Source: Cinnamomum chago (Eukaryota > Streptophyta > Magnoliopsida > Laurales > Lauraceae). Taken from it: DNA of 64,000 bases. Made by a program: the position numbers and the translations under genes. The stretch lies in contig CP142459.1 of the NCBI GenBank assembly GCA_038049695.1, positions 71,480,501 to 71,544,500 of the forward strand, written 5' to 3'. The notes under the pieces are model-generated. The model did not search any database, was not told the DNA's origin, and was given only the letters and a program-made list of their open reading frames with translations. Shown here piece after piece: positions 1 through 64,000 of this stretch; positions within the stretch are counted from its first letter, which is position 1, and each line of letters starts with the position of its first letter.

Positions 1-228
1 ATTTTAAGAAACTCCATATTCTTCCATGAATCACAAAACGTAGATTAGCTAGAAACTTATATATATATTCAGCATACCTCTTCTCACGCAAGAAGACAAA
101 ACACTACATTTACTAGGTGGACTTTAAGAACAAGCCACCTCTATACCACACCATAGACATCTGATTTTGGGAAAAGTTCCTATACTATGCACATAATAAA
201 GAAGCACGATTTAAAAGAGGATAGTGCA

Positions 229-384
229 TTAACCTTTTAATTCATTTGCCGTAGATAGTTGCAGACATAATTTCATATCCATTGTGAGCCTTCCTGCTGG
301 TAAGGGTGATAGGCCTAGTACCTTTTCTGGTTCTGGCCCTGATTCTGGATTTGGTTCCCCCGCATGAATGTTGGCTTAGATATC
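229..384 (-). CDS. Possible last exon of the 2.3-6.7 kb gene
   Basis: On the minus strand an AG acceptor near 385 opens a frame of about 50 codons that ends in TAA at 229-231. It is acidic and proline-rich (AGEPNPESGPEPEK, then GLSPLPAGRL), which fits the composition of the exons further upstream. The plus strand is also open here (GDRPSTFSGSGPDSGFGSPA then stop), so the strand is not certain. If it belongs to the upstream gene, that gene's 3' part is separated from its body by the repeat-rich stretch at 0.8-2.2 kb. Offered as a candidate only. Confidence 0.25.
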
Positions 385-790
385 CTGATGGTGCCCACCT
401 AATTTTCCTAGTGACCCAGACACAAGAAGCTTAGATCAATCTTCTTAGACCTTAATATTTATAAAAGTAAACTATGGAACTATAGTATCATGGTCATAAC
501 ATCTCGGGTGCCATGGTAAAAGTGTTGGGTGCCATGAATGATAACAAAGGTTTGAGACCTGCGAGTAGGCACTTTGTGTAAAATTGTCAAATGTTAGGTC
601 TGTCTCCAGTCTAAACCCCGGCGAGACCGCACTGGGTGATGACTAGTGTGTCCTAACATCTCCATTCAGCCAATGACTTGTGGATGGGTGTGACTACACT
701 TTCCACTTATCTTTCTATATTTGTACATACTTGTTTTTCCCTAAGTCAATAAAGAGTTTATAGGACCATATAATCAGTGAAATATACTTA

Positions 791-1078
791 GGGCGTGCTT
801 GTTTTTGTGTAATCTAACATATAGGAATTGCATGCCTTTTGAAAGTGGTAAATATGGAAGAAACAGAAGAGAGTTATTGAATAAAGGGGAAATGGGTATG
901 AATCCTAGGGATTCAAAATTTTAGAAAAGTGAAAGTTGCATCTACATCTTCAACATCTATCCTTTAGGCCTATGGCAAGCGGGCCACATGATTCCTAGTG
1001 TTTAATAATATCCTTGTGGAGCCCATTTGACCATGAATTCCTATGAATTGATTTTTGAGCGATCAAACAAGCCCGTGG
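791..1078. mobile_element. MITE, PIF/Harbinger-like
   Basis: The left end GGGCGTGCTTGTTT and the reverse complement of the right end, ACGGGCTTGTTT, form imperfect terminal inverted repeats about 290 bp apart. The element has no coding capacity. A block inside the right end (catttgaccatgaattc) recurs near 42.9 kb and, in weaker form, near 41.4 and 61.6 kb, so this looks like one member of a dispersed family. TTA lies just outside the left end, but the copy on the right is not clear. Confidence 0.45.
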
Positions 1079-1196
1079 GTTCAATTTGATAACATGGATG
1101 TTGAGGACCCTTAGGTCAGAAAACCTCCAAGACCCCTTGAAAATATTGTACCTATCTTGACACAGGTAGAGGTCCCAATAACTAGATCTCAACTGA

Positions 1197-2230
1197 ATAT
1201 CAATCAGTCGTGATTAAACTAGTGATTAACCCTAATTCAGATTAAAAATCAATTAAACCACAAAGAGAGAAGGACAAACGATTTTTACATAGAAAACCCT
1301 GCTCGAGAAAAAACCATGTACCTTACTGTCTAGGCCGACAAACAACCAAGCACTATATGAAAATCGAAGATTACAAGAACACTTAGCACCCTTTCCCAGT
1401 TGTTGACTCAACCTAAGGACTGCTTCAGATCATGTTGGCAACTCGTCATAAATCTTCACCGTGTTTGAGCAGAACCGCCTTCAAGAAAGGAGAATGGAAT
1501 CAGACCCAAAACTTGACCTTCAGCACATCAGAACTAGAAGCCTTGGGGGAACTTGATGGATTTCTCAAACTCTTTCTCACAGGGATATCTTCTTGATTAG
1601 AGTTGTAAAAAGAAGAGAGAGATAAAGCCTTTTTATAAGTCTCAATTCGTGTCTCAAAGGCTTAAGGAATGGAAAATTTCCTTGAAGAATATGGAAAGTG
1701 AATTTCGTCCAAAATTAGAATTCTCAAGTTCGCTCAAGCGAACTTCTCACTGTTTGCGAACGTTCAGCGCAGAACCTTCTTAGGTCAAGCGAACAGGATA
1801 GGCGGTCGAACAATCATCTTTCTGTGAAGGGTTCGCTCGAGCGGTCATGGAGTTCGCTTGAGCGAACTACTCTCTGTCTCCAGAAAATCAACGCAGAAGT
1901 GTGATGGCTCGAGCGAATTGAAAGATGGGTCGAGTGAAGCAACCTCTGTGAAAGATTCACTCGAGCAACCTCTGTCAATCTTCAAAATGCAGAATTCTTG
2001 GAATTCTTTCTATTTAGAACACTGAGCAGTAATTTTCTAAACAAAATACAGAATTAAGAAACCCCTGTTTTGTCCAATAACCCAATGAATTAGCCAACTA
2101 AAAACTTTACACCCTTCAAATTCCTGTGAGAAATTCTTTTAAAATTCGGGTTTGTGCAAGAGAGTTTCTGCAGAGGCAGAACTCCTATTTTCGCTCAGTG
2201 AGGTGACTCCTTGTTTGGTGCAGTAAGGTA
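1197..2230. mobile_element. LTR-like repeat remnant (fossil)
   Basis: About 1 kb with no plausible reading frame. It contains several copies of a GCTCGAGCGAA-type motif between about 1,720 and 1,970, and a block near 1,280-1,320 resembling sequence seen in the terminal repeats of plant retrotransposons. No paired terminal repeats, primer-binding site or target duplication could be fixed, so family and limits are uncertain. If it is an LTR remnant it is a broken, old one. It separates the possible last exon at 229-384 from the other exons of the minus-strand gene. Confidence 0.3.
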
Positions 2231-2307
2231 CTTCTGTACTGATGCATATTCATACCAAGTTTCTAATTATAATGGAGCAGTAGATATAAGTGAGTAAACT
2301 GTTTTAC

Positions 2308-2734
2308 CTTTGGAGTCACAACTGATGCAGAAGCATTGCCCAAATATGAAATGTTTGAGAAGCCAGCAGATGTGGGGCCACCAAGTGTGGGGTTGTATGA
2401 GTGTAGCTGTGGGTCATTAGGTAAGCCCTTCCACTGGAGCGACAGATCATAAACTGAGTACATAGAAGCCCTACAATTTAAAAGGGGAGAAACAAATCTA
2501 GTTAGGTTCATTGAATATGCATAAAACTTTGAGAAAGCAATGGCCCATTACCGTTTGGTGATCAAAGGGTCATAGTAACACACAACTCAAATATCAATCG
2601 GGAGTTTGATCATGATAATCATAGAAGTCTTACTTTCCTTCCTTGGGTGGTTCAGATTGCATCAGAGACGATGGATCAAAGTTGGATTGCATCTGGGGCA
2701 CCCAAGTCATTGCATCTTGCCAAATAGAACGGGT
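2308..2734 (-). other. Duplicated two-exon module, downstream copy
   Basis: Exons 2634-2734 (101 nt) and 2308-2470 (163 nt) have exactly the same lengths and splice positions as 3501-3601 and 3167-3329. The peptides are clearly related: WQDAMTWVPQMQSNFDPSSL against WQDEMTWVPQMPSNFHPSSL, and NPTLGGPTSAG against NPTLGGPTSPG. The spacing of about 860 bp shows that exons and introns were copied together in tandem. Divergence is high enough that the event is old, yet frames and splice sites are kept in both copies. Between them, 2,880-3,110 holds another open stretch (EALEFHRGLETIDTDPNGLP) that may be a further exon, but I could not fit its phase. Confidence 0.6.
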
Positions 2735-3728
2735 CTGCATCATGTAACCAATATATGTTACAATAAAATCTATCATTCGATAAATCATTTTTCTTGATTA
2801 AAACTAATGTAACTTGTATTTTTATGCATATTAATACCAACATTTGCCTCTTTTTAACTTGGATCAGTTTAGTTTCTAATAATGGAACTGGAGATGCAAG
2901 TGAATAGACTTGATTGGAATTTTTGTTGGTTGGTACGTTAGGATAATTTTCTCCTGCACTCGGTAGTCCATTCGGATCGGTGTCAATTGTCTCGAGGCCC
3001 CTGTGAAATTCAAGGGCTTCCTGCCTTTGGGGACGGTCCAGATGAGTGCTATGCGCATGAGAATATTTTCATTGCTACTTAGTACCAATTGAGGATCATG
3101 GATCACTCTTCAACAATATCCAGAAGGAGCAGAGTTGTAACAGTCAGTACTAGGATGCTAAAATACCTTTGGAGAAGCAGCATATGCAAAGGCTTCACCC
3201 AAAGAAGGCATGTTTGATGGGCCAGGAGATGTGGGGCCACCAAGTGTGGGGTTCTGTAAGTGTAGGTGTGGGTCCGAAGATAAGCCCCTCCACTGGATCA
3301 ACGGATCATATACTGAGTGCATAGGAGCCCTGCAAATAGAAAGGAGATAAAACAAATCTACAAGGTTCATTGGATGCTTAAAACTTTGAGAAATCAGTGC
3401 CCCACTAATTAATGTAAGGTGATCAAAGGGTTCATAGTCCATACACAACTCAAACATCAGCACAAAGTTTGATCATGCATGATGATCATAGAAATCTTAC
3501 TTTCCTTTCTTGGGTGGTTCAGATTTCATCAGAGACGATGGGTGGAAGTTGGATGGCATCTGTGGCACCCAAGTCATTTCATCCTGCCAATGAGAAGGGG
3601 TCTGGAAGTAATTAATAAAACTTACAATAACATCAATCAAACTAATAATCAACCACACATTAGCAGTTACAACTTACAATGGCACGGCTGTAGGCATTGC
3701 CCTTAATGTGAGGAGGCAACATTGACCC

Positions 3729-5266
3729 TAGGGCTGTCAAAGGGCTGAGCCCGGGCCGGGCCGGGGTAAGCCCTTACCCTACCCTCATATATGCGGGCCG
3801 GGCTTAGGTCATGTCAAAGCCCTCGAAGCCCACGGCGGGCCTACAATATTGAAGCCCTTATCCTACCCTCAAGGGTCAGGGCCGGGCTAGGGTCGGGCCA
3901 GGGCCGAAAAAAATGATTATTCTTTTGAATATTATCATATATAATTATTCTTCTATACCATAATGCCAACCCATCTTTATTCGAGGGGCAATGTAAAAGT
4001 CAATCTTTTTGTAACACTTCTAAAAGAATGCACAAAACAAGTTACTTCATCATTTTATAAAAAATATTAGTTAGGATTAAATGAAATAAGGTAATGTGAT
4101 AGTATTGTGACATGAAACTAGGAAATACACTTTTAAATACCTTAACATACTAGCAGTAGTTACATAGTTTAAATAATGTGCTCGATTTTGTTTGTTTTCA
4201 GTCTTAATAGTTTAAATAATGTGCTTGGTTTTATTTGTTTTCAGGCTATTATTAAGATTGTCATAGTTGAAGTTTTGCTAGTTGTTGTCTTTTTTACTAG
4301 TTCATGTTCTATATATTTTTATAAAGCGATAATGTGAACCATGAGAACATGTTTGGCAAGTCGTGTCTGATTCAATTAGATTTACTTTAAATACGCATTG
4401 GACTTATTCCAAATAAATTATTTGTATATGTGGTTCAAATAAACATTTGACCACTCTTGAGTTAGCATTAGCCCTAACTTGTAACTCTGCGAAAATCACC
4501 CTTGGATTTTATAACAAAACAATTAAACTTTGAATACCGAAGATGAATGACAAAGATGATTTGATTCATGAGTCACAAATTTTTAACTCCAGATGTGGGA
4601 TCCACATGAATGAAACAACAATAGTAATAAAAGTAAGGGTATATAAAGAAATTGGCATCGATCAATAGTTAGTGGTTGAAAGTCAACCTCACTTAATAAT
4701 AATGTTAATGATCATCTATCTAAACTCTTAACCTTCAATAGTTTATATTGGTGAAAATCAATATGATGAATGACAACTTGAATTTCCTTTTCATTGAAGA
4801 ATATGTCCGTGTTAGGCAAACATAGAATCAAATATATCATTCATATGATAACATAGAATAGAATTAAATATAGGTGGCAATATTGTGATCTATGGGGATA
4901 TCCATTAAAATTCTTTCTAAGCCCTGGTTATTATTGTTTGACAAAATATTAAGTCTCTATCATTAATTGCTAATTAGAGGAGATCTTTATATATATATTT
5001 TTAAAAATCACTATATATAAATATATATTCTATATTATAAATATTATTTGTTTTATATATTAATAGACAAAGGGCCGGGCCGGGCCCCCTCGGGCTTGCT
5101 AACTCAAGCCCTAGGTCGGCCCTCAAGGTTGCGGGCTTTTCAAAATAGAGCCCTACCCTACCCTCCCCTCGGGCTTTGGGACAAAAAGAAAAGCCCTCGC
5201 TTTTAGGGCTTTTGCAGGCCGAGCCGGGTCGGGCCCCCTCTTCAAAGGGCCAGATTGACAGCCTTA
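3729..5266. mobile_element. Non-autonomous hAT transposon inside an exon
   Basis: The element starts TAGGGCTGTCAA and ends TTGACAGCCTTA (reverse complement TAAGGCTGTCAA). It is flanked by a perfect 8-bp duplication, ATTGACCC, at 3721-3728 and 5267-5274. Eight-bp target duplications and GC-rich subterminal GGGCCGGGCC blocks at both ends (3,745-3,900 and 5,070-5,250) are typical of plant hAT elements. The 1.1 kb centre is AT-rich and encodes no transposase. Leaving out the element and one duplication gives an unbroken 25-codon minus-strand exon (3678-3728 plus 5275-5298) with good splice sites on both sides. Confidence 0.9.
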
Positions 5267-5524
5267 ATTGACCCTACATCATAGCCGTCCATTTTCTGCT
5301 GTTAGAGTGTTGATGATCAGACCCCATGATCAAGTCCCATAACCAAATATATGATAGTAAAGTGTAATTAATAACAATCAAGAGAAATTTGGGTCTCTCA
5401 AAGAGATTTAACACCTCAAGAGGAGTTGGTCCCATGTTGAAGGGATCTTCCGGCAGATTGAATGGCTGCATTGTTTGTGTGCCCTGGCCCACCACTCCCT
5501 TCAATCAAGATGGTCAAAATATTT

Positions 5525-5686
5525 GAGATTAAAAAGATTGAAGATCCCAACAGTCTTGAAGGGAAGGAGAAAATGGGTACCGTTGGATGGTTGGATGGAT
5601 TGAGTGAGATTAAAAAGATTGAAGATCCCAACAGTCTTGAAGAGAAGGAGAAAATGGGTACCGTTGGATGGTTGGATGGATTGAGT
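5525..5686. repeat. 81-bp tandem duplication across a splice donor
   Basis: Two adjacent 81-bp copies (5525-5605 and 5606-5686) differ at one base. In the minus-strand gene model each copy includes the end of the exon, its GTACCC donor and the start of the intron, so the donor itself is duplicated. The unit is a multiple of three (27 codons). Near-identity shows it is much younger than the exon-pair duplication in the same gene. Confidence 0.85.
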
Positions 5687-7091
5687 GTGGTCTGCAAAGA
5701 TTGCGATGGTGGTGGTGCCCTGGGCCTGTGATGGCCTTTTAACATCTGTTTCATCAAAGCAGGATGTATGATTAGGGTCCATGATCAATCAAATGTAGAA
5801 GCATTGGCATTTGATTAGATTAGAGGGATTAAGGAGGGGAGCAAACCTTGTGCATGGGAAAAGGTGGTGGGGCCATCTCAAATGGATGAGTAGTTGATGG
5901 AAGGCCCAGAAAGCAGATGCTGATTCTCGTGCCATGCTGCAGCGTTTGCGAAACTAGGACGGCCACTGGGGTCAAGTGGGGGAATGAAGTTGGGGACCTC
6001 TTGCACTCGAACCATCCTACATACATTAATAAAAGAAAATCTTGCACATCTTTTTCATCATCAATATCTAGTCAAGGGGTCTTTTTTTCGTCTTTTAGAA
6101 AGTCTCACACGGCTGTTTTACAGGATTTTCAATCGTTACCTTTCTCATGGATGGCCGAGAGTGAGTTCCTCTCATAATTAAAATTGGCTCTTATGTCGGT
6201 GAAACGTAAACCGAATTCGGTTTGGAGAAGGGAGAGTACAATATGAATAGCTTGGATATGGATTTTAGGAGTTGCCTTCGGTAACAAAGAAGGCCTTTGG
6301 GTCTCATTATCTTGGCTTGAATAGTGTCAATTCAACTGATAATTAATCCATTTTTGTCTTAATTAGTCATGCAATAAGCCCGGATTCATTACATCACAAT
6401 CTCATTTGCGGGTTATTTCATTTTTATTTAATTTTATTTGTGAGTGTTTTTTATGAGAGATGGTTCCAACAGTTCAGATTTTAGTAAGTTTAAATAGGTG
6501 AGTGTTGAATCCAAATACAACATATCATTCCTCGTAATTGTTATACAAATAATCATACAAAGATGATGATGATGAATAATATAGACAATATACCTTGTAG
6601 ATGGCACCGGCGGGGATCGCTTTGATCTGAACTCTAAAGGATGCGTAAACCCCTCCATGAAATCAATCTACAAAATGATTAAAATTCCAAACAATATCAA
6701 GTTTTCAGAAGTTTAACAAAGGCCAATTTCCTGTTAACAGGTTTAAATTCTTGGGGTTTTTGGAGAAATTGTGGCTACCAATGAGGTTACTTTAGAGTAA
6801 AAAGGCAAAAGACCAAAAGATCCTCTCATTGGCAACAAATGACTGCCCAACCTTTAATCTTCAACTTTAAATGTCAAACTAGTGATTGCTCAATATATGG
6901 GCATCACCCATCTTAAGGGAAAATGTATTAAAAAAAAGGGAGAAAAAACATGTGCCATGTCAACATATATAGCAAGAAAGGCTGTGGATGGGCCTAGGGT
7001 CTTTCAATGGGCTCGACCTAAATCCATGTAATGGTGTAGATTAGGAATCACAACATTAACCCCCATAGACTTGTATCATACCAGTTTGTAT

Positions 7092-7259
7092 TTATATAAG
7101 GAGATGCTCGTATGAGAAATATCTCTCAACTTATATAAGATATAGGGGTGGGGGCCCTCACATTTAAGTTATTGGCATTAGATATGGGCGTAAGGGCCCC
7201 CGCTTAATCTCTCATTTAAGGTAAGAGATGTCTCTCATAGGAGCATCTCCCTTATATAA
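7092..7259. mobile_element. Foldback MITE (hairpin)
   Basis: The left end TTATATAAGGAGATGCTC and the right end GAGCATCTCCCTTATATAA are near-perfect inverted repeats. The match continues inward with gaps (ATGAGA..ATCTCT and GGGGGCCC blocks), so nearly the whole 168 bp could fold back on itself. There is no coding capacity. TA-rich flanks hide any target duplication. Confidence 0.6.
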
Positions 7260-10200
7260 TATACATACCATAAATAATGAACAAAGCAATATTACCCTAC
7301 AACAAACATAAGCCGTAGAAATGTATATCTTCATAAGTTTCTTAGATTCTTTTTATGAATTCGGGCTTAGTCTGAAAGCCTATATCTAAACACTCAGGCA
7401 TATCCATTTCCCAAATGAACTCATTCAGATCCAGACTAGGTTCACATTAGACCCTGACCAGGCAACATACACATGTGAGCCCAGCCCAAATCTATCCCGT
7501 GACGGTGTGACCGATTAACGGGTCGCCACATGTGAATGAGACTAATCTTTTTCAGGCCTGAACCCATCTCAAAAGCCCAAATCCTAGCCCCTATGAAACC
7601 CATTGTGGGCCGGGTTGGGTGGGACTCTGGCTGGGCCAGGCCATGGCCATGAGCCCAGATAGACATTTTCTATAACTAAAAAAAAGGACAAACATTGCAA
7701 TCTACGTGAGGATATGCATGTCTTAAAATAAGGTTGGGCCCGACCTTTCTTTTCGAAACACGTGTCCAGGGACCGTGGTGCGTTTTCTCTCGCTCTCTGA
7801 GTCTGTCCTCAGTCAGTCGGTCCTCACTCGCCTAGAGACGTAGAGTTCATCGTTCCCTAAAAATACCCCCAGGAAAAACGAGAATTACCAAAGGCATGAG
7901 ATCAGATAACTGGTTTGGTGGCAGGTCAGTTGTGTAATTTACTCACTTCTCAAGTTTTTTGGGCTCCTGCTGTTCTTCCTCCACTACTTTACCCTAAAAA
8001 TGAGAAAAAGAGAATGTGAATATATTTTTCATAGAAAGATTATCTACTTCAAGGTTGTTTGCTCCATGGCTGCTGAATTTTTTCGAGCTTATGTCTAGAG
8101 ATTTTAAAAGTGAAGGATTAAAGGCAAAAGTTTTTAAAAGATGTTTAAACAAATGCCTCTTTAAAAGAAAGTCTATTCATTTAAGTCTTAATAAGATAAG
8201 TTTTTAAAAATAATTCATTTAATCTACATCTTCACTTAAAATCCTTCACTTTTCACCATTTTTTTATCTTATTTTGATAAAGCTCTCTTTATAGTGAAAT
8301 CAAAGGAAGGCATTACCACACATAGATATCATTTCATTTTATTCTTATTTTCTTTTACCGTAAGGATGAAGAGAAATAATTTTCATATATTTTTCCACAA
8401 GTTCACATCATAGAGTGTGCATAATTTGCAGCAAATCATAAGCGAAAAAAAATTTGTGAGTAAAAAACAAGAAATAATATGGACAACGAAGAAATAGCAA
8501 CCACTTTCAGAAATTTTGAAAATCCCCAAAGTGAGCTCCCCATTTTTTTGGTTCCTCTAAAGGATATGGATATATAAATATAGGTAAAATAAAAACATAG
8601 AGCAAGGCCAAATGAATGGACCAAGTTGCCAGGGATTTTGGTGGCAGCCTAGGACAGAAACATAGAATCCAAGAGAGGTGTGGGGAGCATTGTCACGCTT
8701 TCCAACTTTACCTTCGTTTGTGACCTGTGAAGATGCATGCATGAATTTGTGCATGCAGAGAATGATGTAACAAAGGAAAGTCAGGGTTCTACCCAAAATA
8801 AAAAAAAATAAAAAAACCAAAGGAAAGGCAAGGGATTAACCTTCATCCAAGATCAGTTAATCAACTAATCTTAAAATGGTAGCTAGTTATAATAAGAAGA
8901 AATACAACAATGAAAGAAGAATAAAAAGCAGAAGCAAGAGTTAGGTTGACGAAGTATCCATTTAATCTCAAATAACAAGCATAGCAGAGAAATTGAGAAA
9001 TTAAATTATTTTTCAATAAAAGAAGAGCATGTTCATTAGATAAATGCAGAGCTCCAACAAATTAATTGAAATAATACGAAGAAGAAGAAGAAGAAGTTAC
9101 GGTGGTGTTGGTGACAAAACAGCAGCAGTAGAAGAAACAAAAGATGATGATGATAAAGAAGAAGAAGATAGAAGGAGACGCATGAACCAAATAATAGGAT
9201 GATACTAATATCTCACATAACAGAGTCAGATTAATGAAAAGAGCAACCACCTCTTCTATACCACGAAGCAATGTTTAGAAAAACAACTGCGTATAAGCAC
9301 CAATGAAAAAAGATGGGGAAAAGAGGCAAAGAGTGCCCCAAAGGAAAGAATGCTACCACAGAGAGGAGGAACTAATGAGCTATTTATTAAGCGGAGTGGG
9401 AGGTTATTTCTTAATTAGTATAATAAATATATTGGTTAAAGTTATCTTCAGTTAATCTCATTATTCCGTCAATGCCCCTTGTTATAACCAAGTTTTTCTA
9501 TTTGTATAGCATTTGACAAAAACTATAAATACATAATAACCCAGTTTTGACAGACAAGATTGATGCAAAGTGAGCGCCTACACATGCTAGGGAGAAGACC
9601 GTTTGCATACGTATGGAAGATGACTCAGGAATCAAGCATTGGGCGTTCAGGTGAGAACAAGACTCTCAACCACTAGACTATTCCTTTATTCAGAGAATGT
9701 CTCATTATCATACCATATGCGTACTCAACATTTTAGCTATTATTTTTGAAAGGATGATCTCACTAATAAATGATGTAAATTTATAATCATTAATAATTGT
9801 GTCGGATTTTGTCGGAAGTTATAGTTCGATGAAACGTCTATTTACATTTTGTTCGTCGATAGATCTCATATTTGTTTTCTACAAGAGGAAGAGAGAAGAA
9901 AAGAAATATATTATTGAGGAGTGGGCGCTCCATCCAAAAAAGAGTATTCAAAAGTATTTATACTACCTTTACTAATGCCTTGACATTTCGGTAAGAATGA
10001 TTAGCTAAAGAAATTTAATACATCTATGGATAGAAAGGACAAGTGACGGTGAGAATACACACTCGAGCCATGAAAGCACTGTTCACAATTTATTAAAGTA
10101 TTTTCCTTATTGTTGGAATTGATTTCAAATTTAGAGATTTTCAAGTTCCAACACTAGACTTCAAATTAATTCCTCAACTATTGAAGAAACTAAAAAAAAA

Positions 10201-11141
10201 ACCTTGGATCCAAGGGAGCTCAGAGCCACTCCTCACTCAAATCCTCTCATATACAAAGGTGGTTTGAACTTTGAAGGGCATAGACCAGAAAACTAGTTTC
10301 TAAAATCAAAGCTCTTCTCAAGGTTGTTCCAGCTCCCTCCCTTTCTTTTGTCTAGCATTGGCATCATCATGAGTGCTTGAAACTGTATCTTTTATAATTC
10401 CTTCACTTCTGTTAAGATGGCACTATTAAGAAGTTACACACACACACTACACTACACTACACATGTTCAAAGATAAGTAAGCATTTTGTTTGTACAGCTT
10501 TCTGTAACAACCTCCCCAAGGCATGTGACATAAGCATATCCTATCCTTCCCTCTATTTACACCCCATGCTAATTGCCAACCAACTGGAATCATTAAGGTT
10601 AACACGTGCCCGAGAGCCTTATCTGCATGTGAGAGAAGTTAATTACACATCTATCTACATGTCAGAAGAGGACAAAAATTGGCCGTTCATCTGGCGGTGG
10701 GCCATGTTTTTCAGTTTTCTCATTTTCTTCCTAGTGGGCGGACAAGTTGTCATTGATAGCCATATGTGCTGTCTGTAATGGTGTAGATTTACTTGAATGC
10801 CAAGCTTGGACTAGTATGTTTTTAGTAGATGAATGGTTAGGATCTTTTAACTGGTGCTGATTTTGCACAGAAGATCATCCATGAGCAACCACCCACACTA
10901 ATTACAGGATCCATGTGTATGATGATGGGCCATGCTTATCTTTTGCAATCTGGGTCTGGAGCCAAAGTGGGTCTGATTTGAGTTCAGTTGACAATGGGCT
11001 CATGACCCGCCGCAGTTGATTGGGCCATTCACTTCTCACCTGGTAAGGAGCCGCAGTTGATTGGGCCATTCACTTACTGATGCGCAGCAGCTGAGTCAAG
11101 AATGGTATGGATATCTCATCATGCCATCACAATGTGCGGTG
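7260..11141. other. Intergenic, no gene seen
   Basis: No recognisable gene. 7,560-7,660 has GGCCGGGTTGGG-type blocks like hAT subterminal sequence. 7,740-7,900 is relatively GC-rich and could be the promoter or 5' leader of the minus-strand gene at 6.7 kb. A GAA microsatellite lies near 9,077-9,096 in AT-rich DNA. An ACACACTACACT tract lies near 10,438-10,462, and a 26-bp direct repeat (cagttgattgggccattc core) occurs at about 11,015 and 11,053. Confidence 0.5.
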
Positions 11142-11450
11142 TTCATAGGCTTGGTCGGGCTGGGCTGGGCCAAGGCATATCATGCCCGAACCGACTTTAG
11201 TAGCGAAGGCCCGCATACCAGCCAATCCTACCATAAGCCGTAAGAATATCAGGCCAGGTCGGGCCAGCAGAACTAGGCGTTTTTATCAATTGTAAGGTGA
11301 CCTAATAGTCGTTTGACCAAATTATAACTAAATAACAAGCACTCCGGGCTTTAAGCTTTCTATCATTTAATCCAAGCAAGGTCGAAATACTAAATGGACC
11401 GAGATTATATATCCAAGCCCGGCCCAAAGCAGGCTGAGGCATGTAAGGTG
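11142..11450. mobile_element. hAT-like fragment, ends not defined
   Basis: TAGGCTTGGTCGGGCTGGGC at the left and CCAAGCCCGGCCCAAAGC at the right resemble the GC-rich subterminal repeats of the neighbouring hAT element at 11,578. No matching 8-bp target duplication was found, so this is probably an older or truncated copy. Confidence 0.35.
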
Positions 11451-11577
11451 AGGTGTGAAGGATGTAAGGATATTAGGTGAACCAATGATTATCCTACGTA
11501 TTGATGGCTTGCTATATGTTCATCTCTTCATTTTTCTTCTAAGAGAACTTTTTTTTCTCAGGTCAATTTGCTGACAA

Positions 11578-12000
11578 TAGGCATGGCCAGGGCCGGGGTG
11601 GGCTGAGGCATATCCAAGTCCAGCCCTCATTTAGATGTACGTAGGAACGTATCTCGGCCCAATCCCAACATGGATTTTAAATGCCTGGTCCAAACCTGGC
11701 CAGCCTCAAACATCTCGGGCCTGAGCCCGCTCATTTAGTCAATTGGCCAGGCCGGACTGTGCATTCTATCACCTTTTGTTTATTCAGGCTTGCTGTCATT
11801 TGTTTGGTAAAATCTGTATAACTAAATTATAGGCACGACTCGACTCATTCAAGACAGCCCAGGCAGGCTTCCAAGCCCAGTTCAAATATTAAACCGTCCC
11901 AAAATCTAGATCCAGGCTCAGCCTGAGCACTAAAACCCAAGGCCCGAACCCAACCAAACCGGGCCTGGCACGGCCCTCGATAAACCCTTGAGCACCTCTA
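11578..12000. mobile_element. Non-autonomous hAT element with 8-bp TSD
   Basis: The 423-bp element starts TAGGCATGGCCAGGGCCG and ends GAGCACCTCTA (reverse complement TAGAGGTGCTC). It is flanked by a perfect 8-bp duplication, GCTGACAA, at 11570-11577 and 12001-12008. Both ends carry GGCC/GGGC-rich subterminal repeats, as in the larger hAT at 3.7-5.3 kb. No open frame codes for a transposase. Confidence 0.8.
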
Positions 12001-12527
12001 GCTGACAAGCCTGTAATCTATGTTGTTTATCAATATCATGCATCATAGTATGATAAAATATTATTTAGCAGTAAGTCTTTGTTTAGATGTATGAATCCAA
12101 ATCACCACTAAACATTTGAACTAGATTTCCATGTTGAAAGGCTTAAGAATTTATTCATTTTCCCATTTATTAAGGCAGACAACTTTTGAGGGAACTGCAT
12201 TGGAAAAAAGGACTTCTTCTCCTCACGTATCCATACAAAAACTGGTCCACTTCTGCAATCATGTGTGTTTTCTGATAACTATGAGAATTAAGGAAAAGGT
12301 GATTCACTAAATGCTGTATTTATGTCCGTATCTTTATGCTGCTCGTGATATCTCAGGTGAAAGGTACATTTGATCAATATTAAACTATATTAGTTTGTTG
12401 CCTTTTTATGGTTCAGCCAACCAAGTTACAGCATGTCGAAAATGTAAGTGCAACCCATGATGAAGCATTTTTGAACTATGCATGTGCAACATGAAACAAT
12501 TGAATCTTCCACTATAGATTGAGCTGT

Positions 12528-12727
12528 TTGTTTTTTTTTTTATACCCAACTTGGGGCTGGGACCCCAGCCCTTTGGAGAGGGAAGTAGACTTTGGGTGAG
12601 ACGAGAGAGCCCTCTGAATAGAGAAGTAGACCTCCGGTGAGGTTGAACATCTCTCGAATGAGGGAAGGTGACTGCCTAGGTAAGAACTGACGTCTTTTGG
12701 CTCTTACCATTAGGGTATGAGGCCGTT
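12528..12727 (-). mobile_element. tRNA-derived SINE with 11-bp TSD
   Basis: The plus strand shows a T tract at 12528-12541, which is the poly(A) tail of a minus-strand SINE. It is flanked by perfect 11-bp duplications, GATTGAGCTGT, at 12517-12527 and 12728-12738. On the minus strand the head carries an A-box-like TAATGGTAAGAG and a B-box-like GTTCAACCTC, as expected of an RNA polymerase III promoter derived from tRNA. At 200 bp with its head at the duplication boundary it looks full length. Confidence 0.85.
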
Positions 12728-12738
12728 GATTGAGCTGT

Positions 12739-14528
12739 CAAGGATTCGGTTTCATCGCTTTTGAGCAATCGAAGTTTTCCCATCATTCTCCTTTGTCCAT
12801 AGAATAATTAAGAATCCTGCTACCATGTGATAAAAAACACACCCAGATTAGCTATCAATTTTGTATATTGCGGGACGACATGAATTCTTATTTCCATTCT
12901 AAATTTTTTGGGTACAGGTCATACATGGACTGAATCAGGGTATTTTAGGTGGTGCCAGTGTGGCTCCAACGCTTGTTGGTATATTTTCAGCCAAGAAAAA
13001 CATTTGATTTAAAAATGATTTTTTTGTTTGGCTTCAAACAATGTCCATGGTCAAGGTTTATGGGTAGTAGGATTGCAGATTGATCTTGACTGCCTGAAAT
13101 GAAAAGGCAGAGGAAGATCTGATGCATGGTGCAGATTGATATTGGTAGATCAATCTGTAGGATATGAGAAACTCTATTGCTATTTTGAGTGTTTTCTGCT
13201 TCGCTGGCAAATGCACTACAATGGAAACAGTGAGCAACAAAATGCTGGTTGCTAATAAACAGTTCGTGTCAAGTTAAATCAGATGTGCTTTCATCCCATC
13301 TCATATCCTTGATCCTTGATCATTGATCATAGTCACTTCAAATTTTTTAACCCAATGCTGCTTCAATGGCAAAGAAATAAAGTCCATCAGGAGATTGGAA
13401 TGTTATTAATGAAATTAATTTTTCTTTCCATTTTTGTCTGCTGTTCAAACCTTTATTTTTGAGCAATCAATCAAAGTGATAATCTTCCACTCCAGTAGAA
13501 TTTTGAATCCACATCCATGATGAAATATATCCTTTAAAATATATAATAATAAAAAAAAAACAATTGTCAAATGTTTGAAAGATTAGTTTCAAGCAAATTC
13601 TTTCTTGGCAGAAACTTAGAAGGGGAGCAATTCCCATTAATAAACACCAGTTGACAGAAAGTTGAAATGATAAAGCTACAAAGTTGAAAATTCCTGTCAC
13701 ATTTTCCTATTAAAGCCCTTCTAATGGATTCTTTTTGTAACATATAGATAGAAAATAGACATGTAATGTAATGACTATGTGAAGATGGATGCACAGCACA
13801 TGGTCCTATAAAGCAGTCTAGACTGTAGATATCTGGAGACAATACACATAGCCATGGACTGGATTGTGATACACCAACACAAAGAGTAACGAAGTTCACA
13901 TATTAAGGACAACAGAATAAAGTAGACTATTATTTAAAGCCAGCTGGGTCACCTAGTAATCCACGTAAATCTAATTATCAACCACACCAACTCATTGAAG
14001 CAGTCCTCCAGAATGGCCCACCTGAACTGGTGATCAAAACCGTCCAAAGGGAAACCTCAACACCCGCCAGTGGTGGGGAAAACCATGGCTGATTATTTAT
14101 TTCCTACCAACAATCTTTTCTATTTTATAAATGGAATCAAATGTAGATGTTATATGTTGTGACCATTTGTGGATTGAAGGGCTAAGATCATTCACAGAAA
14201 GGTACTTTGCCCATGGGCTGTTTGTTAGCGAGGATGGTTTTTCTGTGCTACAGCTGTTCTTGTAATTATTTTTGGTATTGCAAGAAACACCCAAGAAAGC
14301 CAAGAGACATGAACATATATAATCACCCCTTTGAATAACAAAAACAGACAATCAATCCCTTAAATAACTCTGCAAAACTATATCAAGCCTCTTCTACTAG
14401 AAGTATAAAATACTACATAAAATTTTTACATTGGTGGGTGGAGATCAGGAACATATTACATTCAGCAAAATGACAAAAACCCATTTTTTTTTTTTTTTTA
14501 TCCAGTAGAAATCAATCATATATGTTCT
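12739..14528. other. Intergenic, 3' side of the HIPP gene
   Basis: No gene is recognisable. The sequence is AT-rich, with scattered short minus-strand frames that show no family resemblance. The part next to 14,528 is the likely 3' UTR of the HIPP gene; a T tract at about 14,486-14,499 marks an A-rich stretch on the transcribed strand. Confidence 0.5.
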
Positions 14529-15089
14529 CTACATGATAGAACAGGCATTTGGATTCTCATCACTGAACATGTTGGAGTACTGATCATCCTGTCTGTATGC
14601 AGTGTTGGTGTTGCCAATGAACTCAACATTTCTGACATAACCCGGAGGGGCTTTCTTGTCATATGCCTGAGCTGTGTAGGGTTGAGCCACAAGGTTGTAA
14701 GGAATGTAAGGCCAAATCTCAGCCTTCTTCCCTGTGGATTTTGCCTTCTTCAGTACCTTGTTTGGCTCCACATAACCAGTCACAGTCACCTTCTGCTGTT
14801 TCCTGTTTATGTCCACAGATTTCACTCCTGCAAAAAAAATAAACATATCATCAAACAAGTTAGATTTCTTCACAAAGCAAATGACACCAACACCGATTTC
14901 TAATAGAAACTAGAGTGGAGAAAGATCCAAACCTTCCATTGAAGAAAGTGCTTTCTTGACTTTGAGCTCACACCCTTCACAGTCCATCCTGACCTTGAGC
15001 TCTACAGTCTGCAGCTGCTTCTTTTTCTTGTGCCTGTGGCCACTGGCCAACAAATCAGAGAAGTATTCCAAAGTACCTCCTACTCCCAT
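14529..15089 (-). CDS. HIPP: Heavy-metal-associated isoprenylated plant protein
   Basis: Two exons, 14933-15089 and 14529-14827, split by a 105-bp intron with GT-AG ends, encode 151 residues. The start MGVGGTLEYFSDLL matches the usual N-terminus of the family. A heavy-metal-associated domain follows (about residues 28-92): QLQTVELKVRMDCEGC holds the metal-binding CxxC, then the conserved VTVTGYVEPNKVLKK and WPYIPYNLVA. The C-terminus NACSIM* is a CaaX prenylation signal. Known members bind metals and attach to membranes or enter the nucleus through the lipid anchor; roles in metal and drought responses are reported. Domain, CaaX box and length are all intact, closest to the HIPP20-26 group from memory. 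The gene stands alone between repeats. Confidence 0.95.
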
Positions 15090-15325
15090 TTTTGAAACTT
15101 GTGGTGTTTGTAAGATGGTTTGTTTTGGAAATTGGAGCACTTAATAGGCCTCACTTGGAAATGACAAGGATGAACAGGCAAATGGCTAGGATGAATGCTT
15201 AAGGATTTGAAAGAAACTACAGAAAGAGGAGCTGGGAAATGAAAAGGTGACACAGGTGGGAAAGAAAGGGTGATGGATTTGCTAGAAACCAAAGAAACTT
15301 CTTCCTCAATAAAATATCTGATCAC
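15080..15325 (-). other. Long upstream ORF overlapping the HIPP start
   Basis: An 81-codon frame starts at ATG 15325-15323 and ends at 15080-15082, just inside the HIPP coding region whose ATG is 15089-15087, in another frame. If transcription begins about 30 bp below the TATA box at 15375-15382, this ATG is the first in the leader. It shows no domain and is probably regulatory rather than a protein of its own. Confidence 0.4.
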
Positions 15326-15374
15326 CAGCTCTTTCCACTGCTTCTCTGAGCCTCAACCTGCCCTGAAGCTCCCC

Positions 15375-15382
15375 TTATATAG
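15375..15382 (-). promoter_or_regulatory. TATA box of the HIPP gene
   Basis: CTATATAAGG on the minus strand lies about 290 bp above the HIPP ATG. This predicts a start near 15,345 and a leader of about 255 nt. The position is inferred from sequence only. Confidence 0.5.
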
Positions 15383-15399
15383 GCCTTTCAAAAAGGCAG

Positions 15400-17780
15400 A
15401 GAACTTAGCAGCATAAAATGCTTTTCCACTACAGCAGCAGAAGGAAAGGCGGTGGAAAAACCCCGAACAGAAAAAAGAATCCTTGTTACTCTGTTTTTAC
15501 TATGATTTGATCTTGATTACAAAATAATATATAGAGCTTTTACGACAGTAGGGAAGTGTAGTGCAAGAAAGCTGTGGGGTTGGAAGCTGTGAAATTGTTT
15601 TAGCTCACAATGAAAGAAAACAAACTGGCAAATGGAGAAAAGGAAAGAAAGAGACAGCTGGGAAATGGTGTGGTCCATGCAAAGAAGAAAAAAATAGGTT
15701 GGCGCTGAGATGCCTCATGTTAAAACTGATCTGGGTCCAGATTGCCTGATTTGGACCATTGATCTAACAAGCCCACCAGGAAGGGGCAGACCTTCATTTA
15801 TGCTTTTGGGGCAGTAGACCCCTGTGAGACATGGGTACACTTTCAAAATTCATATGAAAAATCTGAACCCACTTCCAAAATCCACATGAAAATCCCAAAT
15901 TTGCGATGAGACCAGACCACCTGTTTGGGTCTAACCCCCTTAAATGAAGAAGTCCTGGATCTATCAGGGGATCATTCATTCCCCAAATGCTCCTCTCACT
16001 GATTGGATATTTTGGAAAGCAAATGGATATTAGTCCAAGAAAGATCAAGACTATTAAAATCTTTCCATCTGGGCCAGACAGATCAATTGTGTAGGATCAT
16101 AGGACGGTTAAGGGGCCATAAAATAAGCAAAAATGTCTCCTGATGGGAGGTGCCGTAACCAGGGGCGAGTACACGTTTTGGAAATGTCAAATGAAAAATT
16201 CTATTTGATTTGGCTGCTTAGAGAATAGAGAGAGCTGGTAGAAAGCAAGAAAAGGAAATTTTAAAGCTGCCAACTTTTCAATAATACGTTTGAAGTTTGA
16301 AGTTTGAACTTGGAAACCTCCCTCCCACTCCACTACATGCATTTTCTATTACCTTCTTTCTATTGCTAATGGGATATTTTTTAGATATTTCTCCTGCTTG
16401 AGCTATCAAAGGTACCACCACCTGATCACCTGATAGAGACATGGACTCAGATCTAAACTGTTGTTCCATCTGGGATAACTATGAATAGGCCTCAAAATCA
16501 CATGCATCATATTATTCTAGCCAGCTGTTTAAAAGAAAGGAAAAATAATGAATATTTCCATGAACCATCCATATCCCTCCCTCAAAAGCCCTCAAAATGA
16601 AAGGTTCCAGTTGTCCCAATGAAATGATTATTAGGATCTGGCCCATCTAGAAATTTAGAACATGCTTGATAGCCTTTGATTGATGTCATAATTAATCTTA
16701 TTGAGTTTATGGGTCCCTGCTACTTGTGGATATGATAATCTTATGAATCAATGCAACAGAGAGATGATAGCTGCGTAAAGCTTAATGTAATGTTAGATAT
16801 TTATGAAGACTAAATGTTTGGAATACACTGTACATTGGTCCACATTGGGCACATACTACATAAAGCTTGAATGTATGTTCATATGTTTCATAATGTTTTG
16901 AGGGGCATAATTCCAAGGGGTTGGCTGAGTGTGTCAGAACAGGACAGAGATTTTACCCGACTTCTCTTTGGGCCCAAAGGAATTAGTACAGCCCAAATGG
17001 TTGGAAACCCTCCGTTAGCCAGAAAGAAAAAAATATATTTTGGGGGACATTATAGATGATTGATGTAGTTTTTATATAATTTAGGGATTCTCATTTTTAG
17101 GGTTCCATTATTGAAATTGCAGAGTCGTGAGAGAAAAACCTTGAGATTCTGTACCACCTTATTTTTCTCAAAAGATAGTAAAAGTTCAATTTCACCAATG
17201 GTCGTGGGCACATCATCCTCAGATTTCTTGTTTGTTGAGTCTGTATGCTTCTTTCTTCCTTCTGCATAAAAACTCTAAATTATTTTCACAACAAGTAAGG
17301 CCTAATTCTTTAGAGGTATTTCTAATAAGAATTTCTATGCTGGGGGATTGCTAAAATTAATATGATAGTTGTCCGATTAGAATTTCAAATGTTATAATTC
17401 ATACATGAAATTAAGAATTCCAATCCACTACATAAAAAGTCACGAATAGCCCTCAGAATCCCAGTATTTCAAATACTAAACATGCCATGAGAATTAGGAA
17501 TTCTCATATTCTCTAGAGAAGAACTCTCACAATTCTTACGAGAGGAAAGGCCCTTAACATCGTGTCACCTTCTTACGAGTTATGACCCACTTCTATTCAA
17601 AACAAACCTTTGATATAACATAAATTGTAATTATAAAAACTAATGTTTCACCAAGATAATAATATTCACCATTGAATTAATAATATGTACTTGATATATA
17701 AGATTAAATGTTTTCTAAGAAAAGATAAGTAATCACACATCTTAGCCATAATTACATACCCACCGAGTCTGTCACCATTA
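15400..17780. other. Intergenic, no gene seen
   Basis: This is the upstream region of the HIPP gene and the flank of the foldback element. No family-like frame was found. 17,297-17,553 has weak inverted ends (GGCCTAATTC and AAAGGCCCT) and AT-rich content, and may be an old MITE. Confidence 0.45.
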
Positions 17781-17909
17781 GGGCGTGTTTGGCACTTAAC
17801 TAAGTTAAAGTGAAGTGAAGTGAATCTAAATAAGAATTGACAAGGGTCATATCAAAAGTACACAATTTCAACATTCCCTCCATCTTTTTCAAAAAAAGTA
17901 ATAAAAAAA

Positions 17910-19212
17910 AGGGGATTTAACGGGAAAAACCCTCTAAAACAGGCTATTAATGAATTTGGCCCCAATAGAAAAGGCCAGACAGAATAGGCCCTAAATTGAT
18001 GTTTCTCTTTTCTTTTTTGTCTTTTAGCGTATAGTCGATATCGACGCTCTCGCCTGAACATTCATTCGTCTCTTCCTCTCTCTCTTATTCTCTCTTGCTC
18101 TCTGCAACTGATCTCAAATCATAATCTTTGAGAAGGAGGAAGAAGGAAAGAGAAAACTGGTAGGTGTCTGCAGATGAGATGCATGGAGATGGAGGTGTGC
18201 GCAGGGGCTGTGAGGGCGGAGTGCAGCAGTGAAGGAGGGGGAAACGAGAAAAGAAGAGGAGAAAAGAAAGAGAAAAAAAAAGGAAAGAGAGGGAGAAGGA
18301 AGGAAGAAAGAAAGGACGTGTGCACTGGCGTGGAGTGCAGTGGGTGGCAAAGGGTAGTGCAGGGAGAAAGGAGAAGAAGAGGGGGAGAGGGGGAAGGAAG
18401 AAAGAAAGAAAGAAATGAAAAAGGAGGAGAGCCATCTCAGTGGGGTATGCAGGTGGTTGTGCGGTGGCCCATCACGGCTCATCTCCTTCATCTCATCTTC
18501 ACCATCCCAGGACGCAGACAGCAGACCTCTCCCTCCTTCTCCTTTGTCCTCTCCAGCCAGCCAACCCACCACTCCTTCATCCTTTCCATCTCCCTCCCAT
18601 CAACCTCCATCTCACCCTATCCGTAGCCCTCACGCATCTCCCTTATCTCCACGCAGCCCATCATCAGCTCTTCTTCATCTCCATCTCCACGAGGAATGGA
18701 ATGCAAGTTCGGAGTCCTTAAATCGATCATTTAATTGTATCCATATCAAGCTGGAGGTGTTTTCAAATAAAGCCCATGAAGGTGTTCGATGAAATGACGA
18801 AGAGAAAGGAGAAGGAAATTTCACGCTCATTTTTCTTGTTTTTCTCATGGGAAAGAAGTCTGCTGCTGTTGTGGGGTTTGTCCTTCCTTGATTTTGCTCA
18901 CTAGGAGATATTGGATGAAAGGAATTAGAGAACATGAGTGGGGTTTTCATTTCTTGATTTTTGTAATTTTCAAACATATTTCATGTATATATATTTTGAA
19001 ATGTAAGGTCAATACATAATGAACTTGTAATGTTGTGAATGGTTTCCCCCTATTTGAGATGTTTGAAATGTGTTTGAGGAGTTTGAAATGTATTTGAAAT
19101 GTCCGAACTCTTGAGCTTTTGAAATGTCTGAGTGAAGGGTCGAAACCTCCCCACCAAAACTCTCTACTATGACGTTCAAGGATGAAATTGGTATTGGTTG
19201 AATCGGTGGAAG
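17910..19212. repeat. Left arm of the long inverted repeat
   Basis: Pairs with 21020-22300. It contains a purine-rich tract (about 18,215-18,425), pairing with a pyrimidine-rich tract in the other arm, and one partial palindrome ATAGTCGATATCGAC at 18031. Open frames on both strands (Ser/Pro-rich one way, Lys/Glu/Arg-rich the other) result from this low complexity and from the pairing. I do not treat them as genes. Confidence 0.85.
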
Positions 19213-19890
19213 CATTTTTTGGAAGGGTGATGCAAGAGTCAATGTGAAATCTTTTTTTGTTGGTGTTAATAGTTGGTGCTTATGTGATAGAAGATGCAGC
19301 CGTTCTGTATAGTGTACAGTCTATTGAAGCATTTTTTGGAAGGGGGATGCAAGAGTCAATGTGAACTCCTTTTTTGTTGGTGTTCATATTTGATGTTAAT
19401 GTGATAGAAGATGCAGCCGTTCTAGACAGTGTACAATCTACTGAAGCATTTTTTGGAAGAGGGATGCAAGAGTCAATGTGAACTCCTTTTTGGTTGGTGT
19501 TAATATTTGGTGTTAATGTGATAGAAGATGCAACCATTCTGGATAGTGTACAGTCTACTGAAGCATTTTTTGGAAGTGAGATGAAAGAGTTAATGTGAAC
19601 TCCTCTTTGGTTGGTGTTAGTATTTGGTGTTAATGTGATAGAAGATGTAGCCTTTTGGACAATGTAATCTCTACATGGAAGAGATTTTTTGGATGGGGGA
19701 TGCCCATGTTAATGTCATCATGTCCATTTTTATTGGTGTTAATATTTGGTGTTAATGTAATTGATAGAAGATGTAGTCGTGATGGACTTGCACATTTTGT
19801 TGAAGCATTTTTTGGAAGGGCACAAGTGTTAAACATACTTTTTCCTTTTATAAAGATCACCCTTTTTTGGGGTTATATGTTATTGAGAAC
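19209..19890. repeat. 117-bp minisatellite, six units
   Basis: Units begin with GAAGCATTTTTTGGAAG at 19209, 19326, 19443, 19560, 19678 (altered) and 19802. The first spacings are exactly 117 bp and the later ones 118 and 124. Since 117 is a multiple of three, the minus strand reads as a 39-residue repeat with a CIPLPKNAS core; the spacing is in frame for the first units only. Confidence 0.9.
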
Positions 19891-20020
19891 TTATCTATGA
19901 TAATATAATAGTTGTTTGTATTGTCCCGCTAATGATTTTTTATTTTTTTCCACTTTTATTATTGAAAATGATTAACAAACCACATCTAGAGCTACACTTA
20001 GTAAGTTATAGTATTATAAC

Positions 20021-20302
20021 ATAGTCGATATCGACTATGACTGTGTTTTTTATGTTTCAGCTAAATAGTCGATATCGACTATGACTGTGTTTTTTATGTT
20101 TCAGTTAAATAGTCGATATCGACAATGACAATAGTCGATATCGACTATGACTGTGTTTTTTATGTTTCAGCTAAATAGTCGATATCGACTATGACAATAG
20201 TCGATATCGACTATGACTGTGTTTTTTATGTTTCAGCTAAATAGTCGATATCGACTATGTCTGTGTTTTTTAGGCTTCAGCTAAATAGTCGATATCGACT
20301 AT
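20021..20302. repeat. Array of 18-bp palindromes at 22/44-bp steps
   Basis: ATAGTCGATATCGACTAT, its own reverse complement, begins at 20021, 20065, 20109 (one mismatch), 20131, 20175, 20197, 20241 and 20285. The steps are 44, 44, 22, 44, 22, 44 and 44 bp. The 44-bp units share the spacer GACTGTGTTTTTTATGTTTCAG and the 22-bp steps have only GACA. Partial copies sit in both arms, at 18031 and about 22168-22183. Each palindrome has two symmetric CG sites. It may be a protein-binding array or simply a satellite. Confidence 0.95.
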
Positions 20303-20633
20303 TGGTCGTATTAAACAAACCAGAGAATGATACATTCCATTGTACTAAACATTGTTCTGAATACATTGGTACATTCCATTCACACATTCAATTAACAACC
20401 ATACATTAACATACCATTCAATTTCAAATAATTATACATGAAGTTTCACAATATAAATCCAACTGCCCAAAACCATAGAAGTTCCACAACCACTGCCCAC
20501 AAGTTCCACAATTTCAATTACGAAGTAAAGAAAGTAAGTATCTATGTTTGGCCTCTCCTTCTACTGCCCAAAAAACCTTCCCAAAACTTCTTCTAACCAG
20601 TTAAGAGAATTACATCAAACTAGCATTCACTTG

Positions 20634-20840
20634 TCAACTTCTTTTAAATAACTCAATGACAATTCTGCTACGGAAGTAAGGGATGTCAGACTGTGTAAAT
20701 GTGATAGGACGACAGTGAACACAATGCTCCGCGAATGCCACAGTGAAAACTTCGTAGTCATTACAATTGTCTTGATGATGAATGTCTTCCTTAAACAGGA
20801 TAGTCCATAAAAATGGATTCGTCCAGTACTTTATTTAAAT
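20634..20840 (-). pseudogene. C-terminal remnant of a Ulp1-type (C48) protease
   Basis: The minus strand reads YWTNPFLWTILFKEDIHH, then QDNCNDYEVFTVAFAEH, then RPITFTQSDIPYFR and a stop at 20634-20636. This is the layout of the Ulp1/SENP protease C-terminus, where the family has Q-x-x-x-N-D-C-G-V-F followed by an AEH helix and an ITFTQ-DIPYFR segment. The catalytic Cys-Gly positions here read Tyr-Glu, so the fragment cannot be active. Upstream frames are closed by stops. Such genes are carried by some Mutator-like and CACTA transposons of plants, which fits its place in the loop of the foldback element. Confidence 0.55.
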
Positions 20841-21019
20841 CGTTGCTAGATACCATGGTACAAATACTGGCTAGTTCATCATCTCTACATGAAAGAGATG
20901 TTTGTTAATAAAACACAATGCTACATATATTAATGAAGATGGGTACTACATGAAAGTAATGGGGAAAACATTAGTATAGAGTTTTGGTGGAGAAGGTTTC
21001 ATCCGACTCATTTCGCAAC

Positions 21020-22300
21020 TTCCACTGATTTAGCCAATACCAATCTCATCCTTGAACGTCATAGTTGAAAGTTTTGGTGGGGAAGGTTTCAGTCCTTCAC
21101 TCAGACATTTCAAAAGCTCAAGAGTTTAAGACATCTCAAACACATTTCAAACATCTCAAATAGGGGGAAACCATTATCAACATTACAAGTTCATTATGTA
21201 TTGACCTTACATTTCAAAATATATATACATGAAATATGTTTGAAAATTACAAAAATCAAGAAATGAAAACCCCACTCATGTTCTCTAATTCCTTTCATCC
21301 AATATCTCCTAGTGAGCAAAATCAAGGAAGGACAAACCCCACAACAGCAGCAGACTTCTTTCCCATGAGAAAAACAAGAGAAATGAGCGTGAAATTTCCT
21401 TCTCCTTTCTCTTCGTCATTTCATCGAACACCTTCATGGGCTTTATTTGAAAACACCTCCAGCTTGATATGGATACAATTAAATGATTGATTTAAGGACT
21501 CCGAACTTGCATTCCAATCCTCGTGGAGATGGAGATGAAGAAGAGCTGATGATGGGCTGCGTGGAGATAAGGGAGATGCGTGAGGGCTACGGATAGGGTG
21601 AGATGGAGGTTGATGGGAGGGAGATGGAAAGGATGAAGGAGTGGTGGGTTGGCTGGCCGGAGAGGACAAAGGAGAAGGAGGGAGAGGTCTGCTGTCTGCG
21701 TCCTGGGATGGTGAAGATGAGATGAAGGAGATGAGCCGTGATGGGCCACCGCACAACCACCTGCATACCCCACTGAGATGGCTCTCCTCCTTTTTTCATT
21801 TCTTTCTTTCTTTCTTCCTTCCCCCTCTCCCCCTCTTCTTCTCCTTTCTCCCTGCACTACCCTTTGCCACCCACTGCACTCCACGCCAGTGCACACGTCC
21901 TTTCTTTCTTCCTTCCTTCTCCCTCTCTTTCCTTTTTTTTTCTCTTTCTTTTCTCCTCTTCTTTTCTCGTTTCCCCCTCCTTCACTGCTGCACTCCGCCC
22001 TCACAGCCCCTGCGCACACCTCCATCTCCATGCATCTCATCTGCAGACACCTACCAGCTTTTTCTTTCCTTCTTCCTCCTTCTCAAAGATTATGATTTGA
22101 GATCAGTTGCAGAGAGCAAGAGAGAATAAGAGAGAGAGGAAGAGACGAATGAATGTTCAGGCGAGAGCGTCGATATCGACTATAGCACTAAAAGACAAAA
22201 AAGAAAAGAGAAACATCAATTTAGGGCCTATTCTGTCTGGCCTTTTCTATTGGGGCCAAATTCATTAATAGTCTGTTTTAGAGGGTTTTTCCCGTTAAAT
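21020..22300. repeat. Right arm of the long inverted repeat
   Basis: Reverse complement of 17910-19212, with its own purine/pyrimidine tract (about 21,790-21,980) and the partial palindrome near 22,168-22,183. Outside 22,300 the two arms diverge for about 150 bp before the matching outer termini. Confidence 0.85.
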
Positions 22301-22648
22301 CCCCTAAAAAAAAAAAACCTACTTTTTCCACTAAAAAAAAAAACCTCTACTTTTCTATACAAAAAGTCAAAAAGATTCTATATCCAACAACTAAAAATAA
22401 AATATCATCATAATACCTTATATTTTATTCTCTCTTAATTTGACGCTTCACCTTACTTCACTTCAATTCACCGTACATCCAAACAGGCGCTTGACATTAT
22501 AGCCAAAGATTGAACCTAATTGTTAACTATGTGAAAGGGTAAGGGAGCAAACCACCTACCACAAGGTATTAATGATACATGATGGATAAAGATGAAGATT
22601 TGAGTTTAACTCTCATCACTACTGGTGCAAACTACAAATATATGTATA

Positions 22649-22842
22649 GGGAAAGTTTCAAATGCATCTATCCCTCACCATAGGGTGAGAGAAACTTCTA
22701 TAATTAAGAATTTTCAAGTACAAAAGTTATTTTTCAAATACATAGGGTGAGGTATACTTTCTTGTCTTCATTTGCAAAAAGGAAAGTGTTCTTCACTCTA
22801 TATCTCTATATAGTGAGGGATAAATGCACTTGAAACTTTCCC
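22649..22842. mobile_element. MITE with 33-bp terminal inverted repeats
   Basis: Left GGGAAAGTTTCAAATGCATC and right, reversed, GGGAAAGTTTCAAGTGCATT continue through TATCCCTCAC, giving about 33 bp of inverted repeat around a 130-bp AT-rich centre. TA dinucleotides flank both ends, in the style of Stowaway elements, but an adjacent AT microsatellite makes the duplication ambiguous. Confidence 0.65.
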
Positions 22843-23663
22843 ATATATATATATATATATATTTCAAATACACATCTATAGTGGACAGGGCATTGGTTTT
22901 GAGCATGTGATTGTGAAACTTTCATGTGACAGATGATGATGATATGTTAATATATATGAAGAGCGGCCCTCACGTAGCTTTCCCTTGACAGGACATTTCA
23001 TGACCTATCTACCATACATCTTTTCTGGTCTCCTTGGGATGCAGACTGTTCGGCCGAATTTCTGCTCCACCACACAATCAAATGACCATCATCAAATCTT
23101 GACAGTGGGCCCCACATGGATGCTTACAAGTTCTCCAGGAAATGCTCCCACAATATTATTGGCCGGATTCATGTGGAGTTTCTATGAATCATGTTGATGA
23201 CTTCACTAATTGATGAATGTGGGGCTCACTTTTGCTTAGATTAAAGTGGCATTGACATGACGCTAATTGATTGAAACATTCATACATCCTGTGTATGTGC
23301 TGTGAGAGGAATTGCAATATAGAGGAAGTTTGTTTTAATTTCTTGTCCAGCCTTTTTATATATAAGAGGTAAAAAATTTAAATATCTCTCTCTCTCTCTC
23401 ACCAAAATAGATGTTCATGGAAAGTGGAATCCTTGGCCCTCACCCTAAGAAAATGATGGTTATAATTTGATAAAGTGACATAGGAGTAAGCCTAGTGCCA
23501 AGCCATATTTTGATGGCTATGTAAAATGTAACCGTGGATGATGATTGATGACTGGAGGAGTCAGGAGAGTGAGTAGAAGTAACATCCATACAGCTAATAA
23601 AAACAACCTACACCCAACAATAGCAAATATAAAAATGCCTATGATTGAATGTATATCAGTATA

Positions 23664-23839
23664 GGATCCCGATCCCCTTTTCGTCCAAACAGCCTTGTTT
23701 GGACGAATCAGGGGCCGCCACGCGGGGGGCAGAAGGAGGGCAGAGAAAAGAAATCAATTTCTCTTTCCTCCGCCCCCCTTCCACCCCGCATGTGTCGACC
23801 CCTTATTCGTCCAAACAGGAGATCAGGGGATCCTCTTCC
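23664..23839. mobile_element. Mutator-type MITE with 9-bp TSD
   Basis: A 176-bp element is flanked by perfect 9-bp duplications, ATCAGTATA, at 23655-23663 and 23840-23848. Its ends carry GGATCCC-type inverted motifs and inner CGTCCAAACAG / CTGTTTGGACG inverted repeats around a GC-rich core. A 9-bp duplication suits Mutator-like elements. Confidence 0.65.
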
Positions 23840-23848
23840 ATCAGTATA

Positions 23849-25030
23849 TGGGTGTGAATGCTATAGGAAAGGAAGCGAGTGGAGGAACTTCAAACTTCAT
23901 TAACAAATCAAGTACAAGTACAATTTTTGTCCAATCTCTTCTAAACTCCAGCCCCCACAGGGGCTTTCAGTTTCTCTGGGATGGTAGACTAGAAGTCTAG
24001 AAACTCTTTAGTGGAGCCTAACTAATGAAAATCTAAATTTTTCAAAATTTATACCCTCCCATTTTAGAGGGTTCATTCGAATTTTATCCCTATGTAAGTC
24101 GGTCCCATAGGAATAATATATAAGATTGTGTTTATCACGTGTTTTTTTTCTTTTTTAATCAGAATGTCATTTCTAAAGTGGTATCCAACTTTTATTGGGA
24201 TGAAATTTGGATATATTTTATCAACAAATAGAGCATTTATTTTGAACCAATCAGATTTTTTTTCTACTATTTCAACTCAAGAATTATGTAAGACAAAGCC
24301 TAAAAGTATGATCTCGGCTCCAGGCCAGCTCCTCTTTTTGAAGCTCACCTGCCGCGTCCCTTGTTTTTAACTTGCTGAAAGTGGTGTGAAGCTTCTTCTT
24401 CTTGCCTTTGTGTCTTTGCATCTATGAATAGGAAAAAGAATAAAGAAAAAGGACATCATGCCCCCAACCACTTTTGTCCCAAAGGAAGAAAGAGTGTGAG
24501 ATACAAGAGCCTGGGTGGCCCTTTCCTAGTAAAGATGTGCTTTCAAAAGCATGGGGGTGGTTTGGTGGGACCATCCACACCAATCATGCTTCTTAACTAA
24601 TTAATGTTTCTGACTTCTTCTCACTTCAAAACTAAAATCAATTATAGTAGTTCTGTAGATGCAACACAAACTGGCCACAAGAGTGGACGGGATGGATGAT
24701 TGGGGCCTCCATTTTACCAAGGCTTATAAATGTGGCGAATTTGAAACAGATGAGTTGTGTGGCCAATTTAAAAGAGATTCAAACTGTACACTCATTATGA
24801 ATAGATTTAGAGAACAAAAGGGAAAGGGAATCAATTCTATGTACCTAAGATCTGAGTACTAACCAAGAGTCGTGATCCTCTGAGGCTTTTAACTTAGACA
24901 AACCTGAGTTTTTCAGAATAATAATATTCAATAGATGGCCCAACTACTAAATTCAAAGAGTTCAAAATAAATGCCCTCTGGATATATCGGGTAACCTCAC
25001 ATTTTAGGTCAATCCAAGTTTCTTAACCAT
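23849..25030. other. Intergenic, no gene seen
   Basis: AT-rich sequence without recognisable genes or clear repeats; it leads into the tandem array. Confidence 0.5.
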
Positions 25031-27369
25031 TGGACTGACAGGTTGATGAGAAACATGATACGAAATATGCATAAGATAGAGTTAATCAGTTTTTACATTA
25101 AATAGTCAATCAAATAGTAGAAAAGACTTAAGATTAATGTAAGATTTAAGCACACCCCATATAACCGAAGGACGTTAATTTTGAACATTTGGATTTCAGT
25201 AGGTGAGCTCCATTTTTATATTCCACTCATATAACTCAGGATTTCTATAGGCTAAGGCCTCCAGACTCCGGATTCACTCACAAAATGAATAACTGATTAA
25301 CCGATCATTTCAATTTTAATCGGTTTAGGATGAAATGTGGAACACATTTGGATTGGACAAAGGCTTGAAGTTGACGACATTAACGGGTACAATGGAGCCA
25401 ACAAACTTATGAGTTGGACTGACAGGTTGATGAGAAACATGATACAAAATATGTATAAGATAGTGTTAATCAGTTTTTACATTAAACAGTAATCAAATGG
25501 TAAAAAAGGCTTGATTAATGTAAGATTTAAGCACACCCCATATAACCGAAGGACATTCATTTTGAACGGTTTGAATTTCAATAGGTGAGCTTCATTTTTA
25601 TATTCCACGCATATAACTCAGGATTTCTCTAGGCTAAGGCCTTCTAGACTCTGGATTCGCTCACAAAATGAATAACTGATTAACGATCATTTAAATTTTA
25701 TAATCGGTTTAGGATGAAATGTGGAACACATGGGGATCGAACAAAGGTAGGACTTGGTTGAAGTTGACGACATTGATGGCTACAATGAAGCCAACAAACT
25801 TATGACTTGGACTGATAGGTTGATGAGAAACAAGATACGAAATATGCATAAAATAGTGTTAATCAGTTTTTACATTAAACGGTCAATTAATGGTAGAAAA
25901 GACTTGATTTGATTAATGTAAGATTTAAGCACACCCTATATAACCGAAGGACGTTAATTTTGAACGGTTTAGATTTCAATAGGTGAGCTCCATTTTTATA
26001 TTCCACTCATATAACTCAGGATTTCTATAGGCTAAGGCCTCCTAGACTCCGGATTCACTCACAAAATGAATAGCCGAATAACCGGTCATTTAAATTTTAA
26101 TCGGTTTAGGATGAAATGTGGACCACATTGGGATCGGACAAAGGCTTGAAGTTGACGACATTAATGGGTACAATGGAGCCCACAAACTTATGAGTTGAAC
26201 CGACAAGTTGATGACAAACATGATACGAAATATGCATAAGATAGTATTAGTCAGTTTTTACATTAAACAGTAATCAAATGGTAGAAAATGCTTGATTAAT
26301 GTAAGATTTAAGCACACCCCATATAACCGAAGGACATTCATTTTGAACGGTTTGAATTTCAATAGGTGAGCTTCATTTTTATATTCCACGCATATAACTC
26401 AGGATTTCTCCAGGCTAAGGCCTTTTAGACTCTGGATTCGCTCACAAAATGAATTACTGATTAACGATCATTTAAATTTTATAATCGGTTTAGGATGAAA
26501 TGTGGAACACATGGGGATCAAACAAAGGTAGGACTTGGTTGAAGTTGACGACATTAGTGGTTGCAATGAAGCCAACAAACTTATGAATTGGATTGACAGG
26601 TTGATGAGAAACATAATACGAAATATGCATAAGATAGTGTTAATCAGTTTTTACATTAAACAATCAATCAAATGGTAGAAAAGACTTGATTAGTGTAAGA
26701 TTTAAGCACACCCCATATAACCGAATGACGTTAATTTTGAACAATTTGAATTTCAATAGGTGAGTTCCATTTTTATATTCCACTCATATAACTCAAGATT
26801 TATACAGGCTAAGACCTCCTAGGCTCCGGATTCGCTCACAAAATGAATAATTGATTAACGATCATTTAAATCTTATAATCAGTTTTTGATGAAATGTGGA
26901 GGAACACATGGGGATCGGACAAAGGCTTGAAGTTGACGACATTAATGGCTGCAATGAAGCCAACAAACTTATGAGTTGGACTAACAGGTTGATGAGAAAC
27001 ATGAAACGAAATATGTATAAGATAGTGTTAATCAGTTTTTACATTAAACAGTCAATCAAATGGTAGAAAAGATTTGATTAATGTAAGATTTAAGCACACC
27101 ACATCTAATCGAAGGACGTTAATTTTGAACGGTTTGGATTTCAATAGGTTAGCTCCATTTTTTTATTTCACTCATATAACTTAGGATTTCTCTAGGCTAA
27201 GGTCCTCTAGACTCCGGATTCACTCACAAAATGAATAACTAATTAATGATTTTTTAAATTTTATAATTGATTTAGGATGAAATGTGGAACACGGGGGGGG
27301 GGGGGGGGGGGGGGGGACTTAATTGAAGTTGACAACATTAATGGCTCCAATGAAGCCAACAACCTTATT
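25031..27369. repeat. Tandem array of ~390-bp units with A-B dimers
   Basis: Six units start at about 25031, 25415, 25808, 26196, 26589 and 26977, marked by GACAGGTTGATGAGAAAC and followed by CAGTTTTTACATTAAA and GATTTAAGCACACC. Lengths alternate 384, 393, 388, 393, 388 and about 392. Units 1 and 3 share TTCTATAGGCTAAGGCC, and units 2 and 4 share variants such as CACGCATATAAC and an extra ACTTGGTTGAAG near the end. The array is thus built of ~780-bp dimers. No coding frame runs through it. Confidence 0.9.
27293..27316. repeat. Run of 24 G within the last array unit
   Basis: The run replaces the segment that in other units reads TGGGGATC..ACAAAGGTAGG. It may be a real slippage expansion or an assembly or base-calling artefact. 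Confidence 0.9.
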
Positions 27370-27574
27370 AGTGGTCAGTGCTGCACCAAAATTCCTGACC
27401 ACTGTGGGTGCACCTGCGTCTATGTCTTTCAACTGCCAACATCTTAAATGTATGATGTGACCAATCACAAAACGAAATGCGAGAGTGAAAGAGTCTAATT
27501 GGAGGAGAAAGTGACGGTGAGATATTCTCCTGATATAGGGCCCATTTGGTATTACCTTTTATCAGTGCAGCCTT

Positions 27575-27764
27575 TTTACACTCTTTTCATTTTATGCTAC
27601 TATGATTGATCCTTGGTCATTATTGGATTGAATATAAAAAATTATCTATGGTTAAAATATTATTAAATTTTACACTCTTTTCATTTTATGCTACTATGAT
27701 TGGTTCTTGCTCATTGTTGGATTGAATCTAAAAAAATATTTATGGTTAAAATATTATTAAATTT
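27575..27764. repeat. 93-bp tandem duplication
   Basis: Two AT-rich copies begin TTTACACTCTTTTCATTTTA at 27575 and 27668, about 90 percent alike by eye. No coding capacity. A shorter 27-bp duplication (TCAAAACCACAAATCCACC core) lies at about 28,055 and 28,105. Confidence 0.8.
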
Positions 27765-29005
27765 TAAAACTATCTAATCAAGGTCTAAATAATCCAATTT
27801 TGTTTTCCACACCCCAAAAAGGGAAAAAAGAGAAAAGTAATAGGCATGCTCTAGTATATAATTAATTAGTAGAAATGTAAGTCTATTTTGGCCATTGATG
27901 GTTGAAATAAGAACCATAGATTGCATCACAAACGCTCCCTTCCTTGGTGACGGTATTATTTGAATGTCAAAATTTTCCCATATCAGGAAAGTCTCTAGGT
28001 GCAGATGCCCAGATCCAGACGTTAAAGAGGTGGGACCCATAAAAGGGCTTTTATCAAAACCACAAATCCACCTTCACCAAAATTTTCCGGTTTTTTTTTT
28101 TTTCAAAACCACAAATCCACCTTCACCAACGCTAAGGTACCAGCATGGTACAGAACCCATCAGACAATTGGGTTTTGAAAAGTTTTACGTATGTTTTCAC
28201 CTTTTTGGAGCACAGGCAAGATTTTTGTGTGAATTTTCAAAACAGAGCAAAGATTTTCAGTATATTTTTATATTTTTAGCACCCCAAAAGAAAATGGATC
28301 CGCCCCAGCCAACATGCACGTTTCCCAATGGAACACGGTCAAACAGAAACATAGCCAACAAGCAGGGTTTTCAAGTTTTAACGTAAGTCGAATTTAGAAC
28401 AGGTTAAGGTTTTAGGTTGGTTGTTCCCGCCCCGCCCGCCTCGCCTCATTTTCTTTCATTCATTTATAACTTCGTAAGTTTTATACCAAAAAAATCGACA
28501 CGAAAAAAAGAAAAAAGAAAAAGAAGGGATCCATGGGAGGGTTACAAGATTTTATTTATGGGTTTATCTGTTCTCATGGTGAGAACTATAGGTGGGGCCC
28601 ACCTATTACCCAATCCAAAACCTTGCAATGGATAGAGACCCCTTATAGTCACACACAATGTGAATGAACTGAACCATTGAATCGACTATATATCCATATG
28701 AATGAATTGTGTTTGTCAGCCATAGATGAAGGGATTAAAATCATGGGATTGGAGCCAAACTTGATATTCGGGATGGTCCCATATAGATCTTTCAATCCCC
28801 ACCAATCCCATTCCAAAATGAGGCCCACACAAAAAATTTCTCACTAGATCACATCCCTTTATTTTGTAATCTTTAGTAAAAGTGTAATACAATATAACTT
28901 TGCAAAAAGTCCAACCTGCCTTAGGGCCATAAATCTGTCACGGGTTGGGTCGAGTACAAGGCAACTCATGCGTCAATCAAGTATTGATCACCCATTGCCA
29001 TCCCC

Positions 29006-29268
29006 TTTTTTTTTTTTTTTTTTTTTTGACCTTTTTTTTTTTTTTTTTGTTATTCTATAGAGCCCGGTACACCTGGAAAGGAAGCCCAACGAAGTGGGAA
29101 AAAAGCCCATCACACCTGAGAATAAAACCCACCGAGATGGAAATAAAGCCCAGCACATCTGGGAAGAAAGCCCACATATACACATGCAGGAATACATAGG
29201 GGGGAGGTAGGGATTGAACCCCTAACCTCCCCAATAAGAACCCAACTCCTTAGCAGTGGGGTAAGGAG
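29006..29268 (-). mobile_element. tRNA-derived SINE
   Basis: The plus strand starts with two T tracts (29006-29049), the poly(A) tail of a minus-strand element. The head at about 29,205-29,268 contains, on the minus strand, a B box GGTTCAATCCC and upstream CACTGCTAAGGAG in the A-box position. The body has repeated AAGCCCA..CTGGGAA segments. No target duplication could be found. Confidence 0.6.
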
Positions 29269-29958
29269 CGTAGTGGAATTAAGTAGAGGGCAGAGACATG
29301 CAAAAATTGCGGTCCACTCATGGCAGGGATCCGATGCCGTCCAAACACCAATTATAGATCAAGATCTCGATCAAACGAAGAGAAATCAAACCAGTGTACA
29401 GTACACTTGCTTATACTTCTGGGCCAGGTGGCCAAACTCAAACCACCCCATGGAAGTGGGTAAGGCAGGTCACCCGTTCAACACAACCTGATCCTTAACC
29501 CCGTTCAAGTTGTGAGAGTTACCCCTCAGCACAAAGAAATCCGTGTTGTAGATGAAAGGACTTAAAAAAGATATAAATGTCCCAACACAAAGAATGGTAC
29601 AGTCTGCCTGTGGAGCCCACCAAATACAAGGTGGGAATGATCTCAATTGAGTCCCCGGGATGTTTAAAATATAAATATAATTGCATCATTCTAACCCCTA
29701 AAACTGTTTCAGGACAGTAGCTTTTTTAGGCTTTCGGCCTGTGGCAATTCTTGGGAGGTAAAATATAACATGGTAAGTTGATCGTGGGTTATATAGGTTG
29801 GTGGCACAAAAAAAAAAACACAGTTCTTACTTTTGGAATATAGATTTAAATTTAAAAAAAAGACGAATCTCCCACTAGTAGTGGAAATCAATCCAATGAG
29901 CTCAAGAAACAACACTGGATAAAAGAATCTTGCCAGCAACATTGGATTTTTACACTGG

Positions 29959-29959
<1 letters not shown>

Positions 29960-29990
<31 letters not shown>

Positions 29991-29991
29991 A
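29960..29991. repeat. TA microsatellite
   Basis: About 15 TA units just downstream of the protease gene's stop codon, probably within or beyond its 3' UTR. Confidence 0.9.
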
Positions 29992-30033
29992 TGATAAATA
30001 TAGATATAGATATAAATACAGTAATATTCAATC

Positions 30034-33000
30034 CTATAGCACTGCTATAAAAAAAGATGGTAGGAGCAACCTCAGCAGATAAAATTGCCAGGATGGAACT
30101 CCAGTCAAAGGAAGGGCAGCAGCATGGTTTGGAGGCGTCCTCCCTGCAACTGCCGGAGAAACTGCATGACTGCCGGGAGAATTCTGCTGCTCGCTTGTAG
30201 GCAATGGATTCTGCAGCCCGTCGTGAGGAGGTGCAGTAAGTGGTACTCTGGTGCTCCCATCCAAATCACGACCTGTCCATCCAATACACCCATGTCAATT
30301 GGAGCTTAATTCAAGAAAGGCTTTATAGAGTACCCAGTTTCCATTCCTTCCAAGTAATCTATAATTGCTGCAGTTAATATGGCCCAGTAGTACCTTGTCC
30401 AGATTGTTCTTGTGTTTGAATCCTGCACTAGATGCCACTGACCACAAATCATATGGACTGGCCCAGTAGTACAACATCCATTTTGAACTCATGGAAATAG
30501 AGCACAATCCCATCCCATCGGTAAAAATTTTACCACAAGAAAACCCATAATAGGAACCATATGATGAAAGGACATTCCATGGGAGGTTGTGCCACGAGTC
30601 CAACATCACCGCCTCGATCAGGATACCTTCCCCAAGCATAGCAGTTGGGTTTGGTCTCATCATATTCTTAAGTCTTAACTCACAAATTTTCTAATCCAAT
30701 TAAACTTTTCACAGGCACGGCAATTGAAAACAGATGCCTCATATTTCAACTCGGAAATATTGAACATTGAAAGGTGTCATAGGAGGCTGAGCTCACAATT
30801 AGAAGGAGACCATCCGAGCTTTAGATTCTCACGATCAAACACTATGCGGTAACCCGTCATAAAATTCTCTGCATACCAGGGAAAAAAACCTCTGCATTAA
30901 AAAATAATATCTCCTACACTAATAAAAGATTAAGGAATATATAATAACAAATACACTGGTAAAGAGTACTGAAGGAAACTCACGCCCAATGGTGCCAATG
31001 TCTTCTGCTGCTGACTGTAGAGCTAAACAAAATCCAACCAACTCTCCCTGCATCGTTCAAGGGGATCATTACTCATTAATGTTCTCTCTCATCATACACC
31101 CAAATCACATGCTCCTTTTGGACACATGAATTCAGCTTTTGAAGCCTAGATGGTGAGTTTCCACCAAGGAACAAGTATGACAAGCAATCATACTACCATT
31201 ATCCTTTCAGCTCTCTTCTAGGTTCAAGGAAATAATGATGATTGTCATTACAACTGACACTACGCACCTTCTTAAAGTACGGAAAAATGGGATTGCGAAC
31301 CACATAGCTAATATTCTCCGCAAACGTTAGAGTCACCATAGGAATCTCAGGCAAATTTAGAGAACTGTTCCCACAAGGAGTCACTATCAGAACAGAAGGA
31401 TGCAATTAAGTTTGTAAAGTTTCACTTCAATTTAAATATTGTAAATTCACCTGGCCTTGTAACAATATTCCCAAGGATCTCCATCGGGGATGAAACTTGA
31501 AGCATTCATTTGTCTGTCAAACTATCATTTCAAGGAGTAACCTTATATTCAGACTTAAGACAAAGAATAGAATTTCCTTCATTGATGTCCCAGGACAAAG
31601 AAAATACCTCCACAGTAACTCTCTCATACACATCAGCTGGGAGAAATGTGAAAGATGTTCCACTGTCAACCAATGCCCGGAAACCAGTGTGTTTTAGACA
31701 TGCAGTCCCAATACAAAAACTGTCCACCCCAACACTATAGTCGACACTGTACTCCAAATTACAAAATTCATTGTTTAAAAAAAGTAGGTGAAAAAAGAAA
31801 GAGACATTGAGTACCATTTGTGCAAAATGAATAACCACCAAGAGCTTAAGGCTATAATACAGAACGAATGAGCACTATTTAGAAGCCACATAATTCTAAA
31901 ATGATGCATCATGGATTTGACTCAAGCAGATAATTACATATTCAAGTATAAATTACAATTTCATCTGGAATATGGCATGTGCCAGAAGTCAAAACTCGAC
32001 CTCAATAAATAAACGGGGAAGAAATATGTATGGCATTACTTAGCAGAGGCGGTGAAATAAAAAGTGGGGCAAAAAAAAAGAGAAGGTACATGTCTCAGTA
32101 AGTCAGTAGTACCTACATAGTGCAGGTTTTGTAGGAAAAAATTGGAAAGAAAAATATTCATCTTTCCACATTTAACCATTCCAAAAAAAAAAAGTATTCA
32201 TCATCTGGGAAAGATTTAGAAAAGAATAAAAAGAACAGAAAAAATAATAATAACACTTAGTGTAACTTCCATTCTCCCTCATCAACATCTTATCCAATTC
32301 CAGTGAGGGCTGAGGGGCCATTGACAGTGGCGACTTGACAAGTGAAACCTTATCTGTCACAATCCACAACATTATTCCAAAATAAAGTAAAACTTTTCTA
32401 AAACATGACTAGGATTTTTTTTCGTTCTTTCATTATATCAAACAGGAGTTTCTTTTGTTTCTTCCCTTCCAAGAATTACTAGGGAAAAAATATATATATA
32501 TATATATTCTTTTTCCGAAAAATAAGGTTCTATATACTGATAGCTGTCAAAGAACATCTACTGGTGTGAGATGATCAGAAACAGTACAACAAACAAAGTA
32601 TTATTTTTTCTAATGATAACTTTCATTAAAAGGAATTATCAGTACAACAAACTAAGTGTTCCAGCCTCCAGGAACTAGAACGAAAGACCAGTAAAGATTT
32701 GCAATGCAGTCATCACAAGAGTCATGTTAGATTGTAGAGTGACCAGTAAAGATTTGCAATGCAGTCGTCACAAGAGCTGTGTTAGGTTGTAGAGTGACAC
32801 AACTATCCCATAAATGGGACAGGTGGAAAAGTAGAGTTAGCAATAACCAAATAGATGGGATAAGGCTTCTATGATGATATGTGGATATACTATTATGCCG
32901 ATAATTAGTGCATGCATCACCATTCATGAATAGTCTTAAGCTGACTTACTATTTTCCTTCCCAAGCCAAGAATGGTGTAGATTGTTGGGTAGACATTCCT

Positions 33001-36000
33001 TGATCCCCAATGAAAATTCTCCCAGAATCATCTTCGTTAAAACACATTGAGAATGAGTTGCGCACCAACCCTGCTTTTGCAAGGAAGCTTGGAACTGAAA
33101 TATCCCCAAATCCTAAACCAAGAAGGCCATCAGGAGCAATTCCATCCAAATAACCACCAGTTTGCTTTCTACCACAGCTACATTAAAGAAAATAGAAAGA
33201 AAATTTAGTGCACGGCCAGAAACAAATTTTGTAAAGAAGATAGTGCAATTTGCAAGTTGGAAATGTACATTGGAGCAAGAAACAAAGAGAGCATACCCGA
33301 TAATTACTGGAGTCTGCACGGTACCAGAAGATGCATGTGTGTCATTCGACATTAAGTACAGTGTATCCTCCACCAACATTCCTGAACTTGATGTATTTTC
33401 AGAGAAATAGTTAACAGTGTAAGGACAGGGCTGGTCTGGGGATTTGCAGTTAGGGAGATTTGCACATAGATCATGACTGCAAGAGAGTGGCTTGCTCGTT
33501 CTTGACTCGGATGGGCTATACACACTTAGATCTCTGTCCTGCATAATAGATGCCCCAAATACCAGGGAGCACCTGCCAATCAATCATTGGAAATAAGTGC
33601 TAAACCTGTTACAAAGTCTAAGCAATGCAGCTCAAGACTTAACAACTCATTCAAAGAAATAGGACTGGACAGATTCAATCTGCATCTATAAAGGGAAAAA
33701 AAAAGGGATGAGATTATGATTAATTTCTTAGCCATCAAATTTTTCATATAAATTATCTGAGCTTTCTTTCTATTTTTAATTTTTTGAGTGGTAAAATGAC
33801 TTGAAGCGGCAACTGTGTGGTTAAAATGATGAGCACCTTCCAACTGTGCTACATGCAATTGTTAAAAAAAGACGAAAGAAAAAGATCTTGACTTTCTATG
33901 TATCTGAAGTTACGGGGTTGTGCGTTAGCCATACCCAAACTCACCGTCAGATTAGCGGATTTGTTGGAAGAATGAGAAATGATACTTTTCAGAGACGTGT
34001 ATTAAAAACCACTTTTCCCCTTTTCATCCTTCTCTGCTTTTATTTTTTCTTCAATAGAACCATTCTCTAACAGAACTCGTTGATAAAAACACAAAACAAC
34101 AAATCAAGATGGAACCACCAGAATCCCTACTGGGCTCCAGGTAACTCATCAGACTCATTTGTTTGGGGGTCCAACAGTCATATAAAGTGTTTTTTACCCC
34201 TTTTGCAACCCTAGCTCACTTCTCTTTCTGTGTTTCCCTCTTTCCTCTCGTCGAGGGTCCTTAAGAGCTGATTGTTTGCCAGATTTCATCATCTGAAGTC
34301 CTTGGATTTTGATTCTTTCCCCCAATTGTCTCATCATATTCCTTCGTACCCTCTACTTATCTCTTTAAAGGCTTCTAGCGCTTAAGTCTAACAACTCTTT
34401 GAGCTAGAAATCAAGAGTTCAAACCTATTTTTGAGATCTAGACTTGAAAAGCTTGAGCAACCAAAGGAAGGTTTCAAGAAATTTCATGTTTTTGTGTTTT
34501 TGCTTAATGGATTCTCTAATCATTGTGTTAAAATGCATTTAGATTCATGCCAGCCCTTCATTATTAACATAAACATACAACACGCTTCTTTTCTTACTGT
34601 TCTGTTCTGTGGTGAGTTATGAGTATGGCTGGGAGATAGGAGACCTGGAATCATATTAGAGGTAAAATCTATGCTTCCAGTCTGCCTTATTATTATCATG
34701 TTATTTTCTGCTCATGATTTATAAAATGTTAAGACATGTTAATTTAAAGTGTTAAACTTACATACTAATTTGTCAGATAATTTTATCAACTTTGTCTCAT
34801 CTAACCACAAAAGATAAAGAGGTAGCACTCCAGAAAGTATGCAAGGAAAAAAATTCTAGCATGAACATGTGACTTCAAAACAACCAAGATATAAAAGCTT
34901 GTACCAAGGAGCAAGGACTGATAGTTTTTTTGTGAAATTACATGGATGAAGGCAGCAAAAATAAACTTGTCAAAAATAGATAAGGAAAATAAATTAGGGA
35001 TGTCAGCCTACCAGACCATAGTAATTAGCAGACAAGGGAGCACATTGTATGCAATCACATGGCACCCAAAATAGATCACTTTCAGTATCTAATGCAACAA
35101 GAAATGAAACATTTGGCGTCCCTATATCAATCCATGTATAGTGTAACCTGTCCATCAAGCAAAGAAGCATCTCAGATATAGGTATACGCACATAATAAAA
35201 TGTAAGAAATAATCAATAATGGCGGAAAACATGAGATCAAATTAATTATAAAGTCTTTAAGAAATAAATTAATATCAACATTAATGGTTAAGTCCAACTA
35301 TACTTGTGGAAACATGAGCGGACCTACCTTATGATATGTCAGATCTTGAAATCCCAAAGAGGTGAATGGGCTCTTGGACCATGCCCCACATAAGTCTAAA
35401 CAATCGCCCCATATGTCTTATGTCTAAACCTTCGTCTCCTTCTCTCTGTCTAAAAAAGCTCTTCTTTTTACCCTTTTTCTCTCATAGTTTCTCTTGCCGT
35501 CTTTTCATTGCTTCATCATTTTCTTCTTCTTTTCAATCACCCGCTAACTATCCAAATCTTAAGAAGTCCCTCTTGATCCGATCCAGCTCAATTTCCTTTT
35601 TTCGTTTTCCCTCTTGGATGATTTAGTGTTGAAAATCAATTATTTCTTTATTTTTCCATAACCCATGGCGAAAAGATAATCAGGACTTTTGCATGTTTCT
35701 TCTTGCACTTTCATTGTGATTTCAGACACTTGTCTAACATTTTCTTTTGTTCATTTGCAATATTACTGCTGTTGTCCTTGCAATTCATGTTTGTTGAATC
35801 TTACGTGGATGGAAGAGATTTTAATTTGTAGGTTTTGTGTATACACTATCTGATTTAAAGAAATCAAAATTGGATCTTATGTGAATTGTATTTCTTATTG
35901 ACCATGTGCCTTTGGATTTATGATTTGCTTAGATCACTGTTGTATCATGTTGTGCCTTACTGTTACATCTATTGGCCAATTTTTACAATTATGTTGTCCA

Positions 36001-38340
36001 TCTTATATTCTTGTTTCTAGGATAGCTAGCGATGTTGTCGATTTTTTTTGCTAAGGGCATCGTTTTTTCAATTGACCATTATCCGCCCCACCCAAGCAAA
36101 AATTCTGGGTCCACCACTGTGTGGAAACAACATTATTAATGACTGGGGAGGATATAAACTGCAACTACGAGCATGATACTACAAGACATATCATCAACTA
36201 GCAGGAATCAGAAAAAATGTTAAAACTTTAATCCACTTGGAAATCTTAACCAACTTTTGAAATCTTTGGGCAAACCTAACGTTTATTATTATTATTATTA
36301 TTATATTTTTTTGGATCGATATAACATTAATAATTTGGATCTTACAATTACACAACAATCTTCCACACTTTCGAATAATAAAAATGGCCACAATTAAACT
36401 TTGAACCAATCAAAACCATAAACTTGGGCCATTCTCTGTGGCCCCCTAATCGGACAGTGGGACCGTAGGCCCCGCCCCTATTGCACAGTACGAGTAACTA
36501 AAAAGTAATATTAAACTACCCTTACATTTACGGAGTGCACTAGCCGATGCCTCCCTGCTTCCACCAAGGCCTGATCATATGATCTTGCGTCCCTTGGGAG
36601 GACTTTTATGCTGCTTACCACCTGAGCTTGCTTACAGGGTGGTCATTTTGCCATTTTACAAATCAAAATAATTGCATTATTCTTATTGTATATTTCATCT
36701 CCGTATACACTTTCCAAGTTATCTCATACCTGTAAAAGGCTAATATGTTTCTTACTAGGCCCCCTTCGTCCCAAAGACCTAAACTTATAAAGAGATATAA
36801 CAGTCACTTTATATTTGAAAGGGCAATATAGTCACTAGTCAGAAACCTAGAACCAGACCAGGAGTCAGCCCAAGAGCTGCAAGTCTACCAAGAAGTGGGA
36901 CCAAGGCGCAATATAACAGGCCTTTATCAATCCATATTGGACGGTGCACAAAAGTGGAGAAGATTTTCAAGTAGCGTGTCTATTTCATAGCTTAAGTGAA
37001 ACAATTAGTCACATCTCAAATTAGTTTTTTTGTTTTTCTATCTTTTATTTATGTAATGGCAGGAGTCTTGAATCAAAGTCCCGTGTTTATTAGGGAGTAA
37101 TGGCAGGAGTCTTGAATCAAATTCCCATGTTTATTAGGCATGTGCAAACTTCATAAATCAAATGATTTTAAAATCATGTGAAATAAGTGTATTTGATAGA
37201 TTATCCAGTTATCTACCCAACAAGTCCAAGACTGCAATTGAAGAAGTTATAACCCCTTTTTTTTATAATGCAATACAGTCTAGTTCCTAGGTTGAGCATA
37301 AGGCTGCAAGAAACTCTTCAACCATTACGCTGAACAATAACCATTGAGCAGATATTATACCAAACAAGCAATTCATATGTTCAGGAAATCAGCTTAGATG
37401 TTCAATAGTGGTCACTTGAAAGAAAGAAAAAATCAACAGGCAAACCAGAATTCAAACGTTGAAAAAGTCCAATCTCGAAAGAGAAAAAAAGGGCGTGTGT
37501 GAAATTTTGATGGCCCCCAACCCCAAAAAAAAAAAAAAGGCAATCAATTTCAATATTAGACCCAGGATGAACAGTAAGTGATCCTAACGCACGCATGGCG
37601 TGACCCATAAACCAAAATCACATAATATGCAGTTTATCCAACTTTTCCACCCCAACTACTACCCAGCAAGTATACTGAGCAGAAAAACTCACAGAACCAA
37701 AAACTCACAAAATGTGGCTTCTTCTACCAAAAAAAAAAAGGTTTTTTTTTGTGGCTTCGAATTCCCATTCTATCATTAACATCACCATTTACAACTGCTA
37801 GAGATTCATGCATAGGAATTGAATTCGAAGGATTCATGCCATAAGTGGTTAAAAACGCAGACAAAGTGAGTTTTCATAAATGAGCATCAAATAACCTATC
37901 AAAGGAAGAACTTTAACCACTTATAGCATGAATCCTATGCATTCCAATGCAAACAAACAGACCATTAGGGTGTACCATCCATACGCAACTCAATCCAAAA
38001 AAAAAAAATTACAAGAAGAAAAAGAAGTTCATATTCACCATCCGAAATCGTTTCCGAAAGACATGGTCTCGCTCCCTTCCGATGGAAACAGAGCTGAGTA
38101 CTTAGCGCGGAGCGTCATCTTCTGCCTCTCCAAATCGCTGCGAGCAAGCATTCTATAGTGATCCACGCTCCGAAATCTCGGCCATTCGTGGGAAATCTCT
38201 CCTCCTCCATTTCTGGAAGTCATAAAAGCCTTTGCTTCGTCCGAGAAACGATGGATGAGTCTGGACGAGAAGGTGTAAGAACAAGCATTTCCAATGAGGG
38301 AAAACGCCAGTGAAAGAGAGACGAAGAAGCGAGTAGCCAT
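30034..38340 (-). CDS. Aspartyl protease (A1 family), At5g10080-like
   Basis: Ten exons join in phase into 529 codons: 38039-38340, 35012-35147, 33297-33538, 32950-33177, 31608-31746, 31451-31521, 31268-31364, 30984-31047, 30797-30868 and 30034-30272. The product starts with a signal peptide (MATRFFVSLSLAF, cut near residue 21). Then come LIHRFSDE, FGWLHYTWIDIGTP with the first catalytic Asp (about D121), and a Cys-rich segment (VPCDCIQCAPLS). NYFSENTSSSGMLVEDTLYL, GCGRKQTGGYLDG, the second motif DSGTSFTFLP (about D330) and VFDRENLKLGWSPSNC follow. It ends in a hydrophobic tail (SWQFYLLRLLLPSFFIAVL) that suggests a GPI anchor. From memory it matches the Arabidopsis At5g10080 type closely in length and order. 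The first motif reads DTES, not DTGS. Introns are repeat-rich, and the first (2.9 kb) contains a hAT element. Confidence 0.93.
32686..32880. repeat. 55-bp duplication and LINE-like tail in a protease intron
   Basis: Two 55-bp copies starting GACCAGTAAAGATTTGCAAT lie at 32686 and 32741. Just after them, AGATGGGATAAGGCTTC followed by ATGATGAT resembles the 3' end and trinucleotide tail of plant RTE-type LINEs or dependent SINEs. A reversed CTTTTAATGAAAGTTATC segment near 32,610-32,640 resembles an L1 3' end. All lie in the intron between protease exons 4 and 5. Confidence 0.4.
35314..36120. mobile_element. Non-autonomous hAT element in protease intron 1
   Basis: The 807-bp element starts ATGAGCGGACCTACC and ends GGGTCCACCACTGT. 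It is flanked by a perfect 8-bp duplication, GTGGAAAC, at 35306-35313 and 36121-36128. The GCGGACC / GGTCCACC ends match the common plant hAT terminus type. No transposase is encoded. It lies 166 bp upstream of the acceptor of protease exon 2. Confidence 0.75.
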
Positions 38341-41172
38341 GGCGAGCGACTCGGAGAGGAAAGGAGACGAATTTAGGGTTTTAGAGGTCGAAATGACAGG
38401 AAGGAATGAGGGATTTGGGGGGTTTTGGAGAGAATTCTAGGGTTTGTTGCCAGATCAGTGGAAAAATAACACTAGGGTTTCAAATGCAGAGAGATATCTT
38501 TTGAATCTCTTGCTCACTCTCTGAGTAGAAAAGGCGCAAAAAAGACCCTATAGTTTCAGACAACCTCAAAAAGGCGCTGTTTTTTTTTTAATGTTTTCAC
38601 AAAGGACCCCTGATTTGACTTCAATTTTGAGAAATGATAGAATATCCTTTATTTAAGGTTAGCAAATCTTACTCACTCAAGTTATTTTAGTGGGCCCACC
38701 TAAATGCAAACTGACCAAGAGAGGCATTGTGGTGGAAATACTTCAATTTTAGAATAGGAAAATACGTGACATCAAAGCCTCAAATTTTAAGGGGGCAAAA
38801 TTATGTTTTTATCTTGAGATTTCTACAATGAAAACTCATTTAAATATCGACGCAAAAGGCACTCCTAACTCTTTTTTTGTTCTCTCTCTCTCTCTTTTTT
38901 GACTTTTTAGCCCACAAACAATAACATTGTCATTCTTTTTTTTCTTATTCCTTTTTTGTGCAAAAATCCCCCCTTATGATGCCATGTAGATGTCATTTTA
39001 TATGGGGCAAGCGATGGATTTGAGTTTTGAACACGTGCCTATTGTAAATCAACCATCTAGGTAAAATGGCCCGCAATGGATATGAAATAAATAGATAATA
39101 AACAAGAATGTGGTCCATCACAGTATGAGTGGTTTGGTTGATCTAATACATATTCGTCAATAGCATTTATTTCTTGAAAACAGAACGTGCACTACAAGTC
39201 ATTCATGAGAGAAAATAAAGACTATAGGAGGCGCGACCAAAAGCTATTGTAGATTTATATTTTCTGAACATCATCTCCATTTTGTATCCACTAGTTAGGC
39301 AAAATATATATTGTCCAAGTAATTCTTGTGCATCATAGGCTCCTAACACAAATTTGGTATAGCATAAACATCAACATACACCATTGAAGAGGAGGAGGAA
39401 ATAAAATAACGATCTCACTTATCAAAATAAAACCGACAATCTCTTCATTCACAGCGAATGACGTTATCATTATTTGTAGGCAACAAATTATCAAAAAGAA
39501 ACGGAAAAAGAAGCAAAAGCAGAAAAAAAAAAAAAGTGGGAGGGCCTTTGGCATCAATATTAAAGTTGGGTCCTCCACCATTGTTTCAAAGTATAATGGG
39601 ATTTTTTTCTAAAAAAAAAACTCTTTTATCTTTTAAATCATGGATAAGTTAGGGTAAATTGGTCGAAAATTTAAAAAATTAATAGTTTAGTCGCACTTCC
39701 TATAGTTGGACACTTAGTTAAGGGGTCTTATTAAAAGTATAAAATAATGAGACCTTCTTTTAGGTTGTGTGTAAATATAGGGCACTTTTTGTAAAAAAAC
39801 TCAAACTACGAAAACTAAAACTAAGATGCTCGGTTGGATACTAACGTGCGCCTTTATGCGCAATACGCACTGCCTTTTTTTGGTGGACACGTTAGCGGCT
39901 GGCGTGAGCCGAAAACAATGGTCGCGAGAATATTTGCTTTTCTGTTCGGACGTGTATTGGGCATCATGTAATAAGTAGTTTGAGATTGTTTTTGACCGTT
40001 GGATGTGGAGATCTAGAACTGAAAGTTCATCTGCGCCGTACACGACAATGAAATGTCCGTTGTCGTTGCTCCTTTTCTTACCAATCCACTGATTCGATTG
40101 AGTGGGGCCCACGTTCGGTACACCTACCACTAGCCATTGAAGTGAAGATCCGTATTTGGGCCAGGCCACCAAGGGTCCAAAAGTTTGGCCCAGAAGGTCC
40201 TACAATCAATTATCCAATAATAAGGCTATCTCAACTGGCCGGATTTCAGCCAAACTCACTTGTCTGGAAAGAAAGCAAAGGATCTCCTGGTGTACGTGGC
40301 ATTCTCAAAATTTACATCAATATAAATTGGTCCCATAGTGAAATTGACCGTTCAATTATAATGTGATCAATACAATTTTATGAATTATTCAATAATCATG
40401 CAATTTATCGAAGAGTACCGCTCCTAATGAAATAAAATTTAGGAATACCATATTTATTTATTAGTAGTTTGATTTTCGAATAAGTAAGCCCCACTCTTGA
40501 GTTCTAATCGCGATAGCGTTAAGAGTGTCTAGACTCATGGTGGAATTGAATTGGGCAGGTCACAGCCCGGCCCGTTCAAAGTCCGTTGGTTTGGTACCTT
40601 CGAACCAAGCGCACGATAGCAGGATATTTTTTAATTTCACCGGTGGGGACTGGAGAGTGTGTAGTGCGCATGCATGAAGTGGTGAAGGGGAGCACCCAAA
40701 AGAAAGCTGTCATGATTGTATGGACACGTGGGTGGTCGGATGTGAGTACGCGTGTCCGAAGAATCGGTGATGTGTCACATCTGACCCGATTCAGATGCAG
40801 CCATTTGGCCTTTTTGGGAATAAAAGTAGAGGAGCCTTTTGACTCTTGTGCTCTCTCAGGGGGTGGTGCCTCTTGAGACTCCAGATTCCTTGTTCGAGTC
40901 ATTGTGGTTTTGGCCATTGTGCTCCATGAATCAATGGTGGGCCACACCATTGAGATCAACATTCTGATTCTGTTGCCAGATTTAAGGTATATGTATGTGT
41001 TTTTTTTATTTTTATTATAATGTGGGTATCTCTAGGTATTTTTCACTCAGTGGGGCTAATCTCTCAACCGATGCCTGTTAAACCGACACAAATGTCAATC
41101 CACCAACTCCCAAGTATAATTAGAAAAAGTTTTTAAAAGAATCCTTCAAGTCTTTAGCACAATATATATTAT
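38341..41172. other. Protease 5' region and intergenic DNA
   Basis: 38,341-38,520 is the likely 5' UTR and promoter of the protease gene. The rest has no recognisable gene. Open frames of 110-130 codons at 39.8-40.2 and 40.6-41.0 kb have no family features and occur on both strands. Confidence 0.5.
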
Positions 41173-41479
41173 TAGGCCCAATTTATTTTATGTAATTTGA
41201 TTTCTTAAGATTCTAAGTTTTGTACTTTCAAAACTGTTTAAAATTAAAGAAGCATAAAAAAAATAGTCATGACCACCAAAAAGTTTCTCTTACAATGGGA
41301 AATAGACGAAGAGAGATGATGAATGAATGTCTAGCCATTATCCTAACAATTGAGATCGTGGGAGAGTAACGGTCGATCCACATCTCCACCTTATACCCTT
41401 GGCTGATCTCTTCTTTAATAACTTTTTGTTTGGGCCCCACTTAATCATGAATTCTTATCCATCGCAAACAAATGGCCTA
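41173..41479. mobile_element. MITE, PIF/Harbinger-like
   Basis: Ends TAGGCCCAATTTATTTTATG and, reversed, TAGGCCATTTGTTTGCGATG form imperfect inverted repeats. A segment near the right end (cttaatcatgaattcttat) resembles the MITE at 791-1078. Confidence 0.4.
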
Positions 41480-43780
41480 GGGATTTCAAGTTTTCTTTCA
41501 ATTTATATTAGATAGAAAAGTTCAAATTCTTTACATTTCTTGTTAGAAATTCTTCCAGTGAATCAGATAAAGTCCAAGCTTGAAAAGAACATTCTGACTC
41601 TTACAATGCAACCAAAATTGCTGCCATTGTTGGATGGCTAGAGACATCCGGTGCAACTTATTTAAGGATATGACTAATCAATCAATCGAAGTAAAATCTG
41701 GAAATGTCTGTGCATGCAAAGACATGGCCCCTGATAAGATTGAATTAGGTTTTAGATGCTGTCAATTTGGTATCATAATCAACACGATTGCAGATCATTT
41801 CTCCTTTCTTAAAATGACTGGGCCCATAGATGTTTTGGCTACTGCTTCAGTGATACCTGGGTGGCACACACAAAAGCCTTTAAATGGTGATGGTGGGACC
41901 ATTGATTTCCTTCCATTCGAGTCATGGGAGTCCTTTTGGTTTTTTTTTCCTTCCTTCTCCACTGTGCATTGCTGGTGAAGAACTGCACAATTAAAAGTAT
42001 CAATATAGGTCCAACCTAGAAGTCATAACAGTGGCAACTTAACTCAATATCCATGAAAACTGATATAAGAAGTTACCTCCTCTAGTCTAGGCCATGTCCA
42101 TTCCATCCTTTGAGTATTGTTAAAGTCTCTGACATTTATTTTGTGGAAGAAGCTCTTCCTGGAACTTGATCACCTACCACAATAAAATCTGGAAGTGAGT
42201 TGGTAAAAAGAGTCAATGTTAGAGTTGCTAATTTAGCTAGTGAGTCACTGATATCAGTGAGACTGAGCACTCCATGCAGCTAGTTTATCAAGATAGTGTT
42301 TTTTTTTTTTTTAAACTGAAATCACTTGCCAAGAGAATTAGCTTGACTGTTGGATAGCATCTATGATAGTCATAAAGTACCTCTCAATGAAGTCACTGAT
42401 GCCCTGATTGTGGCTTAGTTCAGGTCCTACTAAGGGGACCTGAAGTTCAGCCATCAGTGACTGTGCAACACAGTAAGGTTAGAACATTTGCTGATGTTTG
42501 TTGGATTTTGCTAATTAATTGCATGAGCCAGATTTGTTGCATTGTCAGTGCCCACCATCTCTCTTTTAATAAGAGTGCCACCTACTTAAATCAAAGCACT
42601 CACATTTTCAGAAGGAAAGAGACTATCTATTAGTGGACACTGGTATCATCCAAATTGGGCACAATCTCAAGCAGCTTTCACTGCAGGGGTGGACCTAGGT
42701 CTGGCTTGTGTCCAGCCCGATCAACGAGCCTAGATCAAAGGTGAATATTCGAAAATGACCAGAAAATAATTGACATTCACTTTTGATAGAAACTAAAGCA
42801 AGAAAAGATAATTGGCTGGTAAAGTCAAGATGCTATCTAGATAGTGCATTTTGTCTTTCACCCCTCACCTTTTAATAATCTTTCAGCGGAGCTCATTTGA
42901 CCATGAATTCTTATGTGTTCATTTCCTATGTATTATATGCAGGCAAACAGTCCCTAGCATACGGCTATATATATATACACTAAAATCCACCAGCCAAATA
43001 CCCTAATTTCAGAATTAGGTGAGAGTGGGTGGAATTCTAAATGGGCTAATGCCTGACTCAAACCTCAAATTTGGGGGTGTCATAGCCAAAAAGGAAGACT
43101 ATCTGGACATCCTCCTTCTCCTCACTTCTCTGACGTCAGGCATTTGAAAAAAAAAAAAAAAGACATTGTTAAGAGAAAGGACAAATGCTAGTTTTCTGGG
43201 AGAAAATAAGGTTTCTTTTCCAATAAAAGAACAGCCATGTGGATTCAGAAAATTATACAGGTATTAAAAAAAAAAAAAAGGATCCAGTTAGTTGCTTGAA
43301 TTCTGAGAGTTCCTTTTGGGGGTTTTATGAATTCCTCAAATGTTGTCTTCCACTTGGTTTCCCCTTTTAAGTACGTAGTTGCATTCTAAAAATTAAAATT
43401 TAGAGAATTCTACAAGCCAAAAGTGATATATCATGTCTGATTTTTTGGTATCCCATCATTCAAACAGAAAAATCTAAACGCCCGGTGACAGCAACTGCCA
43501 TTGCAATCACGAATTCCCAAAATTTGAAATTACCGTTAGAATAACCTCCAAATAACCAAGCCCAAAGTTAAGTATATTTGTCTCAGGGCCTCGGGCTATA
43601 GCTTGGGTGATTAGGAACATGAGTGTGGAGTTAAGCACACAGTTTTGAGTCCCAAATGTAGCAAAAAAACAAAATTATAAATAAAGCATACTTGAAAGCA
43701 AACAAGGTAAAAACGAAGACACAACTGTATTAGTTTAATAACTGTAGATGCCAAAAGCACCTCTGCAGACTATACAAAAA
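41480..43780. other. Intergenic, no gene seen
   Basis: No gene recognised. About 42,890-42,960 repeats the catttgaccatgaattc block of the dispersed MITE family. A-tracts occur at about 43,147-43,162 and 43,266-43,279. Confidence 0.45.
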
Positions 43781-43782
43781 CT

Positions 43783-43784
<2 letters not shown>

Positions 43785-43812
<28 letters not shown>
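43785..43812. repeat. CT microsatellite
   Basis: About 14 CT units downstream of the CSI1-like gene's stop codon. Confidence 0.95.
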
Positions 43813-43813
<1 letters not shown>

Positions 43814-43847
43814 AAAAAAAAGAAAAGAAAGCAGCAGACTGCTACAC

Positions 43848-44015
43848 AGCCTCCCCCTTAAGTGGAGAGAGGCTATTTCCGCATTTCGAACCCGTGATGC
43901 TCAAGTCGCAATGGAGCAACCTTACCGTGTTGAGCCAAGGCATGACCTCTACAAAAGGGCAGCCCAGTGCACGAGGCTCGCGCCACTGTGGGGTCTTGGG
44001 AGGGTACATAATTAA
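43848..44015 (-). mobile_element. Two partial Au-type SINEs in tandem
   Basis: On the minus strand, 44015-43958 reads as the 3' half of an Au-like SINE (ending GTGCACTGGGCTGCCCTTTT). The stretch 43957-43848 reads as the 5' half: GCCTTGGCTCAACACGGTAA head and B box CACGGGTTCGAAAT. The halves are therefore in the reverse of normal order, meaning a 5'-truncated copy followed by a 3'-truncated copy. The piece begins 64 bp past the CSI1-like stop codon and would fall in its 3' UTR. Confidence 0.65.
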
Positions 44016-44078
44016 ATGCATGTGGAAAAAATGGAAGTGTACATCATCTGTAAGACTGCTTCCAAAATCATACGGCTG

Positions 44079-47000
44079 TTATTTGTTTGACCAATGGAAT
44101 TCAATCTCCAGGTTCCTAGGGGGGCCGCTTTTGCTAACAGGCAGCAGTGGGTACTCTCCAGAAACTGCACCCAACATAACGACTTGGTTGATCTGAATTA
44201 TCACTTTACCGAACGAGCTCTGTCATTGGATGAAAAAAAGCAACTTGGGTCATATCTCTAGGAAGCAAAACTGAAAAATGAGTTGCATGAAAAATGTTCT
44301 ACCTTCCCCATTTTGTTCTTATTCTTGCAAGAGATGTGAAGCTTCTGGCCTTTAGGAGGGCTGTCAAATGACCATGCAAAGCTTTCATTCCATTCAGGTG
44401 TTGATCCAGTCGACAGAACCTGATGCACACATTACATTACTAGTGGAATTATGAGCAAATGAAAATGATCTCCTCAATTGATATGTGATTAAAGGCTTTG
44501 GAATCACCATGTGAAGTTCTAACTAAAGCTTAAAAAAATACAAAAATACATCTAAAAAATGTAAGATCTACTCTTATATGGTTGAATTAAGGGCTATAAG
44601 CTCCACAGTTTTTACCAATGCATGTTCATAATTCACAGACTATATGCTGGTTTTCAAGGCTATTTTTTAAAATTATGTTTCCCATATTTTGTTTGAGATC
44701 ATCTGTCAAGAAGATTCGCGACCACAGCCGAGTATAGGTTACCTGGAAACATTAGTTTATCTTATTCTGAGAAACCATTATGCTGCGTAGTTATATGAAC
44801 TAAAACCTTTAAACCTACTACAAAGAGGACTCAAGCTTTATAATAGGCATGACTGCCTAAATGGTCATCTATCTTCAGCAATATCTCAGTTCCACCGTCC
44901 ACGCGTAAATATTTCAAACATGATAGAACTTAACCAGAGCTCTTGAATATATTATCAGTCCCACCTATGTTGGAAAGTACTTTCTTAGATTAAGGAAAAT
45001 ATATGTTTTTACCTCAGACTTACCTTAGTTTGCCTTGGTTGAGTGTTGGCAAGCTTGAGCTTACAATAAGCGTTGGGATTTCCAACAGATTGCTTCAAAT
45101 TGTTGCCACGCTTTATAATAACCTTTAGTGTCCCTGGTAAACAATGCAAAAGGTGTTCTGCCTTCTCCTGAAACCTAGATGGGCCTGATTGAATTATGTG
45201 CTGCAGTGAAGGAATTGCCTCTGCAGCCGTGACTGACTGAACTTTATAGACTTCAGCTGGGCATGCTGGCCATGTCTGTCTCAGAAGGAAAAGTGAATCT
45301 AATGCTGCTTCTTGAGTTGCCTCAGTACCAGCTTTTAAGTTCTTGATCAGATGAGGAATAATGAGTGTGGCCGGCTCTGTTGCTCTCAAACGCGGGAAGC
45401 TACTAAATAATGTATTTAAGGCTCTCAAGTACTCCTCATTCACAGTTCCAGCGGCACATAAATCCTTTTCAATAACAGCTTTTATAAACAGAAATAGATA
45501 AATTAGACACAGCAAGAAGATAATGCATGTAGGAAAAGAGGAAAAATGCAATTGTCTTATCCAAATAAAATAAACTGAAGCAGCTTCCACCCCAGGAGTT
45601 TACAACAGAAACGAGTTAGTACTCATGCAAGAGAATAATAACAAAGTTCATCTATTTTGCTACTAGCACTACTGTACCAAATGACTAAACATTGTTTGTT
45701 CTATAACCCTAAGCGAGTAATGTCCACCTTCGATGGTCAAAACCTGGTGGTTGGAGTTGTGGACTTGTTGGAAATTCTCTCCCAACAAATTATCTAACCA
45801 TTCATCAGGTCGAGTCTTCCTGTTAAATGTGAAGCACTGGTTGTGCATTAGCAACTCATGACGAACACGTGCATTTTGGATTGATGCTCCATGATCAATG
45901 AAACCAATTAATGAACCATCTACTTAACCATGTGAACTCTTGTAATTTTACTCATAAGAGAGTCAAGATTCTTATCAAAGAATGAGATTGTTAACTACAC
46001 ATATTTTCAAGAGGACAGCCTTCATACAGGATACATCTGGACCAACTCATTGAGACCACTGTTGAGGTCAACGTCCACCCTTGCTCCTGAGCGGTCATAA
46101 ACTCATAATTGTGGTGAGCCCTTGCCATCACCGTAAAACCATTGTTGTGCCATCTCCCATCACCAATTGGTTTTGGGATAAGTGATAGCTCAATGGGGTG
46201 TAAGATCCTACAACCACCTATGGTCAATCCAACTCCCTCACACTCACTGCTCCCCACCATCCTCCAGCACCTACTTTTCATATGCTTTTTTCTAATTAAA
46301 ATTCATGCTTATCATGATCAGAGTAAGTTGTTTTTTACGTTGGTCAAAACATCAGCCCTGCCAGACCTTCACAATTAAGGTTTCAAGCCTTCAAAGTTTA
46401 ATGGTTTTCAAGTATGTAGTTATTCTATCATTCAATTCAAAGATATATTTTTAGTTGCTAAACACAAAATCAAATAGTTAAGGAACACATACCGCTTATA
46501 GCTCTCACTGTTTCGCTAGAAGCATATTCTTGAAGAGTATGGTTAGAGAAGATGAGTTTTACTAAAATTGCTGCCTGAACAGATGTATCTGGGTCACCGG
46601 AACTGACAAGGTCTAGTACCACTTGAACTCCACCAGCTTCTGCAACTGCTCTTTTATTTGACCAGCTATACGTGACAAGGTTTTGCAAGGCACAGATGAC
46701 AACTAGCTTCATTTCTTCTTTTAGCTGATCCTCAAGCAGATTTACGAGGGCTCGACAAGCTGAAACAGCATCAGTAGACCGAGCAAGTGCCTCATTCTGG
46801 AATAAATCACCAAGGGCAAGAGCTGTTAACAACCTTGCCTCCTGAGCTTGGGTTTGTGAATCCAGAAGGTACTGGGATATTGGCAAAATTGCAGACCTAG
46901 CAGCTTGTGTTTCTCTAATCTTCACATTGTTCAGCAATGCTTCCAGCAGTCTTGCTGAAGATTCCTCACACCGATGAGACATAAGAAGTTCCAAAAGTGC

Positions 47001-50000
47001 CTCTATTGCACCACATTCAACCATCGCCTCTGCACTGGTTGCATCATCTCTTTCCAGCACAAGTAGCGCATTTATTGCACCAACAACTGTAATTTCCATG
47101 GCTGAATGAAGTAACCTTACCAAAACTACAATTGGTATCTCCAAATAAAACTCAGAGCTAAACTGCAAAATACTAGATAAAACGCATGCAGCAGATTCCC
47201 ACAAGGCATGAGGCAATGAAGAGTCAGGTTGCAATATTATTTTTGATAGCTCCCCAACACCATTCTCTTTCACGATCAAATTTGGCCAAGTTAATGCAGT
47301 GCTAACAAGTGCTTTTATAGCTCCCTGTTGCAGTATGGATGTGCCCGATCGAAGAATCTGAATTAGGGGACGGATTGCTTTCTGTGTTATCATATCCTTC
47401 TGTAGATATTCTTCCATTAGTAAATGGGAAAGAAGTTCAGCTGTCAGCTGCTGCACTGCCTGATTTGGTGAATCTAATAAGTAGATAAGTGGCTCAATAA
47501 CCTGATGGGGTGTTAGGCTATGTTCAGCACGACATTGAGGATGCTCCAAAATATTAACAAGAACTTGTAAAACACTGTGCTGTCCATCATAACAAAACTC
47601 AGGTCTAGCTAGCAACAAGAACAGGGGATCCACCAGTTTTGCTGCTGATGAGCTCTTTGCAATGGTGGTATTGTTGGTCAATATCATTAGCAACTCAGCA
47701 AAAGCAGCACAAAGAAAATTAGGTGCAGCGTCGAGAACATCAAGTATTCTTTCAATGGTTCCAGCTTTTACCATATCCATCTTGCAAGCAGGTCTTCCTT
47801 TTCCCAACTTAACTAGAGCTCTAGAAACAGACTCATGAAGTGCATAATTTTTACCAAACAAAAGACTGGCAAGAGGAATGACAGCACCATGTGCAGCAAC
47901 TAGTTCTGCTAAATCCTCATCATCCAATAGTTTATGCAGTGCACAGACCACTGAATACTGAGCTGGGCTGAATGCAGCTAGAAGTAACGACACAAGAGGC
48001 TCCACACATTGAATTGTAGCCATTGAAGACCTGGTTTTTGTGTTTTCAAAAAGTATGCAGCACAACTCAGCAGCATCTCCTTTCAGCTCCATTGAACAGT
48101 TCGAGGAAAGAATTTGACAGAGGACATCCACTACATTCATTTCAGCATCTGAAACAGCAAGGATTCTTGATGGGTTTCCACACAACAACCTAGTAATAGC
48201 AGCAATTGCAGCATGTTGCTCCTTCTCCAAACCAGTATGAAGGACCTCAACAAGTGGTTGAATGGCTTGCCAAGCTATTTCTTCATTCCTAATATGGTCT
48301 GAGGAAAATAAGAACTCCAATGCTTTAGCTGCACTGTACCTAGAATTCCTGCCACCCAAATGTAGAACTGCAACAAGCTGGTTGACAGCACCATAAGCAG
48401 ATTCATGTTGCCTAATTTCAGCACTTGTAAATAGCATCCCCAACAAGTTTGCTGCTGCTTCTTCTGTAGCATCCCGTGGACCAAGTGAAAGATACTTGGT
48501 CAATGCTTCCAGAGACCCAGCTTCTACCATCATAAGCGTGTTTGAGGGGCTATCCTTTGCAAGCTGGGTCAGGAGCCCAAGTGCAAAAGAAGGTGCGCTG
48601 GGACGGTCTGGAATCGGTTTGAGCAACTCAACAAGAGAAGGTATTGCTTTCCGAGAAGTTGCACCTACTCTTGTATCATCAACTTTGAACAATTTTTCCA
48701 GAGTAACTAGCTCTGGATTGCATACCAAACCAAACTCCTCTGACAGTTCCAGAAGATCAGATATATTGGCCTCTGAACAGCCAAGCATGGATATAAGTGC
48801 ACTGGCCGCCCCAGAATTGGCAATAGCCAGAAGTGTCCCTCTGCTACCATTACAGGCAAGACAGGCCAGTGCTTGTGCTGCAAAATATCTATCTGCTGAC
48901 TCCCTTGACTTCAACAAATCTGCAAGTACATGAATAGATTGCATGGTCGCATGTGATCGAATGATATCTCTATCTTGAAACAGCACTGCGAGAAGCAATG
49001 CACAGACCCATGTACTACTGCCACCTTCAAAATCATCCTGCATTATTTGTATGCATATAAGAAAAGAATTTTTTACACCTACTTCACCACAACTTTAAAA
49101 CCACAACAACAGGTAATAACAGTAAAGACAGATTGTGCAAATGCTCAGGAATAAAGCCATTCACCACTTAAAATAGCTCCCTTCTACAGCAACAAGAAAG
49201 CTAATTATAGAAATCATGCAAAATACCTTAGCAGCTTGAGACATATATTTAGCAGTTTTTTCTGTGAGCACATTAACAGCTTCAGCCTCCACAGTTGCAG
49301 TTTTGCTTTTGTCATCGTGACATGCAAGTTTAGAAAGTAGCCATATTGATACAGTGTCACCCAAGATCACAGGTGTGCTACATTCGGTTTTATCACATCT
49401 CTTTTGTCCTGCAGTATACCTGGAAATGATTATGTCCTTGATATCATGGTCCGCATGAGAATGTGCCAAATTGATCATATTGACGAGAGATCGAATGAGA
49501 TTCAAGAAAAAGCTTGAATCATTTAGGGCTTTTACAACCTTCTCTTGATGCTCATTCACAGCACAAATAAGAAGTGCAGTACCCCCAACCTTCACTTTTA
49601 TGCAATCACTGCTAATCACTCGTCCTGTTATTGATGATATACACCCAGAATTGCTAGCTATAGTGTTCCCCAGAGCACCAGACTGATCTTGGCAAAGCTT
49701 AGACAATATTTCTATAGCTTTGTCCTGCAGCAAGGGTGTTCCGGAAGCTAAGCATGAAACTAGTGGGAGTATCGTGTGAGGATGCTCAGCGAGGACTGCC
49801 CATACAGGTTTTACATGGCCACTAGCTCCTTCCAACCTTGACAATAGAGCAAGTGCATCAAGCGCTTCTGATGTCGCAGTAGCTTCAATACCAGAAGACT
49901 CCAGAAGAGAAACTAGCTCAAGCATTGTTCCTGCACAATTTACACTATTAGAAAGTCCATGGTCAATTGGGCGAGAGTGAACGAGGTGAGCAATTGCTGC

Positions 50001-53000
50001 TGCAGCGTGTGTCCTTCCATCAAGAGTGCCATCACGCAATACTCTAGTTGCAGGAAAAATAATCTCTTCAGGAAATGCTTGCATTGAGATCTCAGTATCC
50101 AAAAAAATATTCGCCATGGCCCGTGTTGCTGATTCGGCAACTCCTATAACAGAAGAATTCATAAGCACAACTAACTGAGGAAATGCATCTCTACCAACAG
50201 CAGCTACGTCCTGATTTTCTTTAATGGAAAGGAAAATAGAAGCAAGACAGAATGAAGACTCAATCAATATTCTTTCAGAATCCACATTAAGCAGCTTCTT
50301 GACTGACTGAACTGCCTTGACAGCAATGCTGCTTTCTCGCAAGTCTTTCCGGCAAGCAAATAGTGCTGCAAGAACTGAGACTGCCGTAACCTGAGTTTCT
50401 TCCTTTGTAGAACTCAACATTTTTATAATTGTTTCAATGGCATCATTGGCAGAACTCCCTTCATTTAATATGTCATTAACAGAAAAATTGGAAAGCAGAC
50501 TTCTCAGTGCATCCAAAACATAAACTTTAGACTCAGGCATATCACTGGTAAGTAATGCAGTGAGTTGACTAATAGTCATAGTATCAGATTTATGGATTAC
50601 ATGATTCAATGTCTTTGCTGCAATCTCTTTTCCATCTTGACTTCCATTTTTCAACAACCACAACAAAGCAGGAAGGGCATCAGCACTTTCGACACATGCT
50701 CGTATATCTTCACTGTGACTACATAGGTTTCCAAGAATTTTTGCCGAATCTTCCTTTGCTCTAGCAGATCCTGTTTCTAAAATTTGAACAAGAGGAGGTA
50801 TGCCCCCAGCAGCAGTGATAGCCCATTTACTTTCATCATTCTCATTACATAAAAGACAGAGCAATGCAACCACACATTCTTGCTGCTGCTCTGATGAAAC
50901 GCCAAGAAGAGAGATTAACAGTTGAACCCCCTGGCGACCTTGAAGTGCATACCATAGACTACCATTGTTGTTGCAAAGAATGATCAAAGATCTCATAATC
51001 TCTTCCTGAACCTCATTGGTTGTCATGGTAATCAAACCAACAAGCAACTGTTTCGCATTGGAATTTGTTAGCTTTCTAGAGAATAAATTGTTTCCATATA
51101 AGCTGGCTAGGGCTTCAATTGTATGTTGCTGCACAAGAAATGGTAACTGTGGTTTAAACTGTTCAATCAGTATCTGTTCAATAATGAGAGGGTTTGATGC
51201 TCTTGTAGCCTGTGCTTTGCTATCATATATCATAAGGGCAGAAGCTAAAGCCCCTAATGTATCAGCAACTTGCACAGGGGAAGTGCATGATTTAAGGCTT
51301 TCACCAAGGCTTGAGATGACATACGACAACCCACCTGATATATTTGACAGTGCACACATTGCATTGTCCTGCAGTGCTTGGGCATGCTCACCTTGCATGA
51401 ACTCTTTTGAAGGGGCTATGGTAGCATTTATCAATGCAGGAATCCCATTAGAATTAGCTAGCTCCCCTCTTGCTTCTTTACACTGTGCAGAAAGAGATTT
51501 AAGAGCACCTGCTGCTTCTGCTCTGACTGAGGCTTCATTGACAGGTGACAGTAGCTTGAGGAGTTGTTTAGTAGCATCTGCAGCTAAGATCCTAGGACAA
51601 ACTGAAGAATCTTCCATCATCACACGTGCAAGAAGAAAGCAAACATTTTCTTTGGTCTTTGAATCTCCTGGTGCAAGTAACTTCATAAGGATATCCACCC
51701 CTCCTGCTTCTGTTGTTGCAGGCCAAAATCCTTCAGTACTGCCAGAGAGGTTTCTCAAAGCTCCAGTGAGTAGATTAACAACTAGGCTTTCAACTCTTAG
51801 CCCATTTTGCAGCTGCTGCCACAGAACAGAAACAACTCCTTCAGTTGAGAAGATCTTTGATCTAACATGATCCTTTGATCCACCTTGAGATACAGCATAT
51901 ATAGTCTTGGCTGCAGCAGTTTGACCTTCTGCTGAGCTGGACTTGAGGAGGCCAAGCAGTGGTGGAATGCAACCCCCAAGCAATACTTTTACCCTCAGTT
52001 CATTCTCCTTACAAAGAGAGCCTAAAACAGTAGCAGCCTGCATCTTAACTCCAAGTGGTCCAGACCTAAGAAGAGACACAAGGACTGAAATTGCTTGAGA
52101 GTGAGATCCAACCGCACTGAAAGTATTGTCTGATGTGTTAATAATATCAAGCAACTGCTTTAAGGAGTTTTCTTTCTCTTGCACAGTTGAAGAACTGCAA
52201 CACAGCAGCTCAAAGCACCGGGCAACAGTTGCTAAAGTCCCATCTGGATCTTCCATGCGACCACACTCCCTGCTGGTATAAGTTGCATGAGTTCAGACCA
52301 CAAAGCTTCAGTTGTAAGATTATGACTTAGATGTAAACATGACATAAATAAATACGAAGGCATATCATAACAAGTAAAAATGTGACTAACAAATTCATAC
52401 GACTGTCAAACAAGCTCATGTTTTACCAGCTGTAACAAAAACTTCCAAAATTGAGAAAATATATGAAACTCCTAAAGGAAAAATATATTAAATTTTTATT
52501 CATTCTATAATCCACATTCTGCAACCTAGAATCGCCAAAACCTCCCCTGATATATTCAAAGTGAGTTCAAAATATGCTCAAGATTTAAGGTGATGACTAC
52601 ATAAGACTGGTAACTGGCCAACACACCTTATGAAGTCATGTCTGTGAAAAATATATTACACTGATTTTGTTTCAGGAAGGATTTCATTTTCTGTATAAAT
52701 TTAAGAATGAAGACTCCACTTACTGCATTTTCAATTTCCATCATTTTATGCGGTTAAGACTGAAGACTCAGGATAGATCAGAATGGGAAAACAGAATTCA
52801 TGTAGCCAACCCGAATATAGTTGGGACAAGGCTTTGATGATGATGATGAAGCATTTTTTGTGATGAAATGCATTTATCTAGCAATGAGGTACCAATTCTA
52901 TAGCACATACATTCGAATATGCTTTCCACAAAAATCAGAGATATAACCCAGAAAATCAAAACCACAGAAAATGTCATTACAGAACAAAGGAAAATTGATC

Positions 53001-56000
53001 CATCTCAGAAAATATTTTCTTTTTTCCCCTGAAAATGCGTCACACGAACATGTATGTTAAATAGACTGTTTATGAGGGGGATTCTCTAATAAATGTGGCC
53101 ATGATCGATCAGGGGCTCATGGTGCTTTAATGTTGAGTCCTGATAAGCCCAAGTTGTATAAATTATCAGCCATTTGATCAAAATCTCACTTGGATTTATT
53201 CTGGATGAGCTCAAAGTATCATCTGGCTTTCAAAGGACAACTACATATGACAGATCAATGGGCAACAACGCTCCCTTGGAAATTAAATGCAAATAGATTT
53301 GCCTGTAAATAAAATATGTTACTCATATATTTGCTTTTATGGCCTACATAGTCTATAAATATTTTATTATAAAATGATGATCAAGTAGTCACTTAACCCA
53401 ACTAGACTAGTTAAGCGGTCAATAGATGACTTTTGCAATCCATGTGCTATCCAGTGCAAGCTAAGGATGGAAGGATATAGGTTAGTTAAATAAAGGACAA
53501 TGAAAAGATATCTGCTGTACATTGAGTTTTAGCTGTGCAATAGTATTTTTCCTCTGCAGAGTGAAAATGTCACGGAAACTTTAGATATAATATATATATA
53601 TATATATAATTGTATATATTTCATATATTATAAATGTAAAAGATGCATCCTCGAAGTCGAACCTCGCCCAGTCACTCTCAATTTGAGCATAAGAGGCCCA
53701 GTCAGGTCCAACATGAGGTCAATATGCCCCAACCAGGCCTCCCCAGCCCACCAGGGCCAGCTTGTAAATCTAGTAGGACAAGTGCTCACTTTCATGAACC
53801 CATCCAGAAGACATCCAATACAAAATTTTGTATTAAGAAAAAACAGCTTGTAAATCTAGTAGGATGTAACTGACAACCCAGCTTGTAAATCTTCCTACTC
53901 ACTATCATGAACTTTCAAAAGTTTCTGCTCACTGATATTATTTTGGAGCTTTCTAAGGATCTGATGGCAGGGCTATCAGTTACGTTGTATAAAAAACTGA
54001 AAATTTACAAGCTTCCATGCATGCGATATTTGTTCAATGCATTTAATTGGTTTTCCCTGACTGTTCTGACATATGATAGATGCTAAAACATGTATAGCTG
54101 ATTAATGAACAATGAAATGACTATAATCCAAAACATTTCTATAACAAGTAATATTATGAACTCACCTTAAACCTTTCTTCGTGATTGGGTGTGGTGCTGG
54201 AAGCTCCAGATTTTGAAGCTTTGCCACCACATTTGTTTCCTGTGATGATGGAAAAATGGAAACAACATCACACACCGAGAAAGTTGAGTCCATATTGGTG
54301 ACTAAAGCTCAGTTTAAACAAATCCTACAATTAATCAGTACCAAACATTTTTTATTAGGATTAAATAAATTACACTGGAGCATGTTATTAGTCTGGAAAC
54401 AGATTTAGTTTGGCTGAATTATTTCCCAACAATGCAATGGTGCAAAAAGAGGTGGCAGGTGTTAGACCTATCATTCCAGTGAGCAGCCTATGAAAAAAGA
54501 ATCAAGTCATGAATCATATTGTGTCCCTTTTTCAAGGTGCCTTTACAAAAATGGTAGGATATATTGGGTGGCATCTTGGAGGTAAATGAATTCATTGAAT
54601 CAAAAGTAAAGAGTAGCATAACAAGAAATTCAAATTGGATATGGAGAAAGCATATGATCATCTGGATTGGTCCTTTGGTCCTTCCTATTATATCCACTAG
54701 GTACAATGGCATTTGGATCAAGTGCTGTTAATGAGTATAGGAATACATACCAACAGAACATTTTTCAGTTTTAATCAATGGATTGCCAAATGACTACTTT
54801 AAATACTCAAAAGAATTACATCAAGGAGATCGATTTTCACCTGTTCTGTTAACAGTGGCAGAACTTATTTAACTGCTTCAATGACAACAGAAGTTCTACT
54901 GTTTAGGGAATTCAAGTAAGGTCAACAGAATTACAAATTTTTTCTTTTTCTTTTGTCCTCTGATGCTTCCATTTAAGTTATTACAGAATAGTCTTGCACT
55001 ATGAAGATGCATTGGGGTGACGGCTTCATTCCTAGGAACTTAAGAAAGAGCTATATATATAAGAGCTCTATTGCCTGGGGATACATCTTCAAAAGATGGC
55101 ATTGTTCATTTTGCAGAATTTATTGGCTGTCATACAGTATATCATATTAATTGATATTAAGGAAACATATGATAATGTGGATTGGTCCTTGGTATTATAC
55201 TACTAAGAACAATGGGGGTTTCCAGTCAAAGTGGTGTCAATGGATGTCAGAGATGCATATCATCAGCACAATTTTCAATTTTAATCAATGGTCCACCAAA
55301 AGAGTGCTTTAAAACCTCAAGAGGTTTACTTCAACGAGAACCATTTTCACCTTTTCCGTTACAGTACTGGTGGAAGGACTTGAACTACTTCAAAATGAGA
55401 CAGATTTTAGTATACCAAGGGGATGCATGGTAGGTCAAGATGAGATGGAAGTATGGCTTTTGCAGTTACAGAGAAACAATTATTTTCTGCAATACCTCCT
55501 TTCAGCAGTTGAAGAATCTTCTTGCATTGTCAATATGCATTGATACAGCTTCCAGACTGTAAGTGAAGAATTGATGGTATGACATTTATTCAGGATGACA
55601 TAATTCATTCTGCAAATTCATCAACTTCCACTCCTGGAAGATCTAACCCTAGATTGCCTCCTACTGGAATATCACTATTGAAAATCAAGATCTCATGAAA
55701 TAAAAACAAAACTTATCTGGGTTATGTTGGAGAAGGCATTAGTTTATTAATATCAATTATGGAGAGAATAATATTAAAAACCAACAAGTGTTTTCTTAAC
55801 CACCATTGAAAGATCGAGCAAACTTTAAACAAATAGCCAGTCAGCTATTGAAAAATTGCATCTTCCATGAATAGACTGAATTATGGTTCACATAGACCTG
55901 TAATAGATAAACAAATATGCAGTTAACCCAACAAACTCAGGGTTAATACAATAGCCACAAAGACAGAGCATATGCAAAACTTGTTTCATGGGGTGAAGAC

Positions 56001-56089
56001 ATTTTTTATCAGTTTAAGGCGAAGATATATTCAAAGATGCTATTCAAGTGCTTGAACAAAATAACTGATTTGAAATGTACCAGATCCAT
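44079..56089 (-). CDS. CSI1: CELLULOSE SYNTHASE INTERACTIVE 1-like protein
   Basis: Seven coding exons join in phase: 56081-56089, 54166-54239, 49227-52269, 46493-49037, 45024-45478, 44303-44419 and 44079-44219. They give 2,127 residues from the ATG at 56089, near the 2,150 of Arabidopsis CSI1. Most of the protein is armadillo repeats ([52 protein letters not shown]). The last ~125 residues are a C2 domain ([20 protein letters not shown] to EIEFHWSNK). CSI1 bridges cellulose synthase complexes and cortical microtubules at the plasma membrane. All exons are open. The family's N-terminal block ATTLGWRF is present just upstream of this ATG, but its usual ATG is CTG (56131-56129). An alternative in-frame ATG lies at 54293. 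LINE fragments fill the second coding intron region. Confidence 0.95.
52790..52852 (+). mobile_element. RTE-type LINE/SINE 3' end fragment
   Basis: CCCGAATATAGTTGGGACAA followed by GGCTTTGATGATGATGATGA has the closing motif and trinucleotide tail common to plant RTE-type LINEs and dependent SINEs. It lies in a CSI1 intron, antisense to the gene. Confidence 0.45.
52853..54165. other. CSI1 intron, repeat pieces
   Basis: This intron holds a TA microsatellite at about 53,588-53,610 and three copies of CAGCTTGTAAATCT at about 53,758, 53,846 and 53,880, in a small GC-richer segment. Nothing is coding. Confidence 0.5.
54540..55760 (+). mobile_element. L1 LINE reverse transcriptase fragments, two copies
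   Basis: The plus strand carries two degenerate stretches of L1 reverse transcriptase in the same order. At 54,640-54,900: [36 protein letters not shown]. At 55,150-55,380: [26 protein letters not shown]. The family motif is DMEKAYD-VDW, then SVLINGSPxGFF and LRQGDPLSP. Both are broken by stops and frame changes. The YxDD catalytic block is not readable. They lie within a CSI1 intron, antisense to the gene. Confidence 0.7.
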
Positions 56090-56223
56090 AGTGCCATCCC
56101 CTGGAAACCTCCAACCTAGAGTCGTTGCCAGATTTTCCACCTTTCAAGTTCCCTTCAATCAAATCAACCTGGATTTCAAGATCTTTTCCATCAAAGTCAA
56201 TTAGTAATGAATGAACTTCATAG
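56081..56223 (-). promoter_or_regulatory. CSI1 leader/start exon with upstream ORFs
   Basis: The acceptor (T tract, then TTCAG) is at 56224-56226 and the donor after CTG at 56081. In this exon a 6-codon upstream ORF starts at 56221 and another AUG near 56,190 opens a 10-codon ORF. A third, out-of-frame AUG (GGGATGGCAC, near 56,095) overlaps the main frame. The main frame is open from an upstream TGA through GTG GAA AAT CTG GCA ACG, the family N-terminus. The CTG has A at -3 and G at +4, a strong context for non-AUG initiation. Confidence 0.6.
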
Positions 56224-56699
56224 CTGAACAAAAAAAAAAAAAAATTTTCAAAAAACCAACATCTCAAATTCAAAGCAGACATGCCACCTGCTAAAGCTGT
56301 CTTACTTGCAGACAGACAAACTGAATCTCATCTAATCTAGACAAACGGAACCAAAAGATTCTAACATATTGAAATATCTCTTTAAAAGAGACAAACCCAG
56401 AGCTGTAATTGTAATTGTCAGCATTCCCTTTAACTTCCTCATTGATCTTTCCATTTCAGAATAATTAGGAGCAGACTCAATCAAAGCAATCCATAATACT
56501 CAATCTAATCTCACATGGTCAATCAAAATTCACTGGATAAACTCAACTTCCTCAATGTTTTAGAAACATATAAACAGAGCACAGCCAATTTCAAAGCAAT
56601 CAACAGCTCAAACCTTTAATCATTCAACAACACAACAGATAAAGCCAATTCGGAAAAATCAGTAGTAGAAGGAGAAGTGCTCGTAGATAAGAAAGAAAC

Positions 56700-56778
56700 C
56701 TTGATAACCGTTGGTTGGAATCTGAAAGTTTCTGCGTAAGCACTTGGAAAAGCAGAGAGAGGAAGGAGGAATATGAGG
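56700..56778 (-). promoter_or_regulatory. CSI1 non-coding first exon, below a TATA box
   Basis: CTATATAACG on the minus strand at 56807-56814 is a good TATA box, placing the start near 56,778. A donor (TATCAAG, then GTTTCT) lies at 56700, so the first exon would be about 79 nt of leader spliced to the exon at 56223. Inferred from sequence signals only. Confidence 0.4.
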
Positions 56779-57429
56779 AGTCGTTGATTTAATTCCTTGT
56801 TTAACGTTATATAGTCTTGTCTTTTGGGTGCAGTGGTGGCACTGATGGTGGAGAGTGTTATGGCGCCTCGTAATGAGTGAGACAGCGTCTGCATGCTTTC
56901 TAAACGCGCGGAGGGCCAACGTGTATTTCATTTTCCACGCTCCATAGACAAACAAAATGTGGAAAATCAAGTTTGCCATTGAATCAATGGTGGAAATTTA
57001 AATATTTTCCGCGGAGCTAATAGTACAATAAAAGTACGATATATAGGATATCATTGATGCGAAAATGTGTGATATCACATGGCTGTAGAAAATCGCACAA
57101 GCAACTCTATGGCAATTTATTAAACTTCAACTATTGATAGGCGAATATCAGGTATTAGAGTAGTCATTCGAGCAAAATGCCTTTTCTCAATCTCTCTCTT
57201 TGAACTCTGCCACTGACACTTTTAGTTTGTTTCTTAAGACATGATCATGAGATATATAAAGAATAATTGATTTTTAATTGAAATATAAATTATTACTATA
57301 ATTTATGGTGTTGGGAATTAAGCCATCCACTGGGGTTTTTGGATGCTATGATCTTTTGCCATAATTTTAAATTCCAACCACTTGAAAAGTTATAGAAGTA
57401 AAACTTTTTTCAAAAATCCAACATGCTAA

Positions 57430-57686
57430 AGCATTATTTGGTGTCTCTACTCTTATTTCTACATAGCTACCGAAAATAGAGTCAGAAAGGGGCCACCAAA
57501 AAAAGAGGCTAGGGCTCTTATTTTCACAAGCCCATGAATAGGGCCTTTTATTTTAAGAGGATTTGCATCTACTTTTCTAAAGTGGGTTTAGGGTGAAATC
57601 ATGTGTCAAACACGCTTATCTTCCAAACATCTATCCGTTTTAGACATTACAAATAGAAATTGGAAATAGAGATGGCAAACACGTGC
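57430..57686. mobile_element. MITE with TAA duplication
   Basis: The ends (AGCATTATTTGGTGTCTCTA and, reversed, GCACGTGTTTGCCATCTCTA) match over about 30 bp with small gaps. TAA flanks both sides (57427-57429 and 57687-57689), the PIF/Harbinger pattern. No coding capacity. Confidence 0.6.
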
Positions 57687-57689
57687 TAA

Positions 57690-58814
57690 GCATTTCTGTA
57701 TGCTCTAGCGAAGTGGAAGATTAAGGAATTCCACTTAGCGGACAACTTTTTGAGAGTCTATAAACTTTACCAACATAAATTCTTAGAATTTCTTTCCAGA
57801 AACAGGCCTATACCAAGAGAAACTGCTTTTTTCTAACACTTTCAATATGCAGGGAGACTTGGCGCTGCTTATGCAAAGTTGATTTGATCCACAGCCAGGA
57901 GTTCCACATCATGGTGAGTCTCACAGGGTAAATTATAACATCAGTTTTCTTGGCTACAGCTCATTAAACTCCTAGGAATTCAAAATGAATTAGATAATAC
58001 AAAGGAGCATTAAAGGAAAGATGACTTTAATGATGTAAGCTGGATATGTATATATATAGATGAAACAGTTACTTTCCTAGAAACATTAGGATATAAACAT
58101 TGTCCTACCTGTCTAATTGCATATGAATTTGACCATTGACTATATTTTTTTTTTTCTTTTGAGGGCCCACTTGATGGTCCTCAGTCCCCAACCAAACTTC
58201 TTACCAACCATCACTAAAAATCCATCAATTAATTCAACCCTACAAGGACTCAAATGAAGTATCATTCTTGTAAGTGATGATTATTTCTTGTTCGACCAAA
58301 ACTTCCTTGAGGATGCATGCTTGCCTTCCATTTCTGTAATAGTTTCAAGTATTAACAATAAAAAACGATTACTTATACTGGTATTAAATATTAAAGTAGC
58401 AGGCATTATGATTAGTTGTTCTCTGTGCTGCCAGAGTATGATAACAGATAATAATGGAAATAATGAGCATGGCCAGCACTATTATTGCACTCAATGAACA
58501 GGTTTTAATTAACCTCATTGGTCAAGCTGGTGCATTGAAGTAAATCACAACGTTCAGTTGCTGCATAAGAATATGCAATTGTGATAGGCCCTGTCTTATT
58601 TTGTGCAAGTGGGGGCCATTGATCAGATAAAAAATTTATGATAGATGATGGGGCCCTTCTTGGATGGCTCACATCACTCTCAATCCAACCTGTTTTCACT
58701 TTTTAGAAGATCAAGAAGGCTTAGATCAACGGTGTAGAAAAACTTGAGAGAGCATGAAAGGTGGGTTTGAGTGTGAGCTGTGTCTGTGAGAAATCTAAAT
58801 TATTGCTTCTTAGA
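57690..58814. other. Intergenic, no gene seen
   Basis: AT-rich, with only short scattered frames. Confidence 0.5.
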
Positions 58815-59060
58815 TTTTTTTTTTTTTTTATTGTCAGAAGAGGAATGCCATTAAAAGAGAAATACATCCAACAAAACAGCCACAATATATTGCTCCAAGA
58901 TCTTACCCAGCATTAAGGTGGTAGCTTACAAACAGCCCTAGGTACAATGTGTACAATATGGCAAGGCTCTAAAATATCACATGAACAGCTCTTTGAAAAA
59001 TGCTTAAACCTAAACCGCCCAGGAGCGAATTTCAGATCTAAAAGCAGCTGTACGGTGAAT
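58815..59060 (-). mobile_element. Possible L1 LINE 3' end
   Basis: The T tract at about 58,816-58,830 followed on the plus strand by ATTGTCAGAAGAGGAATGCC and ATTAAAAG is, reversed, the CTTTTAATGGCATTCCTC and poly(A) ending common in plant L1 elements. Its 5' limit is not defined. Confidence 0.4.
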
Positions 59061-62000
59061 ATTGCAAGCGCTTTTTAAAGAAAGAAATAAAGAGAAAAAA
59101 AAAATCCATTATACTCAAAGTTAAGGATGGTGAGGAATATGGGGGTCCTTTCCAAGTCAAAAGGTCAAAAATGAGAAGGCGGAAAGCTATCATCTGTTTC
59201 TTCCACCATATTAAAATCTGAGAATTTTGCTGTTTGTCTACCAGTGGAATAATTTGGCCTCTCAATCGTTACTTTCAGCATCCATTTCTTTTAAGTTTGT
59301 AAGTCTCAGTGTACTGTTGATCATGTTGGGATTACATGCCCCACAGAGAGTACTTTTTCTGTAGAAAAACATGAAAGTATAATCCAATTGGAGTGGCTGA
59401 CAAGCTATCTCTGATTCTGATATAGAAGGCACATTTTCCATGGGACCCACTTCTTATCTTTTTGCTCTTTTTGGTTTTTTTATGGGGTCATGTTTTATCA
59501 ATTAAATAGCTTTACAATTCAGCCCCTTTGGATTCACCATGATCTTAATTTTACATTGTTCCATACATTAGTTAATTTTGAATTTTATCAAAAATAAATA
59601 AATAATTACATAATGTATACTCATTAAACTTTGAATATTTGAAAGGAAGTGCTATAATTAGTTGATCAATTATGCTTCCCTTGACAATCATGCATTCAAA
59701 AGGATTTAGCTAAAAGGGAGCTTTTTTTTAAAGGAAATGCCTAGGTGTTTTATAGAATCCTTTTGCATAAAAGCTTATAAGGAGGCATTTGTTTGTGTGG
59801 GAGGAGAATTATGAATTCTACGAATACTGTCCAACTAGGATATCGCTAGAATTTTAAGAAATTGAAAGTCTAAAACTGACGAGAGCTGAATTTTTAGAAT
59901 CCCAACTGTCGAATAGAAAATTTCAAATATTCCATAAACAACAACCGACAACGCTTTGAGTAATTCCCAAACATAAGACATTGCTTTGAGTATTTTTTTC
60001 ACCCATCTATGACCAAAGCAGCTGAGCTCAATCACTAAAAGAAATAAGAGCTTCTGTGTAATGCACTAATGCTGCAGAAGAAGAAATATGGGGTCCTCTT
60101 ATAAAACACCCATGGCATGTCATATCTCTTCTTTGAACCATGTAATTTCTCAAGATCTCACTATCTTTTGTTTTTTAAAAAGACTAGGTTTCACATAAAA
60201 TCCCCAAGAATTTCGACCACTTCTTTTTATTTTTTAAATCAAATATATGTAAGTTTTCTCTAATTGATGATCGTTTATATCCATTAAATAAGAAGCTCAA
60301 ATTAGAAATTCCCAACGGTCATAAGCTCCCTTCATTGTATGCCTCAAACCGAGTGCAGAAATTGACATGCCTACAACAGTACGGATAGGGACTGCAGTTT
60401 TGACTAAAGTGGAATTGTTGTCCTAAAATCTTCCAGATGATTTACTTGCAAAAAAAATACAGTTAGAGCTCAATAGAAAACAAATTTATAATCCACGGTC
60501 CATAATCAACTATCAAACAGCCATCACTAGAAGGATTCCAATCCATGAAAAACTTGACTAAACCTATGCTTTTACTTCTCCCTCCCTCCCTCCCTCCCTC
60601 CCTCCCTCTCTAAATAATTGACAACATCATCAGCCATTCTATAGTCGGGTTTGCAATGAAGAACTCAACCAGGTTCTAGAATTGTCTTTTTTATGATGTG
60701 GTAAGGAGTATCGGTTCTTATATATTCGGGGTTTGAATCTCGTGTACGTCATTTCTTCCCACTTGTGCAAGCTATTTTTACACTTGTGTGGTTTTCTTTG
60801 TACCTGTGTTGGCCTCCTTTACACTTGAGTGAGCTACTTTTCCGTATGTATGCGGCCTCTCTCATGGGTCACATCCCCCTTAATTGGAGTAAAAAAATCT
60901 AATGATGCTGAAGAGACTGATGGTTGCAAGAAAATGCCAAGAAAGAAATCAATGAGAGATAAAAAGGGCACACTAAAATGTTGTCTTGGGATGCCCTTCG
61001 AGTGGTGGAAACTGTTAGTGGGAAAATGTTTTGTCCATTGAGTCTGGAATTATGTGTCTAGTGCTTTTGTTAGCTAGTGTGGGAATTTGCTATTTTACTA
61101 GGAAGTCTAATGCTGCATTGTATATTCTAGCTAGATTTGGTCTTAGGTCCCATATGGACATGGTGTGGTTTCATAATTTCCAGAACTCGCATGGAAGTTG
61201 ATTAATCCTTTGGAGGTTACTTTGTTAGTTTGGAATAAAATAAGTTTTTTTTTTTTTTAAGATGCTATTATCACTAAGATGAATTTGATGACATGAAGAT
61301 CCGCAAATGTAGAAGATCTTTTAGAGTCTATTTGTTTCATGTAATTGAATTATTAGGAATTATAAGATTGTATTTCTATAAGTAGTTCACAATGAAGAAT
61401 AAAAGGGTGAATATAAATAAATGCAAGGACATGAATCCATAAAAAAAAAAGATGAGAAATAAATACTCATTCATCACCTAATCAAATCATTGAAAAATCA
61501 AATGTCTCATTTACATCTATAGCTTATGTCCTTCATTCTTTACTTCTTTTATAACCCTCGCTCGAGATCATTTGACAATGAACCTTCTTGCGTTTCGTAA
61601 GGTGAAACCTTCTTGTGCACTCATTCTTTTCTGATGTTTAGATGTCTTTTCTATTTTTGGACGTCTAGGGAGACATAGAGAGGGGCTTGGAGATTCCATA
61701 AGAGGCCCGATCCAACAAAAGGCCTTGCATGTTTTGAAGACCATAAGAGTCCGGCTTTGTGCAAAGCTGATGTTCATGTACCCCAAAGCACTAAGAAAAA
61801 AAAGATTGATGGATAAAGAAGGTGGTCTTATAATAAAGCTGATGTTCACTCTTTGAATGCCTCCGAATGCCTTTCAAGACAATAAAGAGAAAGATATACA
61901 ATAATCAATATTATTTTCAAAACTCTGGTACAATTTAATTTTCATCTTTCTTGAATTCCATATAAGAAATTCAAATTTTAATCTTGGACTTAGAATGAAG

Positions 62001-62370
62001 GGAAATAAAAGATATAGTAAATTTACTGGATTATTTGGAATGTTACCCGGCTTATTGTTCGATCATGGCCAACTAGGTAAACGACCTGACCCAACGCCCT
62101 TCTACAGGGCCAGAAAATAAAGTCTTCATCAGCTCTGAAACCATTTGTAACAACCCGGTTTGCTGTCCACGTGATATTATCCGCTTTGACTCATGGGTTT
62201 CCGACCCAATCTTACCTCACGGTTTTTAAAGGGCCTCATGTGAATGTGAGACTAGGTCACATACATATACGCTTAAGATCTGGACTAGCATATTTTCAAT
62301 GTGGGACTTATGCACCACTGCATACAAAGTCCTCATAGGACCCAACTCCCTTCAACGGGGGAGCCATAGG
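59061..62370. other. Intergenic, no gene seen
   Basis: No recognised gene. A CCCT microsatellite is at about 60,579-60,609. 61,310-61,570 has a MITE-like AT-rich segment ending in GATCATTTGACAATGAACC, similar to the family at 791-1078. Confidence 0.45.
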
Positions 62371-62560
62371 TAGGGGCGGACCTACATGTAGGCCATGGCC
62401 CCTCTTAAGTTTTTAAATTGCTACTTTTTACCACTAAGATTTTTGTAATTTTTTTAATTTGCCTCCTAAAGTATTAAAAAAAAAATTTAATAAATTTTAT
62501 TTGGTCCCCTAGTTCCATTTTTTGGGTTAGCCCCTGGCCGCTCGCATGACTTGTAATGTC
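62371..62560. mobile_element. hAT-like terminal fragment
   Basis: TAGGGGCGGACCTACATG is a common left end of plant non-autonomous hAT elements. No matching right end (GGTCCGCCCCTA type) was found downstream, so this is probably truncated. Confidence 0.35.
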
Positions 62561-62778
62561 ATATCTTGACTCGGACAGTTTTTGAGCACCTTGTTTTACA
62601 GATGATAAGACATATGATATGCACCAATTATCTACATTTTTTTCTTTTTTAATATGAGTAACGCAAACAATACTTAAAGAGTTGAAAAGATCAAGCAAGC
62701 ACAAGCAGGTAGAATCCAAAAGCCTAAACCCTGGATTCTTGGAGTTGAAGGGTATCTCTAAGATCCAGTGCATATGGA

Positions 62779-62895
62779 GAACCATGAAGATTTATTTAGT
62801 CCCTAGAACTCTCAGAAGAATTCCATGGAGGGACTTATGAACCATGAAGATTTATTTAGTCCCTAGAACTCTCAGAAGAATTCCATGGAGGGACC
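62779..62895. repeat. 60-bp tandem duplication, identical copies
   Basis: ACCATGAAGATTTATTTAGT starts at 62781 and again at 62841. The two copies are identical over at least 54 bp (through GGAGGGAC), so the duplication is very recent or an assembly artefact. Confidence 0.95.
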
Positions 62896-64000
62896 CAAAA
62901 CAGATGAGGCTTAAAATAGACAAAATCCAAAGCAAAAGGTATTCTCCTATTAGGATTTTAGAGTTCCATAAACAAACAGGCCCTATAGAGTTCCAAGGAT
63001 CCATGCAGTCCAGTATGAGAAACCCCACAAGGAGTGTCTCCTTCACCCTTGGCAAAAGAGCCAATATTTTCATGCGCCTCTTTAGGGGCGTTTGTGTAGC
63101 GCCAGTACAAAAAAGGGTGGACAATTGCTCGACATGCTTACTGCAATAACGAAATGGCCTTCCAATCCCTCCTTTTTTGGGATTTTCCCACCAAGATCCA
63201 AACATCTTCAACAGAGTGGTAAGAAAGCCAGATCCGTGGAAGAGAAAATGCCCGGTTTTTCCTTCCGAGACCAGCACTATATCCATTCTTAAGGAAGAAA
63301 ATAGGGCCTTTTCATAATATTTTAGACAAAATGGATAAACAACTGATGGCATTAGACCCATATTCACCAGACCACATAGACAATGGATTATAAAAATGTA
63401 CATGGGCCTTATTATTTCAGCCCATGTTATAATCGGGTCCAGATTCGATGGGAAACAATGGTCAAATGTCCCCAACACGAAAAAACTAAACTTTGCCAAA
63501 AAGACTAGAGATAGTTAATTTTCTTAAGAATTTTGTTTCTATTTATGCTTAACATCAAATAGGGCCAGGTATTTGTTAACTGTACGTATTGAACATGGAT
63601 GCAATTTTCTTCAATGTGTAGGCAATTTCAATGCCATGTTTTCATTGCTTCCTTTAATTGGGGATAAAATAAAATTATTGTTTCTTTGGAGGAAAATGGT
63701 CTTCCTTGGTTTCTAATGATTTGTGGGGGGAAAAAAAAAACCTGATAACTTCATGTTGTTACCGCATCATATAGGGGTGGCTTGTATGCCACTAAAATAA
63801 ACCATGGTTTGGAATAAATTATTTAGAAGTAAAAATAGGCTTACTGGATATTGTTAGCCAATAGTAATTGCAAATTGTTTGGTCGCCATATTAATGATTG
63901 TGTCTATTGCCTTTTAGAGATGATAATAAAGTTTTTAAACAACATATTTCTTTGAAAGAGTTTCTAGCTAAAATTTGTTATTTTGGAAATTCATAAACCA
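62896..64000. other. Unassigned; longest unexplained open frame
   Basis: The minus strand is open for 215 codons at 62,852-63,499, but the translation is rich in Leu, Ile, Phe and Gly, shows no motif I recognise and runs into the 60-bp duplication. GGGCCTGTTTGTTTATGG on the minus strand near 62,970-62,987 looks like a MITE end, so the open frame may lie in transposon sequence. 63,500-64,000 shows nothing recognisable. Confidence 0.35.

Follow-up and report, generated by a model that had tools for sequence, protein, structure and literature searches.

Within a 64,000-nucleotide stretch of the Cinnamomum chago genome (contig CP142459.1, hereafter the window), we delimited an element of 4,394 bp (17911-22304), which starts at its 5' end with GGGGATTTAACGGG, carries a 9-bp duplication on both sides, and consists of two long inverted arms around a loop (Table 1). 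We are highly confident that it is a non-autonomous Mutator-like DNA transposon with terminal inverted repeats (TIRs) of ~1.3 kb, nested in an older MITE and likely moved by relatives of ~12 kb, with recent bursts in its history and exchange between its outer arms within the element. The long TIRs with shared termini that characterize Mutator-like elements (MULEs) are present, and the element is called non-autonomous because no MURA-type transposase was recognised within it. Drosophila-type Foldback (FB) elements have arms made up of short tandem repeats, which is not the case here: the strong repeat arrays of this element lie in the loop, and internal repeat rows in the arms score 50-76.

Table 1. 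Features of the element and of the MITE that it interrupts (window positions)
Feature	Position	Strand	Basis or remark
Older ~307-bp MITE, left half, GGGCGTGTTTGG terminus	17781..17910	+	joined with 22314-22490, matches elsewhere
9-bp target-site duplication TAAAAAAAA, left copy	17902..17910	+	identical to 22305-22313
Left arm (TIR, ~1.30 kb)	17911..19212	+	arm alignment, terminus comparison
Left arm, outer 135 bp	17911..18045	+	81% identical to L039 (end of 12.1-kb pair); TAGTCGATATCGAC at its end
Left arm, innermost ~134 bp	19079..19212	+	differences from right arm fixed
Loop: 117-bp tandem repeat, 5.2 copies	19209..19820	+	repeat analysis
Loop: palindrome array, 8 TCGATATCGA cores, spacing 22 or 44 bp	20021..20302	+	repeat analysis
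Loop segment, 84% identical to L040 over 158 columns	20819..20973	-	sequence comparison
Right arm (TIR, ~1.29 kb)	21019..22304	-	arm alignment, terminus comparison
Right arm, innermost part	21019..21135	-	approximate counterpart of 19079-19212
9-bp target-site duplication TAAAAAAAA, right copy	22305..22313	+	identical to 17902-17910
Interrupted MITE, right half, with right duplication copy	22305..22490	+	joined-sequence matches, flanks

Boundaries, copies and the interrupted MITE

An earlier note on this DNA had described a foldback element at 17781-22490, with arms of ~1.3 kb that differ little, except in an outer ~150 bp taken to be diverged termini. The inverted arms stand, with 17910-19212 and the reverse complement of 21019-22305 being 96.7% identical over 1,306 columns (1262/1305 in a second alignment) and sharing a longest identical run of 261 bp. 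The boundaries had to be moved inwards, to 17911 and 22304. Homology of the fetched loci to the window mostly stops within ~20 bp of 17910 and 22305, near which the termini are well conserved from copy to copy, with the clear exception of L031, where homology reaches 17887 and 22429 and which has its own MITE-like flank. Aligned to one another, the outer pieces (130 and 186 bp) give nothing but short matches, none longer than 34 columns, while the 307 bp obtained by joining them gave 40 near-full-length matches at 88-91% identity and one partial match elsewhere in the genome; they are therefore read as the two halves of one MITE, and diverged arm termini were rejected. In a check for the TWA duplication of PIF/Harbinger Tourist-like elements, the MITE was flanked by TTA and TTG in the window, and a MITE copy at L034 by TAA on both sides only with its right end set 2 bp past the alignment. 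The sequence thus shows that the Mutator-like element inserted in the A-rich middle of the older MITE, duplicating 9 bp there.

A genome search for further copies yielded 26 fetched loci with the same two-armed architecture, which together with the window element form the set of 27 elements used here (two more of the 28 fetched loci, L035 and L036, were left out, having one terminus each). A window probe had given 336 candidates, of which 40 were scored; the copies come from these 40, and the sample is therefore biased to close copies. A search with the terminus gave 214 matches against 0 for the reversed control. Both ends were found in all 27 elements, and a perfect 9-bp duplication flanks 24; of the remaining three, L032 agrees at 8/9 positions, and L015 (6/9) and L009 (4/9) have no matching duplication; alternative duplication lengths of 3-12 bp fit at most 5 of the 27 each. 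L024 and L025 have duplication and flank in common, and the 24 perfect cases amount to 23 insertions. Six of the 27 elements are exactly 4,355 bp long, and beyond the fetched loci 8 of 17 further pairs listed measure exactly 4,342 bp. Five of the left arms and six of the right arms show no difference from copy to copy (one such copy being a duplicated locus), which agrees with the youth that the earlier note had proposed. The family has amplified recently in bursts, leaving near-identical copies.

Exchange between the arms of one element

Identity plotted by arm position is not uniform. Arm positions 1-1100 of the window element carry 0-2 substitutions per 100, and the substitutions concentrate in the innermost 200 positions (7.4 and 9.0 per 100, plus a 19-column gap), so that within the real arms divergence runs opposite to the excess previously claimed for the outer parts. 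Across 14 representative elements, own-arm divergence over the outer ~1.1 kb was 2.02%, against 2.42% between arms of different elements, and none of 20,000 permutations of arm partners gave a value as low; in four representatives (L010, L013, L014, L017) own-arm divergence in this zone lay above the cross-element mean. Of the variants found in exactly two arms, 14 were shared by the two arms of the same element (14 possible pairs) and 12 by the left arm of one element and the right arm of another (182 possible pairs), i.e. ~15-fold more often per pair within elements. In the innermost ~134 bp, left/right differences are fixed, with 21 columns of non-overlapping states at arm positions 1169-1255 in 26 elements (L018 apart). 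The suggested gene conversion thus gains support from the shared variants and the low own-arm divergence, and its supposed restriction to the inner arms is reversed, the outer ~1.1 kb being homogenised and the innermost ~134 bp exempt. The statistics from the 14 representatives thus show the two arms of an element exchanging sequence along their outer ~1.1 kb and not along the ~134 bp adjacent to the loop, possibly by repair begun at the tips, or with exchange failing near the end of homology; an unsampled third copy may also have served as source. A literature search yielded, in the parts of the sources it covered, no description of MULEs whose arms are homogenised except for an inner segment, which is not proof of novelty.

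Two explanations would dispense with exchange, and we consider both improbable. Arms could be alike simply because the family is young and goes back to a single element whose arms hardly differed, as the several copies with identical arms would suggest, and in a tree of full arms left arms do group together and right arms likewise, which also indicates that any exchange is partial. Separate left and right clades would, we reason, leave the summed left-right distance unchanged when partners are permuted, so the permutation result for the outer zone counts against youth as the whole explanation; in the outer-zone tree, moreover, the two arms of the window element, L011, L012 and L016 are sisters. 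Alternatively, hypermutable (methylated) cytosines could have mutated in parallel to give the shared variants; 8 of the 14 same-element cases are C>T or G>A changes. The other 6, however, compare with 6 in a cross-element control with 13 times as many possible pairs, and L012 and L016 have private insertions or deletions shared by their two arms. Exchange between the arms remains our preferred reading.

Coding capacity, loop palindromes and the 12-kb relatives

The loop contains no ORF of at least 120 aa, and a coding role was rejected for two arm ORFs, which matched no Pfam family when tested. The window element has no recognisable transposase, and may retain a weak, broken remnant. Candidate sources of transposase are inverted pairs of ~12 kb, each read only in part, with one pair supplying the ~140-bp end match (L039) and another the coding domains (L040, L041). 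One relative (C1:12396538-12408591), whose termini match those of the window element by pattern at 20/21 terminal bases, contains a MULE transposase in piece L041 (PF10551, 1.6e-19, 70.6 bits; SWIM domain, 2.7e-9); the relative also has a plant mobile domain (PMD) and a ULP1-protease match, between which lies piece L040. Of 20 pairs compared, 16 have ULP1 places. It took a reading of L041 to reveal the transposase, whose 70.6 bits fall below the range of the best 150 MULE-domain places. By eye, no place in a 12-kb pair was found among the best 150 of 3,015 candidates for the MULE domain, among the best 150 of 1,395 for DBD_Tnp_Mut, or among the places for PMD. The NCBIfam matches of L041 were all to bacterial transposase families and fell short of the family cut-offs, and a solved-structure search gave no match. 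An 11.8-kb pair (C3:130829720), read in part (L036), was rejected as autonomous parent, with no transposase recognised by eye among the listed ORFs of at least 90 aa; one of its ORFs resembles what we take to be retrotransposon sequence.

A palindrome links the element to these relatives. It is present in both arms and in the loop, where the array unit is homologous to arm positions 103-135, and a genome search for its 16-bp form gave 1,201 matches against 0 for the reversed control. TAGTCGATATCGAC begins 121 bp from the left-arm terminus; two 12-kb relatives on C1 have the palindrome at the identical offset, and palindrome arrays were found in two relatives as well. Because one ~12-kb relative combines MULE transposase, PMD and ULP1-like place with the 20/21 terminal bases, the 121-bp palindrome offset and the shared 158-bp segment, the transposase of such relatives is what most likely moved the window element. 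Tentatively, the arm palindromes and the loop array may be docking sites for a protein of the PMD/ULP1 MULE relatives (transposase or VANC-like anti-silencing factor); a non-autonomous element that kept chiefly ends and array would then capture the protein in trans, and arm exchange would keep its outer arms matched.

Long double-stranded RNA from the arms is possible, and long TIRs of Mutator-like elements are, in the part of the account cited, a frequent siRNA source (PMC10398659). The element might accordingly be pictured as a natural hairpin that, like Mu-killer, silences autonomous relatives, given identical runs of up to 261 bp between the window arms and an outer ~135 bp in common with the end of the 12.1-kb pair. 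We regard this as very unlikely, as that outer segment is only 81% identical to the pair's end and the transposase piece L041 has no match in the element, whether compared as DNA or in six frames. An inverted duplication or misassembly at the locus is scarcely credible and was rejected, since 27 elements have the same two-armed structure and 24 of them (23 insertions) a perfect 9-bp duplication.

Comparison with known systems and implications

The following comparisons extend to the parts of the published accounts cited. Plant long-TIR MULEs share with the window element long TIRs, target-site duplications (9-11 bp) and amplified copies (PMC3310237), from which it differs in its ~1.3-kb arms and two tandem arrays in the loop; within the scope of these analyses, no fragment of a host gene was recognised in it. 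MuTAnT of Medicago (PMC4486113) and FARE of Arabidopsis (cited there and in PMC3169594) have a foldback architecture and a 9-bp duplication as here, and the distal nucleotides of MuTAnT, GGGG/CCCC, are a further likeness; however, MuTAnT targets TA microsatellites, and 90% of its members measure 200-300 bp (PMC4486113). Galileo of Drosophila has long TIRs, 98-100% identical within one copy and proposed to be magnets for recombination and conversion, but it belongs to the P superfamily, with a 7-bp flanking duplication and internally repetitive TIRs (PMC3573991). One 12-kb relative resembles both ULP1-carrying MULEs (Kaonashi, grapevine; PMC2528002, PMC13317346) in its ULP1 place and PMD-carrying MULEs (PMC5418596) in combining PMD with MULE transposase, whereas the accounts place Kaonashi among the non-TIR MULEs and the window element is without ULP1, PMD and transposase domains. 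As in the VANDAL/VANC system, a short motif forms dense tandem arrays in DNA that is, judging from its position, non-coding; VANDAL TIRs are degenerate, in contrast to the long arms here (PMC5735166, PMC10398659), and the VANC21 motif YAGTATTAY is arrayed in one orientation, whereas the motif here is palindromic and keeps to a 22-bp register.

At the level of method, a nested insertion can mimic diverged termini. In a family with many young copies, exchange between inverted arms becomes measurable, with the exempt inner segment as an internal control, and the palindrome arrays common to coding and non-coding members would allow a direct test of motif-driven recruitment of an element-encoded protein.

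Boundaries and the interrupted host transposon

The arms of the element, a non-autonomous Mutator-like transposon (MULE), align in inverted orientation with 96.7% identity over 1,306 columns, which bears out an earlier claim of near-identical inverted arms of about 1.3 kb. The genome that contains the window (1.06 Gb, 14 contigs) is taken to be that of a plant, given its plant-type domains and abundant MULE places. When a 601-bp arm probe was compared with this genome, 336 candidates were obtained, 40 of which were scored, and all 40 matched. From these matches 28 loci were fetched, and 26 contained both termini, giving 27 elements together with the window; L035 and L036, with one terminus each, were left out. 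All ten contigs whose size was checked measured an exact multiple of 2,500 bases.

Across the fetched loci, copy-to-copy homology ended mostly within ~20 bp of positions 17910 and 22305, with locus L031 as the clear exception, delimiting an element with termini GGGGATTTAACGGGAAAAACC. The 29-bp terminus, allowing ≤3 mismatches, occurred 111 times forward and 103 times in reverse in the genome, vs. 0 and 0 for the reversed control. A perfect 9-bp duplication surrounds 24/27 elements (the others being L032, 8/9; L015, 6/9; and L009, 4/9), and any other length from 3 to 12 bp was found at no more than 5/27. The 24 represent 23 insertions, because L024 and L025 have a common duplication and flank, and the 23 strings are 92.8% A+T, compared to 66.1% in 300-bp flanks.

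The earlier note had also described the outer 150 bp of the arms as strongly diverged, a description that did not hold: the outer 130 bp and outer 186 bp align with each other only in pieces of ≤34 columns. Joined, with the second duplication omitted, they form a 307-bp query with 41 genomic matches (40 scored of 4,849 candidates), of which 40 are nearly full-length (88–91%). The joined pieces are therefore a MITE with copies elsewhere, an older transposon cut in two. It is tentatively assigned as a likely Harbinger type, since PMC4423477 gives Harbinger GG(G/C)CC termini with TAA/TTA targets; the window MITE is flanked by TTA and TTG. Locus L034 holds an uninterrupted, more distant copy (75–79%), with TAA on both sides only when its right end is set two bases beyond the alignment. 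The second element copy in L031 has a flank similar to the same MITE family.

Coordinates of the element and of other features
Feature	Position	Description
Element	window 17911-22304	4,394 bp
Left arm	window 17911-19212	
Right arm	window 21019-22304	
Loop segment	window 20819-20973	84% to L040 over 158 columns
Tandem repeat	window 25030-27292	388-bp unit, 5.8 copies, 86% matches
Open frame	window 46470-49043, minus strand	857 aa, armadillo-repeat domains; with the next, probably one or two host genes
Open frame	window 49161-52256, minus strand	1,031 aa, armadillo-repeat domains
Second copy in L031	L031 3547-7869	TAAAAAAAA on both sides
Recurring segments	C3 ~28.37-28.57 and 28.63-28.83 Mb	offset 261,435-261,439 bp

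Coding relatives and palindrome arrays

To find relatives, the genome was searched with a pattern made of the element's terminal 21 bases plus adjoining bases chosen to shut out its own family; this gave 56 and 54 matches vs. 4 and 6 in the control. Twenty pairs were chosen by eye among 100 listed matches, and 15/20 span 11.9–12.2 kb. They were compared, not blind to either list, with 35 of the 150 listed ULP1 (PF02902) places: 16/20 chosen pairs contained such a place, and of the 14 places with the best scores 11 fell within a chosen pair. Two pieces from one pair (C1:12396538-12408591) carry further domains: L040 matches PMD (1e-41 and 7e-10), and L041 has a 399-residue frame, open at both piece ends, with a MULE domain (1.6e-19) and a SWIM finger (2.7e-9). 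L039, the end of another pair (C2:21972891), is 81% identical to the arm's outer 135 bp; that pair held no ULP1 place among the 35 compared. Compared with this group, the element looks like a derivative that has been shortened and rearranged; its direct parent was not found.

Two of the chosen pairs sit in a C3 segment in which L024/L025, 12-kb MULE termini and ULP1 places recur at a constant offset; the segment is therefore present twice, whether in the genome itself or just in the assembly. Separately, ~29 of 150 listed DBD_Tnp_Mut places lie within an open frame of 714 aa, suggestive of a further MULE family with recent activity.

Base composition predicts 0.07 copies of the palindrome TCGATATCGA in the window; 10 are present, all of them within the element: one per arm and eight in the loop, where the unit is homologous to arm positions 103–135, counted from the terminus inward (28/34). 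It is kept in 50/54 arms, missing from both arms of L011 and one each of L016 and L018. The full 16-mer has 1,201 genomic occurrences, and its reversed control 0. The first 50 distinct occurrences in the list are all on C1. Two members of the window element's family (one of which has a single terminus in the list) account for 13 of them, two 12-kb relatives for 21, and other sites for 16; 33/37 spacings below 200 bp are multiples of 22. Each of these two relatives has one palindrome 121 bp from its end and the remainder 7.3–7.75 kb inward; TAGTCGATATCGAC in the window arm likewise starts 121 bp from the end. As DNA arrays, these resemble the VANC target arrays described in PMC5735166 and PMC10398659.

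Exchange between arms

With left and right set by loop orientation, a full-arm tree of 54 arms clustered lefts together and rights together, L018 excepted. All 21 columns with non-overlapping left/right states in 26 elements (L018 apart) lie at arm positions 1169–1255, and L018 has just part of these fixed states. In a tree of the outer ~1,050 positions, own arms were sisters in the window (95/92), L011 (99/83) and L016 (98/86), as well as in L012 (89/89, below the starred threshold), and those of L018 paired at the root.

For 14 representatives (one from each of four near-identical groups and ten others, with L018 dropped), variants present in exactly two arms numbered 14 within the same element (14 possible pairs) vs. 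12 in left and right arms of different elements (182 pairs), and 0/20,000 permutations reached 14. With C>T and G>A removed, the counts were 6 vs. 6. Thirteen of the same-element variants lie at positions ≤1100 and one above, too few alone to prove a zone effect. Own-arm divergence was 2.02% vs. 2.42% across elements at positions 1–1100 (0/20,000 permutations as low), 2.63 vs. 2.85 at 1101–1168 (0.17) and 10.69 vs. 10.67 at 1169–1302 (0.54). Of the 14, the window scored lowest for own-arm divergence (0.73% vs. 2.03%), and four representatives (L010, L013, L014 and L017) showed no reduction. Exchange with an unsampled third copy may be an alternative to exchange between an element's own arms.

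The element is of a known kind and is precisely delimited; the features worth following are the homogenisation of its arms, sparing the loop-proximal segment, and the palindrome arrays common to the element and its coding relatives.
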